Source of the DNA: Campylobacteraceae bacterium
Lineage (GTDB): Bacteria; Campylobacterota; Campylobacteria; Campylobacterales; Sulfurovaceae
NCBI GenBank assembly: GCA_027100635.1
Contig: JAMOOQ010000012.1
Span: 1 to 64,000 of the forward strand
Length of the DNA: 64,000 bases
Direction: 5' to 3'
Shown: in pieces, positions 1 to 64,000 of the stretch
Layout: every line of letters begins with the position of its first letter
Numbering within the stretch: the stretch's first letter is position 1
Notes under the pieces: generated by a model
Database searches by the model: none
What the model was told of the DNA's origin: nothing
What the model saw: the letters and a program-made list of their open reading frames with translations, nothing else
Program-made: the position numbers and the translations under genes

Positions 1-189
1 TCTAATATTTCTAAATCTTTTTTATCAATCTCATCACTTTTTGCTTGAATCTCTTTTTGATTCTCTAATATTTCTAAATCTTTTTTATCAATCTCATCAC
101 TTTTTGCTTGAATCTCTTTTTGATTCTCTAATATTTCTAAATCTTTTTTATCAATCTCATCACTTTTTGCTTGAATCTCTTTTTGATTC
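1..189. repeat. 63-bp tandem repeat, three perfect copies
   Basis: Units start at 1, 64 and 127 and are identical base for base. A diverged fourth unit follows from 190. The unit length is a multiple of three and encodes 21 residues (three heptads) of the sulfotransferase-like protein on the minus strand, so gain or loss of units changes coiled-coil length without a frameshift. Confidence 0.97.
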
Positions 190-1559
190 TTAGATATTTC
201 TAAGTTTTTCAAATCTATCTTTTTATCTAAAAATTTCAATCTTAAACTAAAAATATCTTCTAAAATATTTAATTTTTTTATAGATATTTTAATAATATTA
301 ATATTATTAAAATTATTAGTCACAATTAACTGAGGATCATTATGTAAAAAAAATATCTTTTTATTATAATAAATACCATTATGTTTTATATCATTAATTA
401 TTCTATTATCTATCAGAAAATATTTAAGAGAAAGGCTACAAGCATAGTGCAATACATCAAATCTAATATTTTTTATATTACTATAGGTTGATAAGTCATA
501 TTCAAAAGTGAGTGAATTTAGTTTATATGGAGTTTTTATAGTCTCTTTATGATTAAATCCATTACCTGTATCAATATATAAAACAGCTTCAAAAAGGTTA
601 TTAAAATCTATTTTTTTATATATTTGAATATTATCTGAATCTTGAATGATATTTTTTTGATGATTATAATTCTTTTCAAGATTATTATATAATAGTAATA
701 ATTTATTTTTTTGCGTAGAGTCAATCATAAAATTTGCATATTGTTTATACATACTTAAAGCATTATTTAACTTTTTAATAGATTTTGTTTTATCTATATT
801 ATTGGATAAATTATTAATATTTTGAAGAGTATTTTTTATAAAAGTAGGTACATATTTTTTTAAGCTTTCATCTGATTGATTATGTTTTAATCCTTTTTCA
901 ACAAAAGTTTCTAATTCTAATGAGTTTTTATTTAGGTCTATAAATTGATTTAGTTGAAGTTGTTTTACTATTTTGCTAATTGATTCTGATGTATTCGCTA
1001 ATAGTTCATTATAGTATAAAAATACTCTCATATATTTTCTTGTATAATATTCAGCATATAATGTATGCTTACTCCAAAGTGTTAATGATTTATTTATTGA
1101 AAAATCATCTCTTTTAAATAATGAACTAGCTATTTCTATTGGATTTCTAATAGCAATAATAATTTTTATTTCTATACCCATATCACTTAAAACTTTTTCC
1201 CAAAATGGAAATAACAATGATATTCTTGGATCTTTAATAGCAAAAATTTTATCTCTATGATAATCATCTAGAATTATATTCCTAGCTTTTATATAGAAAG
1301 AATCAAGTTTTTCACTATTATGCCAATCATCAACTAGATAATTTAGGTCATCCCATTCTGTTTTTAAAAATGGAAATAGCTCCATATCATGAAACTTAAA
1401 GATATTTTCATTTTCAAAATAACCTTTTTGATTATCCATAGTTGCACCCATAAGTTCTTTACCCATAGATATATTTAATAAGTTTAAAATACCACCAATT
1501 GCAGAAGTTCCACTACGGTGCATACCTAATACCAATATACAAGTTTGTTTATCTTTCAT
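1..1559 (-). CDS. Sulfotransferase-like protein with C-terminal repeat coiled coil (runs off window)
   Basis: Open reading frame from an ATG at 1559 to the window edge with no stop, at least 519 residues. Residues 12-19 read GMHRSGTS, the 5'-phosphosulfate-binding loop of PAPS-dependent sulfotransferases. Residues 138-150 (RNPIEIASSLFKR) fit the 3'-phosphate-binding segment with conserved Arg and Ser. Residues from about 170 onward are helical and Asn/Lys-rich. The last visible part is a charged heptad-type repeat of 21 residues (NQKEIQAKSDE...), three identical copies plus a degenerate one. It lies 43 bases downstream of the O-antigen exporter permease, so it may modify a sulfated surface glycan (inference). 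The donor-binding motif is clear. The acceptor is unknown, and the C-terminus is outside the window. Confidence 0.8.
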   Translation of the reverse strand, partial: MKDKQTCILVLGMHRSGTSAIGGILNLLNISMGKELMGATMDNQKGYFENENIFKFHDMELFPFLKTEWDDLNYLVDDWHNSEKLDSFYIKARNIILDDYHRDKIFAIKDPRISLLFPFWEKVLSDMGIEIKIIIAIRNPIEIASSLFKRDDFSINKSLTLWSKHTLYAEYYTRKYMRVFLYYNELLANTSESISKIVKQLQLNQFIDLNKNSLELETFVEKGLKHNQSDESLKKYVPTFIKNTLQNINNLSNNIDKTKSIKKLNNALSMYKQYANFMIDSTQKNKLLLLYNNLEKNYNHQKNIIQDSDNIQIYKKIDFNNLFEAVLYIDTGNGFNHKETIKTPYKLNSLTFEYDLSTYSNIKNIRFDVLHYACSLSLKYFLIDNRIINDIKHNGIYYNKKIFFLHNDPQLIVTNNFNNINIIKISIKKLNILEDIFSLRLKFLDKKIDLKNLEISKNQKEIQAKSDEIDKKDLEILENQKEIQAKSDEIDKKDLEILENQKEIQAKSDEIDKKDLEIL

Positions 1560-1602
1560 TATTCTCCAAATAAATTTAAATTATATTATAATACTTAAAG
1601 TA

Positions 1603-2415
1603 TTATAAAACATCACCGAAGTGTGGTCTAAGTTTTCTAAATACCACAGCTCCACCAATAAATAAAATAGTTGTAAAAGAGATAAAGTATAAACTCTCAT
1701 AACCTCTCTCCCAAAACCAAATCTTATTTATAAAAGTATCTCTAAAGCCACTTGTTACATAGAACATTGGATTTGCCTTAATTATATATTGATATTTCTC
1801 TGGAACCAATTTAAGAGACCAAAAAATTGGAGTAGCCCAAAAACCAATCTGAATTAGGACAGCAATCAAGTTCCCAATATCTTTAATAAATACTCTAATT
1901 GATGACGTTAGCCAAGACAAACCAATTAATAATACTATATTACAAAATAGATAATAAAAGATTTGCAACCAATATAAATCAGGGGAATAACCATATAATA
2001 TAAAAGATAAAATTAATAAAAGTATTAAAACAATATGTATAAGAAATGCTGAACCAATTTGAATTACTGGTAAGATACTAGTTCTAAATGCTACTTTTTT
2101 GACTAAAAATGAATTATCTATAATTGCATTTGTTCCACTTGAAAATCCATTTACAAAAAAGAACCAAGGGATCATACCAGATATAAGCCATAAGAAAAAT
2201 GGAACACCATTAGTATCTGGGGAAGCTCTAAAACCAACTTCAAATACAAACCAAATTACTGCTATAAAAGTAATCGGTTGAATAAAAGCCCAAATAAGAC
2301 CTAAGTATGAACCTAAATATTGTTTTTTAAAATCATTTTTAATTAATGTTTTAATTAATTGGCTATTATCTTTTAGATGTAATAAAAATATCTTAAATTC
2401 ATTTATATAGTGCAA
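1603..2415 (-). CDS. wzm: ABC-2 type polysaccharide exporter permease (Wzm-like)
   Basis: 270 residues with six predicted membrane segments, the ABC-2 permease fold of O-antigen and capsule exporters. Seen: the N-terminal amphipathic stretch LIKNDFKKQYLGSYLGLIW and the family-typical ANPMFYVTSGFRD near the end. It would move a finished lipid-linked glycan across the inner membrane with an ATPase partner (Wzt). The start is TTG at 2415, supported by an AGG seven bases upstream. It begins 3 bases after the rfbB stop, so it is co-transcribed with the rhamnose genes. The expected wzt gene does not follow directly. A sulfotransferase-like gene does. Confidence 0.9.
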   Translation of the reverse strand: MHYINEFKIFLLHLKDNSQLIKTLIKNDFKKQYLGSYLGLIWAFIQPITFIAVIWFVFEVGFRASPDTNGVPFFLWLISGMIPWFFFVNGFSSGTNAIIDNSFLVKKVAFRTSILPVIQIGSAFLIHIVLILLLILSFILYGYSPDLYWLQIFYYLFCNIVLLIGLSWLTSSIRVFIKDIGNLIAVLIQIGFWATPIFWSLKLVPEKYQYIIKANPMFYVTSGFRDTFINKIWFWERGYESLYFISFTTILFIGGAVVFRKLRPHFGDVL

Positions 2416-2418
2416 ATA

Positions 2419-3450
2419 TCAACCTTTATTATACTTTTTTAAATACCACTCAATAGTTTTAACTATACCACTATCAAAATCCTCATCAGCTTTCCAGCCC
2501 AACTTCTCTTCTACTTTTGTAGCATCAATTGCATATCTTCTATCATGTCCTGCTCTATCTTCTACAAATATTATTAAATCTTTATAGCTAGATTCTAAAT
2601 CAAGTTTAGAATGACGAGGTTTTATTTTATCTAAAATTGTACATATAGTATCTACAATTTGTAAGTTTGTTCTCTCATTTCTTCCACCAATATTATACAC
2701 ATTAGATGCCTCACCTTTGTGATAAACTAAATCAATCCCTTTACAGTGGTCTAATACGAATAACCAATCACGAATATTCTTACCATCTCCATAAATTGGA
2801 ATAGACTCTCCTGCTAAAGCTTTTCGTATAATAGTTGGAATAAGCTTTTCATCGTGTTGTTTTGCACCATAGTTATTACTACAATTTGTAATCACACTAT
2901 TCATACCATAAGTCTCTTGATAACTTCTTACAATCATATCACTTGATGCTTTTGAAGCAGAATATGGAGAGTTTGGAGCATAAGGAGTCTCTTCTGTAAA
3001 CAGGTCAGTTTCATTTAAAGTACCATAAACTTCATCTGTTGAGATATGATGAAATCTACAATTTTCATATCCATCTTTATAATCAAAAGGTTTATTCATC
3101 CAATATTTATATGCCACATCAAGAAGTGTAAACGAACCATTTACATTTGTTTCTATAAAAACAGAAGGATTTTTGATAGAGTTATCCACATGAGATTCTG
3201 CTGCAAAGTGAATTACACCTCTTACATCATACTCATTAAAGATAAATTCAACTAATTCACGATTACAAATATCACCTTTAATAAATTTATATCTAGGATT
3301 ATTCTCAACCTCTTTAAGATTTTCTAAATCACCTGCATAAGTAAGCAAATCTAAATTTACAATCTTATATTCTGGGTATTTATCCATAAAATATGGCACA
3401 AAATTACTACCAATAAACCCTGCACATCCTGTTACTAAAATTGATTTCAT
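2419..3450 (-). CDS. rfbB: dTDP-glucose 4,6-dehydratase (RmlB), with palindromic-element insertion
   Basis: Second step of dTDP-L-rhamnose synthesis: dTDP-glucose to dTDP-4-keto-6-deoxyglucose, NAD-dependent, cytosolic. Extended SDR family: N-terminal Rossmann motif GCAGFIGSN, active-site TDE (HHISTDEVYGT) and YSASKAS, and C-terminal DRAGHDRRYAID, all as in RmlB. Length 343 residues is normal. Between KIKPR and SYKDLI there is an extra stretch, HSKLDLES, that most RmlB proteins lack. Its DNA (2589-2615) is a copy of the 27-bp palindromic repeat found elsewhere here. The insertion is in frame, so the enzyme is probably intact. The ATG overlaps the rfbD stop by one base. Confidence 0.97.
   Translation of the reverse strand: MKSILVTGCAGFIGSNFVPYFMDKYPEYKIVNLDLLTYAGDLENLKEVENNPRYKFIKGDICNRELVEFIFNEYDVRGVIHFAAESHVDNSIKNPSVFIETNVNGSFTLLDVAYKYWMNKPFDYKDGYENCRFHHISTDEVYGTLNETDLFTEETPYAPNSPYSASKASSDMIVRSYQETYGMNSVITNCSNNYGAKQHDEKLIPTIIRKALAGESIPIYGDGKNIRDWLFVLDHCKGIDLVYHKGEASNVYNIGGRNERTNLQIVDTICTILDKIKPRHSKLDLESSYKDLIIFVEDRAGHDRRYAIDATKVEEKLGWKADEDFDSGIVKTIEWYLKKYNKG
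2589..2615. repeat. 27-bp palindromic element inside rfbB
   Basis: TAGATTC at one end, GAATGAC at the other, with complementary stem halves around a CAAG centre (TTCTAAAT and TTTAGAA). It matches the intergenic copies at 13826, 20010, 26355 and 32308 in its ends and length. On the coding strand it is read in the open frame as HSKLDLES. Confidence 0.9.
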
Positions 3451-4319
3451 TATCTTTTTTCTCCTAATTTAACTAAACACTCTCTAAGGCTCTCTTTCCA
3501 AAATGGAATTTCTATATTAAATTTCTCTTTGATTTTAGCTTTATTTAATAGACTATAATGAGGACGAGAGGCAGGAGTTGGATAATCTTTGGTCTCTATT
3601 GGTGAGATTTGACAATCAATCTTTGCCATTTTCATAATCTCTTTGGCAAAATCATACCAACTCAAAACTCCCTCATTAGAATAATTATAAATCTCTACCT
3701 TATCACTTTTGATTTGTGGTAAAATATCTAAAATTACTTTTGCTAAATCTCTTGCATAAGTTGGAGTTCCTACTTGGTCATAAATCACGGTTAGTTTATC
3801 TCTATCATTACCTAGCTTTAACATAGTTTTTACAAAATTAGCACCATAACTGCTATATACCCAACTAGTTCTGATTATTATAGAATTTAGTGGATTAATT
3901 TCACGCATAGCATTCTCACCATCTAGTTTTGTTTCTCCATAAACACTTTGAGAATTTGTTTTGTCATCTTCTAAATATGGCTTATAATTTTTACCATCAA
4001 AGACATAATCAGTTGAGATATGAATAAACTTAATAGAATTATCTTTTGATATTTGAGCTAAATTTTTAACTGCTAAATGATTAATTTTATCTGCTAGTTC
4101 TACATCTTCTTGGGCTTTATCCACAGCAGTATATGCAGCACAATTTATAATTATATTAATACTATTTATTTCTATAAAATCTTCTATTGCATTTTGATTT
4201 GTAATATCTAAACTATTAACATCTGTAAAAAAAAAGTTATAATCATATTTTGATGAGAGTTCTCTAACCTCTGAACCTAATTGTCCATTTGCTCCAGTTA
4301 CTAGTATATTCTTACTCAT
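3450..4319 (-). CDS. rfbD: dTDP-4-dehydrorhamnose reductase (RmlD)
   Basis: Last step of dTDP-L-rhamnose synthesis, an NAD(P)H-dependent reduction. 289 residues. N-terminal Rossmann motif VTGANGQLGSEV, then ISTDYVFDG with the conserved TDYVFDG, YGETKLDGE containing the catalytic YxxxK, and a C-terminal PxRPxxSxLxxxK-type segment (PASRPHYSLLNKAKI). I chose the ATG at 4319 because it gives the usual MSKNILVTG start and has GGAG nine bases upstream. A longer frame reaches 4358 but would overlap rfbC by 47 bases. With this start it overlaps the end of rfbC by 8 bases, consistent with one operon. Confidence 0.96.
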   Translation of the reverse strand: MSKNILVTGANGQLGSEVRELSSKYDYNFFFTDVNSLDITNQNAIEDFIEINSINIIINCAAYTAVDKAQEDVELADKINHLAVKNLAQISKDNSIKFIHISTDYVFDGKNYKPYLEDDKTNSQSVYGETKLDGENAMREINPLNSIIIRTSWVYSSYGANFVKTMLKLGNDRDKLTVIYDQVGTPTYARDLAKVILDILPQIKSDKVEIYNYSNEGVLSWYDFAKEIMKMAKIDCQISPIETKDYPTPASRPHYSLLNKAKIKEKFNIEIPFWKESLRECLVKLGEKR

Positions 4320-4884
4320 AATAATTAACTCCATAATCAAATTTATCAGCTTTATCAAACGATGGTTGTTTTGTATCTTTGGCTGAGAGTTGCATTTTAT
4401 CTTTTTCTACAATCCAATCAATATTAAGTGCTTTATCATCAAAAGCCATACCTCTATCATTTTGAGGAGCGTAATAGTTATCTACCTTATAAGCAAAAAT
4501 TGCCTCATCACTCAAAACTACAAATCCATGAGCAAATCCTCGTGGTACAAAGAGTTGTCTTTTGTTAGTCTCATTTAATTCAACTGCTACATACTTACCA
4601 TAGGTAGGCGAATTCTCTCTAATATCAACAGCCACATCTAAAACTCTACCTTTAATTACTCTTACTAATTTTGTTTGAGCAAAAGGTGCTAATTGATAAT
4701 GAAGTCCACGAAGAACCCCATAAGAGCTTTTAGACTCATTATCTTGAACAAAATTTAATTTAAATCCCAAAAACTCCTCTAATTTATCTTGCCTAAAAGT
4801 CTCTACAAAATATCCTCTCTCATCTCCATGGATTAGGGGTTCAATTATTACTACATCTTCTATATCTGTTCTTATAAACTTCAT
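4312..4884 (-). CDS. rfbC: dTDP-4-dehydrorhamnose 3,5-epimerase (RmlC)
   Basis: Third step: epimerises C3 and C5 of the 4-keto-6-deoxy sugar. 190 residues, a cupin beta-roll of normal family length. Seen: [15 protein letters not shown] near the N-terminus, [17 protein letters not shown] with the catalytic His region, [11 protein letters not shown], and [10 protein letters not shown]. The ATG overlaps the rfbA stop (ATGA), showing translational coupling. It is the second gene of the A-C-D-B rhamnose operon. Confidence 0.97.
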
Positions 4885-5768
4885 TTAGTAACTACTCCCT
4901 CATTTGCTCTTTTAATCAAATATTGTCCATATTGATTTTTTTTGAGAGGTTGAGCTAACTCTAATAATCTCTCTTTTGAGATATATCCCATCTCAAAAGC
5001 AATCTCCTCTATACAAGCTACTTTTAAACCTTGACGATTTTCTATGGTTTGAATAAAATTAGATGCCTCTAATAGGCTCTCGTGAGTACCTGTATCAAGC
5101 CATGCGTAACCTCTACCCATCAATTCTACTTTTAATCTATTTTCATCTAAATAGTCTTGATTTAAAGTTGTAATTTCAAGTTCACCTCTATGGCTAGGTT
5201 TTACCTCTTTTGCTTTTTGAACTACATCATTTGGATAAAAATATAATCCAACTACAGCATAATTACTTTTTGGATTTTTTGGCTTCTCTTCTATAGTTAT
5301 AACATCACCATTTTTATTGAACTCTGCTACACCATATCGCTCTGGGTCTTTTACATAATAACCAAATACGGTAGCTTTATCCTCTTTTACTTGATTTGAA
5401 GCAGTTAATAAAATTTCTGTAAGACCATGACCATAGAATATATTATCTCCTAAAATTAAAACCACATCATCATTGCCTATAAACTCTTCACCTAATATAA
5501 ATGCTTGTGCTAATCCATCAGGAGAGGGTTGAACTTTATACTCAAATTTCATTCCAATATCACTACCATCACCTAAAAGGTCTTCAAATCGTGGTAAATC
5601 ATCAGGTGTAGAGATAATTAAAATCTCTTTAATCCCTGCTAACATTAATATAGAAAGTGGATAATAAATCATCGGTTTATCATAGATTGGTGCTAACTGC
5701 TTACTAATTCCCTTTGTAATCGGATAGAGGCGTGTACCACTTCCCCCTGCTAATATTATACCTTTCAT
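4881..5768 (-). CDS. rfbA: Glucose-1-phosphate thymidylyltransferase (RmlA)
   Basis: First step of the pathway: glucose-1-phosphate plus dTTP to dTDP-glucose. About 295 residues with the nucleotidyltransferase signature [15 protein letters not shown], then [19 protein letters not shown] and the C-terminal [15 protein letters not shown], all diagnostic of RmlA. An upstream GTG at 5774 is possible. I prefer the ATG at 5768, which has AGGAG five bases before it and gives the standard MKGIILAGG start. It is the first gene of the minus-strand surface-sugar operon, divergent from the Deg protease gene. Confidence 0.97.
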
Positions 5769-5833
5769 TATCACTCCTTTATTTATGTGATATAATAACC
5801 AAATTTCATTTAATAACTCTAACTCTTTTATTG

Positions 5834-5839
5834 TATAAT
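5834..5839 (+). promoter_or_regulatory. Probable -10 box for the Deg protease gene
   Basis: TATAAT preceded directly by TTG, 30 bases before the ATG at 5869, with the ribosome site AAAGGAA in between. Similar TTGTATAAT or CTGTATAAT boxes precede other genes here (46217, 17620). No clear -35 box is visible, as is usual for this phylum. Confidence 0.45.
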
Positions 5840-5868
5840 TCTTTTAATCTATTATATAAAGGAAAAAA

Positions 5869-7293
5869 ATGAAATATTATTTAAAATATCTATTTATGAT
5901 TATAATATTCTCTTCTCAAATTTTTGCAAATAACATAGAGGAATCTATTGTAAAAATATATACTGTCTCTAAAATACCAAGTTATGCGACGCCATGGAAT
6001 AGTAGTATTAGACGATCTAGTGGTTCAGGGGCTATTATTGATGGTAACAGAATATTAACAAATGCACATGTTGTGGCAAATCAGACTTTTATTGAGGTTA
6101 AAAGACATGGAGATACAAAAAGGTATGAAGCCAAAGTAGAATTTATATCTCATCAAGTTGATTTAGCAATTTTAACACTAAAAGAAAATATTTTTTTTAA
6201 GGATACGAAAAGTCTTAGTTTTGGTTCTCTTCCAAGAATTCAACAAGAGGTTACTGTATATGGATTTCCTATGGGTGGGAATACTTTAAGTGTTAGCACA
6301 GGGATAGTATCACGAATAGAACATAATAAATACGCTCATAGTAGAGAGATTTTTTTATCAATTCAGATAGATGCAGCAGTTAATCCTGGTAGTAGTGGAG
6401 GACCTGCTCTAAGTGATGGTAAAATTGTTGGAGTTGTGATGCAACAGTTATCAAATTCACAAAATATAGGTTATCTTGTGCCTATTGAAGTGGTGAAACA
6501 CTTTTTAGAAGATATTAAAGATAAAAAATATGATGGTTTCCCACATATTGGAATTACGACAGAGATGATGGAAAATGAAACTCTTAGAGATGTTTATAAT
6601 ATGGATAAAAATTCTACAGGTGTTTTATTGGTAGATATTTCAGAAAAATCTCCTGCTTTTAATAAACTTAAAAAAGGTGATGTAATTTTATCTATAGATA
6701 ATCAAAAGATAGAAAATGATGGAACTTTGGAATTTAGACATCATCAATTTACATCATATAAATATTTAGTTGATAAAAAACAAGTTGGTGAAGAGATTAC
6801 TATGAAGATTTTACGAGACACTAAATTTATAGATATTAATATCACTTTAGACAATATAGCAGATGATAATCTATTGGTTAATACTGTAGCTTTTGATGTG
6901 ATGCCAAAATATTTTATGTATGGTGGATATGTATTTACCCCTCTTAGCAGAAATCTTTTAATGTCATCTCGCTCAACACTTCTTCCTCTTAGAAAGTCAG
7001 CAGGTGAATGGGCAAAAGAGGATAAAGAGGAGGTTGTTATTTTACTTAAAGTTTTAGCTTCAAAAATTAGCAGAGGAGATTATAACTTTGCTCTATGGAT
7101 AGTAGATAAAGTGAATAATCAAAAATTTAAAAATTTTAAAGAGTTTTGGGAAATTATTAAAGACTTTAATGGAAAGTATATTATTATAGAAAATGATGAT
7201 GGAACAAAAATAGCAATTGATAGAAAAAAGGCTTTAGATATTAAGCAAGAGATTTTAACAAAATATAGTATAAAAAGTAGTGAAAGACTTTAA
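5869..7293 (+). CDS. Trypsin-like serine protease, HtrA/Deg family (S1C) with PDZ
   Basis: 474 residues with an N-terminal signal peptide (hydrophobic LFMIIIFSSQIFA, cleavage near residue 20), so probably periplasmic quality control. The catalytic triad is visible: H67 in TNAHVV, D98 in QVDLAIL and S176 in NPGSSGGPA. A PDZ domain follows at about 235-325 (LVDISEKSPAFNKLKKGDVI). The C-terminal 130 residues do not look like a second standard PDZ and resemble the extra domain of Deg9/Deg2-type proteases. It is monocistronic, with its own promoter-like box, and divergent from the rhamnose operon. The subfamily assignment is inference. Confidence 0.88.
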   Translation: MKYYLKYLFMIIIFSSQIFANNIEESIVKIYTVSKIPSYATPWNSSIRRSSGSGAIIDGNRILTNAHVVANQTFIEVKRHGDTKRYEAKVEFISHQVDLAILTLKENIFFKDTKSLSFGSLPRIQQEVTVYGFPMGGNTLSVSTGIVSRIEHNKYAHSREIFLSIQIDAAVNPGSSGGPALSDGKIVGVVMQQLSNSQNIGYLVPIEVVKHFLEDIKDKKYDGFPHIGITTEMMENETLRDVYNMDKNSTGVLLVDISEKSPAFNKLKKGDVILSIDNQKIENDGTLEFRHHQFTSYKYLVDKKQVGEEITMKILRDTKFIDINITLDNIADDNLLVNTVAFDVMPKYFMYGGYVFTPLSRNLLMSSRSTLLPLRKSAGEWAKEDKEEVVILLKVLASKISRGDYNFALWIVDKVNNQKFKNFKEFWEIIKDFNGKYIIIENDDGTKIAIDRKKALDIKQEILTKYSIKSSERL

Positions 7294-7348
7294 TAAAATT
7301 GTGATAAAATATCACTATTGTTATAAAATGATAGATTAGGATTAGTAT

Positions 7349-7885
7349 TTGGTTAAGATTGCAATTTTTGGTGGGAGTTTTGATCCTCCTCACTTTGGAC
7401 ATCAAACTATTATTAAGAGTGGTTTGGAAACTCTTGATATAGATAAAATAATTGTAATTCCTGCATATTTAAATCCATTTAAAACATCCTCTTTTGCCTC
7501 ATCAAACCAAAGGTTACTATGGTGCAAAAGGATATTTAAAAATAATGATAGAGTATTAGTAAGTGATTTTGAAGTGATAAATAAAAACTCATATAGTAGT
7601 AATACAATAAAACACTTTCAAAGTATTTATGATGTTAAATATCTAATAATTGGAGCAGATAATCTATTATCATTACAAAAATGGTATAAATTTGACTGGA
7701 TAAATCAAAATATTATTTGGGCAATAGCATCAAGAGATGGAATTAATGTAGATAATAATCTAGTGAAAAACTGGGTTAAAATAGATGTAGAGGCTAATAT
7801 TAGTTCTACTCTCATAAGAGAAAAAAAGATCATTAATGGCGTTGATAAACGGATTAAAGATGATATAAAAAGGATATATAGTTGA
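7349..7885 (+). CDS. nadD: Nicotinate-nucleotide adenylyltransferase
   Basis: Adenylates nicotinate mononucleotide in NAD synthesis. 178 residues. FGGSFDPPHFGHQ near the N-terminus is the GxFDPxHxGH nucleotidyltransferase motif, and ISSTLIREK at the C-terminus is the ISxTxIR motif. The start is TTG at 7349 with TTAGG upstream. The stop overlaps the start of rsfS. The nadD-rsfS pair is widely conserved. Confidence 0.95.
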   Translation: MVKIAIFGGSFDPPHFGHQTIIKSGLETLDIDKIIVIPAYLNPFKTSSFASSNQRLLWCKRIFKNNDRVLVSDFEVINKNSYSSNTIKHFQSIYDVKYLIIGADNLLSLQKWYKFDWINQNIIWAIASRDGINVDNNLVKNWVKIDVEANISSTLIREKKIINGVDKRIKDDIKRIYS

Positions 7886-8220
7886 TAGAAGATATAAATA
7901 AGAAGATAGAGTTGATAAAAAAAGTGCTTGATGATAAAAAAGCTGAAAATATTGAATTATTTGATCTAAAAGATGTAGATTACATAGCAGATTATGTGAT
8001 ATTAGCAACATCTCTTGCAGGAAAGCATACAGAGGCATTATATAATTATTTAAAAGTTGAGTTAAGAAATCATGGTGAAAAGTTTTTGGCTACAGATGAA
8101 ACGGAAGATTGGGTAGTTGCTGATTTGGGTGATGTATTGATTCATATAATGACTTCAGAATATAGAGAAAAGTATAATTTAGAAGTCTTTTTAAGTGAAC
8201 TAAAAGAGAATAGAAATTAA
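7882..8220 (+). CDS. rsfS: Ribosomal silencing factor RsfS
   Basis: 112 residues, the typical length of the RsfS/Iojap family, which binds ribosomal protein L14 and blocks subunit joining during slow growth. Seen: an N-terminal helix, then NIELFDLKDVDYIADYVILATS, WVVADLGDVLIHIM and REKYNLEVFL, all family hallmarks. The TTG start at 7882 overlaps the nadD TGA, so translation is coupled. Confidence 0.95.
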   Translation: MIEDINKKIELIKKVLDDKKAENIELFDLKDVDYIADYVILATSLAGKHTEALYNYLKVELRNHGEKFLATDETEDWVVADLGDVLIHIMTSEYREKYNLEVFLSELKENRN

Positions 8221-8227
8221 TATAGTG

Positions 8228-8254
8228 TGGTGTTTGGCATTGCCAAACATACCA
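8228..8254. terminator. Hairpin after rsfS
   Basis: Stem TGTTTGGC/GCCAAACA (8231-8238 and 8242-8249) with loop ATT, extended by TGG/CCA after a small bulge. No T-run follows directly. A weaker AT-rich hairpin lies at about 8262-8282. Likely the end of the nadD-rsfS transcript. Confidence 0.5.
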
Positions 8255-8308
8255 TAATAATACTATTATTATAAAATAGTATCAAATTATAAGGAATATT
8301 ACAGTAAA

Positions 8309-9097
8309 ATGAAAGAGAATATAAATTTATCAGAATTTGCAATGAAGAGATTTGGACAAAATTTCCTAAAAAGTGATTATTATAAACGAAAAATCATCCA
8401 ATCGATGCCCAATAATGACCTAAAAGTCGTAGAAATTGGACCTGGTTTAGGTGATTTAACAAAAGAACTTTTAAAAGAGAAAAGTGTTATAGCTTATGAG
8501 GTTGATAAGCGATTATGTGAGCATCTTAATCTTGAGTTTAATGAGTCTATCCGTCAAGGACAACTTAAACTTAGATGTGGTGATGTGTTAGAGCATTGGG
8601 AAGATGAAAAACTAATAGATGAAAATTACAATCTAATAGCAAACTTGCCGTATTATATTGCAACAACAATTATTCTCAAAGCACTAAAAGATGATAGATG
8701 TAAATCTATATTGGTAATGGTTCAAAAAGAGGTAGCACTAAAATTTTCTGCCCTCTCAAAAGATAGGAATTTTTCGTCATTGTCTGTATTAACTCAAAGA
8801 GTGGGAGAGGCTATTTTATGTTTTGATGTAGAACCTGAAGCATTTATTCCTGCACCAAAAGTAACCTCATCTGTGCTTTTAATTAGAAAAAATAGAAGTG
8901 AAAGTGATAAAAATTTTGAAAATTTTTTAAAGATTGCATTTAAGCAACCAAGAAAAAAGTTATCAAAAAATCTAGCACAAAATTTTTCTAAAGATAAAAT
9001 TAATGAGATATTTAATGATTTAGATATTGACCATAATCTTCGACCTCATGAAGCTACAACAGAAATTTATTATCACTTATATAAGCAACTAGTTTAA
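8309..9097 (+). CDS. rsmA: 16S rRNA dimethyladenosine transferase (RsmA/KsgA)
   Basis: Dimethylates A1518 and A1519 of 16S rRNA. 262 residues. Seen: RFGQNFLKSDYY (family N-terminus), SAM motif VVEIGPGLGDLT, catalytic NLPYYIAT (NLPY) and C-terminal FIPAPKVTSSVL. It lies directly upstream of RNase J, the same neighbourhood as in Helicobacter pylori. The 138-base gap to the RNase J gene holds a TTTAGCCTC-type palindromic repeat. Confidence 0.96.
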   Translation: MKENINLSEFAMKRFGQNFLKSDYYKRKIIQSMPNNDLKVVEIGPGLGDLTKELLKEKSVIAYEVDKRLCEHLNLEFNESIRQGQLKLRCGDVLEHWEDEKLIDENYNLIANLPYYIATTIILKALKDDRCKSILVMVQKEVALKFSALSKDRNFSSLSVLTQRVGEAILCFDVEPEAFIPAPKVTSSVLLIRKNRSESDKNFENFLKIAFKQPRKKLSKNLAQNFSKDKINEIFNDLDIDHNLRPHEATTEIYYHLYKQLV

Positions 9098-9122
9098 ATA
9101 AACTTCTTGAGAAATTTAGAAG

Positions 9123-9170
9123 TGGTGCTTCAGCTCCACAATTTAATGAGGCTAAAATCATTATTTCCGA
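9123..9170 (-). repeat. TTTAGCCTC/GGAGCT-type palindromic repeat, copy 1
   Basis: On the minus strand it reads CGGAA...GATTTTAGCCTC then GGAGCTGAAGCACC. The copy at 46974-47022 has the same order of blocks (CGGAT...GGCTTTAGCCTC then GGAGCTAAAGCACC). The paired blocks can fold as a hairpin. Confidence 0.7.
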
Positions 9171-9235
9171 TAAGTTTTGAAGAAATTATATAAATAAAGG
9201 TTGCTAACAAAAAATAAAAATAGGATTAAGACAAT

Positions 9236-11173
9236 ATGGAAAATAATAAAGAAAATAATGTAAGTAATACAAATCAGAATCCTCAAAATACTGATGTAAA
9301 GCCAAAGAGAAAACCCTACTTTAAAAATAATAATAACCCAAATAAAAAACCAAATCCCAACCAACAAAATAGGAATAAAAATAGTAATCAAAAAAGTAGA
9401 GGCAAAAAATCAAATGTATATAACCTCTCTCAAGAGATGAAACTTGCTATTCTTGCTGGTAAAAAATCTCAAGATGCAAGAATGAGTCCATGGAGAAAGA
9501 TTGATGTAAGAAACAATGCAAAGATTAGATTTACTCCTCTTGGTGGACTTGGAGAGATTGGTGGAAATATGGCCGTTCTTGAAACAGAAGATACCGCAAT
9601 TATTATTGATGTAGGGATGAGTTTCCCTGATGAAACAATGCATGGAGTAGATATTTTGGTTCCAGATTTTTCTTATTTGGCAACAATAAAGGATAAAATT
9701 AAAGCGATTGTGATTACTCATGCTCACGAAGATCATATTGGTGCAATGCCTTATTTGTTTAAAAAGATGAAATTCCCAATTTATGGTACACCAATAGCAT
9801 TAGCAATGATAGAAAATAAGTTTAATGAGCATGGATTAAAAGATGATAGTAAATATTTTAACTTTGTAATTAAAAGAGAAATTTATGATATTGGTTCGTT
9901 TAAAGTTGAATGGATACATGCAACTCACTCTATTATTGATGCTTGTTCGTTAGCAGTACAAACTCCAGCAGGAACAATTATGCACACTGCTGACTTTAAA
10001 ATAGACCATACACCAATTGATGGATATACTATGGATTTACATCGTTTTGCTCACTATGGAGACCAAGGCGTTTTATGTCTTTTCTCTGATAGTACAAATT
10101 CACATAATCCAGGATTTACAAAAAGTGAAGCTGTTGTGGGTAGAACATTTGATGAATTATTTATGTTAGCTAAAGGTAGAATTTTAATGTCTACGTTCTC
10201 ATCTAATATTCATCGTATCCTTCAAGCTATGGATAGAGGTGTAAAAGCTGGACGAAAAATATGTGTAATTGGTCGCTCAATGGAGAGAAATATTGAAATA
10301 TCAAGAAAATTAGGTTATATTGATATTGCAGATAAAAATTTTGTTGAAGCTCACGAGATTAATAGATATAAAGATGATGAAATACTTGTTATTACAACAG
10401 GTTCTCAAGGTGAAACTATGGCAGCATTATCACGAATGGCAAAAGATGAACATAGGCATATAAAGCTTAAACCAAATGATACAGTTATTATCTCTGCTAG
10501 TGCTATTCCTGGTAATGAAGGTTCTGTCTCAAGACTTATGAATTTACTAATGAAGGCAGGAGTTACTGTTAGATATAAAGAGTTTGCAGATATTCATGTA
10601 TCAGGTCATGCAGGGCAAGAGGAGCAAAAGCTAATCCTTAGATTGGTTCAACCAAAGTTCTTTTTACCAGTTCATGGAGAGTATAACCATATTGCAAAAC
10701 ATGCAAAAACAGGTGTAAGTTGTGGAGTTCCTGAACGAAATATTTTATTAATGAGTGATGGAGACCAAGTAGAAATTACTCCTAAATATCTTAAAAAAGT
10801 AAAATCTATTAAAACAGGTAAAACATATATAGATAATCAAAATAATATGACTATTGAAAATGATGTTGTATTAAGTCGTCAAAAACTTGCAAGTGATGGA
10901 ATTATAAATATTGTTGCTCAAATATCTCAATCAGATCAAAAACTTGTGGGTAAACCTGTTGTAACAAGTTATGGATTAGTTGCAGATAAGGAATCAAAAA
11001 GATTTGCAAAAGAGATAGAAAATATATTAGATCTTATTTTAAGTAATATTCAAGAGGAAACTTTAAAAAATCATTCTGCTGTAGAAAATGATATTAGAGT
11101 TGCAGTTAAAAAACATGTTGCAAGAACTAAAAAGAGATTTCCTCTAATTATCCCTACAATATTTATAGTGTAG
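9236..11173 (+). CDS. rnj: Ribonuclease J
   Basis: Metallo-beta-lactamase/beta-CASP ribonuclease, the main mRNA-degrading exonuclease in Helicobacter and relatives. 645 residues. Residues 1-60 are a low-complexity Asn/Lys/Pro-rich tail, as in epsilonproteobacterial RNase J. The core has GGLGEIGGNM, the zinc site THAHEDHIGA, the DFKIDHTP strand, SDSTNSHNPGFT and beta-CASP motifs including VSGHAGQEEQK and PVHGEYNH. The ATG at 9236 follows AGGATTAAGACAAT. It is six bases upstream of the rluB start. Confidence 0.96.
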   Translation: MENNKENNVSNTNQNPQNTDVKPKRKPYFKNNNNPNKKPNPNQQNRNKNSNQKSRGKKSNVYNLSQEMKLAILAGKKSQDARMSPWRKIDVRNNAKIRFTPLGGLGEIGGNMAVLETEDTAIIIDVGMSFPDETMHGVDILVPDFSYLATIKDKIKAIVITHAHEDHIGAMPYLFKKMKFPIYGTPIALAMIENKFNEHGLKDDSKYFNFVIKREIYDIGSFKVEWIHATHSIIDACSLAVQTPAGTIMHTADFKIDHTPIDGYTMDLHRFAHYGDQGVLCLFSDSTNSHNPGFTKSEAVVGRTFDELFMLAKGRILMSTFSSNIHRILQAMDRGVKAGRKICVIGRSMERNIEISRKLGYIDIADKNFVEAHEINRYKDDEILVITTGSQGETMAALSRMAKDEHRHIKLKPNDTVIISASAIPGNEGSVSRLMNLLMKAGVTVRYKEFADIHVSGHAGQEEQKLILRLVQPKFFLPVHGEYNHIAKHAKTGVSCGVPERNILLMSDGDQVEITPKYLKKVKSIKTGKTYIDNQNNMTIENDVVLSRQKLASDGIINIVAQISQSDQKLVGKPVVTSYGLVADKESKRFAKEIENILDLILSNIQEETLKNHSAVENDIRVAVKKHVARTKKRFPLIIPTIFIV

Positions 11174-11179
11174 GTTATT

Positions 11180-12055
11180 ATGAGATTAAATAAATATATA
11201 TCACATAATACAAAATATTCAAGAAGAGATGCAGATAAGCTTATTGAAGAGGGACGAATCACAATTAATCGTGAAGTTATAAAAGATTATGGTTTTGACA
11301 TACAAGAGGGGGATTATGTATATATTGATAAACTTCCAATTAAAAGAAGAACTGAACTAACAATGATAGTTTACAATAAGCCAAAAGGTGTGCTAGTAAC
11401 TAAAAAAGATGATAGAGGAAGAGCTACAATATATCATAAGATGAACGGTAAATTTAGACATTTTATCCCTATTGGACGTCTTGATTATACCTCTGAAGGG
11501 CTTTTGTTATTAACTGATTCTCCAAATGTTGCAACAGCTTTAATGAATAGTAATTTACCAAGAACTTATAATCTAAAGCTTGATAAACCAGTTACAACAG
11601 AGATGGTTGAAGCGATGAAAGATGGTCTTAGTATAGATGATGCCTCAAAAGGGGCTCATGCAAATAGTAAAATAAAATCTATGGATTTTTCACCATTTGA
11701 TGCTTTTGAGATTCGTTCACAAGGTGAGCATTTTTCAAAAATAAGAGTTACTATTAGTGAGGGGAAAAATAGAGAATTAAGACGATTCTTTGGCTATTTT
11801 AATGCTAATGTACTAGATTTAAAAAGGGTAGGATTTGGTTATATTGAACTAAATAATCTACCTACAAATAAAACAAGATACTTTACAAGACGAGAGTATG
11901 ATGATTTATATAAATTTTTAAAACAAAAAGATAAAGATGATATTATTGATGATAAAAATGAAGAAAATCATAAAGCTCAACTAAAACAAAATAAAAAAGT
12001 TAGAAAACAAGAAACAAGAGATAAAGAATACCATAAAAATAGAGATAAAAAATAA
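11180..12055 (+). CDS. rluB: rRNA pseudouridine synthase, RsuA/RluB family
   Basis: Converts a uridine of 23S (RluB) or 16S rRNA to pseudouridine. 291 residues: an N-terminal S4 RNA-binding domain (MRLNKYIS...SRRDADKLIEEGRI), then the catalytic motif PIGRLDYTSEGLLLLT with the nucleophilic Asp, and the closing segment EGKNRELRRFF. The last 40 residues are a Lys/Glu-rich tail. It lies 6 bases after the RNase J stop, so it is probably co-transcribed. RluB rather than RsuA is the better guess from the GRLDYTSEGLLLLT context, but the substrate is not proven. Confidence 0.88.
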   Translation: MRLNKYISHNTKYSRRDADKLIEEGRITINREVIKDYGFDIQEGDYVYIDKLPIKRRTELTMIVYNKPKGVLVTKKDDRGRATIYHKMNGKFRHFIPIGRLDYTSEGLLLLTDSPNVATALMNSNLPRTYNLKLDKPVTTEMVEAMKDGLSIDDASKGAHANSKIKSMDFSPFDAFEIRSQGEHFSKIRVTISEGKNRELRRFFGYFNANVLDLKRVGFGYIELNNLPTNKTRYFTRREYDDLYKFLKQKDKDDIIDDKNEENHKAQLKQNKKVRKQETRDKEYHKNRDKK

Positions 12056-12064
12056 AGGAATTTT

Positions 12065-12745
12065 ATGAAAAAGTTTGATTTAATTAGTTTATCTACTCTC
12101 TTATCAGTTATTTTAATTGGTTGTGGTAGCAGTAGTGTTATTGATAGTGATTATAATAACTTAATAGTCCAAGGTGTTCCTCCTGAGGTTTTTGATAGTC
12201 ACTTGATAAAAGATGATGATATAGAATATGATTCTAATCAAGAAAATCAAACTAATACAAATTATAAGATTTCATCAATATCTAATACAGATAGAGATAA
12301 ATTTTTAAGAGAGATAAATAGTGCAAGAGCTAGTTCTCGTAATTGTGGTAGAGAAGGAAGTTTCCCTGCTGTATCATCATTAAGTTGGAATACAAAGTTA
12401 TATGAAGCGTGTTACGAACATAATTATGATATGAAAAATGCTAATACATTTTCTCATGATGGCTCAGGAACGCAATATGATATCACAGGTGTTTTAATAG
12501 AAGAACCAAGTAGCCCTTATAATAGAGTAGTAAACACAAGTTATTTTTATGATGCTCATTATTATGGAATTGTAGAGAATATAGCTATGGGACCACACGA
12601 TATTAAAGAAGTTGTTAGTTATTGGTTAGAGGATGACTTGCATTGTGCAAATATAATGAGAGAAGATTTTACGGAGATGGGTATATCAAAAGTTCTATCT
12701 GATCATGGATATTATTATTGGACAAATATATTAGGTTATAAGTAA
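12065..12745 (+). CDS. CAP-domain (SCP/PR1-like) lipoprotein
   Basis: 226 residues. A lipoprotein signal peptide ends with LIGC, lipidated Cys at residue 20. Residues from about 78 to the end form a CAP domain: FLREINSARA, LSWNTKLYEACYEHNYDM, TFSHDG with the conserved His, ENIAMG, and VVSYWLEDDLHCANIM. CAP proteins are secreted or surface proteins with varied roles (ligand binding, rarely proteolysis). No enzyme activity can be assigned. It sits 9 bases after rluB. Confidence 0.85.
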   Translation: MKKFDLISLSTLLSVILIGCGSSSVIDSDYNNLIVQGVPPEVFDSHLIKDDDIEYDSNQENQTNTNYKISSISNTDRDKFLREINSARASSRNCGREGSFPAVSSLSWNTKLYEACYEHNYDMKNANTFSHDGSGTQYDITGVLIEEPSSPYNRVVNTSYFYDAHYYGIVENIAMGPHDIKEVVSYWLEDDLHCANIMREDFTEMGISKVLSDHGYYYWTNILGYK

Positions 12746-12772
12746 AACTATAATTTATCAAAAAGGTTTTAA

Positions 12773-13828
12773 TTGTTATTATATATACATATTCCATATT
12801 GTGATTCTAAATGTCACTATTGTAGCTTTAACTCTTATGTTGATAAATTTGATACAAGAGAAACCTATATGGATGCTCTTTTTTATCAAATAAAATCAGA
12901 ATTAAAAAAGTTTAATACCACTTTTAAAAGCATAGAGTCAATTTTTATTGGAGGAGGAACTCCATCTACTATAAATCCTAAACTATATATTAAAATATTT
13001 AATTATTTAAGACCATATATGATGGATGATTGTGAAATTACAACAGAAGCTAATCCAAATTCTGCAACTAAAAACTGGTTAGAGGGGATGAAAGATATAG
13101 GGGTAAATCGTATAAGCTTTGGAGTTCAAAGTTTTGATAACCAAAAATTAAAATCCCTTAATCGTAATCATAATAAAGATGATGCAATTAATGCAATTAC
13201 TTCGGCAAAAGAGATTGGATTTAAAAATATTTCGCTAGATTTAATCTATAATTTTAAAAATGATACAAAAGAGTTAATTTTAAGTGATATAAATCAAGCT
13301 TTTAAACTTGATATAAATCATATCTCTGCCTATGAGCTTACAATAGAAGATGGCACAAAATTCTCATCAACTCCAGAGGTAAGAAAAGATGATTTTGATA
13401 TAGCACAATTAATATCAAATGAGATACAAAAACGAGGATTCCCTCAATATGAAATCTCTAATTATGGCTTATACCAATCTGTTCATAATCAAGGATATTG
13501 GCTCTTAAAAGATTATATAGGAGCAGGTGCAGGTGCTGTAGGATTTAAAAAAAATAAAAGATTTTATCCCCATACAGATATTGATTTATATATAAAAGAA
13601 CCATTATTTCAACGAATTGAAGAGATTACACAAGATGATATTTTATTTGAAAAACTTTTTTTAGGATTTAGAAGTAAAGTTGGAGTAGATAGAGATATAT
13701 TAAATCTAAATATGCAAAAACAAGCTGACTTCCTCTGCTTAAACAATAAACTTTACCTTAAAAATAATAGATACTATAACTCAAATTACTTTTTAACTGA
13801 TGAGATTGTTTTGTATATTACTCAGTAG
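12773..13828 (+). CDS. hemW: Radical SAM HemW-like protein
   Basis: 351 residues, HemW family (heme chaperone related to coproporphyrinogen III oxidase HemN). The radical SAM cluster Cys are C10, C14 and C17 in YCDSKCHYCSF. IFIGGGTPS and RISFGVQSFDNQKLKSLNR follow, both family signatures. The start is TTG at 12773. The stop codon TAG (13826-13828) is the first three bases of a 27-bp palindromic element, so the original C-terminus may have been trimmed or altered by the insertion (inference). Confidence 0.92.
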   Translation: MLLYIHIPYCDSKCHYCSFNSYVDKFDTRETYMDALFYQIKSELKKFNTTFKSIESIFIGGGTPSTINPKLYIKIFNYLRPYMMDDCEITTEANPNSATKNWLEGMKDIGVNRISFGVQSFDNQKLKSLNRNHNKDDAINAITSAKEIGFKNISLDLIYNFKNDTKELILSDINQAFKLDINHISAYELTIEDGTKFSSTPEVRKDDFDIAQLISNEIQKRGFPQYEISNYGLYQSVHNQGYWLLKDYIGAGAGAVGFKKNKRFYPHTDIDLYIKEPLFQRIEEITQDDILFEKLFLGFRSKVGVDRDILNLNMQKQADFLCLNNKLYLKNNRYYNSNYFLTDEIVLYITQ

Positions 13829-13852
13829 ATTCCGTGTCAAGCACGGAATGAC
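13826..13852. repeat. 27-bp palindromic element at the hemW/hydrolase junction
   Basis: TAGATTC + CGTGTCAAGCACG + GAATGAC. Its first TAG is the hemW stop. On the minus strand its internal TGA (13837-13839) ends the facing hydrolase gene. Stem ATTCCGTG/CACGGAAT. It could also act as a bidirectional terminator, though no T-run is present. Confidence 0.95.
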
Positions 13853-14556
13853 AAAATTTGTTTTTCAATAAATCTATTATGTTTTAAGAAAAAATAATGA
13901 TCTCCATCTAATGGGTAAAATGTACTATTTTTAATTAGAGTATTTATTTTTTCTCCTGTATAAAGAGGTGTAGCAGTATCATCTATTCCCCAAAATAATA
14001 TAGCATCACTTTTTGATTTAGAGAATTCATCTGTAAAGTCTTCATCTACTACATTTTTAAATGTTTCATACATCTCATGGCTCATCCCTTTGACATCAGT
14101 ACTAGAAAAGAGTTCTCTTATTTTTTTTATTCCAAGAGGTTTTAAAAGTTTAAATGTTGCAATTTTAACTTTAACACTCCAAGGTTTTTTGGTAATAATT
14201 CCAGCACTAGAAAGTAGAATCAAATATTTAGGGTTTAAGAAAGTTGCCACTTTCCCACCAAAAGAGTGTCCCATAGTCATATCAATATTTAGATTAAGAG
14301 AATTTAAAAATATCTCTATAATTTGAGCATAATCATAAGTTCTTAAAATCATTGGATTAGAGCTTTTCCCAAATCCTGGCATATCAATATAAATATGCTT
14401 ATACTCTTTCATAGTTTTTGAAAATGCCTGTTTCATAATCTCTTTATTGCTTCCCCAACCATGAAGAATTATAATATTTTTATTTTTACTAGGATTTATT
14501 ATCTCATAGCTTATACTTATAGTTTTATTTTTAAACTTTATATCTCTTGAAGCCAT
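13837..14556 (-). CDS. Alpha/beta hydrolase
   Basis: 239 residues with a complete alpha/beta hydrolase fold: oxyanion region ILHGWGSN, DMPGFGKSS, nucleophile elbow GHSFGG (Ser), acid region LFWGIDDTATPL and catalytic His in LDGDHYFFLKH. The substrate is unknown. The last five residues (LSFRA) and the TGA stop come from the 27-bp palindromic element shared with hemW. It starts 3 bases after the pgsA stop and is probably co-transcribed with pgsA. Confidence 0.85.
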   Translation of the reverse strand: MASRDIKFKNKTISISYEIINPSKNKNIIILHGWGSNKEIMKQAFSKTMKEYKHIYIDMPGFGKSSNPMILRTYDYAQIIEIFLNSLNLNIDMTMGHSFGGKVATFLNPKYLILLSSAGIITKKPWSVKVKIATFKLLKPLGIKKIRELFSSTDVKGMSHEMYETFKNVVDEDFTDEFSKSKSDAILFWGIDDTATPLYTGEKINTLIKNSTFYPLDGDHYFFLKHNRFIEKQILSFRA

Positions 14557-14559
14557 ATT

Positions 14560-15117
14560 TTATTTAACCCCTTTATTAAAGAAATCTCTTACATATTCAT
14601 ATCCAGAATATAAAGTTAAAGCAACGGCAATCCATAAGATAATATATCCACCATACCAGTTCATTAATAAAAATCCAATGGCAATCATCTGAACTACAGT
14701 TTTTACTTTACCCGCCATTGATGCTGAAATATCAATATTTTGAGCCACGGCAGAAACTCGCAGACCTGTAATAAAAAGCTCTCTTGTAATAATCAAAAAT
14801 ACTGCCCACCCATTAGCACGGTCAAGCATCATTAAACCTAAAAATCCTGCAAGAGTTAGCATTTTATCTGCAAGAGGATCAAGGATTTTACCCATCATTG
14901 TAATTTGATTAAATGTTCTTGCGATATATCCATCAAAAAAATCTGTTGCACTTGCAATTACAAATATAAAGGCAGTAAAAAAATCTAACCAACTATCATG
15001 AATTTCATTAAAGATATAATAATCTCTATTTACAAGGAGAAAAAACATTAGAGGGGCTAATAGTAACCGTATAAAAGCTAATAAATTTGGGATATTATAA
15101 ATTTGATTTGATGACAT
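14560..15117 (-). CDS. pgsA: CDP-diacylglycerol-glycerol-3-phosphate 3-phosphatidyltransferase
   Basis: Makes phosphatidylglycerol phosphate, the precursor of the acidic membrane lipids. 185 residues, with four to five membrane helices. The CDP-alcohol phosphatidyltransferase signature DFFDGYIAR...G-KIL-D-PLA-D (D-x2-DG-x2-AR-x8-G-x3-D-x3-D) is complete. N-terminal IYNIPNLLAFIRLLLAPLMF is typical of PgsA. Confidence 0.94.
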   Translation of the reverse strand: MSSNQIYNIPNLLAFIRLLLAPLMFFLLVNRDYYIFNEIHDSWLDFFTAFIFVIASATDFFDGYIARTFNQITMMGKILDPLADKMLTLAGFLGLMMLDRANGWAVFLIITRELFITGLRVSAVAQNIDISASMAGKVKTVVQMIAIGFLLMNWYGGYIILWIAVALTLYSGYEYVRDFFNKGVK

Positions 15118-15150
15118 AAAAATTCCTTTTAAAAATTAAATATAATTGTA

Positions 15151-17535
15151 TCATAGATTATCAAAATCAAAACCTATAAGTTCATCTAAATTATTACTTT
15201 TTGTTATTTCTCCATATTTAATATATAATTTAGAGTCATAAAAGAATTTAACAAGACTTTTATCAAGTTCACCATCTTTTGCCATAAAGTATAATATCTT
15301 CATAGCATCAGAAACACTATTTGGTTTTTTGTACTCTCTTTTTGTAGAGGTAAGAGCTTCAAATATATCAGCAATTGCCAAAATTCTTGCTTCAAAAGAT
15401 ATTTGATTATCTACTAAACCTTTTGGGTAACCTGTACCATTAATCTTTTCATGATGGTTTCCTGATATTTGAGGAACATTTTTATATTTTTGAGGGAATG
15501 ATAATATCTTAAGAGCTTTTTGAGTAACTGTAGCATGGTTATTTATTATATCTCTTTCTGATTTACTTAATGTTCCTTTAGATATAGATAACAGTTTAGC
15601 CTCATCTTCGGTAATTAGATAATACTCTTTTTTAAATACCTTTATTGGAACTGTTGCCATTGAGTTTATAAAATCTATTTTATCTTGTTTTAAAAATTCA
15701 CTACCTTTATTAAAATCTCTTATCATCTCCAATTTGCTATCAATCTGGGTAACTTGCTTTTTAAATATATCTTGCATAAGATTTATATCTAAATTATTAG
15801 AGCTTATATTATCTATCTTAGCATTTAAAAATTCAATCTCTATATCTCTTTTAATAATATCACATCTGCTCTCTATTTTTTCTATGCCATCAGATATAAT
15901 ATATAATTTATTAATCTTATTTAAAATAATATCAGGTGTTGATAATTTTCCTATATCATGCATAAGAGCAGAGATATTTATCTCATCTTTTTGCTCCTTA
16001 TTAAAAGATATATTTTTAAATATACTTTTATCTTTATCTATTGCTTTTACAATCATATTTGTAATTTTTACCATTTGAGTTATATGAGATGCTGTATGAG
16101 GTGATTTCTCCCCTATTATATAAATAAGACTATGTAAAAATGACTCAATAAGATTCTCAAAGTCCTCTATCAAATTTGCATTGGTAATTGCTATGGCAGA
16201 TTGTGATGCTAGTGATTGTGTAATATCTTTATCAAATGAATCAAATGATATAGAATTTTTATCTTTTTCCAATTTATTAATAAGTTGTAATACCCCTATC
16301 ATCTCATCTTTATGATTTTTTAGAGGCACAGTAAGTATAGATTTTGTTTTATAATTATTTGTTTTATCAAATATCTTTGCACCCTCAAAATAAAACTCTG
16401 AATCATCATATACATCTGATATATGAATAATTCTATCTTCTAAAACAGAACATACTGCCACTATTTTTTTATTAGGAACATTATCATTGATATATAAAGG
16501 GATAGGTGACCATTTTATACTCTCATGAGAACCACCCATAAAAATATTTAGAGATCTAGTTTGAGCAATATAAAAATGAATTTTATCATCTTTAATAAGA
16601 TAAAGAGTCCCACCATCACAATTGGTTAATGAGATTGCTTGACTTATAATCTTTTCAAGGAGTATAGATACATTATGTTCTGATGATAATAACATTCCGA
16701 TTTTATTCAAACTCTTTAATTTATCTAAGTTAATTCTTTTTTTTACTTTTTTTATAATTCTACTATCTTTATAGTAAATTTTTTCCCCACCAACTAATAT
16801 ATTAGATTCTTTTATTCCCATAGCAATAAGTTCTCTAGTTACCTCATCTTGAAGCATAGGTTTAATATGAAATATAGCAATATTAACATCTCTTTTAAGT
16901 AATTTTAATTCATCTTGTAAATCATTAGGTGAGAGATGTTTAGTAATCTTTGCAATTTCAGAGAATCTATTTGGAAATGATACATCTAAGATAACTGTAT
17001 TAATTGATTTATCATTATTAACTCTATCCCAAAGTTTTTGATTTTTATAATTATCACCAGAAAATAATATACTATTTTGACCTTTTTTAATTAAATATCC
17101 ACTACATTCAACTGTATGATTTGCTTCAATTGAGGTTAAAGTTATATCACCAATAATATATTCTTTATTAAATTCTATAAGAATAAATTCTATACTATTG
17201 TTATTTTGTTTAGGAAGTTTTAAACAACTAAAATCTGGCCATATGTCCCAATTAAAAATATTTTTTCTAAAAATTTCTATACTATGAGGTAATCCATAAA
17301 TTTTAAGAGGAGTTGTACGATGTGTAAATGTATTATCTATTAAGAAGGCAATATCTACAATATGATCTAAATGTGTATGTGAAATAAAAATATGTTCTAT
17401 CTCCATAATCTCATCTCGGGGAATATTCATTAAATTCCCAGCATCTATAACTATATTTTTTGAGACTCTAAAACATGTAGTAAAAATATCTTTTGCCCTA
17501 CTACCACTTGCACCTAATACATCTATGTACTCCAT
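15151..17535 (-). CDS. Metallo-beta-lactamase / GAF / HD-GYP fusion, signalling phosphodiesterase
   Basis: 794 residues in three parts. Residues 1 to about 265 are a metallo-beta-lactamase fold like class II cyclic-nucleotide phosphodiesterases, with zinc motif H53-T-H55-L-D57-H58. About 275-450 is a GAF domain (SILLEKIISQAISLTNCDGGTLYLI). The C-terminal part is HD-GYP: HTASHI, MHDIGK, NHHEKINGTGYPKG and ARILAIADIFEALTS. A roughly 130-residue charged insertion separates MHDIGK from the NNHATV helix, longer than in ordinary HD-GYP proteins. HD-GYP domains degrade cyclic di-GMP. Here the usual DGxGYP reads NGTGYP. It was probably built to sense a ligand and hydrolyse two kinds of cyclic nucleotide (inference). 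Confidence 0.88.
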   Translation of the reverse strand: MEYIDVLGASGSRAKDIFTTCFRVSKNIVIDAGNLMNIPRDEIMEIEHIFISHTHLDHIVDIAFLIDNTFTHRTTPLKIYGLPHSIEIFRKNIFNWDIWPDFSCLKLPKQNNNSIEFILIEFNKEYIIGDITLTSIEANHTVECSGYLIKKGQNSILFSGDNYKNQKLWDRVNNDKSINTVILDVSFPNRFSEIAKITKHLSPNDLQDELKLLKRDVNIAIFHIKPMLQDEVTRELIAMGIKESNILVGGEKIYYKDSRIIKKVKKRINLDKLKSLNKIGMLLSSEHNVSILLEKIISQAISLTNCDGGTLYLIKDDKIHFYIAQTRSLNIFMGGSHESIKWSPIPLYINDNVPNKKIVAVCSVLEDRIIHISDVYDDSEFYFEGAKIFDKTNNYKTKSILTVPLKNHKDEMIGVLQLINKLEKDKNSISFDSFDKDITQSLASQSAIAITNANLIEDFENLIESFLHSLIYIIGEKSPHTASHITQMVKITNMIVKAIDKDKSIFKNISFNKEQKDEINISALMHDIGKLSTPDIILNKINKLYIISDGIEKIESRCDIIKRDIEIEFLNAKIDNISSNNLDINLMQDIFKKQVTQIDSKLEMIRDFNKGSEFLKQDKIDFINSMATVPIKVFKKEYYLITEDEAKLLSISKGTLSKSERDIINNHATVTQKALKILSFPQKYKNVPQISGNHHEKINGTGYPKGLVDNQISFEARILAIADIFEALTSTKREYKKPNSVSDAMKILYFMAKDGELDKSLVKFFYDSKLYIKYGEITKSNNLDELIGFDFDNL

Positions 17536-17619
17536 GATATTAGCCTCCTCTTTCGTATTTTAACAGTTTATCATAATGTTATTAAATTTTAATAGTGGAA
17601 GTTTATATATATTTTTCTG

Positions 17620-17625
17620 TATAAT
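17620..17625 (+). promoter_or_regulatory. Probable -10 box of the thioredoxin-rnr operon
   Basis: CTG followed by TATAAT, 28 bases before the ATG at 17653, with TATAGGAGAAATA as ribosome site. No obvious -35 box. Confidence 0.45.
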
Positions 17626-17652
17626 CTATTTTAATTTTATATAGGAGAAATA

Positions 17653-18072
17653 ATGAGAAGATTAATAGTTATATTTTTATTACTAGGTAGTTTTATATTT
17701 GCAAATGAATTAAAATGGGAAAAAGATATACCAACAGCATTTAATAAAGCCCTTAAAGAGAACAAAACAGTTATGGTATTTGTATCAACTAGCAATTGCA
17801 GATGGTGTGTAAAAATGAAAAAGCGTACACTTTTAGATAATGGTGTATTTAAAAAGTTAGAAAATTATATTTTAGTTAAAACTATAAAAGATTCAAAAGA
17901 GGCACAAAAGCATCTTCCAGAAGTTGAGTATGTTCCAACTATCTTTTTTTACAGTCCTAAAAAAGAGTTATATGAGAGAGTTACAGGATACTTTGGTGTA
18001 TTTGATTTTTTAAGTTGGATTAATGATGTTGAGTTAAAAAAATCTTTAGAAATAGAAAAGAAGAAGAGATAA
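17653..18072 (+). CDS. Periplasmic thioredoxin-fold protein
   Basis: 139 residues with a signal peptide (LIVIFLLLGSFIFA). A redox motif C49-R-W-C52 follows a FVSTSN strand, and the cis-proline segment is EYVPTIFFY. This is a thioredoxin-like fold of the SoxW/DUF255-like type, expected to reduce disulfides in the periplasm. The partner is unknown. The TAA is one base before the rnr ATG, so the two are co-transcribed. Confidence 0.85.
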   Translation: MRRLIVIFLLLGSFIFANELKWEKDIPTAFNKALKENKTVMVFVSTSNCRWCVKMKKRTLLDNGVFKKLENYILVKTIKDSKEAQKHLPEVEYVPTIFFYSPKKELYERVTGYFGVFDFLSWINDVELKKSLEIEKKKR

Positions 18073-18073
18073 T

Positions 18074-20035
18074 ATGAGTCCATTTGAAATACAGATAAAT
18101 GATGGTTGCCTAAGGAGTGATATAGAACTTGATGAAGTTTTTATGTTTGATGAACTACAAAAAATTGGAGCGTTAGAAGAGATTGATTCCCTTTGGAGAT
18201 TAAAAAGTATATATAGATCAGGGCGATTATATCTATCAAAGCCACCAAATACAAAGGCTTTTATTGAGTCTCAAACAAAAGAACAAAGAGATTTGCTTAT
18301 TGAAGAGTCTGATATAGGTAGTGCAAAAAATGGTGATGTGGTTGTGGCAAGACGAATTATTGCCAAAAGGGGACGAGCCTCTGCAAAAATTGTAATGGTT
18401 ATAAAAAGAGCTTATGATTTTTCTATTGTTTATACCATAATTGATGAAGATAAAAAGTTATCAATTATAGATATAAAAACAGCTTTGCCGACAGATGCTT
18501 ATATGGAAGGTATGGATATTAGTATTCTAAAAAATGGTACTGTGTTAAAAGTTGATAATGAAGATGGAAAAGTTATAGAGATTTTGGGGATTTTAAGTGA
18601 ACCAAAAACAGATGAAAAAATATCTTTGGCTTTATATAATAGAAAAGATAAATTTGATGAAGATTGTATATCTCAAGCTAAAGCGATAGATAATTTTGTG
18701 GATAAAAGTAAATATCCTAACCGTATAGATTTAACAGATTTGAACTTTTGTACAATTGACCCAGTAACTGCAAAAGATTTTGATGATGCAATATTTTTTG
18801 ATAAACAAAACTATATATTATATGTAGCTATTGCTGATGTTAGTGAGTATGTTGAGTATTTCTCACCAATTGATATAGAAGCAAAAAGACGAGCATTTAC
18901 CACATATCTTCCTCATAAATCTTTCCCTATGCTTCCACGTGAATTAAGTGAAAATTTGTGTTCGCTTAAACCAAAAGTTGATAGATTGGCTTTTGTGGCA
19001 AAAATATATTTAGATAGAAGTTCTTTAAAACCGATGAAAGAGGAGTTTTTTGAGGCTGTTATACACTCTAAAAGAAGATTTAATTATGATGAAATTGATT
19101 CTTATATTGCAGGTAAAAATGCTATTGGAGTGGATAAAGAGATGTTAAAAGCTCTGATGCCTCTTTATGAAATAACCAAAAAGCTAAAAACTTTAAGGGT
19201 AAAAGATGGTTTTGATTTTAGAACAAAAGATATTAGAATATCAATTGATAATGATCATCTTTTAAAAAGTACAACAGCAGAAAGTTCAACTCCATCTCAC
19301 TCTTTAATAGAAGAGTGTATGCTTTTGGCAAATCAAGCAAGTGCAAAACGATTTGAAAAAGGTATTTTTAGAGTTCATGAAGCACCTCAACTAATTAAAC
19401 TAGAAAAGCTATTAGAAGATTTGGCAGTTATTGGCTTATTTATTAAGGAGTATGAAGATTCTAAATCTCTGATTCGTGCAATTCAAAAAGAAGCAAAAAA
19501 GTTGGATATGTCAAGTGAAGTTGATGGGATGATAATAAAGTCTTTAAAACAAGCATCTTATACTGATGAAAATGTGGGACACTTTGGGCTTGGATTTACT
19601 CACTATAGCCACTTTACTAGCCCAATTAGAAGATATAGCGACTTAATACTTCATCGCCTTATTAAAGCTCAATTAAATGATGATGAGAAAGAGAAAGAGT
19701 ATTTAATGCGAAATATAAAATCTTTATGTGCAAGAGTAAGTGATATTGAACGACAAAGCACAAAAGCTGAGTGGGACTTTAGAGATAGAAAATTTGCAAG
19801 ATGGGCAAAACAAAATGAAGGCTTGATGTTTGATGGAGAGATTATAGAGGTAAAAGATAGCAGTGCAAAAGTCTTGCTTGATGGAGAGATTCAAGGTGTG
19901 GTTGTAAATATTAGAAATGATGATGTTTCACTATTTGATAAAGTTAGAATTATTATAGAAAGAGCAGATATTGCATCAACAGATATTATGGCAAATTTGG
20001 TTGTAAAAATAGATTCTGAATCAAGTTCAGAATGA
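18074..20035 (+). CDS. rnr: Ribonuclease R (RNase II/R family)
   Basis: 3'-5' exoribonuclease. 653 residues, short as in epsilonproteobacteria. The RNB domain shows FCTIDPVTAKDFDDAIFF (acidic metal ligands), FTTYLPHKSFPMLPREL and HFTSPIRRYSDLILHRL. A C-terminal S1-like domain includes GEIIEVKDSSAKVLLDGEI. The last residues DSESSSE and the TGA stop are encoded by a 27-bp palindromic element (20010-20036). The native C-terminus may therefore have been replaced after the S1 domain. Followed by holA, as in Helicobacter. Confidence 0.95.
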   Translation: MSPFEIQINDGCLRSDIELDEVFMFDELQKIGALEEIDSLWRLKSIYRSGRLYLSKPPNTKAFIESQTKEQRDLLIEESDIGSAKNGDVVVARRIIAKRGRASAKIVMVIKRAYDFSIVYTIIDEDKKLSIIDIKTALPTDAYMEGMDISILKNGTVLKVDNEDGKVIEILGILSEPKTDEKISLALYNRKDKFDEDCISQAKAIDNFVDKSKYPNRIDLTDLNFCTIDPVTAKDFDDAIFFDKQNYILYVAIADVSEYVEYFSPIDIEAKRRAFTTYLPHKSFPMLPRELSENLCSLKPKVDRLAFVAKIYLDRSSLKPMKEEFFEAVIHSKRRFNYDEIDSYIAGKNAIGVDKEMLKALMPLYEITKKLKTLRVKDGFDFRTKDIRISIDNDHLLKSTTAESSTPSHSLIEECMLLANQASAKRFEKGIFRVHEAPQLIKLEKLLEDLAVIGLFIKEYEDSKSLIRAIQKEAKKLDMSSEVDGMIIKSLKQASYTDENVGHFGLGFTHYSHFTSPIRRYSDLILHRLIKAQLNDDEKEKEYLMRNIKSLCARVSDIERQSTKAEWDFRDRKFARWAKQNEGLMFDGEIIEVKDSSAKVLLDGEIQGVVVNIRNDDVSLFDKVRIIIERADIASTDIMANLVVKIDSESSSE

Positions 20036-20071
20036 CAAACAACCGTCATTCCGTGCTTGACACGGAATCTA
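20010..20071. repeat. Pair of 27-bp palindromic elements, head to head
   Basis: First copy 20010-20036 (TAGATTC + TGAATCAAGTTCA + GAATGAC) contains the rnr stop at 20033-20035. Second copy 20045-20071 is inverted (GTCATTC...GAATCTA) and differs in its stem bases. Only eight bases separate them. The second ends 13 bases before the holA ATG. Confidence 0.95.
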
Positions 20072-20084
20072 ATAAAGGAAAATT

Positions 20085-21062
20085 ATGTATAAAAGAGAGT
20101 TTGATAATTTACTAAAATCTAAAATGGTAAAATTACTTATGTTATATGGAGATAATGAATACCTAATTGATTATTATGTAGATTATTATATTCAAAATTT
20201 AGATGCAAAAAATGATATGATTTCTATGTATTATGAGCAATATAATTTTCAAACTGCTCTCTCCTATCTCTCTCAAAATTCTCTTTTTGGTGGAGTTAAT
20301 CTTTTGATAATAAAAAGTGATAAAAAGATAAATAAAAAAGAGTTAGATAAGTTAATTGATATAACTAAAAGAGGAGAAAATAATTATCTTATATATGCTT
20401 TTGAAGGCTCAAGTAAAAATGCAAAAACACTTCAAAATAGTTTTAATCAAAAAAATAGTGGTGTTTGGGTAAGATTTTTTGAGACAACAATTAATGATGC
20501 AATGGATATGTTAAAAGCAAAAGCCAACAAGATAAATTTGAAAATTGACCACTATGCTATGCAACATCTATATATGATTTTAAATCATAATCTTGCATTA
20601 TCTATAAATGAGCTTGATAAATTGGCAATTTTAGATAGAGAGATAACCACAAAAGAGATAGATAATCTTGTATATTCCACTGCTCCACTTGCTGTTGAAC
20701 AACTTTTAATGTCAATATTTCAAAAACAAGATATAATCCCATTAATCAAAATATTATTAGATTTGGGCGAAGATGAATTTAGTATTTTAAGAGCCACTCA
20801 ACATTTCTTAAATCAACTCTTTTTGTTTAATGCATATATCAAAATACACGGAACAGTAGATTCACAAGCTATATTAGGTTTTAGACTTCCAAAACATATA
20901 GAAGAACAAAGAGCAAATCTAGCAACAAAAATTAGCAGTAGTAATCTACTTAAAATATATGAACACCTGCTAATAAGTGAACTAGAATTAAAAGAAAGCA
21001 AACCATTAAATAGAGACTCTTTATTGCTTGGAATATTAATTAAAATTCAATCTTATTTATAA
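20085..21062 (+). CDS. holA: DNA polymerase III delta subunit
   Basis: Clamp-loader subunit that opens the beta clamp. 325 residues. The N-terminal KLLMLYGDNEYLIDYYVDYY matches the delta-subunit start, with the three-domain length of the family and the C-terminal LLIKIQSYL-type helix. No Walker A motif, as expected for delta. It follows rnr, the same order as in Helicobacter pylori. Ribosome site AATAAAGGA lies next to the palindromic element. Confidence 0.88.
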   Translation: MYKREFDNLLKSKMVKLLMLYGDNEYLIDYYVDYYIQNLDAKNDMISMYYEQYNFQTALSYLSQNSLFGGVNLLIIKSDKKINKKELDKLIDITKRGENNYLIYAFEGSSKNAKTLQNSFNQKNSGVWVRFFETTINDAMDMLKAKANKINLKIDHYAMQHLYMILNHNLALSINELDKLAILDREITTKEIDNLVYSTAPLAVEQLLMSIFQKQDIIPLIKILLDLGEDEFSILRATQHFLNQLFLFNAYIKIHGTVDSQAILGFRLPKHIEEQRANLATKISSSNLLKIYEHLLISELELKESKPLNRDSLLLGILIKIQSYL

Positions 21063-21179
21063 ATCTATCTATCTTTATTGAATTTTAATTTTGATTTATA
21101 TGATTAATTTTTAAAAATTTATATCATAAAAAGTGGCTATTCATTACACGGTACTTAAATTGCTTAAATTCAAGCTACT

Positions 21180-22493
21180 TTATCTTTTATCCCAACCTAC
21201 CATACCCCACTTCTCTAAATCATTTTGTAAAGTTTTCATAGTCCTATCATTTTTATGACAAGAGTAACAAGCATTTGTCTCTTTTGGCATATTTAGTGCA
21301 AGTGTCTCTTTAGGAGTTATAAAACCAAATAGATGAGTCCTTACTGTAAGAGGTGATTTGCTAGTATGTCTTCCCACTTTTGGCATATGACACTCTACAC
21401 ATAAAGAGCCTTTAGAATTTACTTTATGTTTTGTATGCTCTTCTAGTGACCTTTGATGAGGACCAATAGGTGAACCTAAAGAGTGACAACTCATACATAA
21501 TTTATTTCCATCGTTTTTTTGAGCTGTTGGTTCAAGAGTATGTGGATTATGACAATTTATACAAGTTATACCATGCATACCTTTAATTGAGTGTATAAAC
21601 TCATTACCTTGCATACGGTTCTTTTTACCCATTCCATTTGCATAAAACTCTTTAGTCTCTTGTCCTAGAATAAATGGAGCAACCATTTTATATTTACTCA
21701 GTGATTTACCTGCTTCATATCCATAAGGGTAATCTTTTGCATCTCCATATATTGCACTTATATTATTATCTTTTAGACGAATATCACGATTTCTCATATG
21801 GCATTGAAGACATACTTCATTAGTTCTTTTTGGGTCACTAATTGATGCTACATATAATTTAGACTTTGGATTTTCAATATGTTTTGAAGCCCTACCATGG
21901 CAAGACTCACAAGCAATTCCACTTTCAACACGCTTTTGAGTGGACATATAACCAGTAAAATGACATCCATCACAAGCCTTTGAAGTAGGTAATTCTTCAT
22001 TATCATGTGGATACGCATCTTTATACCAATATTTCCATGGTTTAAACCCTTGCCATTTAGAAGTCTCTACATTCCACTGATAATTTCCAAGTACATAATC
22101 CTCTTTACCATCAATATCTTTTCTTATCATAAAACGCTGTTTAAATTTGCTACCTACTGTATAAACGGCATCTTTTAATGTAAAATTAGCATTAGATGGA
22201 AGTTTAGAAAAATCAGCAACTACAACAGAAGGATTTTTGATAGGGTCTTGAATCATCCGTGAGTGAGCCGAGTGACTCCAAGACTTATGATTTTTCTTAT
22301 GACACTCTATACATTTACTAGAACCTACAAAAGTAGCATCTTTTTGCTCTTTTGGTTGTAAATTCACCTCTGTACCAACTCTATTTTGAGTAAGTTGATA
22401 ATAAAAGGGTAATAACTTTGAACTTTTAGTATAGACAGAATACCCACCTATTAAAATAAGTATAGAAACTATAAATATAAATACTCTTTTCAA
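21180..22493 (-). CDS. Octaheme c-type cytochrome, membrane anchored
   Basis: 437 residues with one N-terminal hydrophobic helix (FIFIVSILILIGGY) that may be an uncleaved anchor or signal. Eight CxxCH heme-binding motifs: CIECH, CDGCH, CESCH, CLQCH, CINCH, CMSCH, CVECH and CYSCH. It is a multiheme electron carrier of the cytochrome c-554/NrfB-like type, located in the periplasm. No catalytic lysine heme (CxxCK) is present, so NrfA-type nitrite reductase is unlikely. No partner oxidoreductase gene lies next to it, so its redox partner is unknown. Confidence 0.9.
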   Translation of the reverse strand: MKRVFIFIVSILILIGGYSVYTKSSKLLPFYYQLTQNRVGTEVNLQPKEQKDATFVGSSKCIECHKKNHKSWSHSAHSRMIQDPIKNPSVVVADFSKLPSNANFTLKDAVYTVGSKFKQRFMIRKDIDGKEDYVLGNYQWNVETSKWQGFKPWKYWYKDAYPHDNEELPTSKACDGCHFTGYMSTQKRVESGIACESCHGRASKHIENPKSKLYVASISDPKRTNEVCLQCHMRNRDIRLKDNNISAIYGDAKDYPYGYEAGKSLSKYKMVAPFILGQETKEFYANGMGKKNRMQGNEFIHSIKGMHGITCINCHNPHTLEPTAQKNDGNKLCMSCHSLGSPIGPHQRSLEEHTKHKVNSKGSLCVECHMPKVGRHTSKSPLTVRTHLFGFITPKETLALNMPKETNACYSCHKNDRTMKTLQNDLEKWGMVGWDKR

Positions 22494-22560
22494 TTCTTTA
22501 ACCTTAATAATTTATATGGAATTATAACATATTGAAATAAATGTAACTTCTCATTTTTCA

Positions 22561-22935
22561 CCCAAAAAGATCTAAAAGGAGAAGTTACTTTGGAATGATG
22601 AAAATATTCTCTATACTGTAAGAAAGCAGAGAATTGAGTTTAATTTTAGAGATGCTAAATAATATTTTGGATTGGAAGATTTTATGAATATTAAGAAAAG
22701 AAGAGTGCATAATTTTGCAAATTTATCTATGTTTATGAATAATATTGGCTATAGTTTGCATACAAATAGCAAGTTTTTAAAATATAGTGTAAATGATATT
22801 AAATCTCTCTTCAGAGCAGAGAAATATACTAGAGAAGTATTAAAATTATATGGGGAAAAAGTGGATGATATTTTAATTAATGAGGCAATTTGGAGAGTTT
22901 CGGCATTTTCGATGATTCATGGAGATGTGGCTTGA
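22561..22935 (+). pseudogene. Transposase remnant (DDE type, C-terminal end)
   Basis: In one frame the sequence reads LYTVRKQRIEFNFRDAK, then a stop at 22660-22662, then YFGLEDFMNIKKRR and continues to 22935. The block R-IEF-FRDAKQ-xGLxD is the C-terminal end of many IS4-like transposases, with TAA standing where CAA (Gln) is expected. A second stop lies at 22573. The N-terminal part and catalytic residues upstream are missing, replaced by the octaheme cytochrome promoter region. A dead insertion-sequence fragment. The family assignment is approximate. Confidence 0.75.
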
Positions 22936-23110
22936 TAATTTGGGGTCTTTTTGGCTAAGATGTTGTAAAATAACTTGATATATTATTAAAGCAAAAAAAA
23001 AGTATATAGATATAGAGGATAAAGTAGCAGTATTAAGTGCATTTCCTCTTTTGTTATTAGATTATTATGGAGTGGAAAGTTTAAATAAAAGGATTAAAAT
23101 AAATTCAAGC

Positions 23111-23129
23111 AAGGTGTAATTTACACCTT
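23111..23129. terminator. Hairpin after the RND gene
   Basis: AAGGTGT, loop AATTT, ACACCTT, starting nine bases past the stop of the minus-strand RND gene. No strong T-run on either side. Confidence 0.4.
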
Positions 23130-23137
23130 ACAAATAA

Positions 23138-26100
23138 TTACCTAAACCTTATTCTGTATATCACCGTATATAAAAGTGGTACATAATATAAATTCAAGAA
23201 TGTTGCCCATGCAATTCCAAAGCCTAGTGATATTGCCATAGGTTGGATAATAAGTGCTTGACCACTTGCAAAAAACATCAGAGTAAACAGTCCTAAAATT
23301 GTGGTTATTGATGTTAATAAGATTGGTCGCAATCTGTGACTTGCCTCTTCTATTACGCTATCTAAATCTTTTGCTTTTCTTATAAAGCTTATCATAATTA
23401 ATCCATCATTTACCACAACTCCTGCCAAACCAATAATCCCCATAACTCCTGGCATTGTTAAGTTTATCCCAACCATTTTTGCCCCAACTAATGCACCAAA
23501 TATTGACAATGGGATAGAGGAAAGAACAATTAACGGGAGAACCAAAGAGTTAAACATCCATACCAATGAGATAAAAATTAAAAATACTGCAATAAGTCCA
23601 GCTTGACCCATCTCTTTTTTAAGCTGTTTATTCTCTTTCTCTTCCCCTTTTACAATCACTTTAGTACCACTATTTTTAATCTCATCTAACAATGGTGCAA
23701 TAATCTCAGAAACTTGTGTAGATAAAACTTTTTTGCTATCAACTCTTGCATATACAGAGCGAATCCTTTGTGTATCCTCTTTAAATATTTTTATAAAACT
23801 TTTTTTATAATAAAAGTCACAAATTTCACTTAATCTTACACTTTGTTTATTATCTGGTGTTAATATTTTTAGAGATTTAATACCCTCAATTGAGTCTTTA
23901 TTTGTATCTTCTATTTTTAGTCTTAAAAGTCCTGTTTGGTTAAAAACCTTTGTATATTCACTCTTTAAAAAAACTCCTTTTAGAGTTCTTGTGATATATC
24001 TTTCATCAAATCCAAGAGCTTGACCATATTCATTTACCCTTAATTTTAGCTCATCAGCACCATCTTTTGCATTATCTGTAATATCATAAACACCATCTAT
24101 TGATTTCAGTTTATCTTTTACTTTTTGCAAAGTTGAAGTTAATCTAGTAATATTAGAATCTATAAATCCAATCTCTATATCATGACCTGTAATACTAGTT
24201 TGAGGTACAAAAATATTTATCTCTTCAAATAGTTTATCTCCATTTGAATTCTTTAAATCTCTGATTTTTGAGATGATTTTATCATCTAACTCTTTAGAGA
24301 TAATTTGAGCAGTTTTCTCTCTAATCATATCAGTATCATCATATTCTAAAGAGAATATTGGTGCTATATATTTATCAAAAATATTTGATGGTGCTTTTTC
24401 ATGAAGATTTACAAATATCTGAAATAGGTTATTACCCAAAGAGAAAGTTTGATCAGAGTTTACATTAAGCCCAATAACAGATGTAACGGATGCTAATTCG
24501 GTTTGATTTAGACTTTTTAATATCTGTTTTTCAATATCTGTACTATAAAGTTCAGTCTCTTCAAGTTTATGATTTATATCAACTTTTGCACTAATATATA
24601 TTTGAGTTGTATCAAATGGTGGGAATAATTGGAATTTGGTTATTTTCATAATCCCTATGGTTGATACTATAATTGTTACCACTATTAATATTAAAGAGAT
24701 GATTTTATTATGAAATAAAAGAGATAAAATTGCTTTATAAATTTTGCTATTAATATCCCAAAACAGGCTCTTTTGTGAATGTTTAGCTGATGATTTTATG
24801 CTATATAACTCTTTTGAATGAAGTGGTAAAAAATAGAATGCCTCAAATAAAGAACTTAAAAGTAGAATACTTATCATAACAGGTAATACCTTCATAAACA
24901 TCCCCATCTCTCCACTCATAATTAGTAGTGGTAAAAATGCAAATACGGTAGTAAGAGTTGCCGTTAAAACAGCAGGAAACATCTCAAGTGCTCCATCAAT
25001 AGATGCCTCTTTTGGTGATTTACCCATCTCCATATGCCTATGAATATTTTCTGCCACAACAATAGCCTCATCCACAATCATACCCAAAGCGATTAAAGTT
25101 CCTAAGAGAGTTAGCATATTAAGGCTATAACCAATCAACTCAGCAGCAATAATTGTTATCATAAAACTAGCAGGGATTCCCAAAGCAACTACAAATGCTA
25201 TTCTTGAATTTACACTTAAGAATAGAGCCAAAAATACCAATAAAAGCCCAAATAAAATATTAGAAGATACAAGGTTTAATCTATTTTTTATCCATATAGA
25301 AGTATCAGTATAAACTTCAAGTTCAACATCAGGATAATTTTTATCCATCTCTTTTATTAACTCTTTTATCTCTTTGCTTAATGCAATTGCATTACCTTTT
25401 TTGGTTTTATTTACATTAATAGATATATTCTTTTTGCCATTAAAATGTGAAATCATATTTAAATCGCTAAGCTTAAATTCCACTATTGCAATATCTTTTA
25501 ATTTTACCCTTTTCCCAGCCACAGAGATAATTGTCTCTGCCATAGCCATTGCATCCTTTTCTCCATTTAAAGTAGATAAAAATAGATGATTACCTTTTTG
25601 TTCTATTGTACCAATTGGAAATATTGAACTTAAAGAGCTAATAGCATTATAAACAGCACTTCGTGGCAATCCATAAGCCTCTAATTTATTAGAATCAATT
25701 GATATTACCACCTCTTCATCGGCATCTCCACGAATCTCTATACCACTTAGATTTTGATAGCTAGAGAGCTTACTTTTCAGAGTATCTGCAACTTCAAGCA
25801 ATCTTCTCGTATCAACATCACCTGATATTGCGATAAGAAGTAGTGGGAAATTTTGAATAATCACCTTTGCTATAGGCTCGTTCATATCTGCTGGTAAATC
25901 TCTTTTAACATTAGATATAATATCTTTAATATCACCCAATACTAGTTGATTCTCACTGCCTGACTTAATATTGGCAATAATGCTAAAATATCCATTTTGA
26001 ATTGTGGTCTCAACAGTATCAATCTCACTAATACTCTTAATATCATCTTCCATATTTTTAACAGCCATCTTGTCGAGAACATCGGCACTTGCACCCATAT

Positions 26101-26257
26101 ATGCCCCTGTTATAGATATTTTATCAAGAGTTGCTGGTGGAAAAATCTCTTTTGGAATTTTTTGATAAGATATAACGGCAAGAACTAACATAAAGATAAA
26201 TAGTATGTGATTGATAATTGGTTTTTCAATGGCAAATGTTATAAAAGCTTTAATCAT
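23138..26257 (-). CDS. RND efflux transporter, inner-membrane pump
   Basis: 1039 residues, AcrB/HAE-type length and layout. N-terminal FAIEKPIINHILFIFMLVLAVISYQKIPKEIFP is the classic first helix, and the helix-4 region LGTLIALGMIVDEAIVVAENIHRHME carries the conserved Asp and Glu. Twelve membrane segments and two large periplasmic loops are apparent. No membrane-fusion adaptor or TolC-type gene lies next to it, which is unusual. It must recruit partners from elsewhere or work alone. The substrate is not predictable. Confidence 0.93.
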   Translation of the reverse strand: MIKAFITFAIEKPIINHILFIFMLVLAVISYQKIPKEIFPPATLDKISITGAYMGASADVLDKMAVKNMEDDIKSISEIDTVETTIQNGYFSIIANIKSGSENQLVLGDIKDIISNVKRDLPADMNEPIAKVIIQNFPLLLIAISGDVDTRRLLEVADTLKSKLSSYQNLSGIEIRGDADEEVVISIDSNKLEAYGLPRSAVYNAISSLSSIFPIGTIEQKGNHLFLSTLNGEKDAMAMAETIISVAGKRVKLKDIAIVEFKLSDLNMISHFNGKKNISINVNKTKKGNAIALSKEIKELIKEMDKNYPDVELEVYTDTSIWIKNRLNLVSSNILFGLLLVFLALFLSVNSRIAFVVALGIPASFMITIIAAELIGYSLNMLTLLGTLIALGMIVDEAIVVAENIHRHMEMGKSPKEASIDGALEMFPAVLTATLTTVFAFLPLLIMSGEMGMFMKVLPVMISILLLSSLFEAFYFLPLHSKELYSIKSSAKHSQKSLFWDINSKIYKAILSLLFHNKIISLILIVVTIIVSTIGIMKITKFQLFPPFDTTQIYISAKVDINHKLEETELYSTDIEKQILKSLNQTELASVTSVIGLNVNSDQTFSLGNNLFQIFVNLHEKAPSNIFDKYIAPIFSLEYDDTDMIREKTAQIISKELDDKIISKIRDLKNSNGDKLFEEINIFVPQTSITGHDIEIGFIDSNITRLTSTLQKVKDKLKSIDGVYDITDNAKDGADELKLRVNEYGQALGFDERYITRTLKGVFLKSEYTKVFNQTGLLRLKIEDTNKDSIEGIKSLKILTPDNKQSVRLSEICDFYYKKSFIKIFKEDTQRIRSVYARVDSKKVLSTQVSEIIAPLLDEIKNSGTKVIVKGEEKENKQLKKEMGQAGLIAVFLIFISLVWMFNSLVLPLIVLSSIPLSIFGALVGAKMVGINLTMPGVMGIIGLAGVVVNDGLIMISFIRKAKDLDSVIEEASHRLRPILLTSITTILGLFTLMFFASGQALIIQPMAISLGFGIAWATFLNLYYVPLLYTVIYRIRFR

Positions 26258-26354
26258 TTCAACCCTTTTTAGATAAAATATTTTAAAGCAAGTATATCAT
26301 TTTTTATTATTATTGTTCTTACATAATTAAGTAACTTTATTCAAAACTTATTTT

Positions 26355-26458
26355 TAGATTCCGTGTCAAGCACGGAATGACAATTGTTTGTCATTCCGAA
26401 ACACTTGTCGTCATTCTGAAACAATTGTTCGTCATTCTGAATTTAATTCAGAATCTAG
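26355..26458. repeat. Cluster of 27-bp palindromic elements and half-elements
   Basis: Complete copy at 26355-26381 (TAGATTCCGTG...GGAATGAC), inverted complete copy at 26431-26457 (GTCATTCTGAA...CAGAATCTA). GTCATTC half-sites start at 26390 and 26410, so GTCATTC recurs every 20-21 bases before the last copy. It ends two bases before the stop of the SQR-like gene. Confidence 0.9.
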
Positions 26459-26460
26459 TT

Positions 26461-27648
26461 TTACATCCCTGGTAGTCTAAACATTTTCTTAAGTTTAGAA
26501 TTCTTATAATACCAGCCCCAACCTTTTTTCATCCAGTGTCCAAATACTGGCATAGGTATCATTATCGCTTTTTTATCACTTCTGTAAACAAAAGCAGCAC
26601 CATCTCCACTATCCATTACACATAAGATATTAATATGCTTTGCATATCCTTCTCTCTCAACTGAACCCTCTTCTATAGACTTAATATTTAATGCTGTATT
26701 TCTTGCCATAACTTCTGCAATATGACCCTGTTTTGCTTTCCAATCAGGACCTTCAAGTGCAGCAGAATCTCCAACCACAAATACATTATATTTTTCTGGT
26801 GCATCATCATAATTATGAACCACTTCACAGTAATCATTAATATGAACAAATCCAGCTTCATTTAGTGGTAAGTCAGAATTTTCAAATACTTTATGACCAT
26901 TACCTGCTGCGATAAACATTATTAAATCACTTTCTATCTCTATATTATCTTCAAAAACTATTTTATCCTCTTTGAATTCTAAAATCTTTTTTCCAACTTG
27001 TTTTTTAATATCTAATCTCTTAAAGAACATATCCATCATCCCAAGAGCTTTTTTACCCATTCTTGCCCCTGGTTCTGCCATTGGTGCAAAAAATGTTAGT
27101 TCAAACTTATCTCTAATTCCTAATTTTTTAAGTTTATGATGAACATTAAATAAAACTTCAAAAGCAGGTCCTCCACGAACATTACTAGCATCTTTTGGAT
27201 TACCACCAAAGCCCATAGCAATTTTACCACCACCTAAAGCGATAAGAGCATCTATTTTATCTTTAATCTCTAATGATTCTTCTGGTTTACCACAAATTGT
27301 AAGGGTATTCTCTAACCCCTTATGTTTCATCTTTCCACTACCAATTGCAACAACAAGATATTCATAATCATAAATCTTATTTGCACAATATACTTTTTTC
27401 TCTAAGCTTTTAATTGACTCTACTTCATCAATAATTAACTCAAATCCGTGAATTTTACTAAGTTCATCAAGAGGCATTGATACATCATCAAAAGTCACCT
27501 CTGAAGTTGGAATCCAAATAGAAGTTGGATACACATAAATATAATCTCTATTTGAAATAAGAGTTACTTCAAATCCATATTTTCTTAAATATATAGCAGA
27601 CTCTAATCCTGCAAATCCACCACCTAAAATTAATACTTTTTTACTCAA
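26461..27648 (-). CDS. Sulfide:quinone oxidoreductase-like flavoprotein
   Basis: 395 residues, two-dinucleotide-binding-domain flavoprotein. FAD site LILGGGFAGLESAIYLR at the N-terminus, ATG-like motif YLVVAIGSG and second FAD site VFVVGDSAALEG near the C-terminus. Candidate redox cysteines are C88, C119 and two near the C-terminus (DYCEV, LCVMDSGDGAAF). SQR oxidises sulfide and passes electrons to the quinone pool. The family also contains NDH-2-like and flavocytochrome c-like members, so the substrate is not certain. It starts 9 bases after ccoG. Confidence 0.8.
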   Translation of the reverse strand: MSKKVLILGGGFAGLESAIYLRKYGFEVTLISNRDYIYVYPTSIWIPTSEVTFDDVSMPLDELSKIHGFELIIDEVESIKSLEKKVYCANKIYDYEYLVVAIGSGKMKHKGLENTLTICGKPEESLEIKDKIDALIALGGGKIAMGFGGNPKDASNVRGGPAFEVLFNVHHKLKKLGIRDKFELTFFAPMAEPGARMGKKALGMMDMFFKRLDIKKQVGKKILEFKEDKIVFEDNIEIESDLIMFIAAGNGHKVFENSDLPLNEAGFVHINDYCEVVHNYDDAPEKYNVFVVGDSAALEGPDWKAKQGHIAEVMARNTALNIKSIEEGSVEREGYAKHINILCVMDSGDGAAFVYRSDKKAIMIPMPVFGHWMKKGWGWYYKNSKLKKMFRLPGM

Positions 27649-27657
27649 AATTTTTCC

Positions 27658-29073
27658 TTATTTTTTTAATAAATCTTTTCTTGGATAGATAAATACTGTT
27701 TTTCTATCAACAATAATTTTCTCTTTTTCATCTATTGCATAAGCTATAATATTAACAGGGATTGGTGTATCTTTTCTTAGATCATCAGCTAATAATTTAG
27801 ATGTTTCTAAGATTACAACTTTTTTCTTCTTTTTTCCTGCACCTAAATGAAATGGCTCTGTTGGACGAATTATTTTAATATCTTTATTTAAAACATCAAA
27901 GAAATATGTATGTTTTTTGCTATCTGTATTTTGGAATAAGAAAATATAATCATTTTGAACTTTACCACCATCTATTGTTTTATACAATCTTGTATTTTTA
28001 TTAATATTTAAAAGCATATGCTCTTTTTTACTGCCCATTACAAATAATGCTACTAAAATGATTACTAATACTACGCCATAAGCGATAACTTTAGGTCTTA
28101 GATAATCTGTTTTCCCATCTTTTCTATTCTCTTTTTCACTAGTCCACTGAACTAAAGATGGTTTTTCTAATGCACCCATAACTTTGGTACAAGCATCCAC
28201 ACATTCTAAACAGTTAATACACTCTAATTGCATACCTTTTCTAATATCAATATGAGTTGGACATATAGTAACACAAGCTTCACAAGTTGTACATTCAGCA
28301 TTTTCATTAGATGCTAAAAGGTCTTTTGTTTTGCTAAATTTTTTCTCTCTGTCGTAACCTTTACCCTCATATATATCTCCACCTCTTGTGTTGTCATAGA
28401 TTGCCATAATTGTATCATCATCATATAATACTGATTGAACTCTACTGTATGGACATATATAAACACAAAAATCTTCTTTAATAAATACAATATCTGCTAT
28501 CAAAAATAGTGCTAAACCAATTAAAGTACCAAATAATATAGTATGTTCCATTGGGTCTTTTATATACTCAAAAAATTCTAATGGTGGAACAAAAAACCAT
28601 AAAAAGTTAGCAGATGCAAGAAGTGATAATAATGACCATAAAAATATGGCAATCACTTTTTTCCCTTGATTTGCTGGAATTGACATATCAGGCTCTTTTT
28701 GCTTATTTTTAACTCTTTTTCGTAATCCTAAAAGTTTTGTTTCTATTAAATCACGATATATAACTCTAAAAATTGTTTGAGGACAAGCCCAACCACACCA
28801 AGCTCTACCCCCAACAGCAGTTACAGTAAATATACCTAAAAATAGTAACATTAACAGAAATGGCATTAGATATAGCTCTTGCATATCAAATGCTACACCT
28901 GCTAAATGAAGTTTTTTATGGTCAAAGCTTAGTAAAAAAAGATGATTTCCATCTATTTTTATCCATGGCATAGTCAATGATATAATAGTAGCTACAATAT
29001 AAGCCCAATATCTTTTTATTGCATATGGTGTCCAATTACTAAGATATGATTTTTTAGTTGTTTTTTCATTCAT
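27658..29073 (-). CDS. ccoG: Cytochrome oxidase accessory protein CcoG (FixG/RdxA family)
   Basis: 471 residues. Membrane helices at the N-terminus and near 330. NosR/NapH-like segments GGRAWCGWACPQTIF and CVYICPYSR. Two [4Fe-4S] motifs: CTTCEACVTICP and CINCLECVDAC. The C-terminal Ig-like domain holds the periplasmic part. CcoG assists copper supply for cbb3-type oxidase assembly. No ccoNOP genes are near. The SQR-like gene downstream suggests coupling of a respiratory dehydrogenase with an oxidase factor (inference). Confidence 0.95.
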   Translation of the reverse strand: MNEKTTKKSYLSNWTPYAIKRYWAYIVATIISLTMPWIKIDGNHLFLLSFDHKKLHLAGVAFDMQELYLMPFLLMLLFLGIFTVTAVGGRAWCGWACPQTIFRVIYRDLIETKLLGLRKRVKNKQKEPDMSIPANQGKKVIAIFLWSLLSLLASANFLWFFVPPLEFFEYIKDPMEHTILFGTLIGLALFLIADIVFIKEDFCVYICPYSRVQSVLYDDDTIMAIYDNTRGGDIYEGKGYDREKKFSKTKDLLASNENAECTTCEACVTICPTHIDIRKGMQLECINCLECVDACTKVMGALEKPSLVQWTSEKENRKDGKTDYLRPKVIAYGVVLVIILVALFVMGSKKEHMLLNINKNTRLYKTIDGGKVQNDYIFLFQNTDSKKHTYFFDVLNKDIKIIRPTEPFHLGAGKKKKKVVILETSKLLADDLRKDTPIPVNIIAYAIDEKEKIIVDRKTVFIYPRKDLLKK

Positions 29074-29217
29074 TTTAAACCTTTTTAACTTTAAATAAGT
29101 ATTTGATATAATAATTATAAGAATACTTGATTTTATAATTATGCGATTATATAATACTTTAGCACAAACAAAGCTAAAATGAGATAATATTTTTTACTTT
29201 AATATAAAAGGATTCTT

Positions 29218-29688
29218 GTGAATTTAACTCACTTAGATGAAAATGATAAACCAATGATGGTTGATGTATCTGATAAGGATAATAGTACTAGAATAGCAGT
29301 TGCAAGTGGAATGATAGAGGTCTCTCAAGAGGCTTATGATGCAGTAATTTCTAATAAAGCAAAAAAGGGTCCTGTTCTTCAAACAGCAGTTATTGCAGCA
29401 ATTAGTGGTGCAAAACAAACAAGTAATTTAATTCCAATGTGTCATCCATTAATGCTAACTTCAATCAAAACAGATATTGAAGAGTTGCCTGATTTACCAG
29501 GATTTAAACTAAGCGTAATGGCAAAACTTCAAGGAAAAACTGGAGTTGAAATGGAAGCATTAACAGGGGTAAGTATTGGATTACTTACAATTTATGATAT
29601 GCTAAAAGCGATTGATAAAGGTATGATTATAAAAAATGTACAATTAGAAAAAAAACAAGGGGGTAAAAGTGGAGATTTTAGACGCTAA
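29218..29688 (+). CDS. moaC: Cyclic pyranopterin monophosphate synthase (MoaC)
   Basis: Second step of molybdenum cofactor synthesis. 156 residues, standard length. Seen: [41 protein letters not shown] and the C-terminal [10 protein letters not shown]. The start is GTG at 29218 after AAAAGGATTCTT. The 3' end overlaps the next gene by 20 bases, so coupling is likely. moeA at 31044 is another cofactor gene in the same direction. Confidence 0.97.
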
Positions 29689-29941
29689 TACTAAAGAGAA
29701 GCCAAAAATAGAATATCCTTGTGAATGGGGATTTAAGATTATTGGAACAGATAAACAAAATTTAGAGATATGTGTAAAAGAGATTTTATTAGCCAAAGAG
29801 CATAAATGTAAAGTGGGAAATGTATCTAAAAATGGTAAATTTCATAGTTACAATGCATATTGCCAAGTGATAAGTGAAGATGAAAGAGATAAAATTTATA
29901 AAGATTTTAAAACTCACAAAGATGTAAAGATGGTGATGTAA
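29669..29941 (+). CDS. DUF493 family protein
   Basis: 90 residues, matching the DUF493 (YbeD-like) family, a small regulatory-type fold. Seen: [14 protein letters not shown] at the N-terminus and [27 protein letters not shown] start at 29669 with AAGGGGG upstream inside the end of moaC. The stop overlaps the sppA ATG by one base. Function unknown. It lies within the moaC-sppA operon. Confidence 0.8.
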
Positions 29942-30885
29942 TGAATATTGATGTGATAGATGAAGATGTGTGTAAAGCACAAAAAGATACTTATAAAGCT
30001 CAAATTAAACTTTTTCAAAAAAAAGGTGTTATAGAGAATATCAAAATGGGAATGTTGCTCTTATTTTTAGTTGCAGAGATTGCAATTATTGGGGTGATGC
30101 TTGATAAATATGGTGTACTTGAGCCAATTGATAGAGTTAGTGATCAAAAAATTGCTGTAATCAATATGGATAAACAGATAACATCTGAATATATTTATAA
30201 AATTATTGATAAGATTGATAAAGTTGTAGAGGATGAAAAGTTTAAAGAAATTTTATTTATTATGAACTCCCCTGGTGGTTCTCCAACAGCTAGTGAAGAG
30301 ATGTCTAGTTATCTTAAAGAGGTTACTAAAATTAAAAAAATTACAATGTTTGTTGGTGGATATGCACTTTCTGGTGGATATTATATCGCTTCTGCTATTA
30401 AACCTCTAAAAGCAAATCCAAATGCACTTGTTGGTTCAATTGGTGTGATTATGCAACATTATAATATAGAAAAACTTGCTAAAAATATAGGTATAGAAGA
30501 GAGTACAATTACAAAAGGTAAGTTTAAACAACCTTTGTCATTTTTTAAAAAAACTGATGAAAATCAAACAGCATATATTAATGAGCATATGCTTCAACCA
30601 ACATATAAAAACTTTATTCAAGCAGTTGCTACAAATAGAGGATTGAAGTTTGAAAAAATTGAAGAGTTTGCTGAGGGGATGATTTTTGTTGCAAATTCAG
30701 AAAAAATAAAAGGTATCTTGGTCGATGAGATAGATACACTTTATAATATAAGAAAATCATATAAAGATAAATATGGTAAAAAAGTAAGTTTTGTAGATAT
30801 TTCAAAAGAGAGAAAACCATTTAATCTATTTGATGTAAAAGCAAATCTGAAATTTGATGGATTTGATGCAAAATTAGAGTATTAA
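29941..30885 (+). CDS. sppA: Signal peptide peptidase SppA, short form
   Basis: 314 residues, S49 family membrane protease that degrades leftover signal peptides. A membrane anchor around residues 34-55 (MGMLLLFLVAEIAIIGVML), then IMNSPGGSPTASEEM, catalytic-serine region GGYALSGGYYIAS and VGSIGVIMQ. The short single-domain type, as in Gram-positives and epsilonproteobacteria. It overlaps the DUF493 stop by one base. Confidence 0.93.
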   Translation: MNIDVIDEDVCKAQKDTYKAQIKLFQKKGVIENIKMGMLLLFLVAEIAIIGVMLDKYGVLEPIDRVSDQKIAVINMDKQITSEYIYKIIDKIDKVVEDEKFKEILFIMNSPGGSPTASEEMSSYLKEVTKIKKITMFVGGYALSGGYYIASAIKPLKANPNALVGSIGVIMQHYNIEKLAKNIGIEESTITKGKFKQPLSFFKKTDENQTAYINEHMLQPTYKNFIQAVATNRGLKFEKIEEFAEGMIFVANSEKIKGILVDEIDTLYNIRKSYKDKYGKKVSFVDISKERKPFNLFDVKANLKFDGFDAKLEY

Positions 30886-30916
30886 GGATTAAGAATTGGA
30901 TAAAATCCATATTTTA

Positions 30917-30989
30917 GGGTACCCACAAGGGGATACCCCTACGGCTAATTAACATTTTGTAGGGGCAATCCCTCGGTTGCCCTTTGGAA
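30917..30989. repeat. GGGCAACC-type palindromic repeat, composite copy
   Basis: Two blocks: GGGTACCCACAAGGGGATACC (30917 on, ending CCTAC at 30942) and GTAGGGGCAATCCC...GGTTGCCCTTTGG (30959-30987). GGCAA/TTGCC pair as a stem. Similar blocks occur at 34678-34735, 46133-46160 and 47066-47141. In the sppA-moeA gap. Confidence 0.85.
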
Positions 30990-31043
30990 ATTATTTATTT
31001 TCTAATCCTAAGATAGTAGTAATAAATTTAATAAGGGTAAAAT

Positions 31044-32258
31044 ATGGCAATATCAATAAGTGATGCGTTAGATTTAATTTATCAAAAGATAAACAGTGTT
31101 GGAGTTGAGACAATTCCTATGGAAGAATCAGTTGGAAGAGTTGTGGCATCTGATTATAGTGCATCTTGCAATCTTCCACGATTTGACAATTCTGCAATGG
31201 ATGGGTATGCTGTACGATTAAATGATAACAATAAAAGTGTTCATTGCATTTATACCATTTATGCGGGGGATAAAGCAGAAAATATTTTGCGAGATGGACG
31301 ATGTATATCTATTATGACAGGGGCTCCTGTTCCAAATGGATGCGAGGCTATTGTTCCAAAAGAAAATACCACAAAAGATAATAAATTAGTTCATTTGCCA
31401 GTTGATATAAAACCAAATGCTCATATTAGATTTGAGGGTGAAGATATTAAAAAAGGTGAAATATTTATAAAAAAATCTCAAAAAATAACACCATATACTA
31501 TTGCACTATTTGCTAGTCAAGGTATTACTCATATTAGCGTATATCGTAAGGTTAATGTAGCTGTTTTTAGTACAGGAGATGAACTTAGACCCCATTATGA
31601 AAAGATAGAATCTCACCTTCTTTACAACTCTAATGCCCCAATGTTTATCTCTCGTGCTGTAGATTTGGGATGTAATACAATCCATATTAGTACCCCTTTT
31701 GATACAATTGAGTCAATTAAAGAATCGATAAAATTTGCACTTAATGCTGATATAATTATCACAAGTGGTGGCGTTAGCGTTGGTGATAAAGATTTTACAA
31801 AAGAGGCATTTATCCAAATGGGGATGGAGATATTTTTTGAAAAAGTAGATATAAAACCTGGTAAACCTACAACTTTTGGAAAAATAAATGATACTGTAAT
31901 TATTAATCTTCCAGGTAATCCTCTTGCTGCTATGGTAAATTTTGAGATGTTTATAAAACCAACAATTGCACGGCTTCAAGGAGATGGTAATTTTTATCAT
32001 GGAATAATAGAAACAAAAATAGATAAAACTTATAATATAAAAGCAGGTAAATATACTGTGACCTTAGGAAAGTTTAATGGATTAAATTTTATCCCTTTAC
32101 AATCACAAGCCCCAGGGATGGTTTCTCCATTGATGGATGCTGATGCTATGATGGTTACAACACCAAGTACAACCCAAATTAATCCAACTGATATTATAAA
32201 GATAATACCAATCAAGATGAAATTTAGCTCAGATATAAAACAAGAATTTTTTATATAA
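31044..32258 (+). CDS. moeA: Molybdopterin molybdenumtransferase (MoeA)
   Basis: Inserts molybdate into molybdopterin-AMP. 404 residues, full family length. Seen: LPRFDNSAMDGYAVR, IMTGAPVPNGCEAIVPKE, VFSTGDEL, ITSGGVSVGDKDF, and LPGNPLAAMVNFEMF. All are diagnostic of MoeA. Its presence with moaC suggests that molybdoenzymes such as nitrate or polysulfide reductases exist elsewhere in the genome (inference). Confidence 0.97.
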   Translation: MAISISDALDLIYQKINSVGVETIPMEESVGRVVASDYSASCNLPRFDNSAMDGYAVRLNDNNKSVHCIYTIYAGDKAENILRDGRCISIMTGAPVPNGCEAIVPKENTTKDNKLVHLPVDIKPNAHIRFEGEDIKKGEIFIKKSQKITPYTIALFASQGITHISVYRKVNVAVFSTGDELRPHYEKIESHLLYNSNAPMFISRAVDLGCNTIHISTPFDTIESIKESIKFALNADIIITSGGVSVGDKDFTKEAFIQMGMEIFFEKVDIKPGKPTTFGKINDTVIINLPGNPLAAMVNFEMFIKPTIARLQGDGNFYHGIIETKIDKTYNIKAGKYTVTLGKFNGLNFIPLQSQAPGMVSPLMDADAMMVTTPSTTQINPTDIIKIIPIKMKFSSDIKQEFFI

Positions 32259-32284
32259 CTTTTTCTTTTTTAATAAGGGCATCC

Positions 32285-32348
32285 TTTATAAGTAGTTTAT
32301 AATTTACTAGACCCTGAATCAAGTTCAGGGTGACGAAAGTTCGTCATT
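32285..32348 (+). repeat. Left arm of 64-bp perfect inverted repeat
   Basis: From TTTATAAGTAGTTTATAATT to GTTCGTCATT, identical to the reverse complement of 32576-32639. It contains a 27-bp element copy at 32308-32334 (TAGACCCTGAA...CAGGGTGAC). A further element at 32366-32392 lies outside the arm. Confidence 0.97.
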
Positions 32349-32365
32349 TAGGATTTATAAAGTTT

Positions 32366-32392
32366 GTCATTCCGTACCTGACACGGAATCTC
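32366..32392. repeat. 27-bp palindromic element
   Basis: GTCATTCCGTACCTGACACGG then AATCTC. Inverted orientation, with last base changed from A to C, and centre CCTGA rather than CTTGA. Between the arms of the 64-bp inverted repeat. Confidence 0.85.
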
Positions 32393-32575
32393 TTAAATTA
32401 AGAGTGTCTATTACTTCTAATACTCTATGAAGGATGCCTTAATAAGATAAAAAAATCTTACAAAATCTATATTTCTATAGGCTACTAACAGTTATATGCT
32501 TTTTAGCAATAGATTAAATAAGTACCTAGCTAAGATAAATCATCAAAATATTGTTGTATGCGTTTTAAAACTCAG

Positions 32576-32639
32576 AATGACGAACTTTCGTCACCCTGAA
32601 CTTGATTCAGGGTCTAGTAAATTATAAACTACTTATAAA
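32576..32639 (-). repeat. Right arm of 64-bp perfect inverted repeat
   Basis: Reverse complement of 32285-32348 without a mismatch. Contains the 27-bp element at 32590-32616 (GTCACCCTGAA...CAGGGTCTA). Ends four bases before the stop codon of the accessory ATPase gene. Confidence 0.97.
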
Positions 32640-32643
32640 AGAA

Positions 32644-34335
32644 TCAACCATCCATTTTTATAAATTCAACTCCATCTTTAGACCCAATCAATAAATAACT
32701 TCTAAGCTTAGAAATTGACTTAATCTTATCAAGCTCTAAATATCCCTTTACCTGTTTTATCCCCTCTTTTTTTATATAACTATGGCTATCTTTATCTTTT
32801 TTCCATTTTAACTCAAAAAGATAGTTATTTGGTACTCTCTCATCTCTCCCAATTAGTAAAATATCAGGATATTTTCTATTTTTTTCAGGTTGAGAATCTA
32901 TAAAATAAAACTCTCCAAAGCTTAAAAGTGCCAAAGATATAACTTGGAAGTATTTCTCATCAAATCCTTGATGGTCACGGTTTGATAGAGTTTTAATTAC
33001 CTCATTTAGTTGATTTTGAAATGGTTCTATATTCCCAAATGCTAAATCTAATAATATTTTACCTATAGAATTTGTAATCTCTAAACTATTTCTTTTTTGA
33101 ATTTCAACGGCAAAATAATTAAAATAGAGCATTTTTATCACATAATTTGGTATTTTAAATTCATATACTCCACCAAATAGCTCTTTTTTTATTGTAATAA
33201 ATCCCATTGAATAAATTAGCGTTATAAAATCATCTCTACTAAATTCTCTATTTAAATCGTATCTATCTTTTATCTCTCCTATTACACAATCTTTTTTGAT
33301 TAACTCTTCTAATATATTATAATTTCTTTGAGCATCTCCAATATTAAAAAGTTTCATAATTGTCTTATAATCTGAAGCTACATTACTATCAAGCATTTTT
33401 GTGGGCATTGTACATTTATCAAAATTATATTCAGTAATAAAATAGTTTAGCAAAGTTGCATTATATATTCTATCCTCTGCCTCACCATTAAAGAGATAAC
33501 CGTTATACCAAACTTTTACTTTCTCCAATAGAGCCTTTTTATCAATATCTTCACATCTTTTAAATACAGATTGTTCCAAAGAGTAATCAACCTCTTTTTG
33601 ATTAAACCCTGCTAGATTATTAAAGTCTTTTCTATATGTAATATGTTTTACAATATTGAATCCACTACTTAGGCTATCAAGAGTAATTGGGGTAACTCCT
33701 ATAATAAACATCTTTTGTACCGTGCCAGTTTGAGTTGCTCCTTTTAATACCTCATAAAAGCTTCTTACAAATCCACCTTTGCTTACTATTTGTAGGAACT
33801 CCTCCATACTGTGAGCTAATATTGCATTGGCAAATTGGTCGTATTCATCTATTAATATATATATATTATCATCTTTTATAGTTTCAAAAAAATACTTTAT
33901 CATTCCTGATGGACTTTTAATATCATATAGTTTATCTGTATATTTATCATAACCATAATTAGTAAAATATCTATGAACTGTCATTTTTATATTATCTCTA
34001 AATCCCTCATATATAGTATCTATTCCCAAATCTGTATTTATCCCACTAAACTCAAAAAACAGAATTCTATAACTATTTTTTAGAGGTGTTGGATTTTTTA
34101 TAATATAGGTATCTTTAAATATATCTTCAAACTCATTTTCGGATTTTTCATCATAATAGTATTGCAAAGTTGATAAAAATAGAGATTTTCCAAATCGTCT
34201 TGGGCGTAAAAATATTAGAAAATCTTCACTAAGACTTTCTAAAGTTTCTATATATTTAGTTTTATCTATATAAATATAATCATTATTAATTTTTATTTTT
34301 CTAAAATTACTATTTCCATAAATTATCTTTTTCAT
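32644..34335 (-). CDS. AAA-ATPase-like / PD-(D/E)XK nuclease-like protein
   Basis: 563 residues. N-terminal AAA-ATPase-like domain (PF09820 type): YIDKTKYIE, P-loop-like RPRRFGKSLFLSTL and Walker B NIYILIDEYDQFAN. C-terminal DUF1703 domain with PD-(D/E)XK residues: PDILLIGRDE and FELKWKK. This family is common as multi-copy accessory genes in gut and sediment bacteria, and its function is unknown. It is flanked on one side by the 64-bp inverted repeat and on the other by degenerate repeats, and sits between moeA and mfd, so it may have been acquired. Monocistronic. Confidence 0.88.
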   Translation of the reverse strand: MKKIIYGNSNFRKIKINNDYIYIDKTKYIETLESLSEDFLIFLRPRRFGKSLFLSTLQYYYDEKSENEFEDIFKDTYIIKNPTPLKNSYRILFFEFSGINTDLGIDTIYEGFRDNIKMTVHRYFTNYGYDKYTDKLYDIKSPSGMIKYFFETIKDDNIYILIDEYDQFANAILAHSMEEFLQIVSKGGFVRSFYEVLKGATQTGTVQKMFIIGVTPITLDSLSSGFNIVKHITYRKDFNNLAGFNQKEVDYSLEQSVFKRCEDIDKKALLEKVKVWYNGYLFNGEAEDRIYNATLLNYFITEYNFDKCTMPTKMLDSNVASDYKTIMKLFNIGDAQRNYNILEELIKKDCVIGEIKDRYDLNREFSRDDFITLIYSMGFITIKKELFGGVYEFKIPNYVIKMLYFNYFAVEIQKRNSLEITNSIGKILLDLAFGNIEPFQNQLNEVIKTLSNRDHQGFDEKYFQVISLALLSFGEFYFIDSQPEKNRKYPDILLIGRDERVPNNYLFELKWKKDKDSHSYIKKEGIKQVKGYLELDKIKSISKLRSYLLIGSKDGVEFIKMDG

Positions 34336-34723
34336 ATCTTTACCCTTTTTAGATTTCTCTTTAGAATTATAGCTAAATTTAAAATAAGAAGAGACTACTT
34401 GGAAGTGACGGTTTTAGCCTCACAAAAAAGCTCTGCAAGATACTATAAATAGATATTTAAAAGATTATTTTAATGAAACTTTGGCAAAAAAACCTTTTAA
34501 GTGGTGATATTATCTCTAAAGAGAAAGAGAAAGAGAAAGAGAAAGAGAAAGAGAATATAAGAGTGAATATCTTTTATGATAAGAACAATTAAAGGGTTGC
34601 TTGTTTAAAATCAGGAAAAGCTAAAATTATAAGGCTTTATATTTAGGACTAAAATATAGATAAAACCATAAATTTTAGGGTACCTACAAGAGACACCCTA
34701 TATATGGGGATAATCCTTTATGG
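34336..34723. other. 388-bp gap with degenerate repeats
   Basis: Contains a decayed TTTAGCCTC-type repeat (34411-34421), a GAGAAA microsatellite inside a 39-codon frame, and a degenerate GGGCAACC-type repeat at its end. No recognised gene. The pieces suggest a scar of past insertions. Confidence 0.7.
34521..34555 (+). repeat. GAGAAA hexanucleotide microsatellite
   Basis: Five full GAGAAA units and a partial sixth. They lie in a short frame 34473-34592 (ATG to TAA, 39 residues) starting MKLWQKNLLSGDIISKEKE. No homologue is recognised, so I do not call it a gene. Six-base units do not shift the frame. Confidence 0.9.
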
Positions 34724-34735
34724 TTACCCTTGAAT
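34678..34735. repeat. GGGCAACC-type palindromic repeat, degenerate, overlapping mfd end
   Basis: AGGGTACCTACAAG...CACCCTAT and GGGGATAATCC...GGTTACCCTTGAA match the two blocks of the 30917 copy. The mfd stop (TAA, 34724-34726 on the minus strand) lies in the GGTTACCC block. The 24 bases at 34727-34750 are nearly the same as those following the repeat at 46155. Confidence 0.7.
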
Positions 34736-37723
34736 TTTAAAATAATTTATAACTGTAGCAATTATGTCATCGTCATCTTTGCTATTAGACTTTAACACTA
34801 ATCTATCTTTTGATTCATCCATAAATTCAATAAATATATTATCGTTATAGCTTGATATCCTACTTATATTTTTACTTGATGCTAAAACTTTAATAATAAT
34901 AGTATCTAAAAACTGTCTTGTAATTATATCAATTTTCCCAAACCTATCTTCTATCTCAATAGCTATCTCATGAACTTCTAGTGTAGTTTCACAAAGTGAT
35001 AATCTTCTATAAAGCTCTAATCTTAATCTATCTTCTGTAATAAGTTCTTCATTTAAATATGCATTAATTGATAATTTTATCTCTGCAAAACTAATATTGT
35101 CCTCTTTAGTTCCATTAATCACTTTAATTGCATCTTCAAGCATTCTAATATATAATGCGTAACCTATCTGCTTAATATGACCACTTTGAGCCTCTCCAAT
35201 AATATTTCCACCACCACGAATCTCTAAATCATGAAAAGCCAAAGATGCACCACTTCCAAGTTCTGAGTTAGATTCAAGAGCGATAAGTCGTTTTTTTGCA
35301 CTTTCTGGTAAAGAATCTTTATCTTCAACTAAAAAGTAACAATATCCCTCTTTATCACCTCTTCCTACTCTTCCACGAAGTTGATGCAAATCGGCTATTC
35401 CAAACTTATCAGAACCCTCAATTATCATACTGTTTACTTTTGGAAGATGAATACCTGATTCAACAATGGAGGTACTAAGCATCAAATCATACTCACCATT
35501 TTCAAATTTTATCATCTCATCTTCTGTAACAGTTGCTGATACTTTTGAGTGTAAAATTGTAATACGAAGTTTTGGTAAAATAGAGAGTAAATCTCTTTTT
35601 TTATCTTCTATCCCTGCAATTGAATTATAAACATAAAAAAGTTGTCCACCTCGTCTTAATTCTCTTAAAATCGCCTCTTTAACAATCTTTTCATCATAAC
35701 TTTTAACAAAAGTTCTTACCCCTTGTCTTTTAGTTGGTGGAGTCAAAATCTCTGAAAAAGTTTTTATTTGAGATAGTGCAAGATTTAAACTTCGTGGAAT
35801 AGGTGTTGCACTCATACTTAATAGATGCACATTAATAGCCATCTCTTTTAAAGTCTCTTTTTGCTTTACCCCAAACTTATGCTCTTCATCTATAATCACT
35901 AATGCAAGATTTTTAAATTTAGCTTTTAGTAAAGCGTGAGTTCCTATCGCCAAATCTATATCTCCATTTTCAAGTGCTTTTAGATTTTCTCTTTTTGTTT
36001 TGGCAGTTGAAAATCTATCAATTTTAGCAATTTTAATATCATATTTATCAAATCTCTCTTTAAGACTTTTATAATGTTGAGAGCTTAAAAGTGTGGTTGG
36101 AGCAATCATCATAGCTTGATAACCATTTTTAATTGCCATAAATATTGCATTCATCGCAACTTCTGTTTTTCCAAATCCAACATCTGCACTAAGAAGTCTA
36201 TCCATCATCCGTCCAGAGTTCATCTCTTGGAGCATATCATCTATAGCTTTTTTCTGGTCTAAAGTGTGAATAAACCCAGCCTCATTTATAAAAATCTCTT
36301 GTTCCTCTTGATGATTATTTAATAAAATTCCTTTTTTAAGATGCCTTTGAGCAGATAAATTTATAATTTGTGATGCTATTGCAAATAGTTTATCTTTTAC
36401 TTTACCTTTAAGTTTTTTAAAACTAGCTTTTCCTAATTTATCAACCACAGGTAAAACTCCACCTTCGCTCACAAATCTATCGATAACCTCTAAAGAACTA
36501 ACAGGAACAAGCAATGTATCATCATTTTGATATTTAATAACCACAAACTCACTTGTTGCTCCAAGAATCTCTCGTTTTTCTATCGCTTGAAAAAATCCAA
36601 CTCCATAATTCTCATGAACCACAAAGTCACCATTTTTAAGTTCATCTAAAACAATAGAAGCCCGTTTAACTCTTTTTTGTTTAATAGGTTTGTTTAGTGA
36701 TAAGATTAGCTTTTTCTTGCCAATAATATTAACTATTCCATCTTGATAAATAAACTCTATATTCTTAAAAGAATCAAGTTCACTACCTCTTACAATGCTC
36801 TCATTTCTTGCAATTATAATAATTTGTTTATCTTGATGAGAATTAATTATTTTATTATATTGAGTAGAAATTATATCACTATACTCTTTTGCCTTTGGGA
36901 TTATTGCAATAGTATTAAAACTTTCTCTATTTATCATTGGAGTATCAAGAGAGTAAATTTCATCTAATTCATTAACTAAGCTATCTGCATATACACAATT
37001 AAAGGAATCCAAATAGTTTTCGCTAAGTTGATTTAAAAGCCAAAATCCAACACTATGAATATCTTTTACAAAAACATCAAATCTACTATTTTCAACTCTT
37101 AATTTTAATTCATTATTCTCATCTTGAGTTAAATCCAATAGAGCAGGAATAATATTAATATCTTCTAATTCTATTGGAATACTTTTTTGAGTATCTTGAT
37201 TAAACTTTCTAATACTCTCTATCTCATTATCAAATAAAGATATACGATATGGACTAGAACTATCTATTGGAAATATATCAATAATATCTCCACGAAATGA
37301 TACTTCACCTTTTGCTGTTACAATATCAACAAAATAATATCCCCATCTATATAGTTTATCTTTTAGATTTATCAGATTAACTGTTTGGGCAAATTCAAGT
37401 TTTTCTATACTAAAATATTGTTTTTTAGGAAATTTAAAAAGTAAAGTTCTGATTGGAGAGATAATCAACTTTTTATCACTAGAGCTTTTATAAAAATTTG
37501 ATAAAGAGGATAATAGTTTATATATATCATCTTGATATACTCTTAAATCATCTCCAAAAGATAATCTAATATCAGGAAGAGTAAAAACATCATACTTTAA
37601 AATATTTGCTACACTTAATATAGAGGAGGTATCTGAATCATTTTTACAAATTATAAGTTGAGAGTTGTTTTTTAATAGAGTATCTAAAGAGTTTAGATAC
37701 TCATATATATCACTTTGATACAT
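34724..37723 (-). CDS. mfd: Transcription-repair coupling factor Mfd
   Basis: DNA translocase that removes stalled RNA polymerase and recruits UvrA. 999 residues, short N-terminus as in Campylobacterota. Seen: RNA-polymerase-interacting domain (NGDFVVHENYGVGFFQAI), Walker A LSADVGFGKTEVAMNA, DEEH box VIIDEEHKFGVKQKE, SATPIPRSLNLAL and LRGRVGRGDKEGYCYFL. Its last codons and stop (IQG then TAA) lie in a palindromic repeat, so the C-terminus may be altered. It lies next to a bactofilin, as in H. pylori. Confidence 0.96.
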   Translation of the reverse strand: MYQSDIYEYLNSLDTLLKNNSQLIICKNDSDTSSILSVANILKYDVFTLPDIRLSFGDDLRVYQDDIYKLLSSLSNFYKSSSDKKLIISPIRTLLFKFPKKQYFSIEKLEFAQTVNLINLKDKLYRWGYYFVDIVTAKGEVSFRGDIIDIFPIDSSSPYRISLFDNEIESIRKFNQDTQKSIPIELEDINIIPALLDLTQDENNELKLRVENSRFDVFVKDIHSVGFWLLNQLSENYLDSFNCVYADSLVNELDEIYSLDTPMINRESFNTIAIIPKAKEYSDIISTQYNKIINSHQDKQIIIIARNESIVRGSELDSFKNIEFIYQDGIVNIIGKKKLILSLNKPIKQKRVKRASIVLDELKNGDFVVHENYGVGFFQAIEKREILGATSEFVVIKYQNDDTLLVPVSSLEVIDRFVSEGGVLPVVDKLGKASFKKLKGKVKDKLFAIASQIINLSAQRHLKKGILLNNHQEEQEIFINEAGFIHTLDQKKAIDDMLQEMNSGRMMDRLLSADVGFGKTEVAMNAIFMAIKNGYQAMMIAPTTLLSSQHYKSLKERFDKYDIKIAKIDRFSTAKTKRENLKALENGDIDLAIGTHALLKAKFKNLALVIIDEEHKFGVKQKETLKEMAINVHLLSMSATPIPRSLNLALSQIKTFSEILTPPTKRQGVRTFVKSYDEKIVKEAILRELRRGGQLFYVYNSIAGIEDKKRDLLSILPKLRITILHSKVSATVTEDEMIKFENGEYDLMLSTSIVESGIHLPKVNSMIIEGSDKFGIADLHQLRGRVGRGDKEGYCYFLVEDKDSLPESAKKRLIALESNSELGSGASLAFHDLEIRGGGNIIGEAQSGHIKQIGYALYIRMLEDAIKVINGTKEDNISFAEIKLSINAYLNEELITEDRLRLELYRRLSLCETTLEVHEIAIEIEDRFGKIDIITRQFLDTIIIKVLASSKNISRISSYNDNIFIEFMDESKDRLVLKSNSKDDDDIIATVINYFKIQG

Positions 37724-37732
37724 TAGATGATT

Positions 37733-38134
37733 TTACTCATCAGTACTTTTACTTTGAGGTTGAACCTCTAATTTAAGAATATCATCTTTAATAATTCTGC
37801 TTTCACCTTCAAAAATACCATTTGGCTCAATAATTACATTTTTTACATGAATCTCACCAAACACTACACCTGTCGGTAAAATATCAATTGAATCACCTCT
37901 ATATTCACCCTTAAATTGTCCTGCAACCACCATTCTATCAGCATGAATCTCTCCAGTAACATTACCAGTTTTTCCAATAATAACCTCTGCTGATGTAATT
38001 AAAGAACCATCAAACTCACCATTGATATGAATATCATTTTCACAGTTTATTTCACCCTTGATTTTTGCTCCAAGACTAATAATACTTGCTGATAGTTGCC
38101 CACCATTTTTACTATTTTTTCCTATAAATGCCAT
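37733..38134 (-). CDS. Bactofilin (CcmA-like)
   Basis: 133 residues of beta-helix repeats: GEINCENDIHINGEFDGSL, GKTGNVTGEIHADRMVV, GVVFGEIHVKNVIIEPNG. Bactofilins polymerise and, as CcmA in H. pylori, scaffold curvature of the cell wall. Ten bases before mfd on the same strand. The peptidoglycan peptidase partner (Csd1-like) seen in H. pylori is not next to it here. Confidence 0.92.
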   Translation of the reverse strand: MAFIGKNSKNGGQLSASIISLGAKIKGEINCENDIHINGEFDGSLITSAEVIIGKTGNVTGEIHADRMVVAGQFKGEYRGDSIDILPTGVVFGEIHVKNVIIEPNGIFEGESRIIKDDILKLEVQPQSKSTDE

Positions 38135-38198
38135 TTTTATATCTCCTACTTAAAATATTATCATTATTATATCCAACTTTTACTACAGAATATATAAA

Positions 38199-39461
38199 CT
38201 ATTTCTCTATCCTAATCATTGCTATGTTTTCATCAACTCCATTTAGTTTAGCTAAATCATTAATTGCATTTTGAATATCTTTCTCTTTACAAGTATGAGT
38301 CGTAAAAAGTACATTTGCTTTATTTTCGTTTGAAGATGGTTTTTGAAGCATAGATTCTATAGAGATATTAAATTCACCCAATAGTGAAGAGATAGAAGCA
38401 AGTACTCCGCTCTCGTCATCAACCTCTAATCTAATATAATATTTTGATGTTATCTCATCTTTATTAAGAAGTTTTAGACCACTCTCTAAACTTTTTTTAT
38501 ATCCAAGCATTGGTCCTTGATTACCTCTTGCAATATCAATAATATCAGAAATTACAGCACTAGCAGTTGCATCTCCACCAGCTCCTGGACCATAATACAT
38601 AGTCTCACCAACTCTATCACCCACAACTGTAATAGCATTCATAACACCATCAACTTTTGCAATCATACTCTCTTGTGGAATAAGTGTTGAGTGAACTCTA
38701 AGTTCTACACCATCACCAATTTTCTTTGCAATTCCCAAAAGTTTAATCTCATAACCAAACTCTTTTGCAAACTTCACATCTGTATCTGTAATATTTTGTA
38801 TCCCCTCAATTAAAATATCTTCAGGTTTTGCATCAATTCCATAAGCAATACTTGATAATATTAAAAGTTTATGAGCAGCATCAAATCCACCAACATCAAA
38901 TGTTGGGTCAGCTTCTGCATATCCTAACTCTTGAGACTCTAAAAGAATATCATCGTATAATGCACCCTCATTAATCATTTTTGTAAGCATATAGTTACAA
39001 GTACCGTTCATTATTCCCATAATTGACTCAATATGATTTGCACTTAAACCATTTCTTAATGCTCCAATAATTGGAATTCCACCAGCAGTACTTGCTTCGT
39101 ACATAAAAGGTATATCACCTGCAAGTTCTTGAAGCTCATATCTATGATATGCTAAAAGTGCTTTATTTGCCGTTACCACAGACTTTCCATTGCTAAGAGC
39201 TTTTTTTACAATCTCATAAGGTTTTTCAACTCCACCCATAAGTTCCAGAACAATATCAATCTCAGGGTCATCCAAAATATCATTAGGATTATCACTCAAA
39301 GATATATTAACATCTCTCTTTTTGCTAAGATTATGAACTACACCATGCTTAACAATAATCTTTTTACCAGCACGAGCCTCAATAATATCACTATTTTGCT
39401 CTAATATATTTGCAACAGATTGACCCACAGTTCCAACACCGATAATACCAATTTTAATCAT
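38199..39461 (-). CDS. hom: Homoserine dehydrogenase with ACT domain
   Basis: Reduces aspartate semialdehyde to homoserine for threonine and methionine. 420 residues: NAD-binding GVGTVGQSV, catalytic region MNGTCNYMLTKM, ELGYAEADPTFDVGGFDAAHK, and a C-terminal ACT domain (YIRLEVDDESGVLASISSLL) for feedback control. The start overlaps the end of the aminotransferase gene by 8 bases. The hom-aminotransferase pair is conserved in Campylobacter. Confidence 0.96.
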   Translation of the reverse strand: MIKIGIIGVGTVGQSVANILEQNSDIIEARAGKKIIVKHGVVHNLSKKRDVNISLSDNPNDILDDPEIDIVLELMGGVEKPYEIVKKALSNGKSVVTANKALLAYHRYELQELAGDIPFMYEASTAGGIPIIGALRNGLSANHIESIMGIMNGTCNYMLTKMINEGALYDDILLESQELGYAEADPTFDVGGFDAAHKLLILSSIAYGIDAKPEDILIEGIQNITDTDVKFAKEFGYEIKLLGIAKKIGDGVELRVHSTLIPQESMIAKVDGVMNAITVVGDRVGETMYYGPGAGGDATASAVISDIIDIARGNQGPMLGYKKSLESGLKLLNKDEITSKYYIRLEVDDESGVLASISSLLGEFNISIESMLQKPSSNENKANVLFTTHTCKEKDIQNAINDLAKLNGVDENIAMIRIEK

Positions 39462-40704
39462 TATTAACTTCCTCTTTTCTTTTCTTTTCTTCTGCTAACT
39501 CTTTTAAAAATTTTTTAATATTTTTTGATGCTTGGCGAATTCTTTTTTCATTTTCAATTAAAGCAATTCTTACATATTTGTCACCATATTTTCCAAACCC
39601 AATACCAGGGCTAACGGCAACACCAGCTTTGACTAATAATTGTTTAGAAAATTCTAAGCTTCCCATATCTCTTGCAATCTCTGGAATTTTTGCCCATATA
39701 AACATAGTTGCATTTGGAGTACTAAGCTCCCATCCTGCTTTTGCAAATGATTCAATCATCACATCTCTTCTTTTTCTATAACGAGGGATAATTTGCTCTT
39801 TTGGAATATAATTATGCTCATCTAAAGCAACGGTAGCAGCTACTTGAATGGGGGTAAACATACCATAATCTAACCATGATTTGATGCTTTGTAATGCTCC
39901 AATCAATTTTTTATTTCCAACTATAAATCCAACTCTCCATCCAGCCATATTATAGCTTTTTGATAAAGTATAAGATTCAACTGCCACATCTTTTGCACCC
40001 TTAACCTCTAAAATAGAAGGTGTTGTATATCCATCAAATGTAATATCAGCATAAGCAATATCTGAGATAATATAAAATCTTTGCTCTTTTGCTATTGCAA
40101 CTAATCGCTCATAAAATTGAGGAGTTACCGTAGCTGTTGTTGGATTATGAGGAAAGTTTACTACCAAAAATTTTGCTCTTGGAACAGAGTTATCTAATGC
40201 ATCTAAAAGATTTTCAAAAAATTTATTTTCATCAACTTCAAATGTATCTTCATCAAAGATCAATTGCATCTTTTCAACACTAGCTCCAGCTAAAATAAAT
40301 GCTTGTGAATGGATTGGATAAGTAGGATCTGGAACAATTGCTACATCACCAGGGTTTGATATAGCTTGAACCAGATGAACATAACCCTCTTTACTTCCCA
40401 TTGTTGCAACAACTTCTGTATCAGGATTTAAAATTACACCATATTTTCTTTTATACCATTTTGTCATAGCAAGTCTAAGTTTATAAATACCTTTACTTGC
40501 ACTATATCCATGAGTTTTATTTCTATTTGCTGTTTCACATAATTTATTAATAATCGGTGCAGGAGTTGGTGCATCAGGATTTCCCATAGAAAAATCTATA
40601 ATATCCTCTCCCGATCTTCTTGCAGACATTTTTAAATCATTTATTTGTGCAAAAATATATTTTGGCAATCTATTTATTTTATCAAACTGTATCTCATCAA
40701 ACAT
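39454..40704 (-). CDS. PLP-dependent class I/II aminotransferase (AlaC/DapL-like)
   Basis: 416 residues, fold type I. PLP lysine in SYTLSKSYNMAGWRVGF, SMGNPDAPTP near the N-terminus, VNFPHNPTTATV, and R in YVRIALIE near the C-terminus. Epsilonproteobacterial homologues are annotated as LL-diaminopimelate or alanine-type aminotransferase. The exact substrate is not fixed by the sequence. The operon with hom suggests aspartate-family metabolism. A Lys/Glu-rich tail ends the protein. Confidence 0.88.
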   Translation of the reverse strand: MFDEIQFDKINRLPKYIFAQINDLKMSARRSGEDIIDFSMGNPDAPTPAPIINKLCETANRNKTHGYSASKGIYKLRLAMTKWYKRKYGVILNPDTEVVATMGSKEGYVHLVQAISNPGDVAIVPDPTYPIHSQAFILAGASVEKMQLIFDEDTFEVDENKFFENLLDALDNSVPRAKFLVVNFPHNPTTATVTPQFYERLVAIAKEQRFYIISDIAYADITFDGYTTPSILEVKGAKDVAVESYTLSKSYNMAGWRVGFIVGNKKLIGALQSIKSWLDYGMFTPIQVAATVALDEHNYIPKEQIIPRYRKRRDVMIESFAKAGWELSTPNATMFIWAKIPEIARDMGSLEFSKQLLVKAGVAVSPGIGFGKYGDKYVRIALIENEKRIRQASKNIKKFLKELAEEKKRKEEVNND

Positions 40705-40736
40705 TATATATATCCTTTTTTAATCTCTTTTATCTT

Positions 40737-41675
40737 TTACCAAACTCTGTATCCACCTAAAGATTTATACTCTTTTTTAGTAACTTCGGCTACACCATCT
40801 TTATCAATTTTAAAATAGATTGTATTTTTAACTTCGTAACTTGTAGTTATATTATTATCATTAAAATCAAAATTTGCATCTCTTGTCATTAAAAGCCAGT
40901 TACTATTTTTTACATCAAAAGTATAGCTTTGTGTTCTTTTATATGATCTATGCCATTTTTTTGTTGTATTTATAAAACCAAACCACATTTTTTTATGAGG
41001 GATTAGCTCAATACTCTCTCTAATATTTTCAACAACAAGAGGAGTTATAGTCTCTGTTAAGTTTATATCACTTAGATTCTTATCATCTACCTTATCATCT
41101 ACCACTTCAGAAATAGAACTATTTAACTCTATCTCAATACTCTTTTTTTTATCTTCAACTTTATCAACCGTTAATGTTATATTACTCTCTACAATTGGTA
41201 ATACACTTTTATTTAAAATAGTAGTAGATATATTTTTTTCTATATTAAAGAATGGTTCTAGCTCAGAGAATTGATTAAAATTCTTCTTATAATAGTTTTC
41301 ATATATATACCATGCACCATATATAAGACTAAATACTATAATCCAAGAGAATAAATTTGATGAACTATTATTTAAAGAGCTATCTTCTAGTGGCTCACAA
41401 AGAAGTGTTTGATATTCTGAAAGGCTCTTATTTACATTAAACTCTTCTCTTATATTACTTTTTAGATCAGTTAAATCAATATCATATTCTCTCTCTAAAA
41501 TAGTTACAAAACCTATAGTTTTTATCTTAGTAAAACCTATATAGTCACCCTCTACAAATTTTTTTAAACTCTCTAATGAGATATTGGTTTTAGTTGAAAC
41601 ACTATTAATACCATAACTATTTATTATATCAATAACACTTTTAATACTACTATCTTTGTTATTCTCTTCTTGCAT
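40737..41675 (-). CDS. RodZ-like single-pass membrane protein of unknown function
   Basis: 312 residues. N-terminal part (about 10-75) is helical and resembles a degenerate RodZ HTH domain (SLESLKKFVEGDYIGFTKI, GFVTILEREYDIDLTDL). One membrane helix at about 108-127 (LFSWIIVFSLIYGAWYIYE), and a periplasmic region with a linker and a beta-rich C-terminal domain ending SLGGYRVW. The gene overlaps the SpoU methylase by 17 bases. Campylobacter has a membrane protein gene at the same place, so this position is conserved. A cell-shape role is inference. Confidence 0.65.
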   Translation of the reverse strand: MQEENNKDSSIKSVIDIINSYGINSVSTKTNISLESLKKFVEGDYIGFTKIKTIGFVTILEREYDIDLTDLKSNIREEFNVNKSLSEYQTLLCEPLEDSSLNNSSSNLFSWIIVFSLIYGAWYIYENYYKKNFNQFSELEPFFNIEKNISTTILNKSVLPIVESNITLTVDKVEDKKKSIEIELNSSISEVVDDKVDDKNLSDINLTETITPLVVENIRESIELIPHKKMWFGFINTTKKWHRSYKRTQSYTFDVKNSNWLLMTRDANFDFNDNNITTSYEVKNTIYFKIDKDGVAEVTKKEYKSLGGYRVW

Positions 41676-42348
41676 TACCTATCCTATCAATTAAAATTGC
41701 TCCTGCAACACTAACATTTAAAGAGTCAAACTCTCTTTTCATTTTTATAGATACAAAATTATCTATTTTTGTTTTTACTTTTTTAGAGAGACCATCACCC
41801 TCTGAACCTAAGACTAAAAGTTTTTTATCTGCACATTCACACTCTTTTATATCTACTCCATTACTTGAAGCACCATAACTTTTAAAACCAATTTGAGAAA
41901 GTTCATTTAAATCATCTAATATATTTTTAGATAACATAAAAGGCATATCTAATAAAGCTCCAGAACTAGTCCTTGTAATTGCTCCATAATTCAACTGTTT
42001 TACTCCAGAAGCAATGATAGCATCAACACCAAGAGCATAAGCAGTTCTTACAATAGCACCAATATTTCCAACATCAGTTAAACTATCTAAAATAACTATA
42101 AATTTACCATACTTTATATCTTCAAAATTACTTTGTTGAAATTCATCTATTTCAATCAAAATACCCTGATGATTTCCACCCTTACTTTTTGCTTGAGCCC
42201 ATTTATTCTCTAAAAATTTTATTTTTGGTCTATATTTATCAAAAATATCTTGAGGAAGAATACCTTGTTTTGATAAAAAAATCGTTTTTATTTTATTTTC
42301 ATGCTTACTTAGTGCGTAGAGGCATACTTGTTTTCCATATATTATCAT
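41659..42348 (-). CDS. SpoU-type RNA 2'-O-ribose methyltransferase (TrmH/RlmB family)
   Basis: 229 residues with the SPOUT knot: ILDSLTDVGNIGAIVRTAYALGVD (motif 1), LVLGSEGDGLSKKVK (motif 2) and SLNVSVAGAILI (motif 3). It methylates a ribose in rRNA or tRNA. RlmB (G2251 of 23S rRNA) is the most likely, but the target cannot be read from the sequence. It overlaps the following membrane-protein gene. Confidence 0.9.
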   Translation of the reverse strand: MIIYGKQVCLYALSKHENKIKTIFLSKQGILPQDIFDKYRPKIKFLENKWAQAKSKGGNHQGILIEIDEFQQSNFEDIKYGKFIVILDSLTDVGNIGAIVRTAYALGVDAIIASGVKQLNYGAITRTSSGALLDMPFMLSKNILDDLNELSQIGFKSYGASSNGVDIKECECADKKLLVLGSEGDGLSKKVKTKIDNFVSIKMKREFDSLNVSVAGAILIDRIGNARRE

Positions 42349-42384
42349 AAAGATATTTTATCAAAATTTTGCTGTATATATAGT

Positions 42385-43197
42385 CTATTTTTGAATAAGT
42401 TTATTATATAATTCTTTAATACTCTTTCCAGTTAATCGTGATAAAAGTTTTGCTTTTATTTTTGGGGGAATATCAAAATTAATAATATCATCATATACCA
42501 AGACTTTTTGTTCCTCATCTTTTGCTCTAATAATAACAACCCACTCACCTCTTATATTTATAGATTGAAACTCTTCTAATAAGTATTTTGCATTATTCCT
42601 ATAATATGTTTGAAATTTCTTAGTAAGCTCTTTTGCTAAAAACAGTTCTCTAGTTTCATCTATCTCAACAATTTCAGTTAAAAGTTTTAATAATCTATGA
42701 GGAGATTCATAAAGGATTGCATTTGTTTTAGAATTTAAGGCTTTAATAAGAGCATCTCTTCTATTTGTCCCTTTATGTGGTAAAAATGCAAAAAATGTAA
42801 ATTCACCCTCTTTAAATCCACTAGCTGCATAAGCTGTTGTTAGTGCATTTGCACCAGGGAGAACATCATATTTAATATCGTTTTCTTGACAATGTTCAAC
42901 TAATATTTCACCTGGGTCTGAGATAACTGGCATACCAGCATCCGAAACATAAATAACTTTTAAATCTGTTAACTTATCTGATATTTCTAATAGTCTATCT
43001 TGACCATTATGTTCATTAAATGATATAAAATCTACATTAGGATATTTAAGATTAAATCTTGATTCAAGCAGTCTAAGTAATCTTTTAGTTTCTCTTGTAT
43101 CTTCGCATAAAATAAGTTCAGCTTCTTCAAAAAGCTTTATAGCACGAATAGTAATATCTTGGGGATTTCCAATTGGGGTTGGTACAAATGTTAGCAT
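42385..43197 (-). CDS. rsmI: 16S rRNA C1402 ribose 2'-O-methyltransferase (RsmI)
   Basis: 270 residues, tetrapyrrole-methylase fold. Seen: TFVPTPIGNPQDITIRAI, CEDTRETKRLL, SFNEHNGQDR, YVSDAGMPVISDPGE, PGANALTTAYAASGF and LYESPHRLLKLL, which together define RsmI. The last 30 residues are a short helical tail. Next to SpoU methylase and rpmE, the conserved translation-related block in Campylobacter. Confidence 0.96.
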   Translation of the reverse strand: MLTFVPTPIGNPQDITIRAIKLFEEAELILCEDTRETKRLLRLLESRFNLKYPNVDFISFNEHNGQDRLLEISDKLTDLKVIYVSDAGMPVISDPGEILVEHCQENDIKYDVLPGANALTTAYAASGFKEGEFTFFAFLPHKGTNRRDALIKALNSKTNAILYESPHRLLKLLTEIVEIDETRELFLAKELTKKFQTYYRNNAKYLLEEFQSINIRGEWVVIIRAKDEEQKVLVYDDIINFDIPPKIKAKLLSRLTGKSIKELYNKLIQK

Positions 43198-43227
43198 TAA
43201 TATCTCTTTTTTATAACACTATAATTC

Positions 43228-43251
43228 TATAGTACCAAGAAAGGTACTATA
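43228..43251. terminator. Hairpin between rsmI and rpmE
   Basis: Perfect stem TATAGTACC/GGTACTATA with loop AAGAAA, 11 bases past the rpmE stop. No T-run after it on the minus strand. Confidence 0.5.
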
Positions 43252-43261
43252 TAAATATAAA

Positions 43262-43462
43262 TTAAGATAATTTATATTTTTTCTTAAATTTATCAACACG
43301 ACCTGCCGCATCAACAATTTTCTCAGAACCAGTAAAAAATGGATGACATTCATTACAAATATCCACAGTCATTTTTTCTTTATTTGTCTGAATTACAAAT
43401 ATGTTTCCACATGCACAGCTTACCTGACAATCTTTAGAATCTGGGTGTATATCTTTTCTCAT
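43262..43462 (-). CDS. rpmE: Ribosomal protein L31 (zinc type)
   Basis: 66 residues from [10 protein letters not shown]. Cysteines C16, C18, C36 and C39 (CACG, CNEC) form the zinc site of the C+ type. I chose the ATG at 43462, the normal L31 start, with AAGGGA ten bases upstream. A frame extending to 43522 adds 20 residues of unlikely sequence. Confidence 0.96.
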
Positions 43463-43587
43463 TATAGTTTGTCCCTTTCGATATATATTTAATAAATAGT
43501 CTGTACATTCTGATACAGACAATTTTAGAGCGTCATTATATCTAAATAGTTTTAAAATATTATAAAGAACTAAAATTGATGCTTCCT

Positions 43588-44145
43588 CTATTTACAAAAA
43601 TTAGCTAATAACCCTTCTTTTAATGCTTGATACTGCTCTTCTCCTTGATATTTTTTTACAATATATAGTCCTAAACATATTGCAGTCCCAGGTCCTTGTG
43701 ATGTGATTATATTCCCATCTTCTACCACTTTATCAGTTGAGTTGTAACCATTACTATCAATTTTATCTTCAACAGAGGGATAACATGTAAAATTATTTGC
43801 TAAAACTCCTGCTTTATCTAACGCATAAGGTGCCGCACATATAGCACTAATATCTTTACCTTTACTATTCATATCTTTTAATAAATTTTGTACTTTATCA
43901 TCTTTTGCTAATATATCCGTGCCACCCCAACCACCAGGAAGAAGTATCATATCTATATCATTGCTAGTTATTCCATCCATCACTCTATCTGCAACTATCA
44001 TAATTCCATTTGCACCTTGAACCTGCAAATTTTCTTTTACTGATGCTACAATTACTTTAATCTCTGCTCTTCTTAAAATATCAATCAAACTTACTGCTTC
44101 TATCTCTTCAAATCCTGTTGCTATTGGTATAAGTACTATTGCCAT
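43588..44145 (-). CDS. DJ-1/PfpI family protein
   Basis: 185 residues, class I glutamine-amidotransferase-like fold: [17 protein letters not shown] with the conserved Glu, [13 protein letters not shown], nucleophile C103 in [10 protein letters not shown], and [15 protein letters not shown]-1 relatives act as deglycases, chaperones or peroxide sensors. This member most resembles the YajL/ThiJ type. The exact role is unknown. Divergent from the DUF2207 gene. Confidence 0.9.
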
Positions 44146-44199
44146 ATTCTCTCCTAATTTTTAAATATTATATCTATATTTTCTTTAGATTTATTATGA

Positions 44200-44205
44200 T
44201 ATAAT
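44200..44205 (+). promoter_or_regulatory. Probable -10 box of DUF2207 gene
   Basis: GATATAATG, TATAAT box 31 bases before the ATG at 44237, preceded by TATGA. Ribosome site ACGGAGAG is six bases before the ATG. Confidence 0.45.
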
Positions 44206-44236
44206 GAAAAATTAAACTTTATATACGGAGAGTTCT

Positions 44237-46105
44237 ATGAATAAAAAAATAAAATATTTTATAGCTATATCTTTCATATTTTTTTCAATATTTTTAAATG
44301 CTGAAAGTATTAAGAAATATGATATTGATTTTAAGTTGCTTCAATCAGGAGAGCTTAGAGTTAGTGAAAATCTATTATATGATTTTGGTTCACAGCTTAG
44401 ACATGGTATATATCGTGATATTCCTTATACAATTAAACTTAATAATTTTAATAGAGATATTGGATTATATGATTTTGAAGTATATCAAGATTTTCAAGAT
44501 GCTAACTATATAAAAGAAAAAGTAACTAGTAATGTAAGTGGTAAAAATACTAGAATTAAAATAGGTGATAAAAATAAGAAGATAACATCTACTCATCACT
44601 ATCAAATAGATTATAGTGTGGAGTTGGGTGTTTTAAATAGAGATGAGAAATATGATGTTACAAGTTGGAATTTAATTGGTAACCAATGGAAATATCCTAT
44701 TAAAAATATAAAAGCTGTAATTCATCTTCCACAATCTTTATCTAAAAGCAATACGATTATCAATACATTTTCTGGAGGTTTTGGAAGTACCACAACCCAT
44801 GCCAAAGTTAAATGGTTAAATCAAAATAGTTTTGAAGTCTCTATTGCACACTTATCAGCTCGTGCTGGACTAACAGTTGATATTTTATATCCTATAAATA
44901 GCCTTGAACAAAGTGGTATATCAAATCAAGGAAAAACTCTGTTTGAAGGATTTATTGGTATATGGCATTGGTTAGCAATATTTATTATTGCTATGTTTAA
45001 TTATAAATATTTTAATAGATTTGCTTCTAATAAATTTGCTAGGTCTGTATATCCAAGATATGATTCTCCAAAAGATTTATCAATTTTACAATCAGGTCTG
45101 TTATATGATAAATTTGCAAATGATAAAGATTTTACTCCAGCAATTATTGAATTAGCACAACAAGGATATTTAACTATTAGCAAAACAGGGCAAACAACAT
45201 CAGTATTGAAACTAGAAAAAGATACAAAAAATCTAACTGATGATATGAAATATCTATTAAATAATATCCTATTTGTCTATGGAACTACAAGCTTTGAATT
45301 TAAACAAAAATCAAATTCAGAGGCTACTGCATTAGCACAAAAGTTTAAAAATCTTAATGAAAATTTATATGAATGGTCTTATAATAAAAATTATATGCAA
45401 ACAAATCCTAAAAAAAGAAGAGAAAGTTTTTTGGGTAGAATATTTCTTTTATCTACACCTCTTATGATTATATCTTTTTTTACATCTATAACGATAGTGG
45501 GAGAAGATACTACTATTATTTCTTTAATGAACTTAGTATTTATAACGGTTTCTCTAGTTACTTGGTTTTCTAGTAATCATATACCTTCTAAAATATTTGC
45601 TATAATCTTTGCTATATTTTCTCAAATAATATTTTTGGGATTTTATACAAACCTTATATTTTCTGATTTATTACATACACCTTTAATACTTGGCTTAGTT
45701 ATAGCAATAACAACTATGTATATATATAAAAATATTGGTAGATATACAAGAAGTGGAGCAATGATAAAAAATCATCTTGATGGATTATCTGAATTTATAT
45801 CAAAAGTCAAAGAGGATGAGATTAAAAGAAGGTTAAAAGAAGACCCTTTATATCTTGAAAAATATTTACCTTATGCAATCTTATTAGGACATACAAAACA
45901 TTGGATATCTTTTTATGATTCATTAAAAATAGATCAACCAAATTGGTATTATGGAGACTTTAATCGAATTTCTAATATTTCAAATGATATTTCAAGGAGC
46001 TTTCATGCTCAAGCTCAACCATCATCAGGTAGTAGTTATAGTAGTAGTGGTGGAGGTGGCTTTTCTGGTGGAGGAAGTGGAGGAGGTGGTGGAGGTTCAT
46101 GGTAA
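44237..46105 (+). CDS. DUF2207 family membrane protein
   Basis: 622 residues. Signal peptide (IAISFIFFSIFLNA), a periplasmic DUF2207 domain (about 25-230; LRHGIYRDIPYT), a membrane helix near 240 (IGIWHWLAIFIIAMFNY), a cytoplasmic region, two or three more membrane helices at about 400-500, and a Gly/Ser tail ending GGGGGGSW. The tail and layout match the family, whose biochemical role is unknown. Cytoplasmic SGGGGFSGGG tails are a family hallmark. Monocistronic. Confidence 0.88.
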   Translation: MNKKIKYFIAISFIFFSIFLNAESIKKYDIDFKLLQSGELRVSENLLYDFGSQLRHGIYRDIPYTIKLNNFNRDIGLYDFEVYQDFQDANYIKEKVTSNVSGKNTRIKIGDKNKKITSTHHYQIDYSVELGVLNRDEKYDVTSWNLIGNQWKYPIKNIKAVIHLPQSLSKSNTIINTFSGGFGSTTTHAKVKWLNQNSFEVSIAHLSARAGLTVDILYPINSLEQSGISNQGKTLFEGFIGIWHWLAIFIIAMFNYKYFNRFASNKFARSVYPRYDSPKDLSILQSGLLYDKFANDKDFTPAIIELAQQGYLTISKTGQTTSVLKLEKDTKNLTDDMKYLLNNILFVYGTTSFEFKQKSNSEATALAQKFKNLNENLYEWSYNKNYMQTNPKKRRESFLGRIFLLSTPLMIISFFTSITIVGEDTTIISLMNLVFITVSLVTWFSSNHIPSKIFAIIFAIFSQIIFLGFYTNLIFSDLLHTPLILGLVIAITTMYIYKNIGRYTRSGAMIKNHLDGLSEFISKVKEDEIKRRLKEDPLYLEKYLPYAILLGHTKHWISFYDSLKIDQPNWYYGDFNRISNISNDISRSFHAQAQPSSGSSYSSSGGGGFSGGGSGGGGGGSW

Positions 46106-46132
46106 AGAGTTAAGGATTAAAATATAAATAAC

Positions 46133-46160
46133 TTCCAAAGGGCAACCGAGGGATTGCCCT
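46133..46160. repeat. GGGCAACC-type palindromic repeat, simple copy
   Basis: TTCCAAAGGGCAACCGAGGG then ATTGCCCT. It shares GGTTGCCCTTTGGAA with the 30959-30989 block in reverse, and its flank CTTGAATTTTAAAAATAATTT resembles that at the end of mfd. Confidence 0.85.
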
Positions 46161-46216
46161 TGAATTTTAAAAATAATTTAAATATGCGTAACATCAGTGA
46201 TTAAATTAACTCATTG

Positions 46217-46222
46217 TATAAT
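46217..46222 (+). promoter_or_regulatory. Probable -10 box of the truncated RluA gene
   Basis: TATAAT preceded by ATTG, 29 bases before the TTG start at 46251, with AAGGATTTTTA as ribosome site. Confidence 0.4.
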
Positions 46223-46250
46223 ATCTTAAATTTTATATTAAGGATTTTTA

Positions 46251-46889
46251 TTGCCATATATACTTAAAAAATATGCCGTAGTAGAAGGTGAAAAAGCAGA
46301 AGATTTTTTGGTTGATGTTGTAAAATTATCGCAAACACTAGCCCATAAACTTTTGCAAAAGGGTAGAATAATTGACCATAAAAATAGGCGTTTACAAAAA
46401 GGTAAAGTTTTGAAATCTGGCTACATAGAAGTTATAATCTTTGAAGCTATAACAAAAGGGCTAAAACCACTCTTTCAAACTCAACATTTTGCACTTTTTG
46501 ATAAACCATCAGGTCTGCTTGTCCACCCAGTTGTACGCTCTACACAATACACACTTTTAGATGAAATACGATACCAATTTGGAGACGAAGCCAACTTAGT
46601 ACACCGAATAGATGCAGAGACATCAGGACTTATACTTGTGGCTAAAAATGGATATGCTCAATATATATTACAAGAGATGTTTGTTAAAAAGGCGTTTGTT
46701 AAAAAGTATAAAGCCTTAGTAGAAAAAGAGCTAAAAGAAGATATTTTGATTGATAAAAAAATTACAACCTCAAATGGTCTAATAAATTTAAAAATGCAAA
46801 TATCTCAAAATGGAAAAGAATCAAGTACGCTAATACGACCAATATCGTATAACAAAACTAAAAATCAAACCTTAGTCGAAGCCATATAA
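46251..46889 (+). pseudogene. RluA-family pseudouridine synthase, truncated at the 3' end
   Basis: 212 residues from TTG at 46251. S4-like N-terminal domain (AHKLLQKGRIIDHKNR), then FALFDKPSGLLVHP and the catalytic NLVHRIDAETSGLILVAKN with its Asp. The reading stops at TLVEAI, just where intact RluA proteins continue with GRTHQIRxH and about 60 more residues, which are missing. The following sequence holds no trace of that end in any frame I read. The catalytic centre is present but the fold is incomplete, so it is probably a decayed gene cut by a repeat-associated deletion. Confidence 0.75.
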
Positions 46890-46973
46890 CAACAAATAAT
46901 TTTAAAAATCTCTTAGGAATAGAGGTAAATTAAGACCAAACTTTAGGGCAATGCCAATGAATTAAGCTTTTTT

Positions 46974-47022
46974 TCGGATGAGATGGCTTTAGCCTCTCCT
47001 TAATATACGGAGCTAAAGCACC
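46974..47022 (+). repeat. TTTAGCCTC/GGAGCTAAAGC palindromic repeat, copy 3
   Basis: CGGATGAGATGGCTTTAGCC at the left, GGAGCTAAAGCACC at the right (47009-47022). GCTTTAGC pairs with GCTAAAGC as a hairpin. Same block order as the 9123-9170 copy, on the opposite strand. Confidence 0.8.
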
Positions 47023-47065
47023 GTGTCCAAAACCAAAAGCATAATAATCCTTATTTAATCAGTAT

Positions 47066-47141
47066 TGGTGGGGGGGGATGATAAACCCCTACGGAATAAC
47101 ATCTTGTAAGAGGGTAATCTCTTGTGGTTGCCCTTTGAAGG
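47066..47141. repeat. GGGCAACC-type palindromic repeat, degenerate composite copy
   Basis: Left block ends ACCCCTACGG (47085-47094). The right block TTGTAAGAGGGTAATCTC continues to GGTTGCCCTTTGAAG. An eight-G run lies at 47070-47077. Same two-block layout as 30917-30989. Confidence 0.7.
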
Positions 47142-47321
47142 AAATGTCAAGGAAACTTTTCAAATTTACCTAATTCATCAGCCATTAAATTTTTACTTTT
47201 TATAATTTTATCATACCTTAAGTATTTTTTTGATAAAATCAATATTCCAAAAAATTCTTGCTTAAAGTTGGATAATAGATATATTTATTAAAGCTTAGGC
47301 TATAAAACCAAAAGGAACTAA

Positions 47322-47774
47322 ATGACTTGTTATGAAACACTGTTTGTAGTACAACCTGCACTAACAGAAGAAGAGATTAAATCAGAAATTGCAAAAATTG
47401 TTGCAGTAGTAGAAGGGCAAAATGCCGAAATTGTAGCAACTAATGAGATGGGTATGAAAAAATTAGCGTATCCAGTACAAAAAAACAGTAGAGGGTATTA
47501 TACAGTACTTTTTTATAAAGGTGAAGGTGCTATTATTAATGAGATTGAAAGAAATCTTAAAATTAATGAGAATGTAATTAAATTTTTAACTGTTAAATAT
47601 ACAAATACAAAAGAGATGACACAGTTTAATAAAATGGTATCAGAAGCATCAGCTAAAGAAGTTGCAAAAGAGATAAAAGTAGCTGTTGTAGAAGAAGAAA
47701 CTCCAGTTGTAGCAGAAACTCCAGTAGTTGAAGCAGAAGCACCTTCTACAGAAGAAGCAACAACAGATAAATAA
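47322..47774 (+). CDS. rpsF: Ribosomal protein S6
   Basis: 150 residues: the S6 fold (YETLFVVQPALTEEEI, KKLAYPVQKNSRGYYTVLFYKG, IERNLKINENVIKFLTVK) and a Glu/Val/Ala-rich acidic tail of about 45 residues. First gene of the conserved rpsF-ssb-rpsR operon. Ribosome site AAAAGGAAC. Confidence 0.97.
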   Translation: MTCYETLFVVQPALTEEEIKSEIAKIVAVVEGQNAEIVATNEMGMKKLAYPVQKNSRGYYTVLFYKGEGAIINEIERNLKINENVIKFLTVKYTNTKEMTQFNKMVSEASAKEVAKEIKVAVVEEETPVVAETPVVEAEAPSTEEATTDK

Positions 47775-47792
47775 AAGTATTGAGGGAACCCC

Positions 47793-48359
47793 ATGTATAA
47801 TAAAGTGATATTGGTAGGAAATTTAACAAGAGATTTAGAATTAACATATTCAGGAAGTGGCACAGCTATTGGTAAAACAGGTTTGGCAACAAATAGAAAA
47901 TGGAAGTCTCAAACTGGTGAGCAAAAAGAGGAAGTGATGTTTGTTGATATTACTTTTTTTGGAAGAACAGCAGAGGTTGTTAATCAGTATCTAAGAAAGG
48001 GTTCAAAAGTTTTGGTTGAAGGTCGTTTATCTTTGCAACAATGGACAGCACAAGATGGTTCAAAAAGAAGTAAGCACGAAGTTATAGCTGAAAATATGAA
48101 AATGTTAGATAGCAAGGGAGATAATCCGAGCCAACAGCCTCAACAGGGTGGATATGGTAATCAACAAGCTCCACAGCAAAATCAAAACAGTCAATATCAG
48201 CAACAAGCAAATAATTATCAAGGCTATAATAATAACAATAACCAAAATAACCAAAATAATCAATACCAACAACAACAGCAACAACCTCAAGCTAATCAGA
48301 TGCAAGAGCCACAAAAAATCCCAGAGATAGATATCTCTGAAGATGAAATACCGTTTTAG
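47793..48359 (+). CDS. ssb: Single-stranded DNA-binding protein
   Basis: 188 residues. N-terminal OB fold (MYNKVILVGNLTRDLEL, FVDITFFGRTAEVV, KGSKVLVEGRLSLQQW), a long Gln/Asn-rich disordered linker at about 115-170, and the acidic tip ISEDEIPF, which recruits partner proteins. Between rpsF and rpsR. The low-complexity linker is made of CAA and AAT codons and may vary in length. Confidence 0.97.
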   Translation: MYNKVILVGNLTRDLELTYSGSGTAIGKTGLATNRKWKSQTGEQKEEVMFVDITFFGRTAEVVNQYLRKGSKVLVEGRLSLQQWTAQDGSKRSKHEVIAENMKMLDSKGDNPSQQPQQGGYGNQQAPQQNQNSQYQQQANNYQGYNNNNNQNNQNNQYQQQQQQPQANQMQEPQKIPEIDISEDEIPF

Positions 48360-48368
48360 GAGCGAAAA

Positions 48369-48632
48369 ATGTCAGAAAAAAGAAAGTTTAAAAAAAGATT
48401 TTGTAAATATTGTGAAGCAAAAATTGATTTTATAGATTATAAAGATTTATATCAACTTAAGCATAGTCTTAGTGAAAGATTTAAAATTATGCCAAGAAGA
48501 TTAACAGGAAACTGTAAAAGACATCAAGATATAGTAACTATTGCTATTAAAAGAGCAAGACAAACTGCACTTATTCCATATATTATAGATAGAAAAAATG
48601 TAGTAGAAAACCCATTTGAGGTTATTAGATAA
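48369..48632 (+). CDS. rpsR: Ribosomal protein S18
   Basis: 87 residues: [34 protein letters not shown] and [11 protein letters not shown], typical of S18. Zinc-ligand-type CKYC near the start. Last gene of the rpsF operon, followed by a hairpin. Confidence 0.97.
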
Positions 48633-48639
48633 ATATATT

Positions 48640-48660
48640 AACCCACAATTGTTGTGGGTT
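48640..48660. terminator. Hairpin terminator after rpsR
   Basis: Perfect stem AACCCACAA/TTGTGGGTT with loop TTG, eight bases after the rpsR stop, followed by AGTATTATCTTA. Confidence 0.7.
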
Positions 48661-48674
48661 AGTATTATCTTAGC

Positions 48675-48711
48675 TTTACTAAAGTAAATAATTACTATTT
48701 ACTTTAGTAAA
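48675..48711. repeat. 14-bp perfect inverted repeat upstream of the subtilase gene
   Basis: TTTACTAAAGTAAA, loop TAATTACTA, TTTACTTTAGTAAA. Could be a second terminator or an operator. It lies 72 bases before the subtilase ATG. Confidence 0.85.
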
Positions 48712-48782
48712 TCTTCTAGTTTAACAATCAAAATTTATATTATATTTAAGATTAGATATGTTTACTTTAATAGGGACTCAAT

Positions 48783-50498
48783 ATGACTAACAGTAAGAGT
48801 TATACCTTAGGTGGTACACTATTATGCTTTTTTCTCTCTTCATGTTCATCAGTAGCAGATTTAGATTCTATAGATAATCAACCTTATAATAGTAAAATTA
48901 AATCAAATTTATATGATACTGATAATGATTTTATCCCAAATATTATAGAAGAAGAACTTGGTATGAATCCTTATAATAGTGACGAAAATGGTAATAATAT
49001 CTCAGATGGATTAGATAGTGATGGTCAAAATGGTGATACATTTTTTGATATGCAATGGTATATATATTCTCAAAACCATACCACACATAATGGTACAAAA
49101 GTTAATATAAATGGAAATGATTTAAATTTATTGAATATATACTCTAGGTATATGGGATATAATAATGGGAATAATATAATTATACAAGTTGTTGATAGTG
49201 GAGTATATCCAACTCATCCTGATTTAATTGAAAATATAGATAGATATAGATCTTATAGTGGAGACAATAGTGGTTCACTTAGAGTACCAACAGATCCTCA
49301 TGGAACTAAGGTGGCAGGAGTAATTGCTGCAAGAGCTTTTAATGGTCAAGGAGTTCGTGGTATTATCCCATTTGCAAAAATTGCGAGTAGTAACTGGTTG
49401 ATAAATAAAAAATATTATCAATTAGATAAAAGTTGGGTAAGTGGAGTTGGTGCAAATGAGATAGCTATCTCTAATAATAGTTGGGGATCTGATTTTGATA
49501 CAGATACGATTTTAGAAGAGTATATGAAAAGGGGTAGCCAATTTTTACGAAATAATAAAGGTAGAATTTATGTTTTTGCATCAGGAAATAGCAGAAGAGA
49601 ACATGGAGATGCAAATTTGCAATATGTGGCAAGTAGTAGATTTCCAATTGTTACTGCATCACTAAATTTTAACGATAGAGTAACATCATATTCAACTCCT
49701 GGTGCAAACTTATTGGTCTCTGCTTATGGAGGAGAAGATTTTACAATAACTCCAACGATTGCTACAACTACAATTCCTGGTACATCTGTAAACTCAGGAA
49801 ATAGAGATACTCAAACAACTTGGGATGCAGATTATAATCAAGAATATACTTACGACTTTACTGGAACAAGTGCAGCAGCACCTATGGTATCAGCTTCTAT
49901 TGGATTAGTTTTAGAAGCTTGTCCTAATCTTACTTGGCGTGATGTTAGATATTTATTGGCTAATAATGCAAAACAGATTGATTCTTCTAATAGTAGTTGG
50001 ATAGAAAATGACGCTGGATTAAAACATAGTAACGATTATGGTTTTGGTCTTATAAATCCACAAGGTATGATTGATGAGTGTTCACATGGATATAAAGTTT
50101 TATCAAGAGAAAGAAATTTTCAAAAAATGATAAATACAAATATAAATATACCGGATAATAAGAATCCTATTGGTGTTAATATCAATATTACAAGTCAAGC
50201 AATAATAGAATGGGTTGAGGTTACAGTTAAAAGTAATCATGTTTTTGCATCAGATTTAAAAATAGTTCTTATATCTCCTAGTGGAACAAGAAGTACGCTT
50301 ATTGATGTAAATCCAATATCAGGAAAATCAACTTATTACTCTACAACCACTGATTGGATGAGTAGTGGCTTTAGATTTTCTACGGCATTAATGACAGGAG
50401 AGTCAAGCAGAGGAGCTTGGAGAGTAGAAGTTTCGGATGAAAGTGCTGATGATAGAGGGATTTTAAAGGGTGTAATGCTTAATATATATGGACATTAA
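48783..50498 (+). CDS. Subtilisin-like serine protease lipoprotein with P domain
   Basis: 571 residues. Lipobox LSSC, lipidated Cys at residue 21. Residues 45-85 are thrombospondin type 3-like calcium-binding repeats (DTDNDFIPNIIEEELGMNPY, DENGNNISDGLDSDG). The subtilase domain has D138 in VVDSGV, H173 in DPHGTKVAG, oxyanion N269 in FASGNS and S363 in FTGTSAAAPM. The C-terminal 110 residues are a P/Homo B domain (VTVKSNHVFASDLKIVLISP, RGAWRVEVSDESADD). It is expected on the outer surface or in the periplasm, and this layout is like proprotein-convertase-type proteases. Monocistronic between ribosomal-protein genes. Confidence 0.92.
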   Translation: MTNSKSYTLGGTLLCFFLSSCSSVADLDSIDNQPYNSKIKSNLYDTDNDFIPNIIEEELGMNPYNSDENGNNISDGLDSDGQNGDTFFDMQWYIYSQNHTTHNGTKVNINGNDLNLLNIYSRYMGYNNGNNIIIQVVDSGVYPTHPDLIENIDRYRSYSGDNSGSLRVPTDPHGTKVAGVIAARAFNGQGVRGIIPFAKIASSNWLINKKYYQLDKSWVSGVGANEIAISNNSWGSDFDTDTILEEYMKRGSQFLRNNKGRIYVFASGNSRREHGDANLQYVASSRFPIVTASLNFNDRVTSYSTPGANLLVSAYGGEDFTITPTIATTTIPGTSVNSGNRDTQTTWDADYNQEYTYDFTGTSAAAPMVSASIGLVLEACPNLTWRDVRYLLANNAKQIDSSNSSWIENDAGLKHSNDYGFGLINPQGMIDECSHGYKVLSRERNFQKMINTNINIPDNKNPIGVNINITSQAIIEWVEVTVKSNHVFASDLKIVLISPSGTRSTLIDVNPISGKSTYYSTTTDWMSSGFRFSTALMTGESSRGAWRVEVSDESADDRGILKGVMLNIYGH

Positions 50499-50547
50499 AG
50501 ATTTTTTAGATAAAATAAGCGTAATAGAATTTGACAAAGGATAAAAA

Positions 50548-50991
50548 ATGAAAGTATTACTAATAAAAGATGTTAAAGCTCTTGGAAAAGCAGGAGAGAT
50601 TAAAGAGGTTAAAGATGGTTATGGTCATAATTTTCTTGTTAGAAAAGGATTTGCTAAGATTGCAACAACAGAAGTGATTGAAGATTGGAAAATAGAAGAT
50701 GAGAAAAAAAAGCAAGATAAAGCTGATGAGATAGAGAAATTTAATACTTATAAAGATAAATTAGAGGGATTAACTATTTTAATCAAGAAAAAATCAGCTC
50801 CTGTTGGAATTCAAGGTTCTGTGAGCAAAGATGAGATTGCAAAAACAATAAAAGCTAATTATGGTATTGAGATTGATAAAAAAAATATGGATATGAAAAG
50901 AGCTATTAAAACAACAGGTACTCATAATATTGATGTAAAATTAGGTCATGGTATTCATGCTATTTTAAATGTAGAGATAGTAGGTATATAA
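50548..50991 (+). CDS. rplI: Ribosomal protein L9
   Basis: 147 residues: [20 protein letters not shown] start, [16 protein letters not shown], then the long helix and the C-terminal domain ([32 protein letters not shown]). Its TAA is immediately followed by the hslV GTG start, as in Helicobacter-type arrangements. Confidence 0.97.
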
Positions 50992-51522
50992 GTGTTTGAT
51001 GCTACAACGATACTTGCGTATAGAAGTAAGGACAAAGCTGTAATTGGTGGAGATGGGCAGGTTACTTTTGGAAATAGTGTACTAAAGGGTAATGCAAGAA
51101 AAATTAGAACTCTTAGTAATGGTAAGATATTGGCAGGATTTGCAGGAAGCACGGCAGATGCTTTTAATCTTTTTGATATGTTTGAAAATATTCTAAATGA
51201 AAAAAAGGGTGATATATTTCGTTCTGTTATAGAATTTTCTAAAAAATGGAGATCAGATAAGCACCTTAGACAACTTGAAGCTATGATGATAGTTTTAAAC
51301 CGTGATCATATCTATATTTTAACAGGAACTGGTGATGTTGTTGAACCAGAAGATGGACAGATTGCAGCAATTGGAAGTGGTGGAACATTTGCATTATCAT
51401 CTGCAAGAGCATTGGCAAAACATTCATCATTAGAACCAGTAGAATTGGTTACAGAATCATTAATGATAGCTGGAGATTTGTGTATATATACAAATCAAAA
51501 TATAAAAATTTTAGAACTTTAA
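50992..51522 (+). CDS. hslV: ATP-dependent protease peptidase subunit HslV
   Basis: 176 residues. GTG start. The protein begins [18 protein letters not shown], and the Thr nucleophile (TTI) is preceded by four residues instead of only Met, as in other epsilonproteobacteria, so maturation must remove them. Then [26 protein letters not shown] and [17 protein letters not shown]. With HslU it forms the two-component proteasome-like degrader of misfolded proteins. Confidence 0.96.
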
Positions 51523-51533
51523 AGGAACGAGTG

Positions 51534-52862
51534 TTGGATAGTTTAACACCAAAAGAGATAGTAGCATACTTAGATAAATATGTGATAGGTCAAAAAGAGG
51601 CAAAAAAAACAATAGCAGTAGCATTAAGAAATAGATATAGAAGAATGCAATTACCTAGTGAAATTCAAAAAGATATAATTCCTAAGAATATATTGATGAT
51701 AGGTAGTACTGGTGTTGGTAAAACAGAGATTGCTAGAAGATTAGCAACTATGATGAATTTACCATTTATTAAAATAGAGGCTAGTAAATATACTGAAGTT
51801 GGATATGTTGGACGAGATGTTGAATCTATGATAAGAGATTTGGCAAATATAAGTTTAGCTTTGGTAAAAGAGGAAGAGAATAAAAATAATGTGGATAAAA
51901 TTGAAGCATATATAGAGAATAAAATTATAGAACAACTTCTTCCTCCTCTTCCAAGTGGTGCAAGTGAAGAGAAAAAATCTGATTATGAAAACTCTTTTGC
52001 CAAAATGCAAAAAAGGTTTGAAGATGGGAAATTAGATCACCTTAAAATAAAAGTTGATATTCAGCCTGAAAGTATAAATTTTGATGATAGTGGAATGCCT
52101 AGTCAAATGGCAAATGTTCAAGAATCTATAGCTAAAGTTTTGGGTGGATTAAATAAAAAATCTGAGCAAAAAGAGGTTACAGTTAAAGAGGCAAAATCTA
52201 TCTTAGCAATTGAAGCTAGCAATAATCTCTTAGATGAAGAATCTCTTAAGAAGAAAGCTCATGAAAAAGTTGAAAAAGGTGGAATTGTTTTTCTTGATGA
52301 AGTTGATAAAATTGCAGTTTCAAGCTCTTCAAATAGACAAGATCCAAGTAAAGAAGGGGTTCAAAGAGATCTACTTCCAATAGTTGAGGGTTCAAATGTT
52401 CATACAAAACTAGGGATGGTCAAAACAGATCATATACTATTTATTGCAGCTGGAGCGTTTCATATTAGTAAGCCGAGTGATTTAATCCCAGAGCTTCAAG
52501 GTAGATTTCCACTAAGAGTGGAATTAAATGGATTAGATGAAGAGGCTCTTTATAGAATTTTAACAGAACCAGAGAACTCATTAATGAAACAGTACCAAGC
52601 ACTTCTTAATGTAGAGGGAGTAGAATTAACTTTTGAAGAAGAGGCATTAAAATCTATAGCTAAATATTCATTTATTGCAAATGATAAAAGTGAGGATATA
52701 GGTGCAAGAAGACTTCATACAGTGATGGAAAAAGTAATAGAAGAGATTAGCTTTACTGCTGATGAGCATAGTGGAGATAATATCAATATTGATGAAAAAT
52801 TAGTAACTGATAAGATTGATGATATTGTTGAAGATGAAGATGCAACAAGATATATATTATAA
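51534..52862 (+). CDS. hslU: HslU ATPase, unfoldase of HslUV
   Basis: 442 residues. The start is taken as TTG at 51534 (SLTPKEIVAYLDKYVIGQKEA follows), seven bases after AAAGGA. GTG at 51531 is an alternative. AAA+ motifs: Walker A GSTGVGKTEIARRLA, pore region SKYTEVGYVGRDVESMI, Walker B GIVFLDEVDKI, and the sensor region IPELQGRFPLRVEL. The frame extends further upstream but would overlap hslV by 43 bases. The stop overlaps the era ATG by one base. Confidence 0.96.
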   Translation: MDSLTPKEIVAYLDKYVIGQKEAKKTIAVALRNRYRRMQLPSEIQKDIIPKNILMIGSTGVGKTEIARRLATMMNLPFIKIEASKYTEVGYVGRDVESMIRDLANISLALVKEEENKNNVDKIEAYIENKIIEQLLPPLPSGASEEKKSDYENSFAKMQKRFEDGKLDHLKIKVDIQPESINFDDSGMPSQMANVQESIAKVLGGLNKKSEQKEVTVKEAKSILAIEASNNLLDEESLKKKAHEKVEKGGIVFLDEVDKIAVSSSSNRQDPSKEGVQRDLLPIVEGSNVHTKLGMVKTDHILFIAAGAFHISKPSDLIPELQGRFPLRVELNGLDEEALYRILTEPENSLMKQYQALLNVEGVELTFEEEALKSIAKYSFIANDKSEDIGARRLHTVMEKVIEEISFTADEHSGDNINIDEKLVTDKIDDIVEDEDATRYIL

Positions 52863-53758
52863 TGGTAAATCAAGAAAATTCAAAAGCAGGTTTTGTGGCA
52901 GTTGTTGGACGACCAAATGCAGGGAAAAGTACACTCCTTAATTATATAGTGGGAGAGAGACTAGCAATGGTCTCTAAAAAAGCACAAGCTACAAGAAAAC
53001 GGATGAATATTATTATGATGCATAATGATACTCAAATAATATTTGTAGATACTCCTGGAATTCATAAAAAAGAGAGACTTTTAAATCAATTTATGCTAGA
53101 TGAAGCTTTAAAAGCGATGGGAGATAGTGATTTAATTATATTTCTAGCTCCTGTAACTGATAAAACTGATGAATATGAAAAATTCTTAAAATTAAATCAG
53201 GCAAAAAATACAAAACATATTGTACTTTTGACAAAAATAGATCATGTAAAGCATAGTGATATATTAGAAGCTTTAGGTAAATATCAGAAATTCCAAGAGC
53301 ATTTTGAAGCTATTATTCCATTTTCTGTAAATAGAAAAATTGGTAAAAAACAATTGTTAGATGAGATTAGTAAATATCTACCAAAATCACCATTTTTATA
53401 TGATACTGAACTTATGACGACAGAACATATTCGCTCAATATATAGAGAATTAATTCGTGAGTCAATTTTTGAAAATTTAAGCGATGAGATACCTTATGAA
53501 AGTGATGTTATAATTGATAAAATTGAAGAAAATGATAGTATTGATAGAATTTGGGCAACTATTGTCGTAGAAAAAGATACTCAAAAAGGTATAATTGTTG
53601 GAAATCAAGGTGAAACTATAAAAAGAGTTGGTAAAATAGCAAGAATAGTATTAGAAAACTTTTCAGGAAAAAAAATCTATCTTAATCTTTTTGTTTCAGT
53701 AAAAAAAGGTTGGAGTAAAAATAGAGATTCTCTTGAAGAATTAGGATACATACTTTAA
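52862..53758 (+). CDS. era: GTPase Era
   Basis: 298 residues. G1 VGRPNAGKSTLLN, G3 IIFVDTPGIHK, G4 LLTKIDH (TKID), and the C-terminal KH domain IVGNQGETIKRVGKIAR. It assists 16S rRNA processing and 30S assembly. The hslV-hslU-era order is as in H. pylori. Confidence 0.97.
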   Translation: MVNQENSKAGFVAVVGRPNAGKSTLLNYIVGERLAMVSKKAQATRKRMNIIMMHNDTQIIFVDTPGIHKKERLLNQFMLDEALKAMGDSDLIIFLAPVTDKTDEYEKFLKLNQAKNTKHIVLLTKIDHVKHSDILEALGKYQKFQEHFEAIIPFSVNRKIGKKQLLDEISKYLPKSPFLYDTELMTTEHIRSIYRELIRESIFENLSDEIPYESDVIIDKIEENDSIDRIWATIVVEKDTQKGIIVGNQGETIKRVGKIARIVLENFSGKKIYLNLFVSVKKGWSKNRDSLEELGYIL

Positions 53759-53781
53759 TTTACAGTATCAATATAATTTTT

Positions 53782-53813
53782 TATTAATAATAGCTTATAA
53801 GCTATTATTAATA
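53782..53813. repeat. Perfect 32-bp palindrome upstream of the secretion/pilus operon
   Basis: Arms of 16 bases meet with no loop (TATTAATAATAGCTTA and its exact complement). It lies 24 bases after era and 47 bases before the first gene of the MshI-G-like operon. Could serve as a terminator for era or as a binding site of a dimeric regulator. Confidence 0.9.
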
Positions 53814-53859
53814 TTAAAATATATACAATAGAATTAGTTGTAGAAGGAATCATAAAACT

Positions 53860-55419
53860 ATGTTTAAGAAAAAAGAAAAAACCAAAGAAACTCATAGCAA
53901 AAATAAACTTAATTCTAAATATAAAGCTATTGTAAGTATAGATGCTTACTCTCTACGGTATTATAAATTTAAAGATAATAAAATATCTATTTTAAAAAAA
54001 CCTATTTATAATACTGCTAATTATGTAACAGCCTATGTTACTAATAAAGATTTAATTACATCTATTATTGAGATTAATAGCTCTATTGAAGATGAAGATA
54101 TAACTGATACTATTGAGCTTAAAGCTTATGAGGAACTAGGGTTAGATCAAGCGCTTACTTATAACATAAGTTATACAGAGACTATTGCACGAGATGGTAG
54201 TAGACAATTTCATGTATTTATATCAGAGATAGATACTTTAATTAATAGATTTAAAGACACTATAACAGAAACAAAATTTTTAGACTTTATCCTTCCTGCT
54301 CCTCTTCTGTATGAAGCTTTATATAATAATAAAATTTTACATAATGTTGGAATTGATTGTTTTACATATTTTACAAGATTTGATACAGTTGTAGTTATAT
54401 ATAAAGATGGAGAGTATCTGTACTCTAAATCAATTGAACACTCTTTAGTTAGAATATATGAAAAATATCTTGAGCTTCCTGGAGAAAAGGTGGATGAAGA
54501 TGAATTTTATAAGATTTTAGGAGAAGAGGGTCTTAAGAGTTCTAACTTAGATTATCAAAAAGATCTTATGAAAATTTTTGGAGAGGTATTTATTGGTATC
54601 AATGATATTTTAATCTATGTAAAAAGAGCTTTTGATTTTAAAGCTATAGATAAAGTATATATTGGTAGTGAATTTGGACCAATTGCAGGACTTGATGAAT
54701 ATAGCCAAACATATTTAGGTCAAATTCTTAGTGAGTTAAATTTTGATTATGAGTTTGTCTCTAGCGAATGGTACCTTGATCAATTTCAATGTTTAATGGC
54801 ATTATCTTCTGTTGATTATCAAAATGGGATGAATGCGTCTGTAAATCTAACTCAATTTAAACGTCCACCACCTTTTGCAATGCGTCCAGGTGGTCAATTT
54901 ATAATCTCCACAACTATTGCTAGTATTGTTGGAATTGCATGGCCCTCAACATATCTTGTTGGTTCATATCTAAATAAGGGAGAGATTTATCTTTTAGAAG
55001 ATAAAGAGCAACAGCTTACAGCATTGGCAACTAAATATAAAAAGATTATTAAAGAGAAAACACTTAAAATTCAAAAACTAGATAAAGAGATAAATGAACT
55101 TGATATTACTTATAATTCAAAAATTAAAACTTTAAGTGCTATTTTTGATAAAAAAGTAAATTATAAATTAAAATCAGAATCTTTATATCGTTTTGCTGGT
55201 GATCTTAAAAAGTATGATGTTAGAACAGATAGTATTATAAGTGTTGATGATGAATACCGAATATCTTTAATTAGTGAAAATAGTAAAAATATTACTAGGC
55301 TTATAAAGAGTATATCTGAAAAATATTTTAAAAAAATAAAAGAGATAGATATTGCTGAGATTCAAAAAAACCCAGATACAGGTTATTATACAGGTATATT
55401 AGAGGTTAAATTAAAATGA
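53860..55419 (+). CDS. PilM/PilN-type (MshI/GspL-like) inner-membrane protein
   Basis: 519 residues. N-terminal actin-like/GspL fold (YKAIVSIDAYSLRYYKF; ELKAYEELGLDQ), then a membrane segment near 345-370 (FIISTTIASIVGIAWPSTYLV), then a coiled coil (about 375-425, Lys/Glu-rich) and a small periplasmic domain. This fuses the roles of PilM and PilN. It is the first gene of an operon whose order follows mshI-J-K-L-M-N-E-G. The ATGA overlap with the next gene shows coupling. Confidence 0.75.
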   Translation: MFKKKEKTKETHSKNKLNSKYKAIVSIDAYSLRYYKFKDNKISILKKPIYNTANYVTAYVTNKDLITSIIEINSSIEDEDITDTIELKAYEELGLDQALTYNISYTETIARDGSRQFHVFISEIDTLINRFKDTITETKFLDFILPAPLLYEALYNNKILHNVGIDCFTYFTRFDTVVVIYKDGEYLYSKSIEHSLVRIYEKYLELPGEKVDEDEFYKILGEEGLKSSNLDYQKDLMKIFGEVFIGINDILIYVKRAFDFKAIDKVYIGSEFGPIAGLDEYSQTYLGQILSELNFDYEFVSSEWYLDQFQCLMALSSVDYQNGMNASVNLTQFKRPPPFAMRPGGQFIISTTIASIVGIAWPSTYLVGSYLNKGEIYLLEDKEQQLTALATKYKKIIKEKTLKIQKLDKEINELDITYNSKIKTLSAIFDKKVNYKLKSESLYRFAGDLKKYDVRTDSIISVDDEYRISLISENSKNITRLIKSISEKYFKKIKEIDIAEIQKNPDTGYYTGILEVKLK

Positions 55420-56072
55420 AATTCTTTGCAGATAAGATGGAAGAGCTTGATAACTTTTTCTCAGCTAAAAATGTTAGTGAAAGTTATATGATAATTGTTG
55501 GAGTAGCTGGTACAATAGCATTCGTTGCTTATATGGTTTTTTTACCATACTCACAAGAAGAATATAATGTAACTAATGAAAATAAGAAAATTATTAAAAA
55601 AAGTATTATTGTACAAAAAGAGTATTTGGACTCTATCTCTTCTATTGATGGAGATCAAGATTTTAAAGTCAAAGAGCAAAATAGGGAGATAACGAGTAGT
55701 AACAGTGAAATTAGTAATCTAAAAGCAAAAATTAAGTTTGTAAATATAAATTTAGAGCAGTTGTCTGATATGTTATTTAATAAACGGAGTTGGTCTAAAT
55801 TTATAGATTCAATAAGCTCAAAGGCTTATGAAAATGATGTAATAATTAAAAATATTACAAATACATATGTAGATAATAATGGTAGTTTTGGTCATGTACT
55901 AAAGGTCGGCGTTGGTTGTAAAGGGGATTATAACGGTATAGTTAGGTTTATTAACCAATTAGAACAAAATGTACTAGTAACAGATGTTTATAGTTCTCAT
56001 ATATATTCTGATACTGATTCGGCTGATGCGTTAGCTGATATTAATATATCTGTATGGGGGATTAATCATTAA
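55416..56072 (+). CDS. PilO-like (MshJ/GspM-type) inner-membrane protein
   Basis: 218 residues. One membrane helix near 25-45 (YMIIVGVAGTIAFVAYMVFL), a coiled coil with NSEISNLKAKIKFVNINLEQL, and a ferredoxin-like periplasmic domain (VGCKGDYNGIVRFINQLEQN, a PilO-typical segment). It overlaps both neighbours and would form the alignment subcomplex with the preceding protein. Confidence 0.75.
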   Translation: MKFFADKMEELDNFFSAKNVSESYMIIVGVAGTIAFVAYMVFLPYSQEEYNVTNENKKIIKKSIIVQKEYLDSISSIDGDQDFKVKEQNREITSSNSEISNLKAKIKFVNINLEQLSDMLFNKRSWSKFIDSISSKAYENDVIIKNITNTYVDNNGSFGHVLKVGVGCKGDYNGIVRFINQLEQNVLVTDVYSSHIYSDTDSADALADINISVWGINH

Positions 56073-56500
56073 TGAAAAGATTTATAAAGAGATTATTAAT
56101 GATTATTAGCTTTTTTTTATCAGATTTATTAATAGCAGGTAGTGTATCTGTAGAGGATATTAAAATGATGGTAAATAAGATTAGAGCACCTAGAGTTGGT
56201 GTTGATATGAAACAATTATCTTATACAGAAAATCCATTTATTACAGTTACAAAAGATGCAAATAAAACAACCACAGTTATTTTTAAGCCAAAAAGAGTTG
56301 AGTTAAACGTAGAACTTGATGGAATATTAAATAATAAAGTTAGTATAAATGGAAAATGGATGAAAATTGGAGATATGGTTGGTGATTATAATATTACATA
56401 TGTGGAGAATGGAGTTGTTACATTAAAAAGAGATAACAATGATACAAAAAAACTTTTTGTTTATAAGAAAAAAAATAATATAAAATTCCAAGGAGAATAG
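56072..56500 (+). CDS. Small periplasmic PilP/MshK-like protein (possible CtsR counterpart)
   Basis: 142 residues. Signal sequence (LLMIISFFLSDLLIA), then a beta-rich domain with LNVELDGILNNKVSINGKWMKIGDMVGDYNI, the pattern of PilP/GspC-type HR domains that dock on the secretin. It sits directly before the secretin gene. Campylobacter jejuni has the small protein CtsR at the same place. Confidence 0.65.
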   Translation: MKRFIKRLLMIISFFLSDLLIAGSVSVEDIKMMVNKIRAPRVGVDMKQLSYTENPFITVTKDANKTTTVIFKPKRVELNVELDGILNNKVSINGKWMKIGDMVGDYNITYVENGVVTLKRDNNDTKKLFVYKKKNNIKFQGE

Positions 56501-56502
56501 AT

Positions 56503-58107
56503 ATGAATATAATAGAAAGATTAAGGAGTAAGGTTTTTATATCATTGGCTGTAATAATGATGATACCCAGTATCTCAAGTGCTACAGAGTGTAATACAAA
56601 ATTGTTTACAGCAACAATGGATAGTAAGCTTACTATTGCAGATGCTATAGAAAATTTAGCCGATTCATGTGGATTAACAATAATTGTAAAAGATGATGCA
56701 GCTAAAAAAAGATTAAACAAACGATTATATTATATAAAATTAAATAACTCTACACTTAACGGTTTCCTAGATATAATACTTTCTGAAAATGATTTAATAT
56801 ATACTCTTAGAGGAAATAAATTAACAATATCATATCTAACCACAAAAACATTTAGAATTCATTATATAGCAGGAAAAAGAACAGGTACAAGTAAAGCAAA
56901 TGTAACAATTGCATCTAATGGTGGGGCAGGTGAGAGTGGTGGTGAATCTGGAGGTTCTAGTGGAAGTAGTGGTTCAGAAACAGGTGTATCTATTGATAGT
57001 GAAGATAGTTTTGATTTTTGGGATAGAATACAAAAAGAGATTCAAAGAGTTTTGATTGGTGCTGGGGATGGAACTACTCACTATATTAAAAATGGTGATG
57101 ATAAATGGACTGGACCTGATGGTAAGGAATGGGAATATAACCCTGTTGCTCCAATTATAAATCCAACAGCTGGGATGATTACGGTAACAGGAACGGTAAG
57201 ACAAATTCAAAGAGTATCTAAATATATTAAAACTCTAACTAAGCAGATAAAATCACAAGTACTTATAGATGTCAGAATTCTTAGCGTAGAGTTTGATAAT
57301 AGTAAAACAACAGGTATTGATTGGAATCAAATATATGGACTTCAAAATTTTACTTTAAGTGGAATGATGATGACACGAGATAATGTTGCTACTTATGAGA
57401 GAGCTACAGGTGATGGAGGTGGAGACTTTCCATTTACTAGCACAGAATTTGCACTTGATTCTGTTCCTTCTAGGGGAGCTATCTTTGAAGCTGGTAGTTC
57501 TGCAAAAATTACGGATTTAGTTAGATTTTTGGGAACACAAGGAGATGTGAAATCTATATCAAGTCCAAGAGTCCTGACACTTAATAATCAACCTGCTCTT
57601 ATTAGTGTAGGTAAAGAATTATTTTATAAAATCAAATCAAGCTCTACCGCATCCGCTGGTGGAGCAGCCACCGCAGCAGAAGGTGAAGTTGTTAGTTCTG
57701 TTTTTGCAGGGATATTACTTGATATTACTCCTGAAATATCTTCTAATGGTATGGTAACTCTTAAGATTAATCCTTCCATTACGGATACAGCTTCAAGTGT
57801 ATCTTCTGATTCTGGAGTTGTAAGAACTATACCACCCGATTTAATAAGAAGACAAATAGCATCTGTAATTACTGTAAAAAATGGTCATCATGCTGTATTA
57901 GGTGGTTTAATATCTACAAAAAATGGTTTTAAAGTTAGCAAAGTTCCACTTTTGGGAGATTTGCCTTTATTAGAGTATATGTTTAAAAGAGAAGAAAAAA
58001 TAGAAAAGGTTGAAGAGTTGGTAATTATAATAACTCCACATATTATCAAAAGTTCAAGAGATATATCTCTTAAAGATTTAGGGTATAAAAAACTTAGATA
58101 TGAGTAG
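56503..58107 (+). CDS. ctsD: Type II/IV secretin (MshL/CtsD-like outer-membrane channel)
   Basis: 534 residues. Signal peptide (SLAVIMMIPSISSA), a short N-terminal domain (about 38-85, STN-like; TIADAIENLADSCGLTIIV), a Gly/Ser-rich linker at about 140-165, an N1-like domain (GMITVTGTVRQIQRVSKYI), and the C-terminal secretin domain with VPLLGDLPLLEYMFKRE and ELVIIITPHII. It forms the outer-membrane gate. The Gly/Ser linker is specific to this protein. Confidence 0.9.
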   Translation: MNIIERLRSKVFISLAVIMMIPSISSATECNTKLFTATMDSKLTIADAIENLADSCGLTIIVKDDAAKKRLNKRLYYIKLNNSTLNGFLDIILSENDLIYTLRGNKLTISYLTTKTFRIHYIAGKRTGTSKANVTIASNGGAGESGGESGGSSGSSGSETGVSIDSEDSFDFWDRIQKEIQRVLIGAGDGTTHYIKNGDDKWTGPDGKEWEYNPVAPIINPTAGMITVTGTVRQIQRVSKYIKTLTKQIKSQVLIDVRILSVEFDNSKTTGIDWNQIYGLQNFTLSGMMMTRDNVATYERATGDGGGDFPFTSTEFALDSVPSRGAIFEAGSSAKITDLVRFLGTQGDVKSISSPRVLTLNNQPALISVGKELFYKIKSSSTASAGGAATAAEGEVVSSVFAGILLDITPEISSNGMVTLKINPSITDTASSVSSDSGVVRTIPPDLIRRQIASVITVKNGHHAVLGGLISTKNGFKVSKVPLLGDLPLLEYMFKREEKIEKVEELVIIITPHIIKSSRDISLKDLGYKKLRYE

Positions 58108-58906
58108 ATATAATAAGGCAAAAAATATATTTATTGATTCAATAGATATTGATGAATATATAGAGTTAGACTCTGCTGAGTATTCATATAATCTAATATA
58201 TGATAGTGTTAGTAGACCTCTTAAGATGATTCTACTTTTTGGAAGACCAGGAACTGGTAAAAGTATTTTATTAAATCGTATATATCAAAATCTTAAGTAT
58301 CAAAAAGAGATACACTATTTTGATGCTCCTTCTCTTGATCAAAGGGAGTTTTTTAGGAAGTTTTTTAAAGTTGTAACTCTTAAAGATCTTCCAAAGAATA
58401 CAGAAGTAAATTTTACCACTTTAATAGATTATTGTAAAAGTATTCAAGGAAAAAGAGAAGTTATCATTTTATTAGATGAAGCACAGATGTATGATTCTAA
58501 TATGCTTGAAAAGATAAGAGTTCTCTCTGATACTAGAGCAATAAAATTTGTTATCTCTATGCATAAAACAGATAATGAAGAGTTGATAGCAAAAGAACAT
58601 TTTAAAACAAGAATATGGGAGACTATAGAACTTGTAAATGTTAATAAAGAGGAGCTTAAAAGATATATTCATAAGAAATTATTAAAACATAATCTATTTG
58701 ATATAGCAGATACAATAAAAAGTAAACATATTAATCTTATATATAATCTTACAAAAGGTAATTTTAGAGAGTGTAACAAGATGATGTTTAAAACATTTGA
58801 GATTTATGAATATTATGATTTAGATAAAAAGTATAAAATTAATGATAAAAAGTTTTCAAAAAAATTTATTGAAATGGCTGCAATAAGATTAGGATATATA
58901 AAATGA
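58100..58906 (+). CDS. ctsP: ExeA/MshM-like AAA ATPase (CtsP-type)
   Basis: 268 residues. Walker A FGRPGTGKSILL, Walker B VIILLDEAQM, and the sensor region KFVISMHKTD. The ExeA/GspA-like ATPase in MSHA operons (MshM), which in cts corresponds to CtsP. It has no membrane helix. It may help assembly of the secretin or cell-wall passage (inference). Overlaps the secretin stop by 8 bases. Confidence 0.8.
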   Translation: MSRYNKAKNIFIDSIDIDEYIELDSAEYSYNLIYDSVSRPLKMILLFGRPGTGKSILLNRIYQNLKYQKEIHYFDAPSLDQREFFRKFFKVVTLKDLPKNTEVNFTTLIDYCKSIQGKREVIILLDEAQMYDSNMLEKIRVLSDTRAIKFVISMHKTDNEELIAKEHFKTRIWETIELVNVNKEELKRYIHKKLLKHNLFDIADTIKSKHINLIYNLTKGNFRECNKMMFKTFEIYEYYDLDKKYKINDKKFSKKFIEMAAIRLGYIK

Positions 58907-59664
58907 ATAGCATGAAAGAGCTTGAAAAAAAATGGTTTAGATATAAATTAAAGCAATCTATACCATGGTTTATATTAATTTTTTATCTTATTTTAATAGG
59001 ACTGTATATAAATTATAAAATAATAGTTGATAAATTTATTATAAATCAATACAATCAATTATCAAAAGAGTATTTTACACAAAAAGATATTTCTTTAGAG
59101 ATTCATCCAAAAATATCTACTATAATAGATGAGAATAAAAGTAATATTTTAATAATTAAAGATTTTAATAAAACTATTATTGATATAAATACAAGTAATG
59201 ATATATTTGAGATTAATGATACTCTTTATGAAGAAAATATTAGTGAGCCATTTTTTAGTGAAATATCTCCAGTTATAGATATTCAAGTACCAAAAGTTAA
59301 AACACAAGATGAAATCTTGGAAGAAGAGATTGAGAAAAGACATGAGAAGCACTATATCTATATAAAAAAGAGTAGTAAAGAGTACAAAGATGTTGAAAAA
59401 AGATTCTCTTTATCTCAAGATCCAGAAGATGCACTATTTTTAGCAAGGATTTATTATGAAAAGAAAAAGTATAAAAAAGCAGAAGAGTGGGCATTTATTG
59501 CGAATGAATTAAATGATGATTTAGAAGAGAGTTGGTTAATTTATGCAAAAGCAAAAAATGCAAGAGGTCAAAAGGTAAAAGCTATACATATATTAAAATC
59601 TTATCTAAAAAAGACTAATTCTCTTAGAGCAAGAAAATTGTTAGAAGAGTTTAGAAGAAATTGA
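58903..59664 (+). CDS. Membrane-anchored TPR protein (MshN/CtsX-position)
   Basis: 253 residues. N-terminal membrane helix (about 19-40: SIPWFILIFYLILIGLYINY), a charged middle, and a C-terminal TPR-like pair (DALFLARIYYEKKKYKKAEE, LEESWLIYAKAKNARGQ). Same gene position as mshN and as ctsX of Campylobacter. It overlaps ctsP by ATGA. The function is not established. Confidence 0.65.
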   Translation: MNSMKELEKKWFRYKLKQSIPWFILIFYLILIGLYINYKIIVDKFIINQYNQLSKEYFTQKDISLEIHPKISTIIDENKSNILIIKDFNKTIIDINTSNDIFEINDTLYEENISEPFFSEISPVIDIQVPKVKTQDEILEEEIEKRHEKHYIYIKKSSKEYKDVEKRFSLSQDPEDALFLARIYYEKKKYKKAEEWAFIANELNDDLEESWLIYAKAKNARGQKVKAIHILKSYLKKTNSLRARKLLEEFRRN

Positions 59665-59707
59665 TAGTATAGTTTTATAAAATAAACTAGATAAAAAAGG
59701 AATTTGG

Positions 59708-61450
59708 ATGAAAAAACTTATTGAGATAATGTTAAAAGAGAATATCTTAAAAAAAGATAGTATATCTTATTTGGTTAGGCATCGTCCAAATAGACTTGAT
59801 ATAAACTTTGCAAATTTAATTGAACATAAATTTTTAGAGGTTAAGACTGTTGAAGAATTTTTGGCAAAGAAAATTCGTGAAGGGGTGATTACCTTATCCC
59901 ATCTTGAAAAAATTGATGGTATGAATATCACTAGAATTCTAAATCTTGTAGCTAAAGAACTTAAGATGGAATTTATTGATATTGATGAAGTTGATTTAGA
60001 TATGAGACTTTTTGCAAAAACACCATATAAGCAACTATTAAAATATAGTGTACTTCCACTTGAAGAGGATGATCTTAGTATAACAATTATATTTGCTGAT
60101 CCTTTGAATATGGAAGCACAAGATGTGATGCAGAGGATTTTTCCTAGAAAACCAATTAATATTGCGATTGCAAGACCTAGGCAGATTACAGAATATCTTC
60201 AGAGATTTGAGATTAATGAGAGTGTTAAAGGGCTTATAACTAATATTAGAGATGATCTTAAAGATACATCTATGGAGGAGAAAAATAATGATGAATCTCC
60301 CGCTGTTTTAAAACTTATTCATATTATTTTACGACAAGCAATTACATCAAGAGCGAGTGATATTCATATTGAAGCAACTGAGAAAAATTGTATTGTTAGA
60401 TGTAGAATTGATGGTATGCTTAGTCAAGTATTTACATTTGATAAAGATATATTTTCTCCACTATCCTCAAGAATGAAGCTTGTATCAAGTTTAGATATTG
60501 CAGAAAAGAGAAAACCACAAGATGGAAGATTCTCTATGGTAGTAGCAGGGAACCCTTATGACTTTAGGGTTTCTACTCTTCCTACTCTTTGGGGTGAATC
60601 AATTGTTATGAGGATTTTGGATAAATCTAAAGTTATGATTAGACTAGAAGATGCTGGGATGAATGAATCAAATCTTAGAAAGTTTACAGATAGTATTGAT
60701 GTACCTTATGGGATTGTTTTGGTAACAGGACCAACTGGTAGTGGTAAAACAACTACACTTTATGGAGCTCTAAATGCTATTAGGGATGTAAGAGATAAAA
60801 TTATTACAGTTGAAGATCCTGTTGAGTACCAGATGAATGGTATTCAACAAGTTCATGTAAATGCAGCAGCAGGATTAAGTTTTGCAGATGCACTAAGATC
60901 AATTCTTAGACAAGATCCTGATAAGATAATGATCGGGGAAATTAGAGATCAAGAGACATTAAGAATTGCCATTCAAGCAGCTCTTACTGGTCACTTAGTT
61001 TTATCTACACTTCATACAAATGATGCAATTAGTGCTGTTACAAGAATTCTTGATATGGGAATTGAACGTTATCTTGTAAGTGGTGCTTTAGTCGCAATTC
61101 AAGCTCAAAGACTTGTGCGTAAATTATGTTCTAAATGTACAATTAAAGATACACTAAGTCAAAAGATATTAGATGAGATTAAAGAGTATCTTCCTGAAGA
61201 TTATCAATTTTATAAAGGTGAGGGTTGTAAAGATTGTAATCAATCAGGATATAGTGGACGAGAGATGATTTCTGAAGTTTTACAAGTAAGTGAAGTATTT
61301 GCAAGATTAATTGCTGCTGGTGGATCTAAAGAGGAGATGACAGAATTAGCATTTAAAGAGGGATTTGTCCCTATGTTTGGAGATGGTATTACTAAAGCAT
61401 TACAAGGAAAATCTACAGTGGAAGAGGTATTTAGGGTGGCTAGATTATAA
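59708..61450 (+). CDS. ctsE: Type II/IV secretion assembly ATPase (MshE/GspE/CtsE)
   Basis: 580 residues. N-terminal MshEN/GspE domain, Walker A GPTGSGKTTTLYGA, Asp box region ASDIHIEATEKN, Walker B LRQDPDKIMIGEIRD, His box LSTLHTNDA, and a C-terminal zinc site with two CxxC (CSKC, CKDC). Motor ATPase of pilus or pseudopilus assembly. The TAATG overlap joins it to ctsF. Confidence 0.93.
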   Translation: MKKLIEIMLKENILKKDSISYLVRHRPNRLDINFANLIEHKFLEVKTVEEFLAKKIREGVITLSHLEKIDGMNITRILNLVAKELKMEFIDIDEVDLDMRLFAKTPYKQLLKYSVLPLEEDDLSITIIFADPLNMEAQDVMQRIFPRKPINIAIARPRQITEYLQRFEINESVKGLITNIRDDLKDTSMEEKNNDESPAVLKLIHIILRQAITSRASDIHIEATEKNCIVRCRIDGMLSQVFTFDKDIFSPLSSRMKLVSSLDIAEKRKPQDGRFSMVVAGNPYDFRVSTLPTLWGESIVMRILDKSKVMIRLEDAGMNESNLRKFTDSIDVPYGIVLVTGPTGSGKTTTLYGALNAIRDVRDKIITVEDPVEYQMNGIQQVHVNAAAGLSFADALRSILRQDPDKIMIGEIRDQETLRIAIQAALTGHLVLSTLHTNDAISAVTRILDMGIERYLVSGALVAIQAQRLVRKLCSKCTIKDTLSQKILDEIKEYLPEDYQFYKGEGCKDCNQSGYSGREMISEVLQVSEVFARLIAAGGSKEEMTELAFKEGFVPMFGDGITKALQGKSTVEEVFRVARL

Positions 61451-62697
61451 TGAAATATTTTAATGTAACAATTATCAATAAAGGTACAAAAAGTGATGAG
61501 GTAGTTAAAGCACCTAATAAAATGGCTGCTGTTGCTCAAGCAAAAAAAGAGTTTAAAGGTGCTGTTATAGTAAGGGCAAAAGAGACCTCTGCACCTGTTG
61601 AAGATAAGTTTCAAAATATAATTAAAATTGTTAATGAATCAATGGAAGGTAAAATTCCAGAAATGCAGAAAGTATCAACTATTAAACAAATAGCTGTTAT
61701 GACAGATGCTGGAATACCAATTAATGATACTCTTGAAGAGGTGGCACTTCATGCAGAACATCCAAAATTAAAAAAAATTTATCAAAGTTTATGTGATGAT
61801 ATTAATTCAGGTAAAGGTCTTTCTGAATCTATGGAAAAATATCGTCATGAATTTGGAAATATTACAATTGCAATGACAGACCTTGGGGAGAAAACAGGTA
61901 ATATATCAGGAGCATATACTAAACTAGCAACCATCTTAGAAGATATTTTAGAGAATAATAAAAAGTTTAAAAAAGCTATGAAGGGACCAAAAAATACTCT
62001 TATTGCCATGGGTGTGGCTTTTTCTATCTTGATTCTTGCTGTTGTTCCTAAGTTTAAAGAGATTTTTGAAGCACTTAAAACTGAGTTACCTCTACCAACT
62101 AGAATATTACTATTTTTAGAACATTATATGGGAACTTATATGTGGCAGATTTTGATTGTTCTTTTTGTCTCCATTAAAGCTCATGGGTATCTATATAAAA
62201 CCAATAAGGGATGGAAGTATGGTACGGATAGGATTCTTATTCACCCTAAATTTCCTCTTGTAAGTAAAGCTATATTTCTTTCAACTATGCATAGGTATAG
62301 TCTAATTTTTGGAGAACTTGTAAAGTCTGGTGTTCCCGTAAATGAGGCACTTGAGACGGCTGTAGGGATGGTAGATAATGAGATTCTCAAAGAAAAACTA
62401 GGTAGTATTAATGGAAATATTGGTAGAGGAAAGAGTCTAACAGAGTCCATTATTGAAACAGGAATATATGAAAATATGTTGATACAGATGATAAAAGCAG
62501 GAGAGATGGGTGGACAATTAGATTTGATGCTAGAAAAAGTTACAAACTATTATTATGCAGAATTTACAGATTTAATTGATAACTTATCAGCTTATATTGA
62601 ACCAATTATGATGTTCTTTATTGCTTGTTTGGTTACACTTATGGCTTTAGGTATTTTTATGCCTATGTGGGGTATGGGAGATGCCGCAGCAGAGTAA
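61450..62697 (+). CDS. ctsF: Inner-membrane platform protein (MshG/GspF/CtsF)
   Basis: 415 residues, GspF family: repeated GspF domains (IKQIAVMTDAGIPINDTLEE and HRYSLIFGELVKSGVPVNEA), GEKTGNISGAYTKLATIL, and three membrane segments (LIAMGVAFSILILAVVPKF, MWQILIVLFVSIKAH, IEPIMMFFIACLVTLMALGIF). It couples the ATPase to pilin insertion. It is the last gene of the machine. The next gene is unrelated, so no pilin genes are in this operon. Confidence 0.93.
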   Translation: MKYFNVTIINKGTKSDEVVKAPNKMAAVAQAKKEFKGAVIVRAKETSAPVEDKFQNIIKIVNESMEGKIPEMQKVSTIKQIAVMTDAGIPINDTLEEVALHAEHPKLKKIYQSLCDDINSGKGLSESMEKYRHEFGNITIAMTDLGEKTGNISGAYTKLATILEDILENNKKFKKAMKGPKNTLIAMGVAFSILILAVVPKFKEIFEALKTELPLPTRILLFLEHYMGTYMWQILIVLFVSIKAHGYLYKTNKGWKYGTDRILIHPKFPLVSKAIFLSTMHRYSLIFGELVKSGVPVNEALETAVGMVDNEILKEKLGSINGNIGRGKSLTESIIETGIYENMLIQMIKAGEMGGQLDLMLEKVTNYYYAEFTDLIDNLSAYIEPIMMFFIACLVTLMALGIFMPMWGMGDAAAE

Positions 62698-62700
62698 AAT

Positions 62701-63441
62701 ATGGGAATAGAACTTATTATAATAGGAGTTATTATCGGTATTATATCAGGATTCTTTGGAATTGGTGGAGGGATGATTTTAGTCCCTCTACTACTTATTA
62801 TTGGATTTGATATAAATACAACTGTTGGAATATCTATTATACAAATGGTTTTCACATCAGTATATGGCTCTTATTTAAATTATAAGAAAGGCTCATTAGA
62901 AATTAATGATGGTATTTTTATTGGTATTGGTGGTTTTATTGGTGGATTTGGTGGCTCTTTATTAACTCCTTTTATCCCAAGTGAAATTTTAAAATATCTA
63001 TTTCTTTTAATAATACTATTTGCAATTTTTAAACTAATCTTTTCAAAAGAGAAAAAAGATGAAGTTATGAATAATTCTATCTCTTGGCTACTTCTTCTAA
63101 CTATTGGAGTTATTATTGGAGTATTTGCAATTACTCTAGGAATAGGTGGTTCTGTTATGCTTACACCCATTTTGGCAGGAATTTTACACTATCCAATTAA
63201 AAAAGCAATTAGTGCTGGTTTATTTTTTGTTGTATTTTCTTCAATGGCAGGATTAATAGGAAGATTAACTAGTAATAATATTGATTTAGAAAATGGTCTC
63301 ATTGTTGCAATATCTTCACTCTTCGGAGTTTTTATTGGAATATGGTTTAAAGATCATATAACAAGTAAGAATCATAAGAATTTACTTATTTTGTTGTATC
63401 TTATTACTTTATTTATGATGATAAAAAAGATGTGGTTTTAA
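62701..63441 (+). CDS. TauE/SafE family sulfite/anion exporter-like permease
   Basis: 246 residues with about seven to eight membrane helices and two repeated Gly-rich signatures: GIISGFFGIGGGMILVPLL and GVFAITLGIGGSVMLTPIL. Family members export sulfite or organosulfonates. Only three bases separate it from ctsF, so it is probably read from the same transcript. The substrate is unknown. Confidence 0.9.
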   Translation: MGIELIIIGVIIGIISGFFGIGGGMILVPLLLIIGFDINTTVGISIIQMVFTSVYGSYLNYKKGSLEINDGIFIGIGGFIGGFGGSLLTPFIPSEILKYLFLLIILFAIFKLIFSKEKKDEVMNNSISWLLLLTIGVIIGVFAITLGIGGSVMLTPILAGILHYPIKKAISAGLFFVVFSSMAGLIGRLTSNNIDLENGLIVAISSLFGVFIGIWFKDHITSKNHKNLLILLYLITLFMMIKKMWF

Positions 63442-63505
63442 AAAAAAGATACTCTAATATAAATTAGAGTAAAATTATCTTATTTAAAATATAGAAAAGG
63501 CTAAT

Positions 63506-63907
63506 ATGTTATTAACAAGAGCTAGTGAGTATGCATTATTATCATTGGGAAAGATACAAAGTTCAAATGTACCAATGGGTGCAGAATTGATAGCCAATGA
63601 GTTAAGTATTCCAAAGAGTTTTTTGGCAAAAATTCTTCAAAATCTTGCAAAACATGGTATTTTAGAGTCTCGTAAAGGGGCTCATGGTGGATTTTTTTTA
63701 GCAAGAAAGGTTGATGAAATTACAATATATAGTATTATCTTAGCAGCAGAGGGAAAAGCTCCTGCTATTTTTGATTGTACTCAATATAGTGATACTTGTC
63801 CAAATGGTACAATAGGAACATGCTATATATCACCTTTTTTAGCAAAATTTCAATCTAAGATAGATGGTTTTTTATATGAATTAACACTAGGAGATATACT
63901 TAAATGA
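63506..63907 (+). CDS. Rrf2-family Fe-S transcription regulator
   Basis: 133 residues: winged-helix DNA-binding domain (ASEYALLSLGKI, LAKILQNLAKHGILESRKG) with the GAHGGFFLA turn, and three cysteines C91, C98 and C106 (FDCTQYSD, TCPNG, GTCYI) that fit Rrf2 [Fe-S] ligands. A NsrR/IscR-like redox or NO sensor. Its stop overlaps the following gene (ATGA), so the two are in one operon. The target is unknown. Confidence 0.88.
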   Translation: MLLTRASEYALLSLGKIQSSNVPMGAELIANELSIPKSFLAKILQNLAKHGILESRKGAHGGFFLARKVDEITIYSIILAAEGKAPAIFDCTQYSDTCPNGTIGTCYISPFLAKFQSKIDGFLYELTLGDILK

Positions 63908-64000
63908 TAAAATTATTACACCTTTCACATATTGATTTAGATGGATATGGATGTCAATACTTAACTAGTAAGTATTTTAAAAATATTAATTGTTATAATG
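63904..64000 (+). CDS. DHH-family phosphoesterase, start only (runs off window)
   Basis: 32 codons visible from ATG at 63904. LLHLSHIDLDGYGCQ contains the H-x-D-x-D-G start motif of DHH phosphoesterases (oligoribonuclease- or RecJ-like). It overlaps the Rrf2 stop by four bases. The rest is beyond the window, so the exact class is open. Confidence 0.65.
   Translation, partial: MIKLLHLSHIDLDGYGCQYLTSKYFKNINCYN

Follow-up and report, generated by a model that had tools for sequence, protein, structure and literature searches.

The convergent hemW-like and alpha/beta hydrolase genes described here both stop within one 27-bp palindrome. The most probable explanation (probability about 0.85) is that a single repetitive extragenic palindrome (REP) of the CGTC type occupies a very short convergent gap, at the natural ends of both genes, and that its stop codons fall in frame by chance. 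The window, which is the whole stretch of DNA analyzed, comprises 64,000 nucleotides of a Campylobacteraceae genome, and the junction contains the following features.

12773..13828, plus strand: hemW-like radical SAM gene, 351 aa, named in the preliminary description; full-length relatives in most of 60 genomes searched
13826..13828, plus strand: TAG stop of hemW, corresponding to bases 1-3 of the element
13826..13852, no strand: single CGTC-type REP element, with its tail (TAG/CTA) towards hemW and its head (GTC) towards the hydrolase
13829..13849, no strand: hairpin predicted from sequence and RNA folding; 8-bp stem (13829-13836 with 13842-13849) and 5-nt loop (13837-13841)
13837..13839, minus strand (read 13839-13837): TGA stop of the hydrolase, within the hairpin loop
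13837..14556, minus strand: alpha/beta hydrolase gene, 239 aa, an open reading frame

The element reads TAGATTCCGTGTCAAGCACGGAATGAC at 13826-13852, or GTCATTCCGTGCTTGACACGGAATCTA in its minus-strand form. The preliminary description had stated that hemW ends on the first TAG of the element, that the facing hydrolase ends inside the same element, and that stops occur in some frames on each strand; the reading frames bear out all three statements. Stops are found in two of the three frames read from the hemW side (TAG at base 1, TGA at base 24) and in one frame read from the hydrolase side (the TGA in the loop), leaving three of the six frames open. The four C-terminal residues of the hydrolase, SFRA, are element-coded. 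RNA folding of the junction palindrome gave -11.7 kcal/mol versus a shuffle mean of -2.8, with a stable hairpin predicted on both strands (-11.7 and -9.9 kcal/mol), and an Rfam search of the window returned no match to a known RNA family.

The junction element belongs to an abundant family, with about 141 matches genome-wide (73 and 68 by strand) in an assembly that is 77% complete; a reversed control pattern had none, and four other genomes of the genus contain 0-2 copies. The unit, as derived from 111 good copies, consists of (T/C)GTC, a stem of ATTCCGTG or ATTCTGAA with its complement, a 5-nt loop, and CTA. The tag agrees with that of CGTC-type REPs, GTC being conserved at 96% or more per base and preceded by T (66%) or C (33%), as does the hairpin, for which an 8-9 bp stem beginning with AT and a 4-5 nt loop are expected: a perfect 8-bp stem occurs in 85 of 113 copies, the loop being CTTGA in 83 and TTTAA in 26. 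The head-to-head organization of the class is also found, with plain head-to-head pairs at 40 of the 53 multi-copy sites and a tail-to-tail pair at one. A 3-nt tail is present, but it is CTA in most copies, as opposed to mostly CCA in published CGTC REPs. Judged by these sequence features, the element is a CGTC-type REP apart from its CTA tail, and this genome, with its approximately 141 copies, is an addition to the hosts of such repeats.

Resemblance is closest to the CGTC-2-type REPs (Di Nocera et al. 2013, PMC3733652), which have in common with this element a (C/T)GTC tag, an 8-bp stem beginning with AT, a 5-nt loop, a predominance of head-to-head dimers, a location in convergent or codirectional gaps near gene 3' ends, and some intragenic copies; they differ by their usual CCA tail and their mainly alphaproteobacterial hosts. 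The same study places Neisseria dRS3 (CGTC-1) and Rickettsia RPE-4/RPE-6 in the CGTC superfamily, but these represent other families, clustered in Neisseria and often intragenic in Rickettsia. CGTC-type REPs are expected to lack a transposase gene of their own. This genome has one Y1 transposase match, at C38:19049, with the nearest of the individually listed copies about 1.4 kb away, and no such match was found in a genome with 27 element copies (G016). A mobilizing RAYT was considered and set aside, as the presence of a Y1 transposase does not track copy number across genomes. The exact 27-base element also occurs in assemblies labelled Sulfurimonas, Methylotenera, Patescibacteria, Elusimicrobia, Planctomycetota, Nitrospirae, Flavobacterium, Clostridiales, and Melainabacteria, a distribution suggesting spread between phyla, some of which could be accounted for by metagenome binning errors.

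The genomic context of the copies was counted in stretches fetched around individually listed copies, and these counts are hence biased towards element sites; about 41 of the approximately 141 copies were not listed individually, some of them falling inside the fetched stretches, and outside the window any open reading frame of at least 90-100 codons was taken as a gene. Among the resulting 85 element sites, 31 are convergent, 34 codirectional, and 6 divergent, with 3 inside genes and 11 at contig edges. The median distance from an element to a facing 3' end is 32 nt, versus 121 nt to a 5' end, a placement typical of CGTC-type REPs, and 51 of the 106 facing gene ends lie within 30 nt of an element or overlap it. 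Four whole contigs, which provide an unbiased test, contained elements in 8 of 30 convergent gaps, versus 12 of 258 codirectional and 1 of 33 divergent gaps (Fisher p = 2e-4 for convergent against all other gaps). Codirectional gaps are shorter, however, and per gap base the enrichment of convergent over codirectional gaps is roughly twofold. This preference for convergent gaps and gene 3' ends speaks for that side of the preliminary description. Tails tend to point to gene 3' ends: for 32 single copies, 11 tail-facing and 3 head-facing ends lie within 60 nt.

Two other sites in the window illustrate how copies may contact coding sequences. The copy at 2590-2616 lies inside a dTDP-glucose 4,6-dehydratase gene (2419-3450, minus strand) and is read through in frame, approximately as RHSKLDLESS, at a place where the two best homologues of solved structure have 2 and 6 fewer residues. 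A head-to-head pair at 20011-20071, folding as a single long hairpin (-28 kcal/mol), lies at the end of a gene of 653 aa; the first copy supplies both the C-terminal residues IDSESSSE and the TGA stop of this gene.

The proposal that the element closes both genes was only partly sustained: both stops are inside it, but the hemW stop is found at the same position in 29 relatives without the element. None of the 58 relative loci examined carries a copy. The hemW stop falls 3 residues past the conserved LY/LF here and 2-4 residues past it in these relatives, so that comparison of the C-termini, the check put forward with the proposal, recovered the same stop position within one codon, which for hemW is the outcome named beforehand as refuting it. 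The hydrolase tail past the G-D/N/E-H motif has 19 residues here and 15-26 in 29 relatives; the terminal residues are poorly conserved in all of them, and, on this sequence comparison, the hydrolase stop position is indistinguishable from theirs. Both genes thus end as they do in relatives lacking the element, which lies at gene ends already in place rather than setting them. Its position at both ends is, as far as these alignments indicate, a tidy coincidence, not a gene-closing device.

A single REP at pre-existing gene ends would have reached this gap by insertion, the relatives, with at most 63% hemW protein identity, being too distant for an empty site to be recognized at the DNA level. 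Its frame happens to give TAG to hemW, which has retained its ancestral stop position, and TGA to the hydrolase, whose variable tail now ends with the element-coded SFRA and is of ordinary length. Such an insertion was presumably tolerated because neither gene was damaged. Gaps this short are available: 7 of the 30 convergent pairs in the four whole contigs are no more than 28 bp apart, six of them without an element. What counts against this explanation, besides the distance of the relatives, is that the double-stop arrangement is unique among the sites examined, and that the tail is CTA, where CGTC repeats in the literature usually have CCA.

Stop supply by REPs, and REPs lying close to both ends of convergent genes, were already published in 2013, and in this respect the junction is ordinary. 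TAG stops are often provided by GTAG REPs, and most REPs in convergent gaps have both gene 3' ends closer than 20 bp (PMC3733652). As with GTAG REPs, the element end gives a TAG stop to the adjoining gene; GTAG REPs differ in having another tag and belonging to another superfamily, and the present element additionally provides the opposite gene with a TGA from its loop. For compact, REP-rich genomes, this calls for caution, as a repeat may sometimes carry the stop codons of its neighbors without defining gene ends, the proteins then bearing element-coded tails, such as the SFRA and IDSESSSE described above.

Among the other explanations, it is unlikely that the element marks a chromosome rearrangement junction at which hemW and the hydrolase were brought together by recombination of two REP copies. 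The two genes were adjacent in no relative locus examined, as this scenario would predict, and the convergent pair is therefore peculiar to this genome among those compared. However, gene order near both genes varies widely among relatives. In several of these, hemW is followed by a tatB-like gene, which here lies at C40:11219, with the nearest listed copy about 4.7 kb away; as this is not a reciprocal REP junction, a REP-mediated inversion was rejected.

That the element acts as a bidirectional transcription terminator which replaced a normal one, as had been proposed, appears quite improbable. The hairpin is stable on both strands and no other terminator-like site was found near the junction, but the bases directly after the stem are GACAAAATTTG on the hemW strand and CTACTGAGTAA on the hydrolase strand, with no U-tract on either, and the element therefore does not resemble an intrinsic terminator, in which a U-tract would come directly after a GC-rich hairpin. 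Across 113 copies, at least five T were found on the tail-out strand in 36 (32%), versus 24% of intergenic controls, and on the head-out strand in only 2 (2%). Ribosomes must, in addition, melt the stem before reaching the hydrolase stop. Replacement itself finds no support, no ancestral terminator being demonstrable because hemW and the hydrolase are neighbors in none of the relative loci examined.

A further possibility, which we regard as improbable, is that the hairpin, with one stop at its foot and one in its loop, serves the two genes in common as a translational brake or mRNA-stability switch. E. coli REPs no more than 15 nt from a stop codon were reported to stall ribosomes, in work cited in PMC12306157. 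As described there, these hairpins lie at or over the stop, as in the present case (0 nt from TAG, with TGA in the loop), but E. coli REPs belong to the GTAG superfamily. Both stops being within this 15-nt zone, a translational or mRNA-stability effect would be possible by analogy; since one hairpin holds both stops, a ribosome that terminates on one or the other mRNA has to encounter or open it. If a single REP lies at natural gene ends, as preferred here, any mRNA role would most likely be that of other 3'-end REP hairpins, slowing ribosomes or blocking exonucleases near the stop, and not that of a terminator.

The idea that the element, by having stops on both strands, can enter gene ends and terminate the two genes, and is retained there by selection for that reason, is very improbable: the two stops at this junction and the enrichment near gene 3' ends are what it would predict, but of the 106 facing gene ends, only 7 have their stop in an element (the TAG in 3, the distal TGA in 3, and the loop in 1), half of the frames are open, as the read-through dehydratase copy illustrates, the hemW stop position is ancestral, and no second double stop was found. 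The hemW/hydrolase junction is the only one among the 85 element sites in the stretches examined, and in 123 exact copies from other genomes, TAG is given to an open frame of at least 100 codons in 6 and the loop TGA in 3, with no copy providing both.

The window also contains an inverted repeat unrelated to the REP family, a pair of 47-nt sequences at 30963-31009 and 46113-46159 that are 94% complementary, lie 15 kb apart, and contain GGGCAATCCCTCGGTTGCCC.
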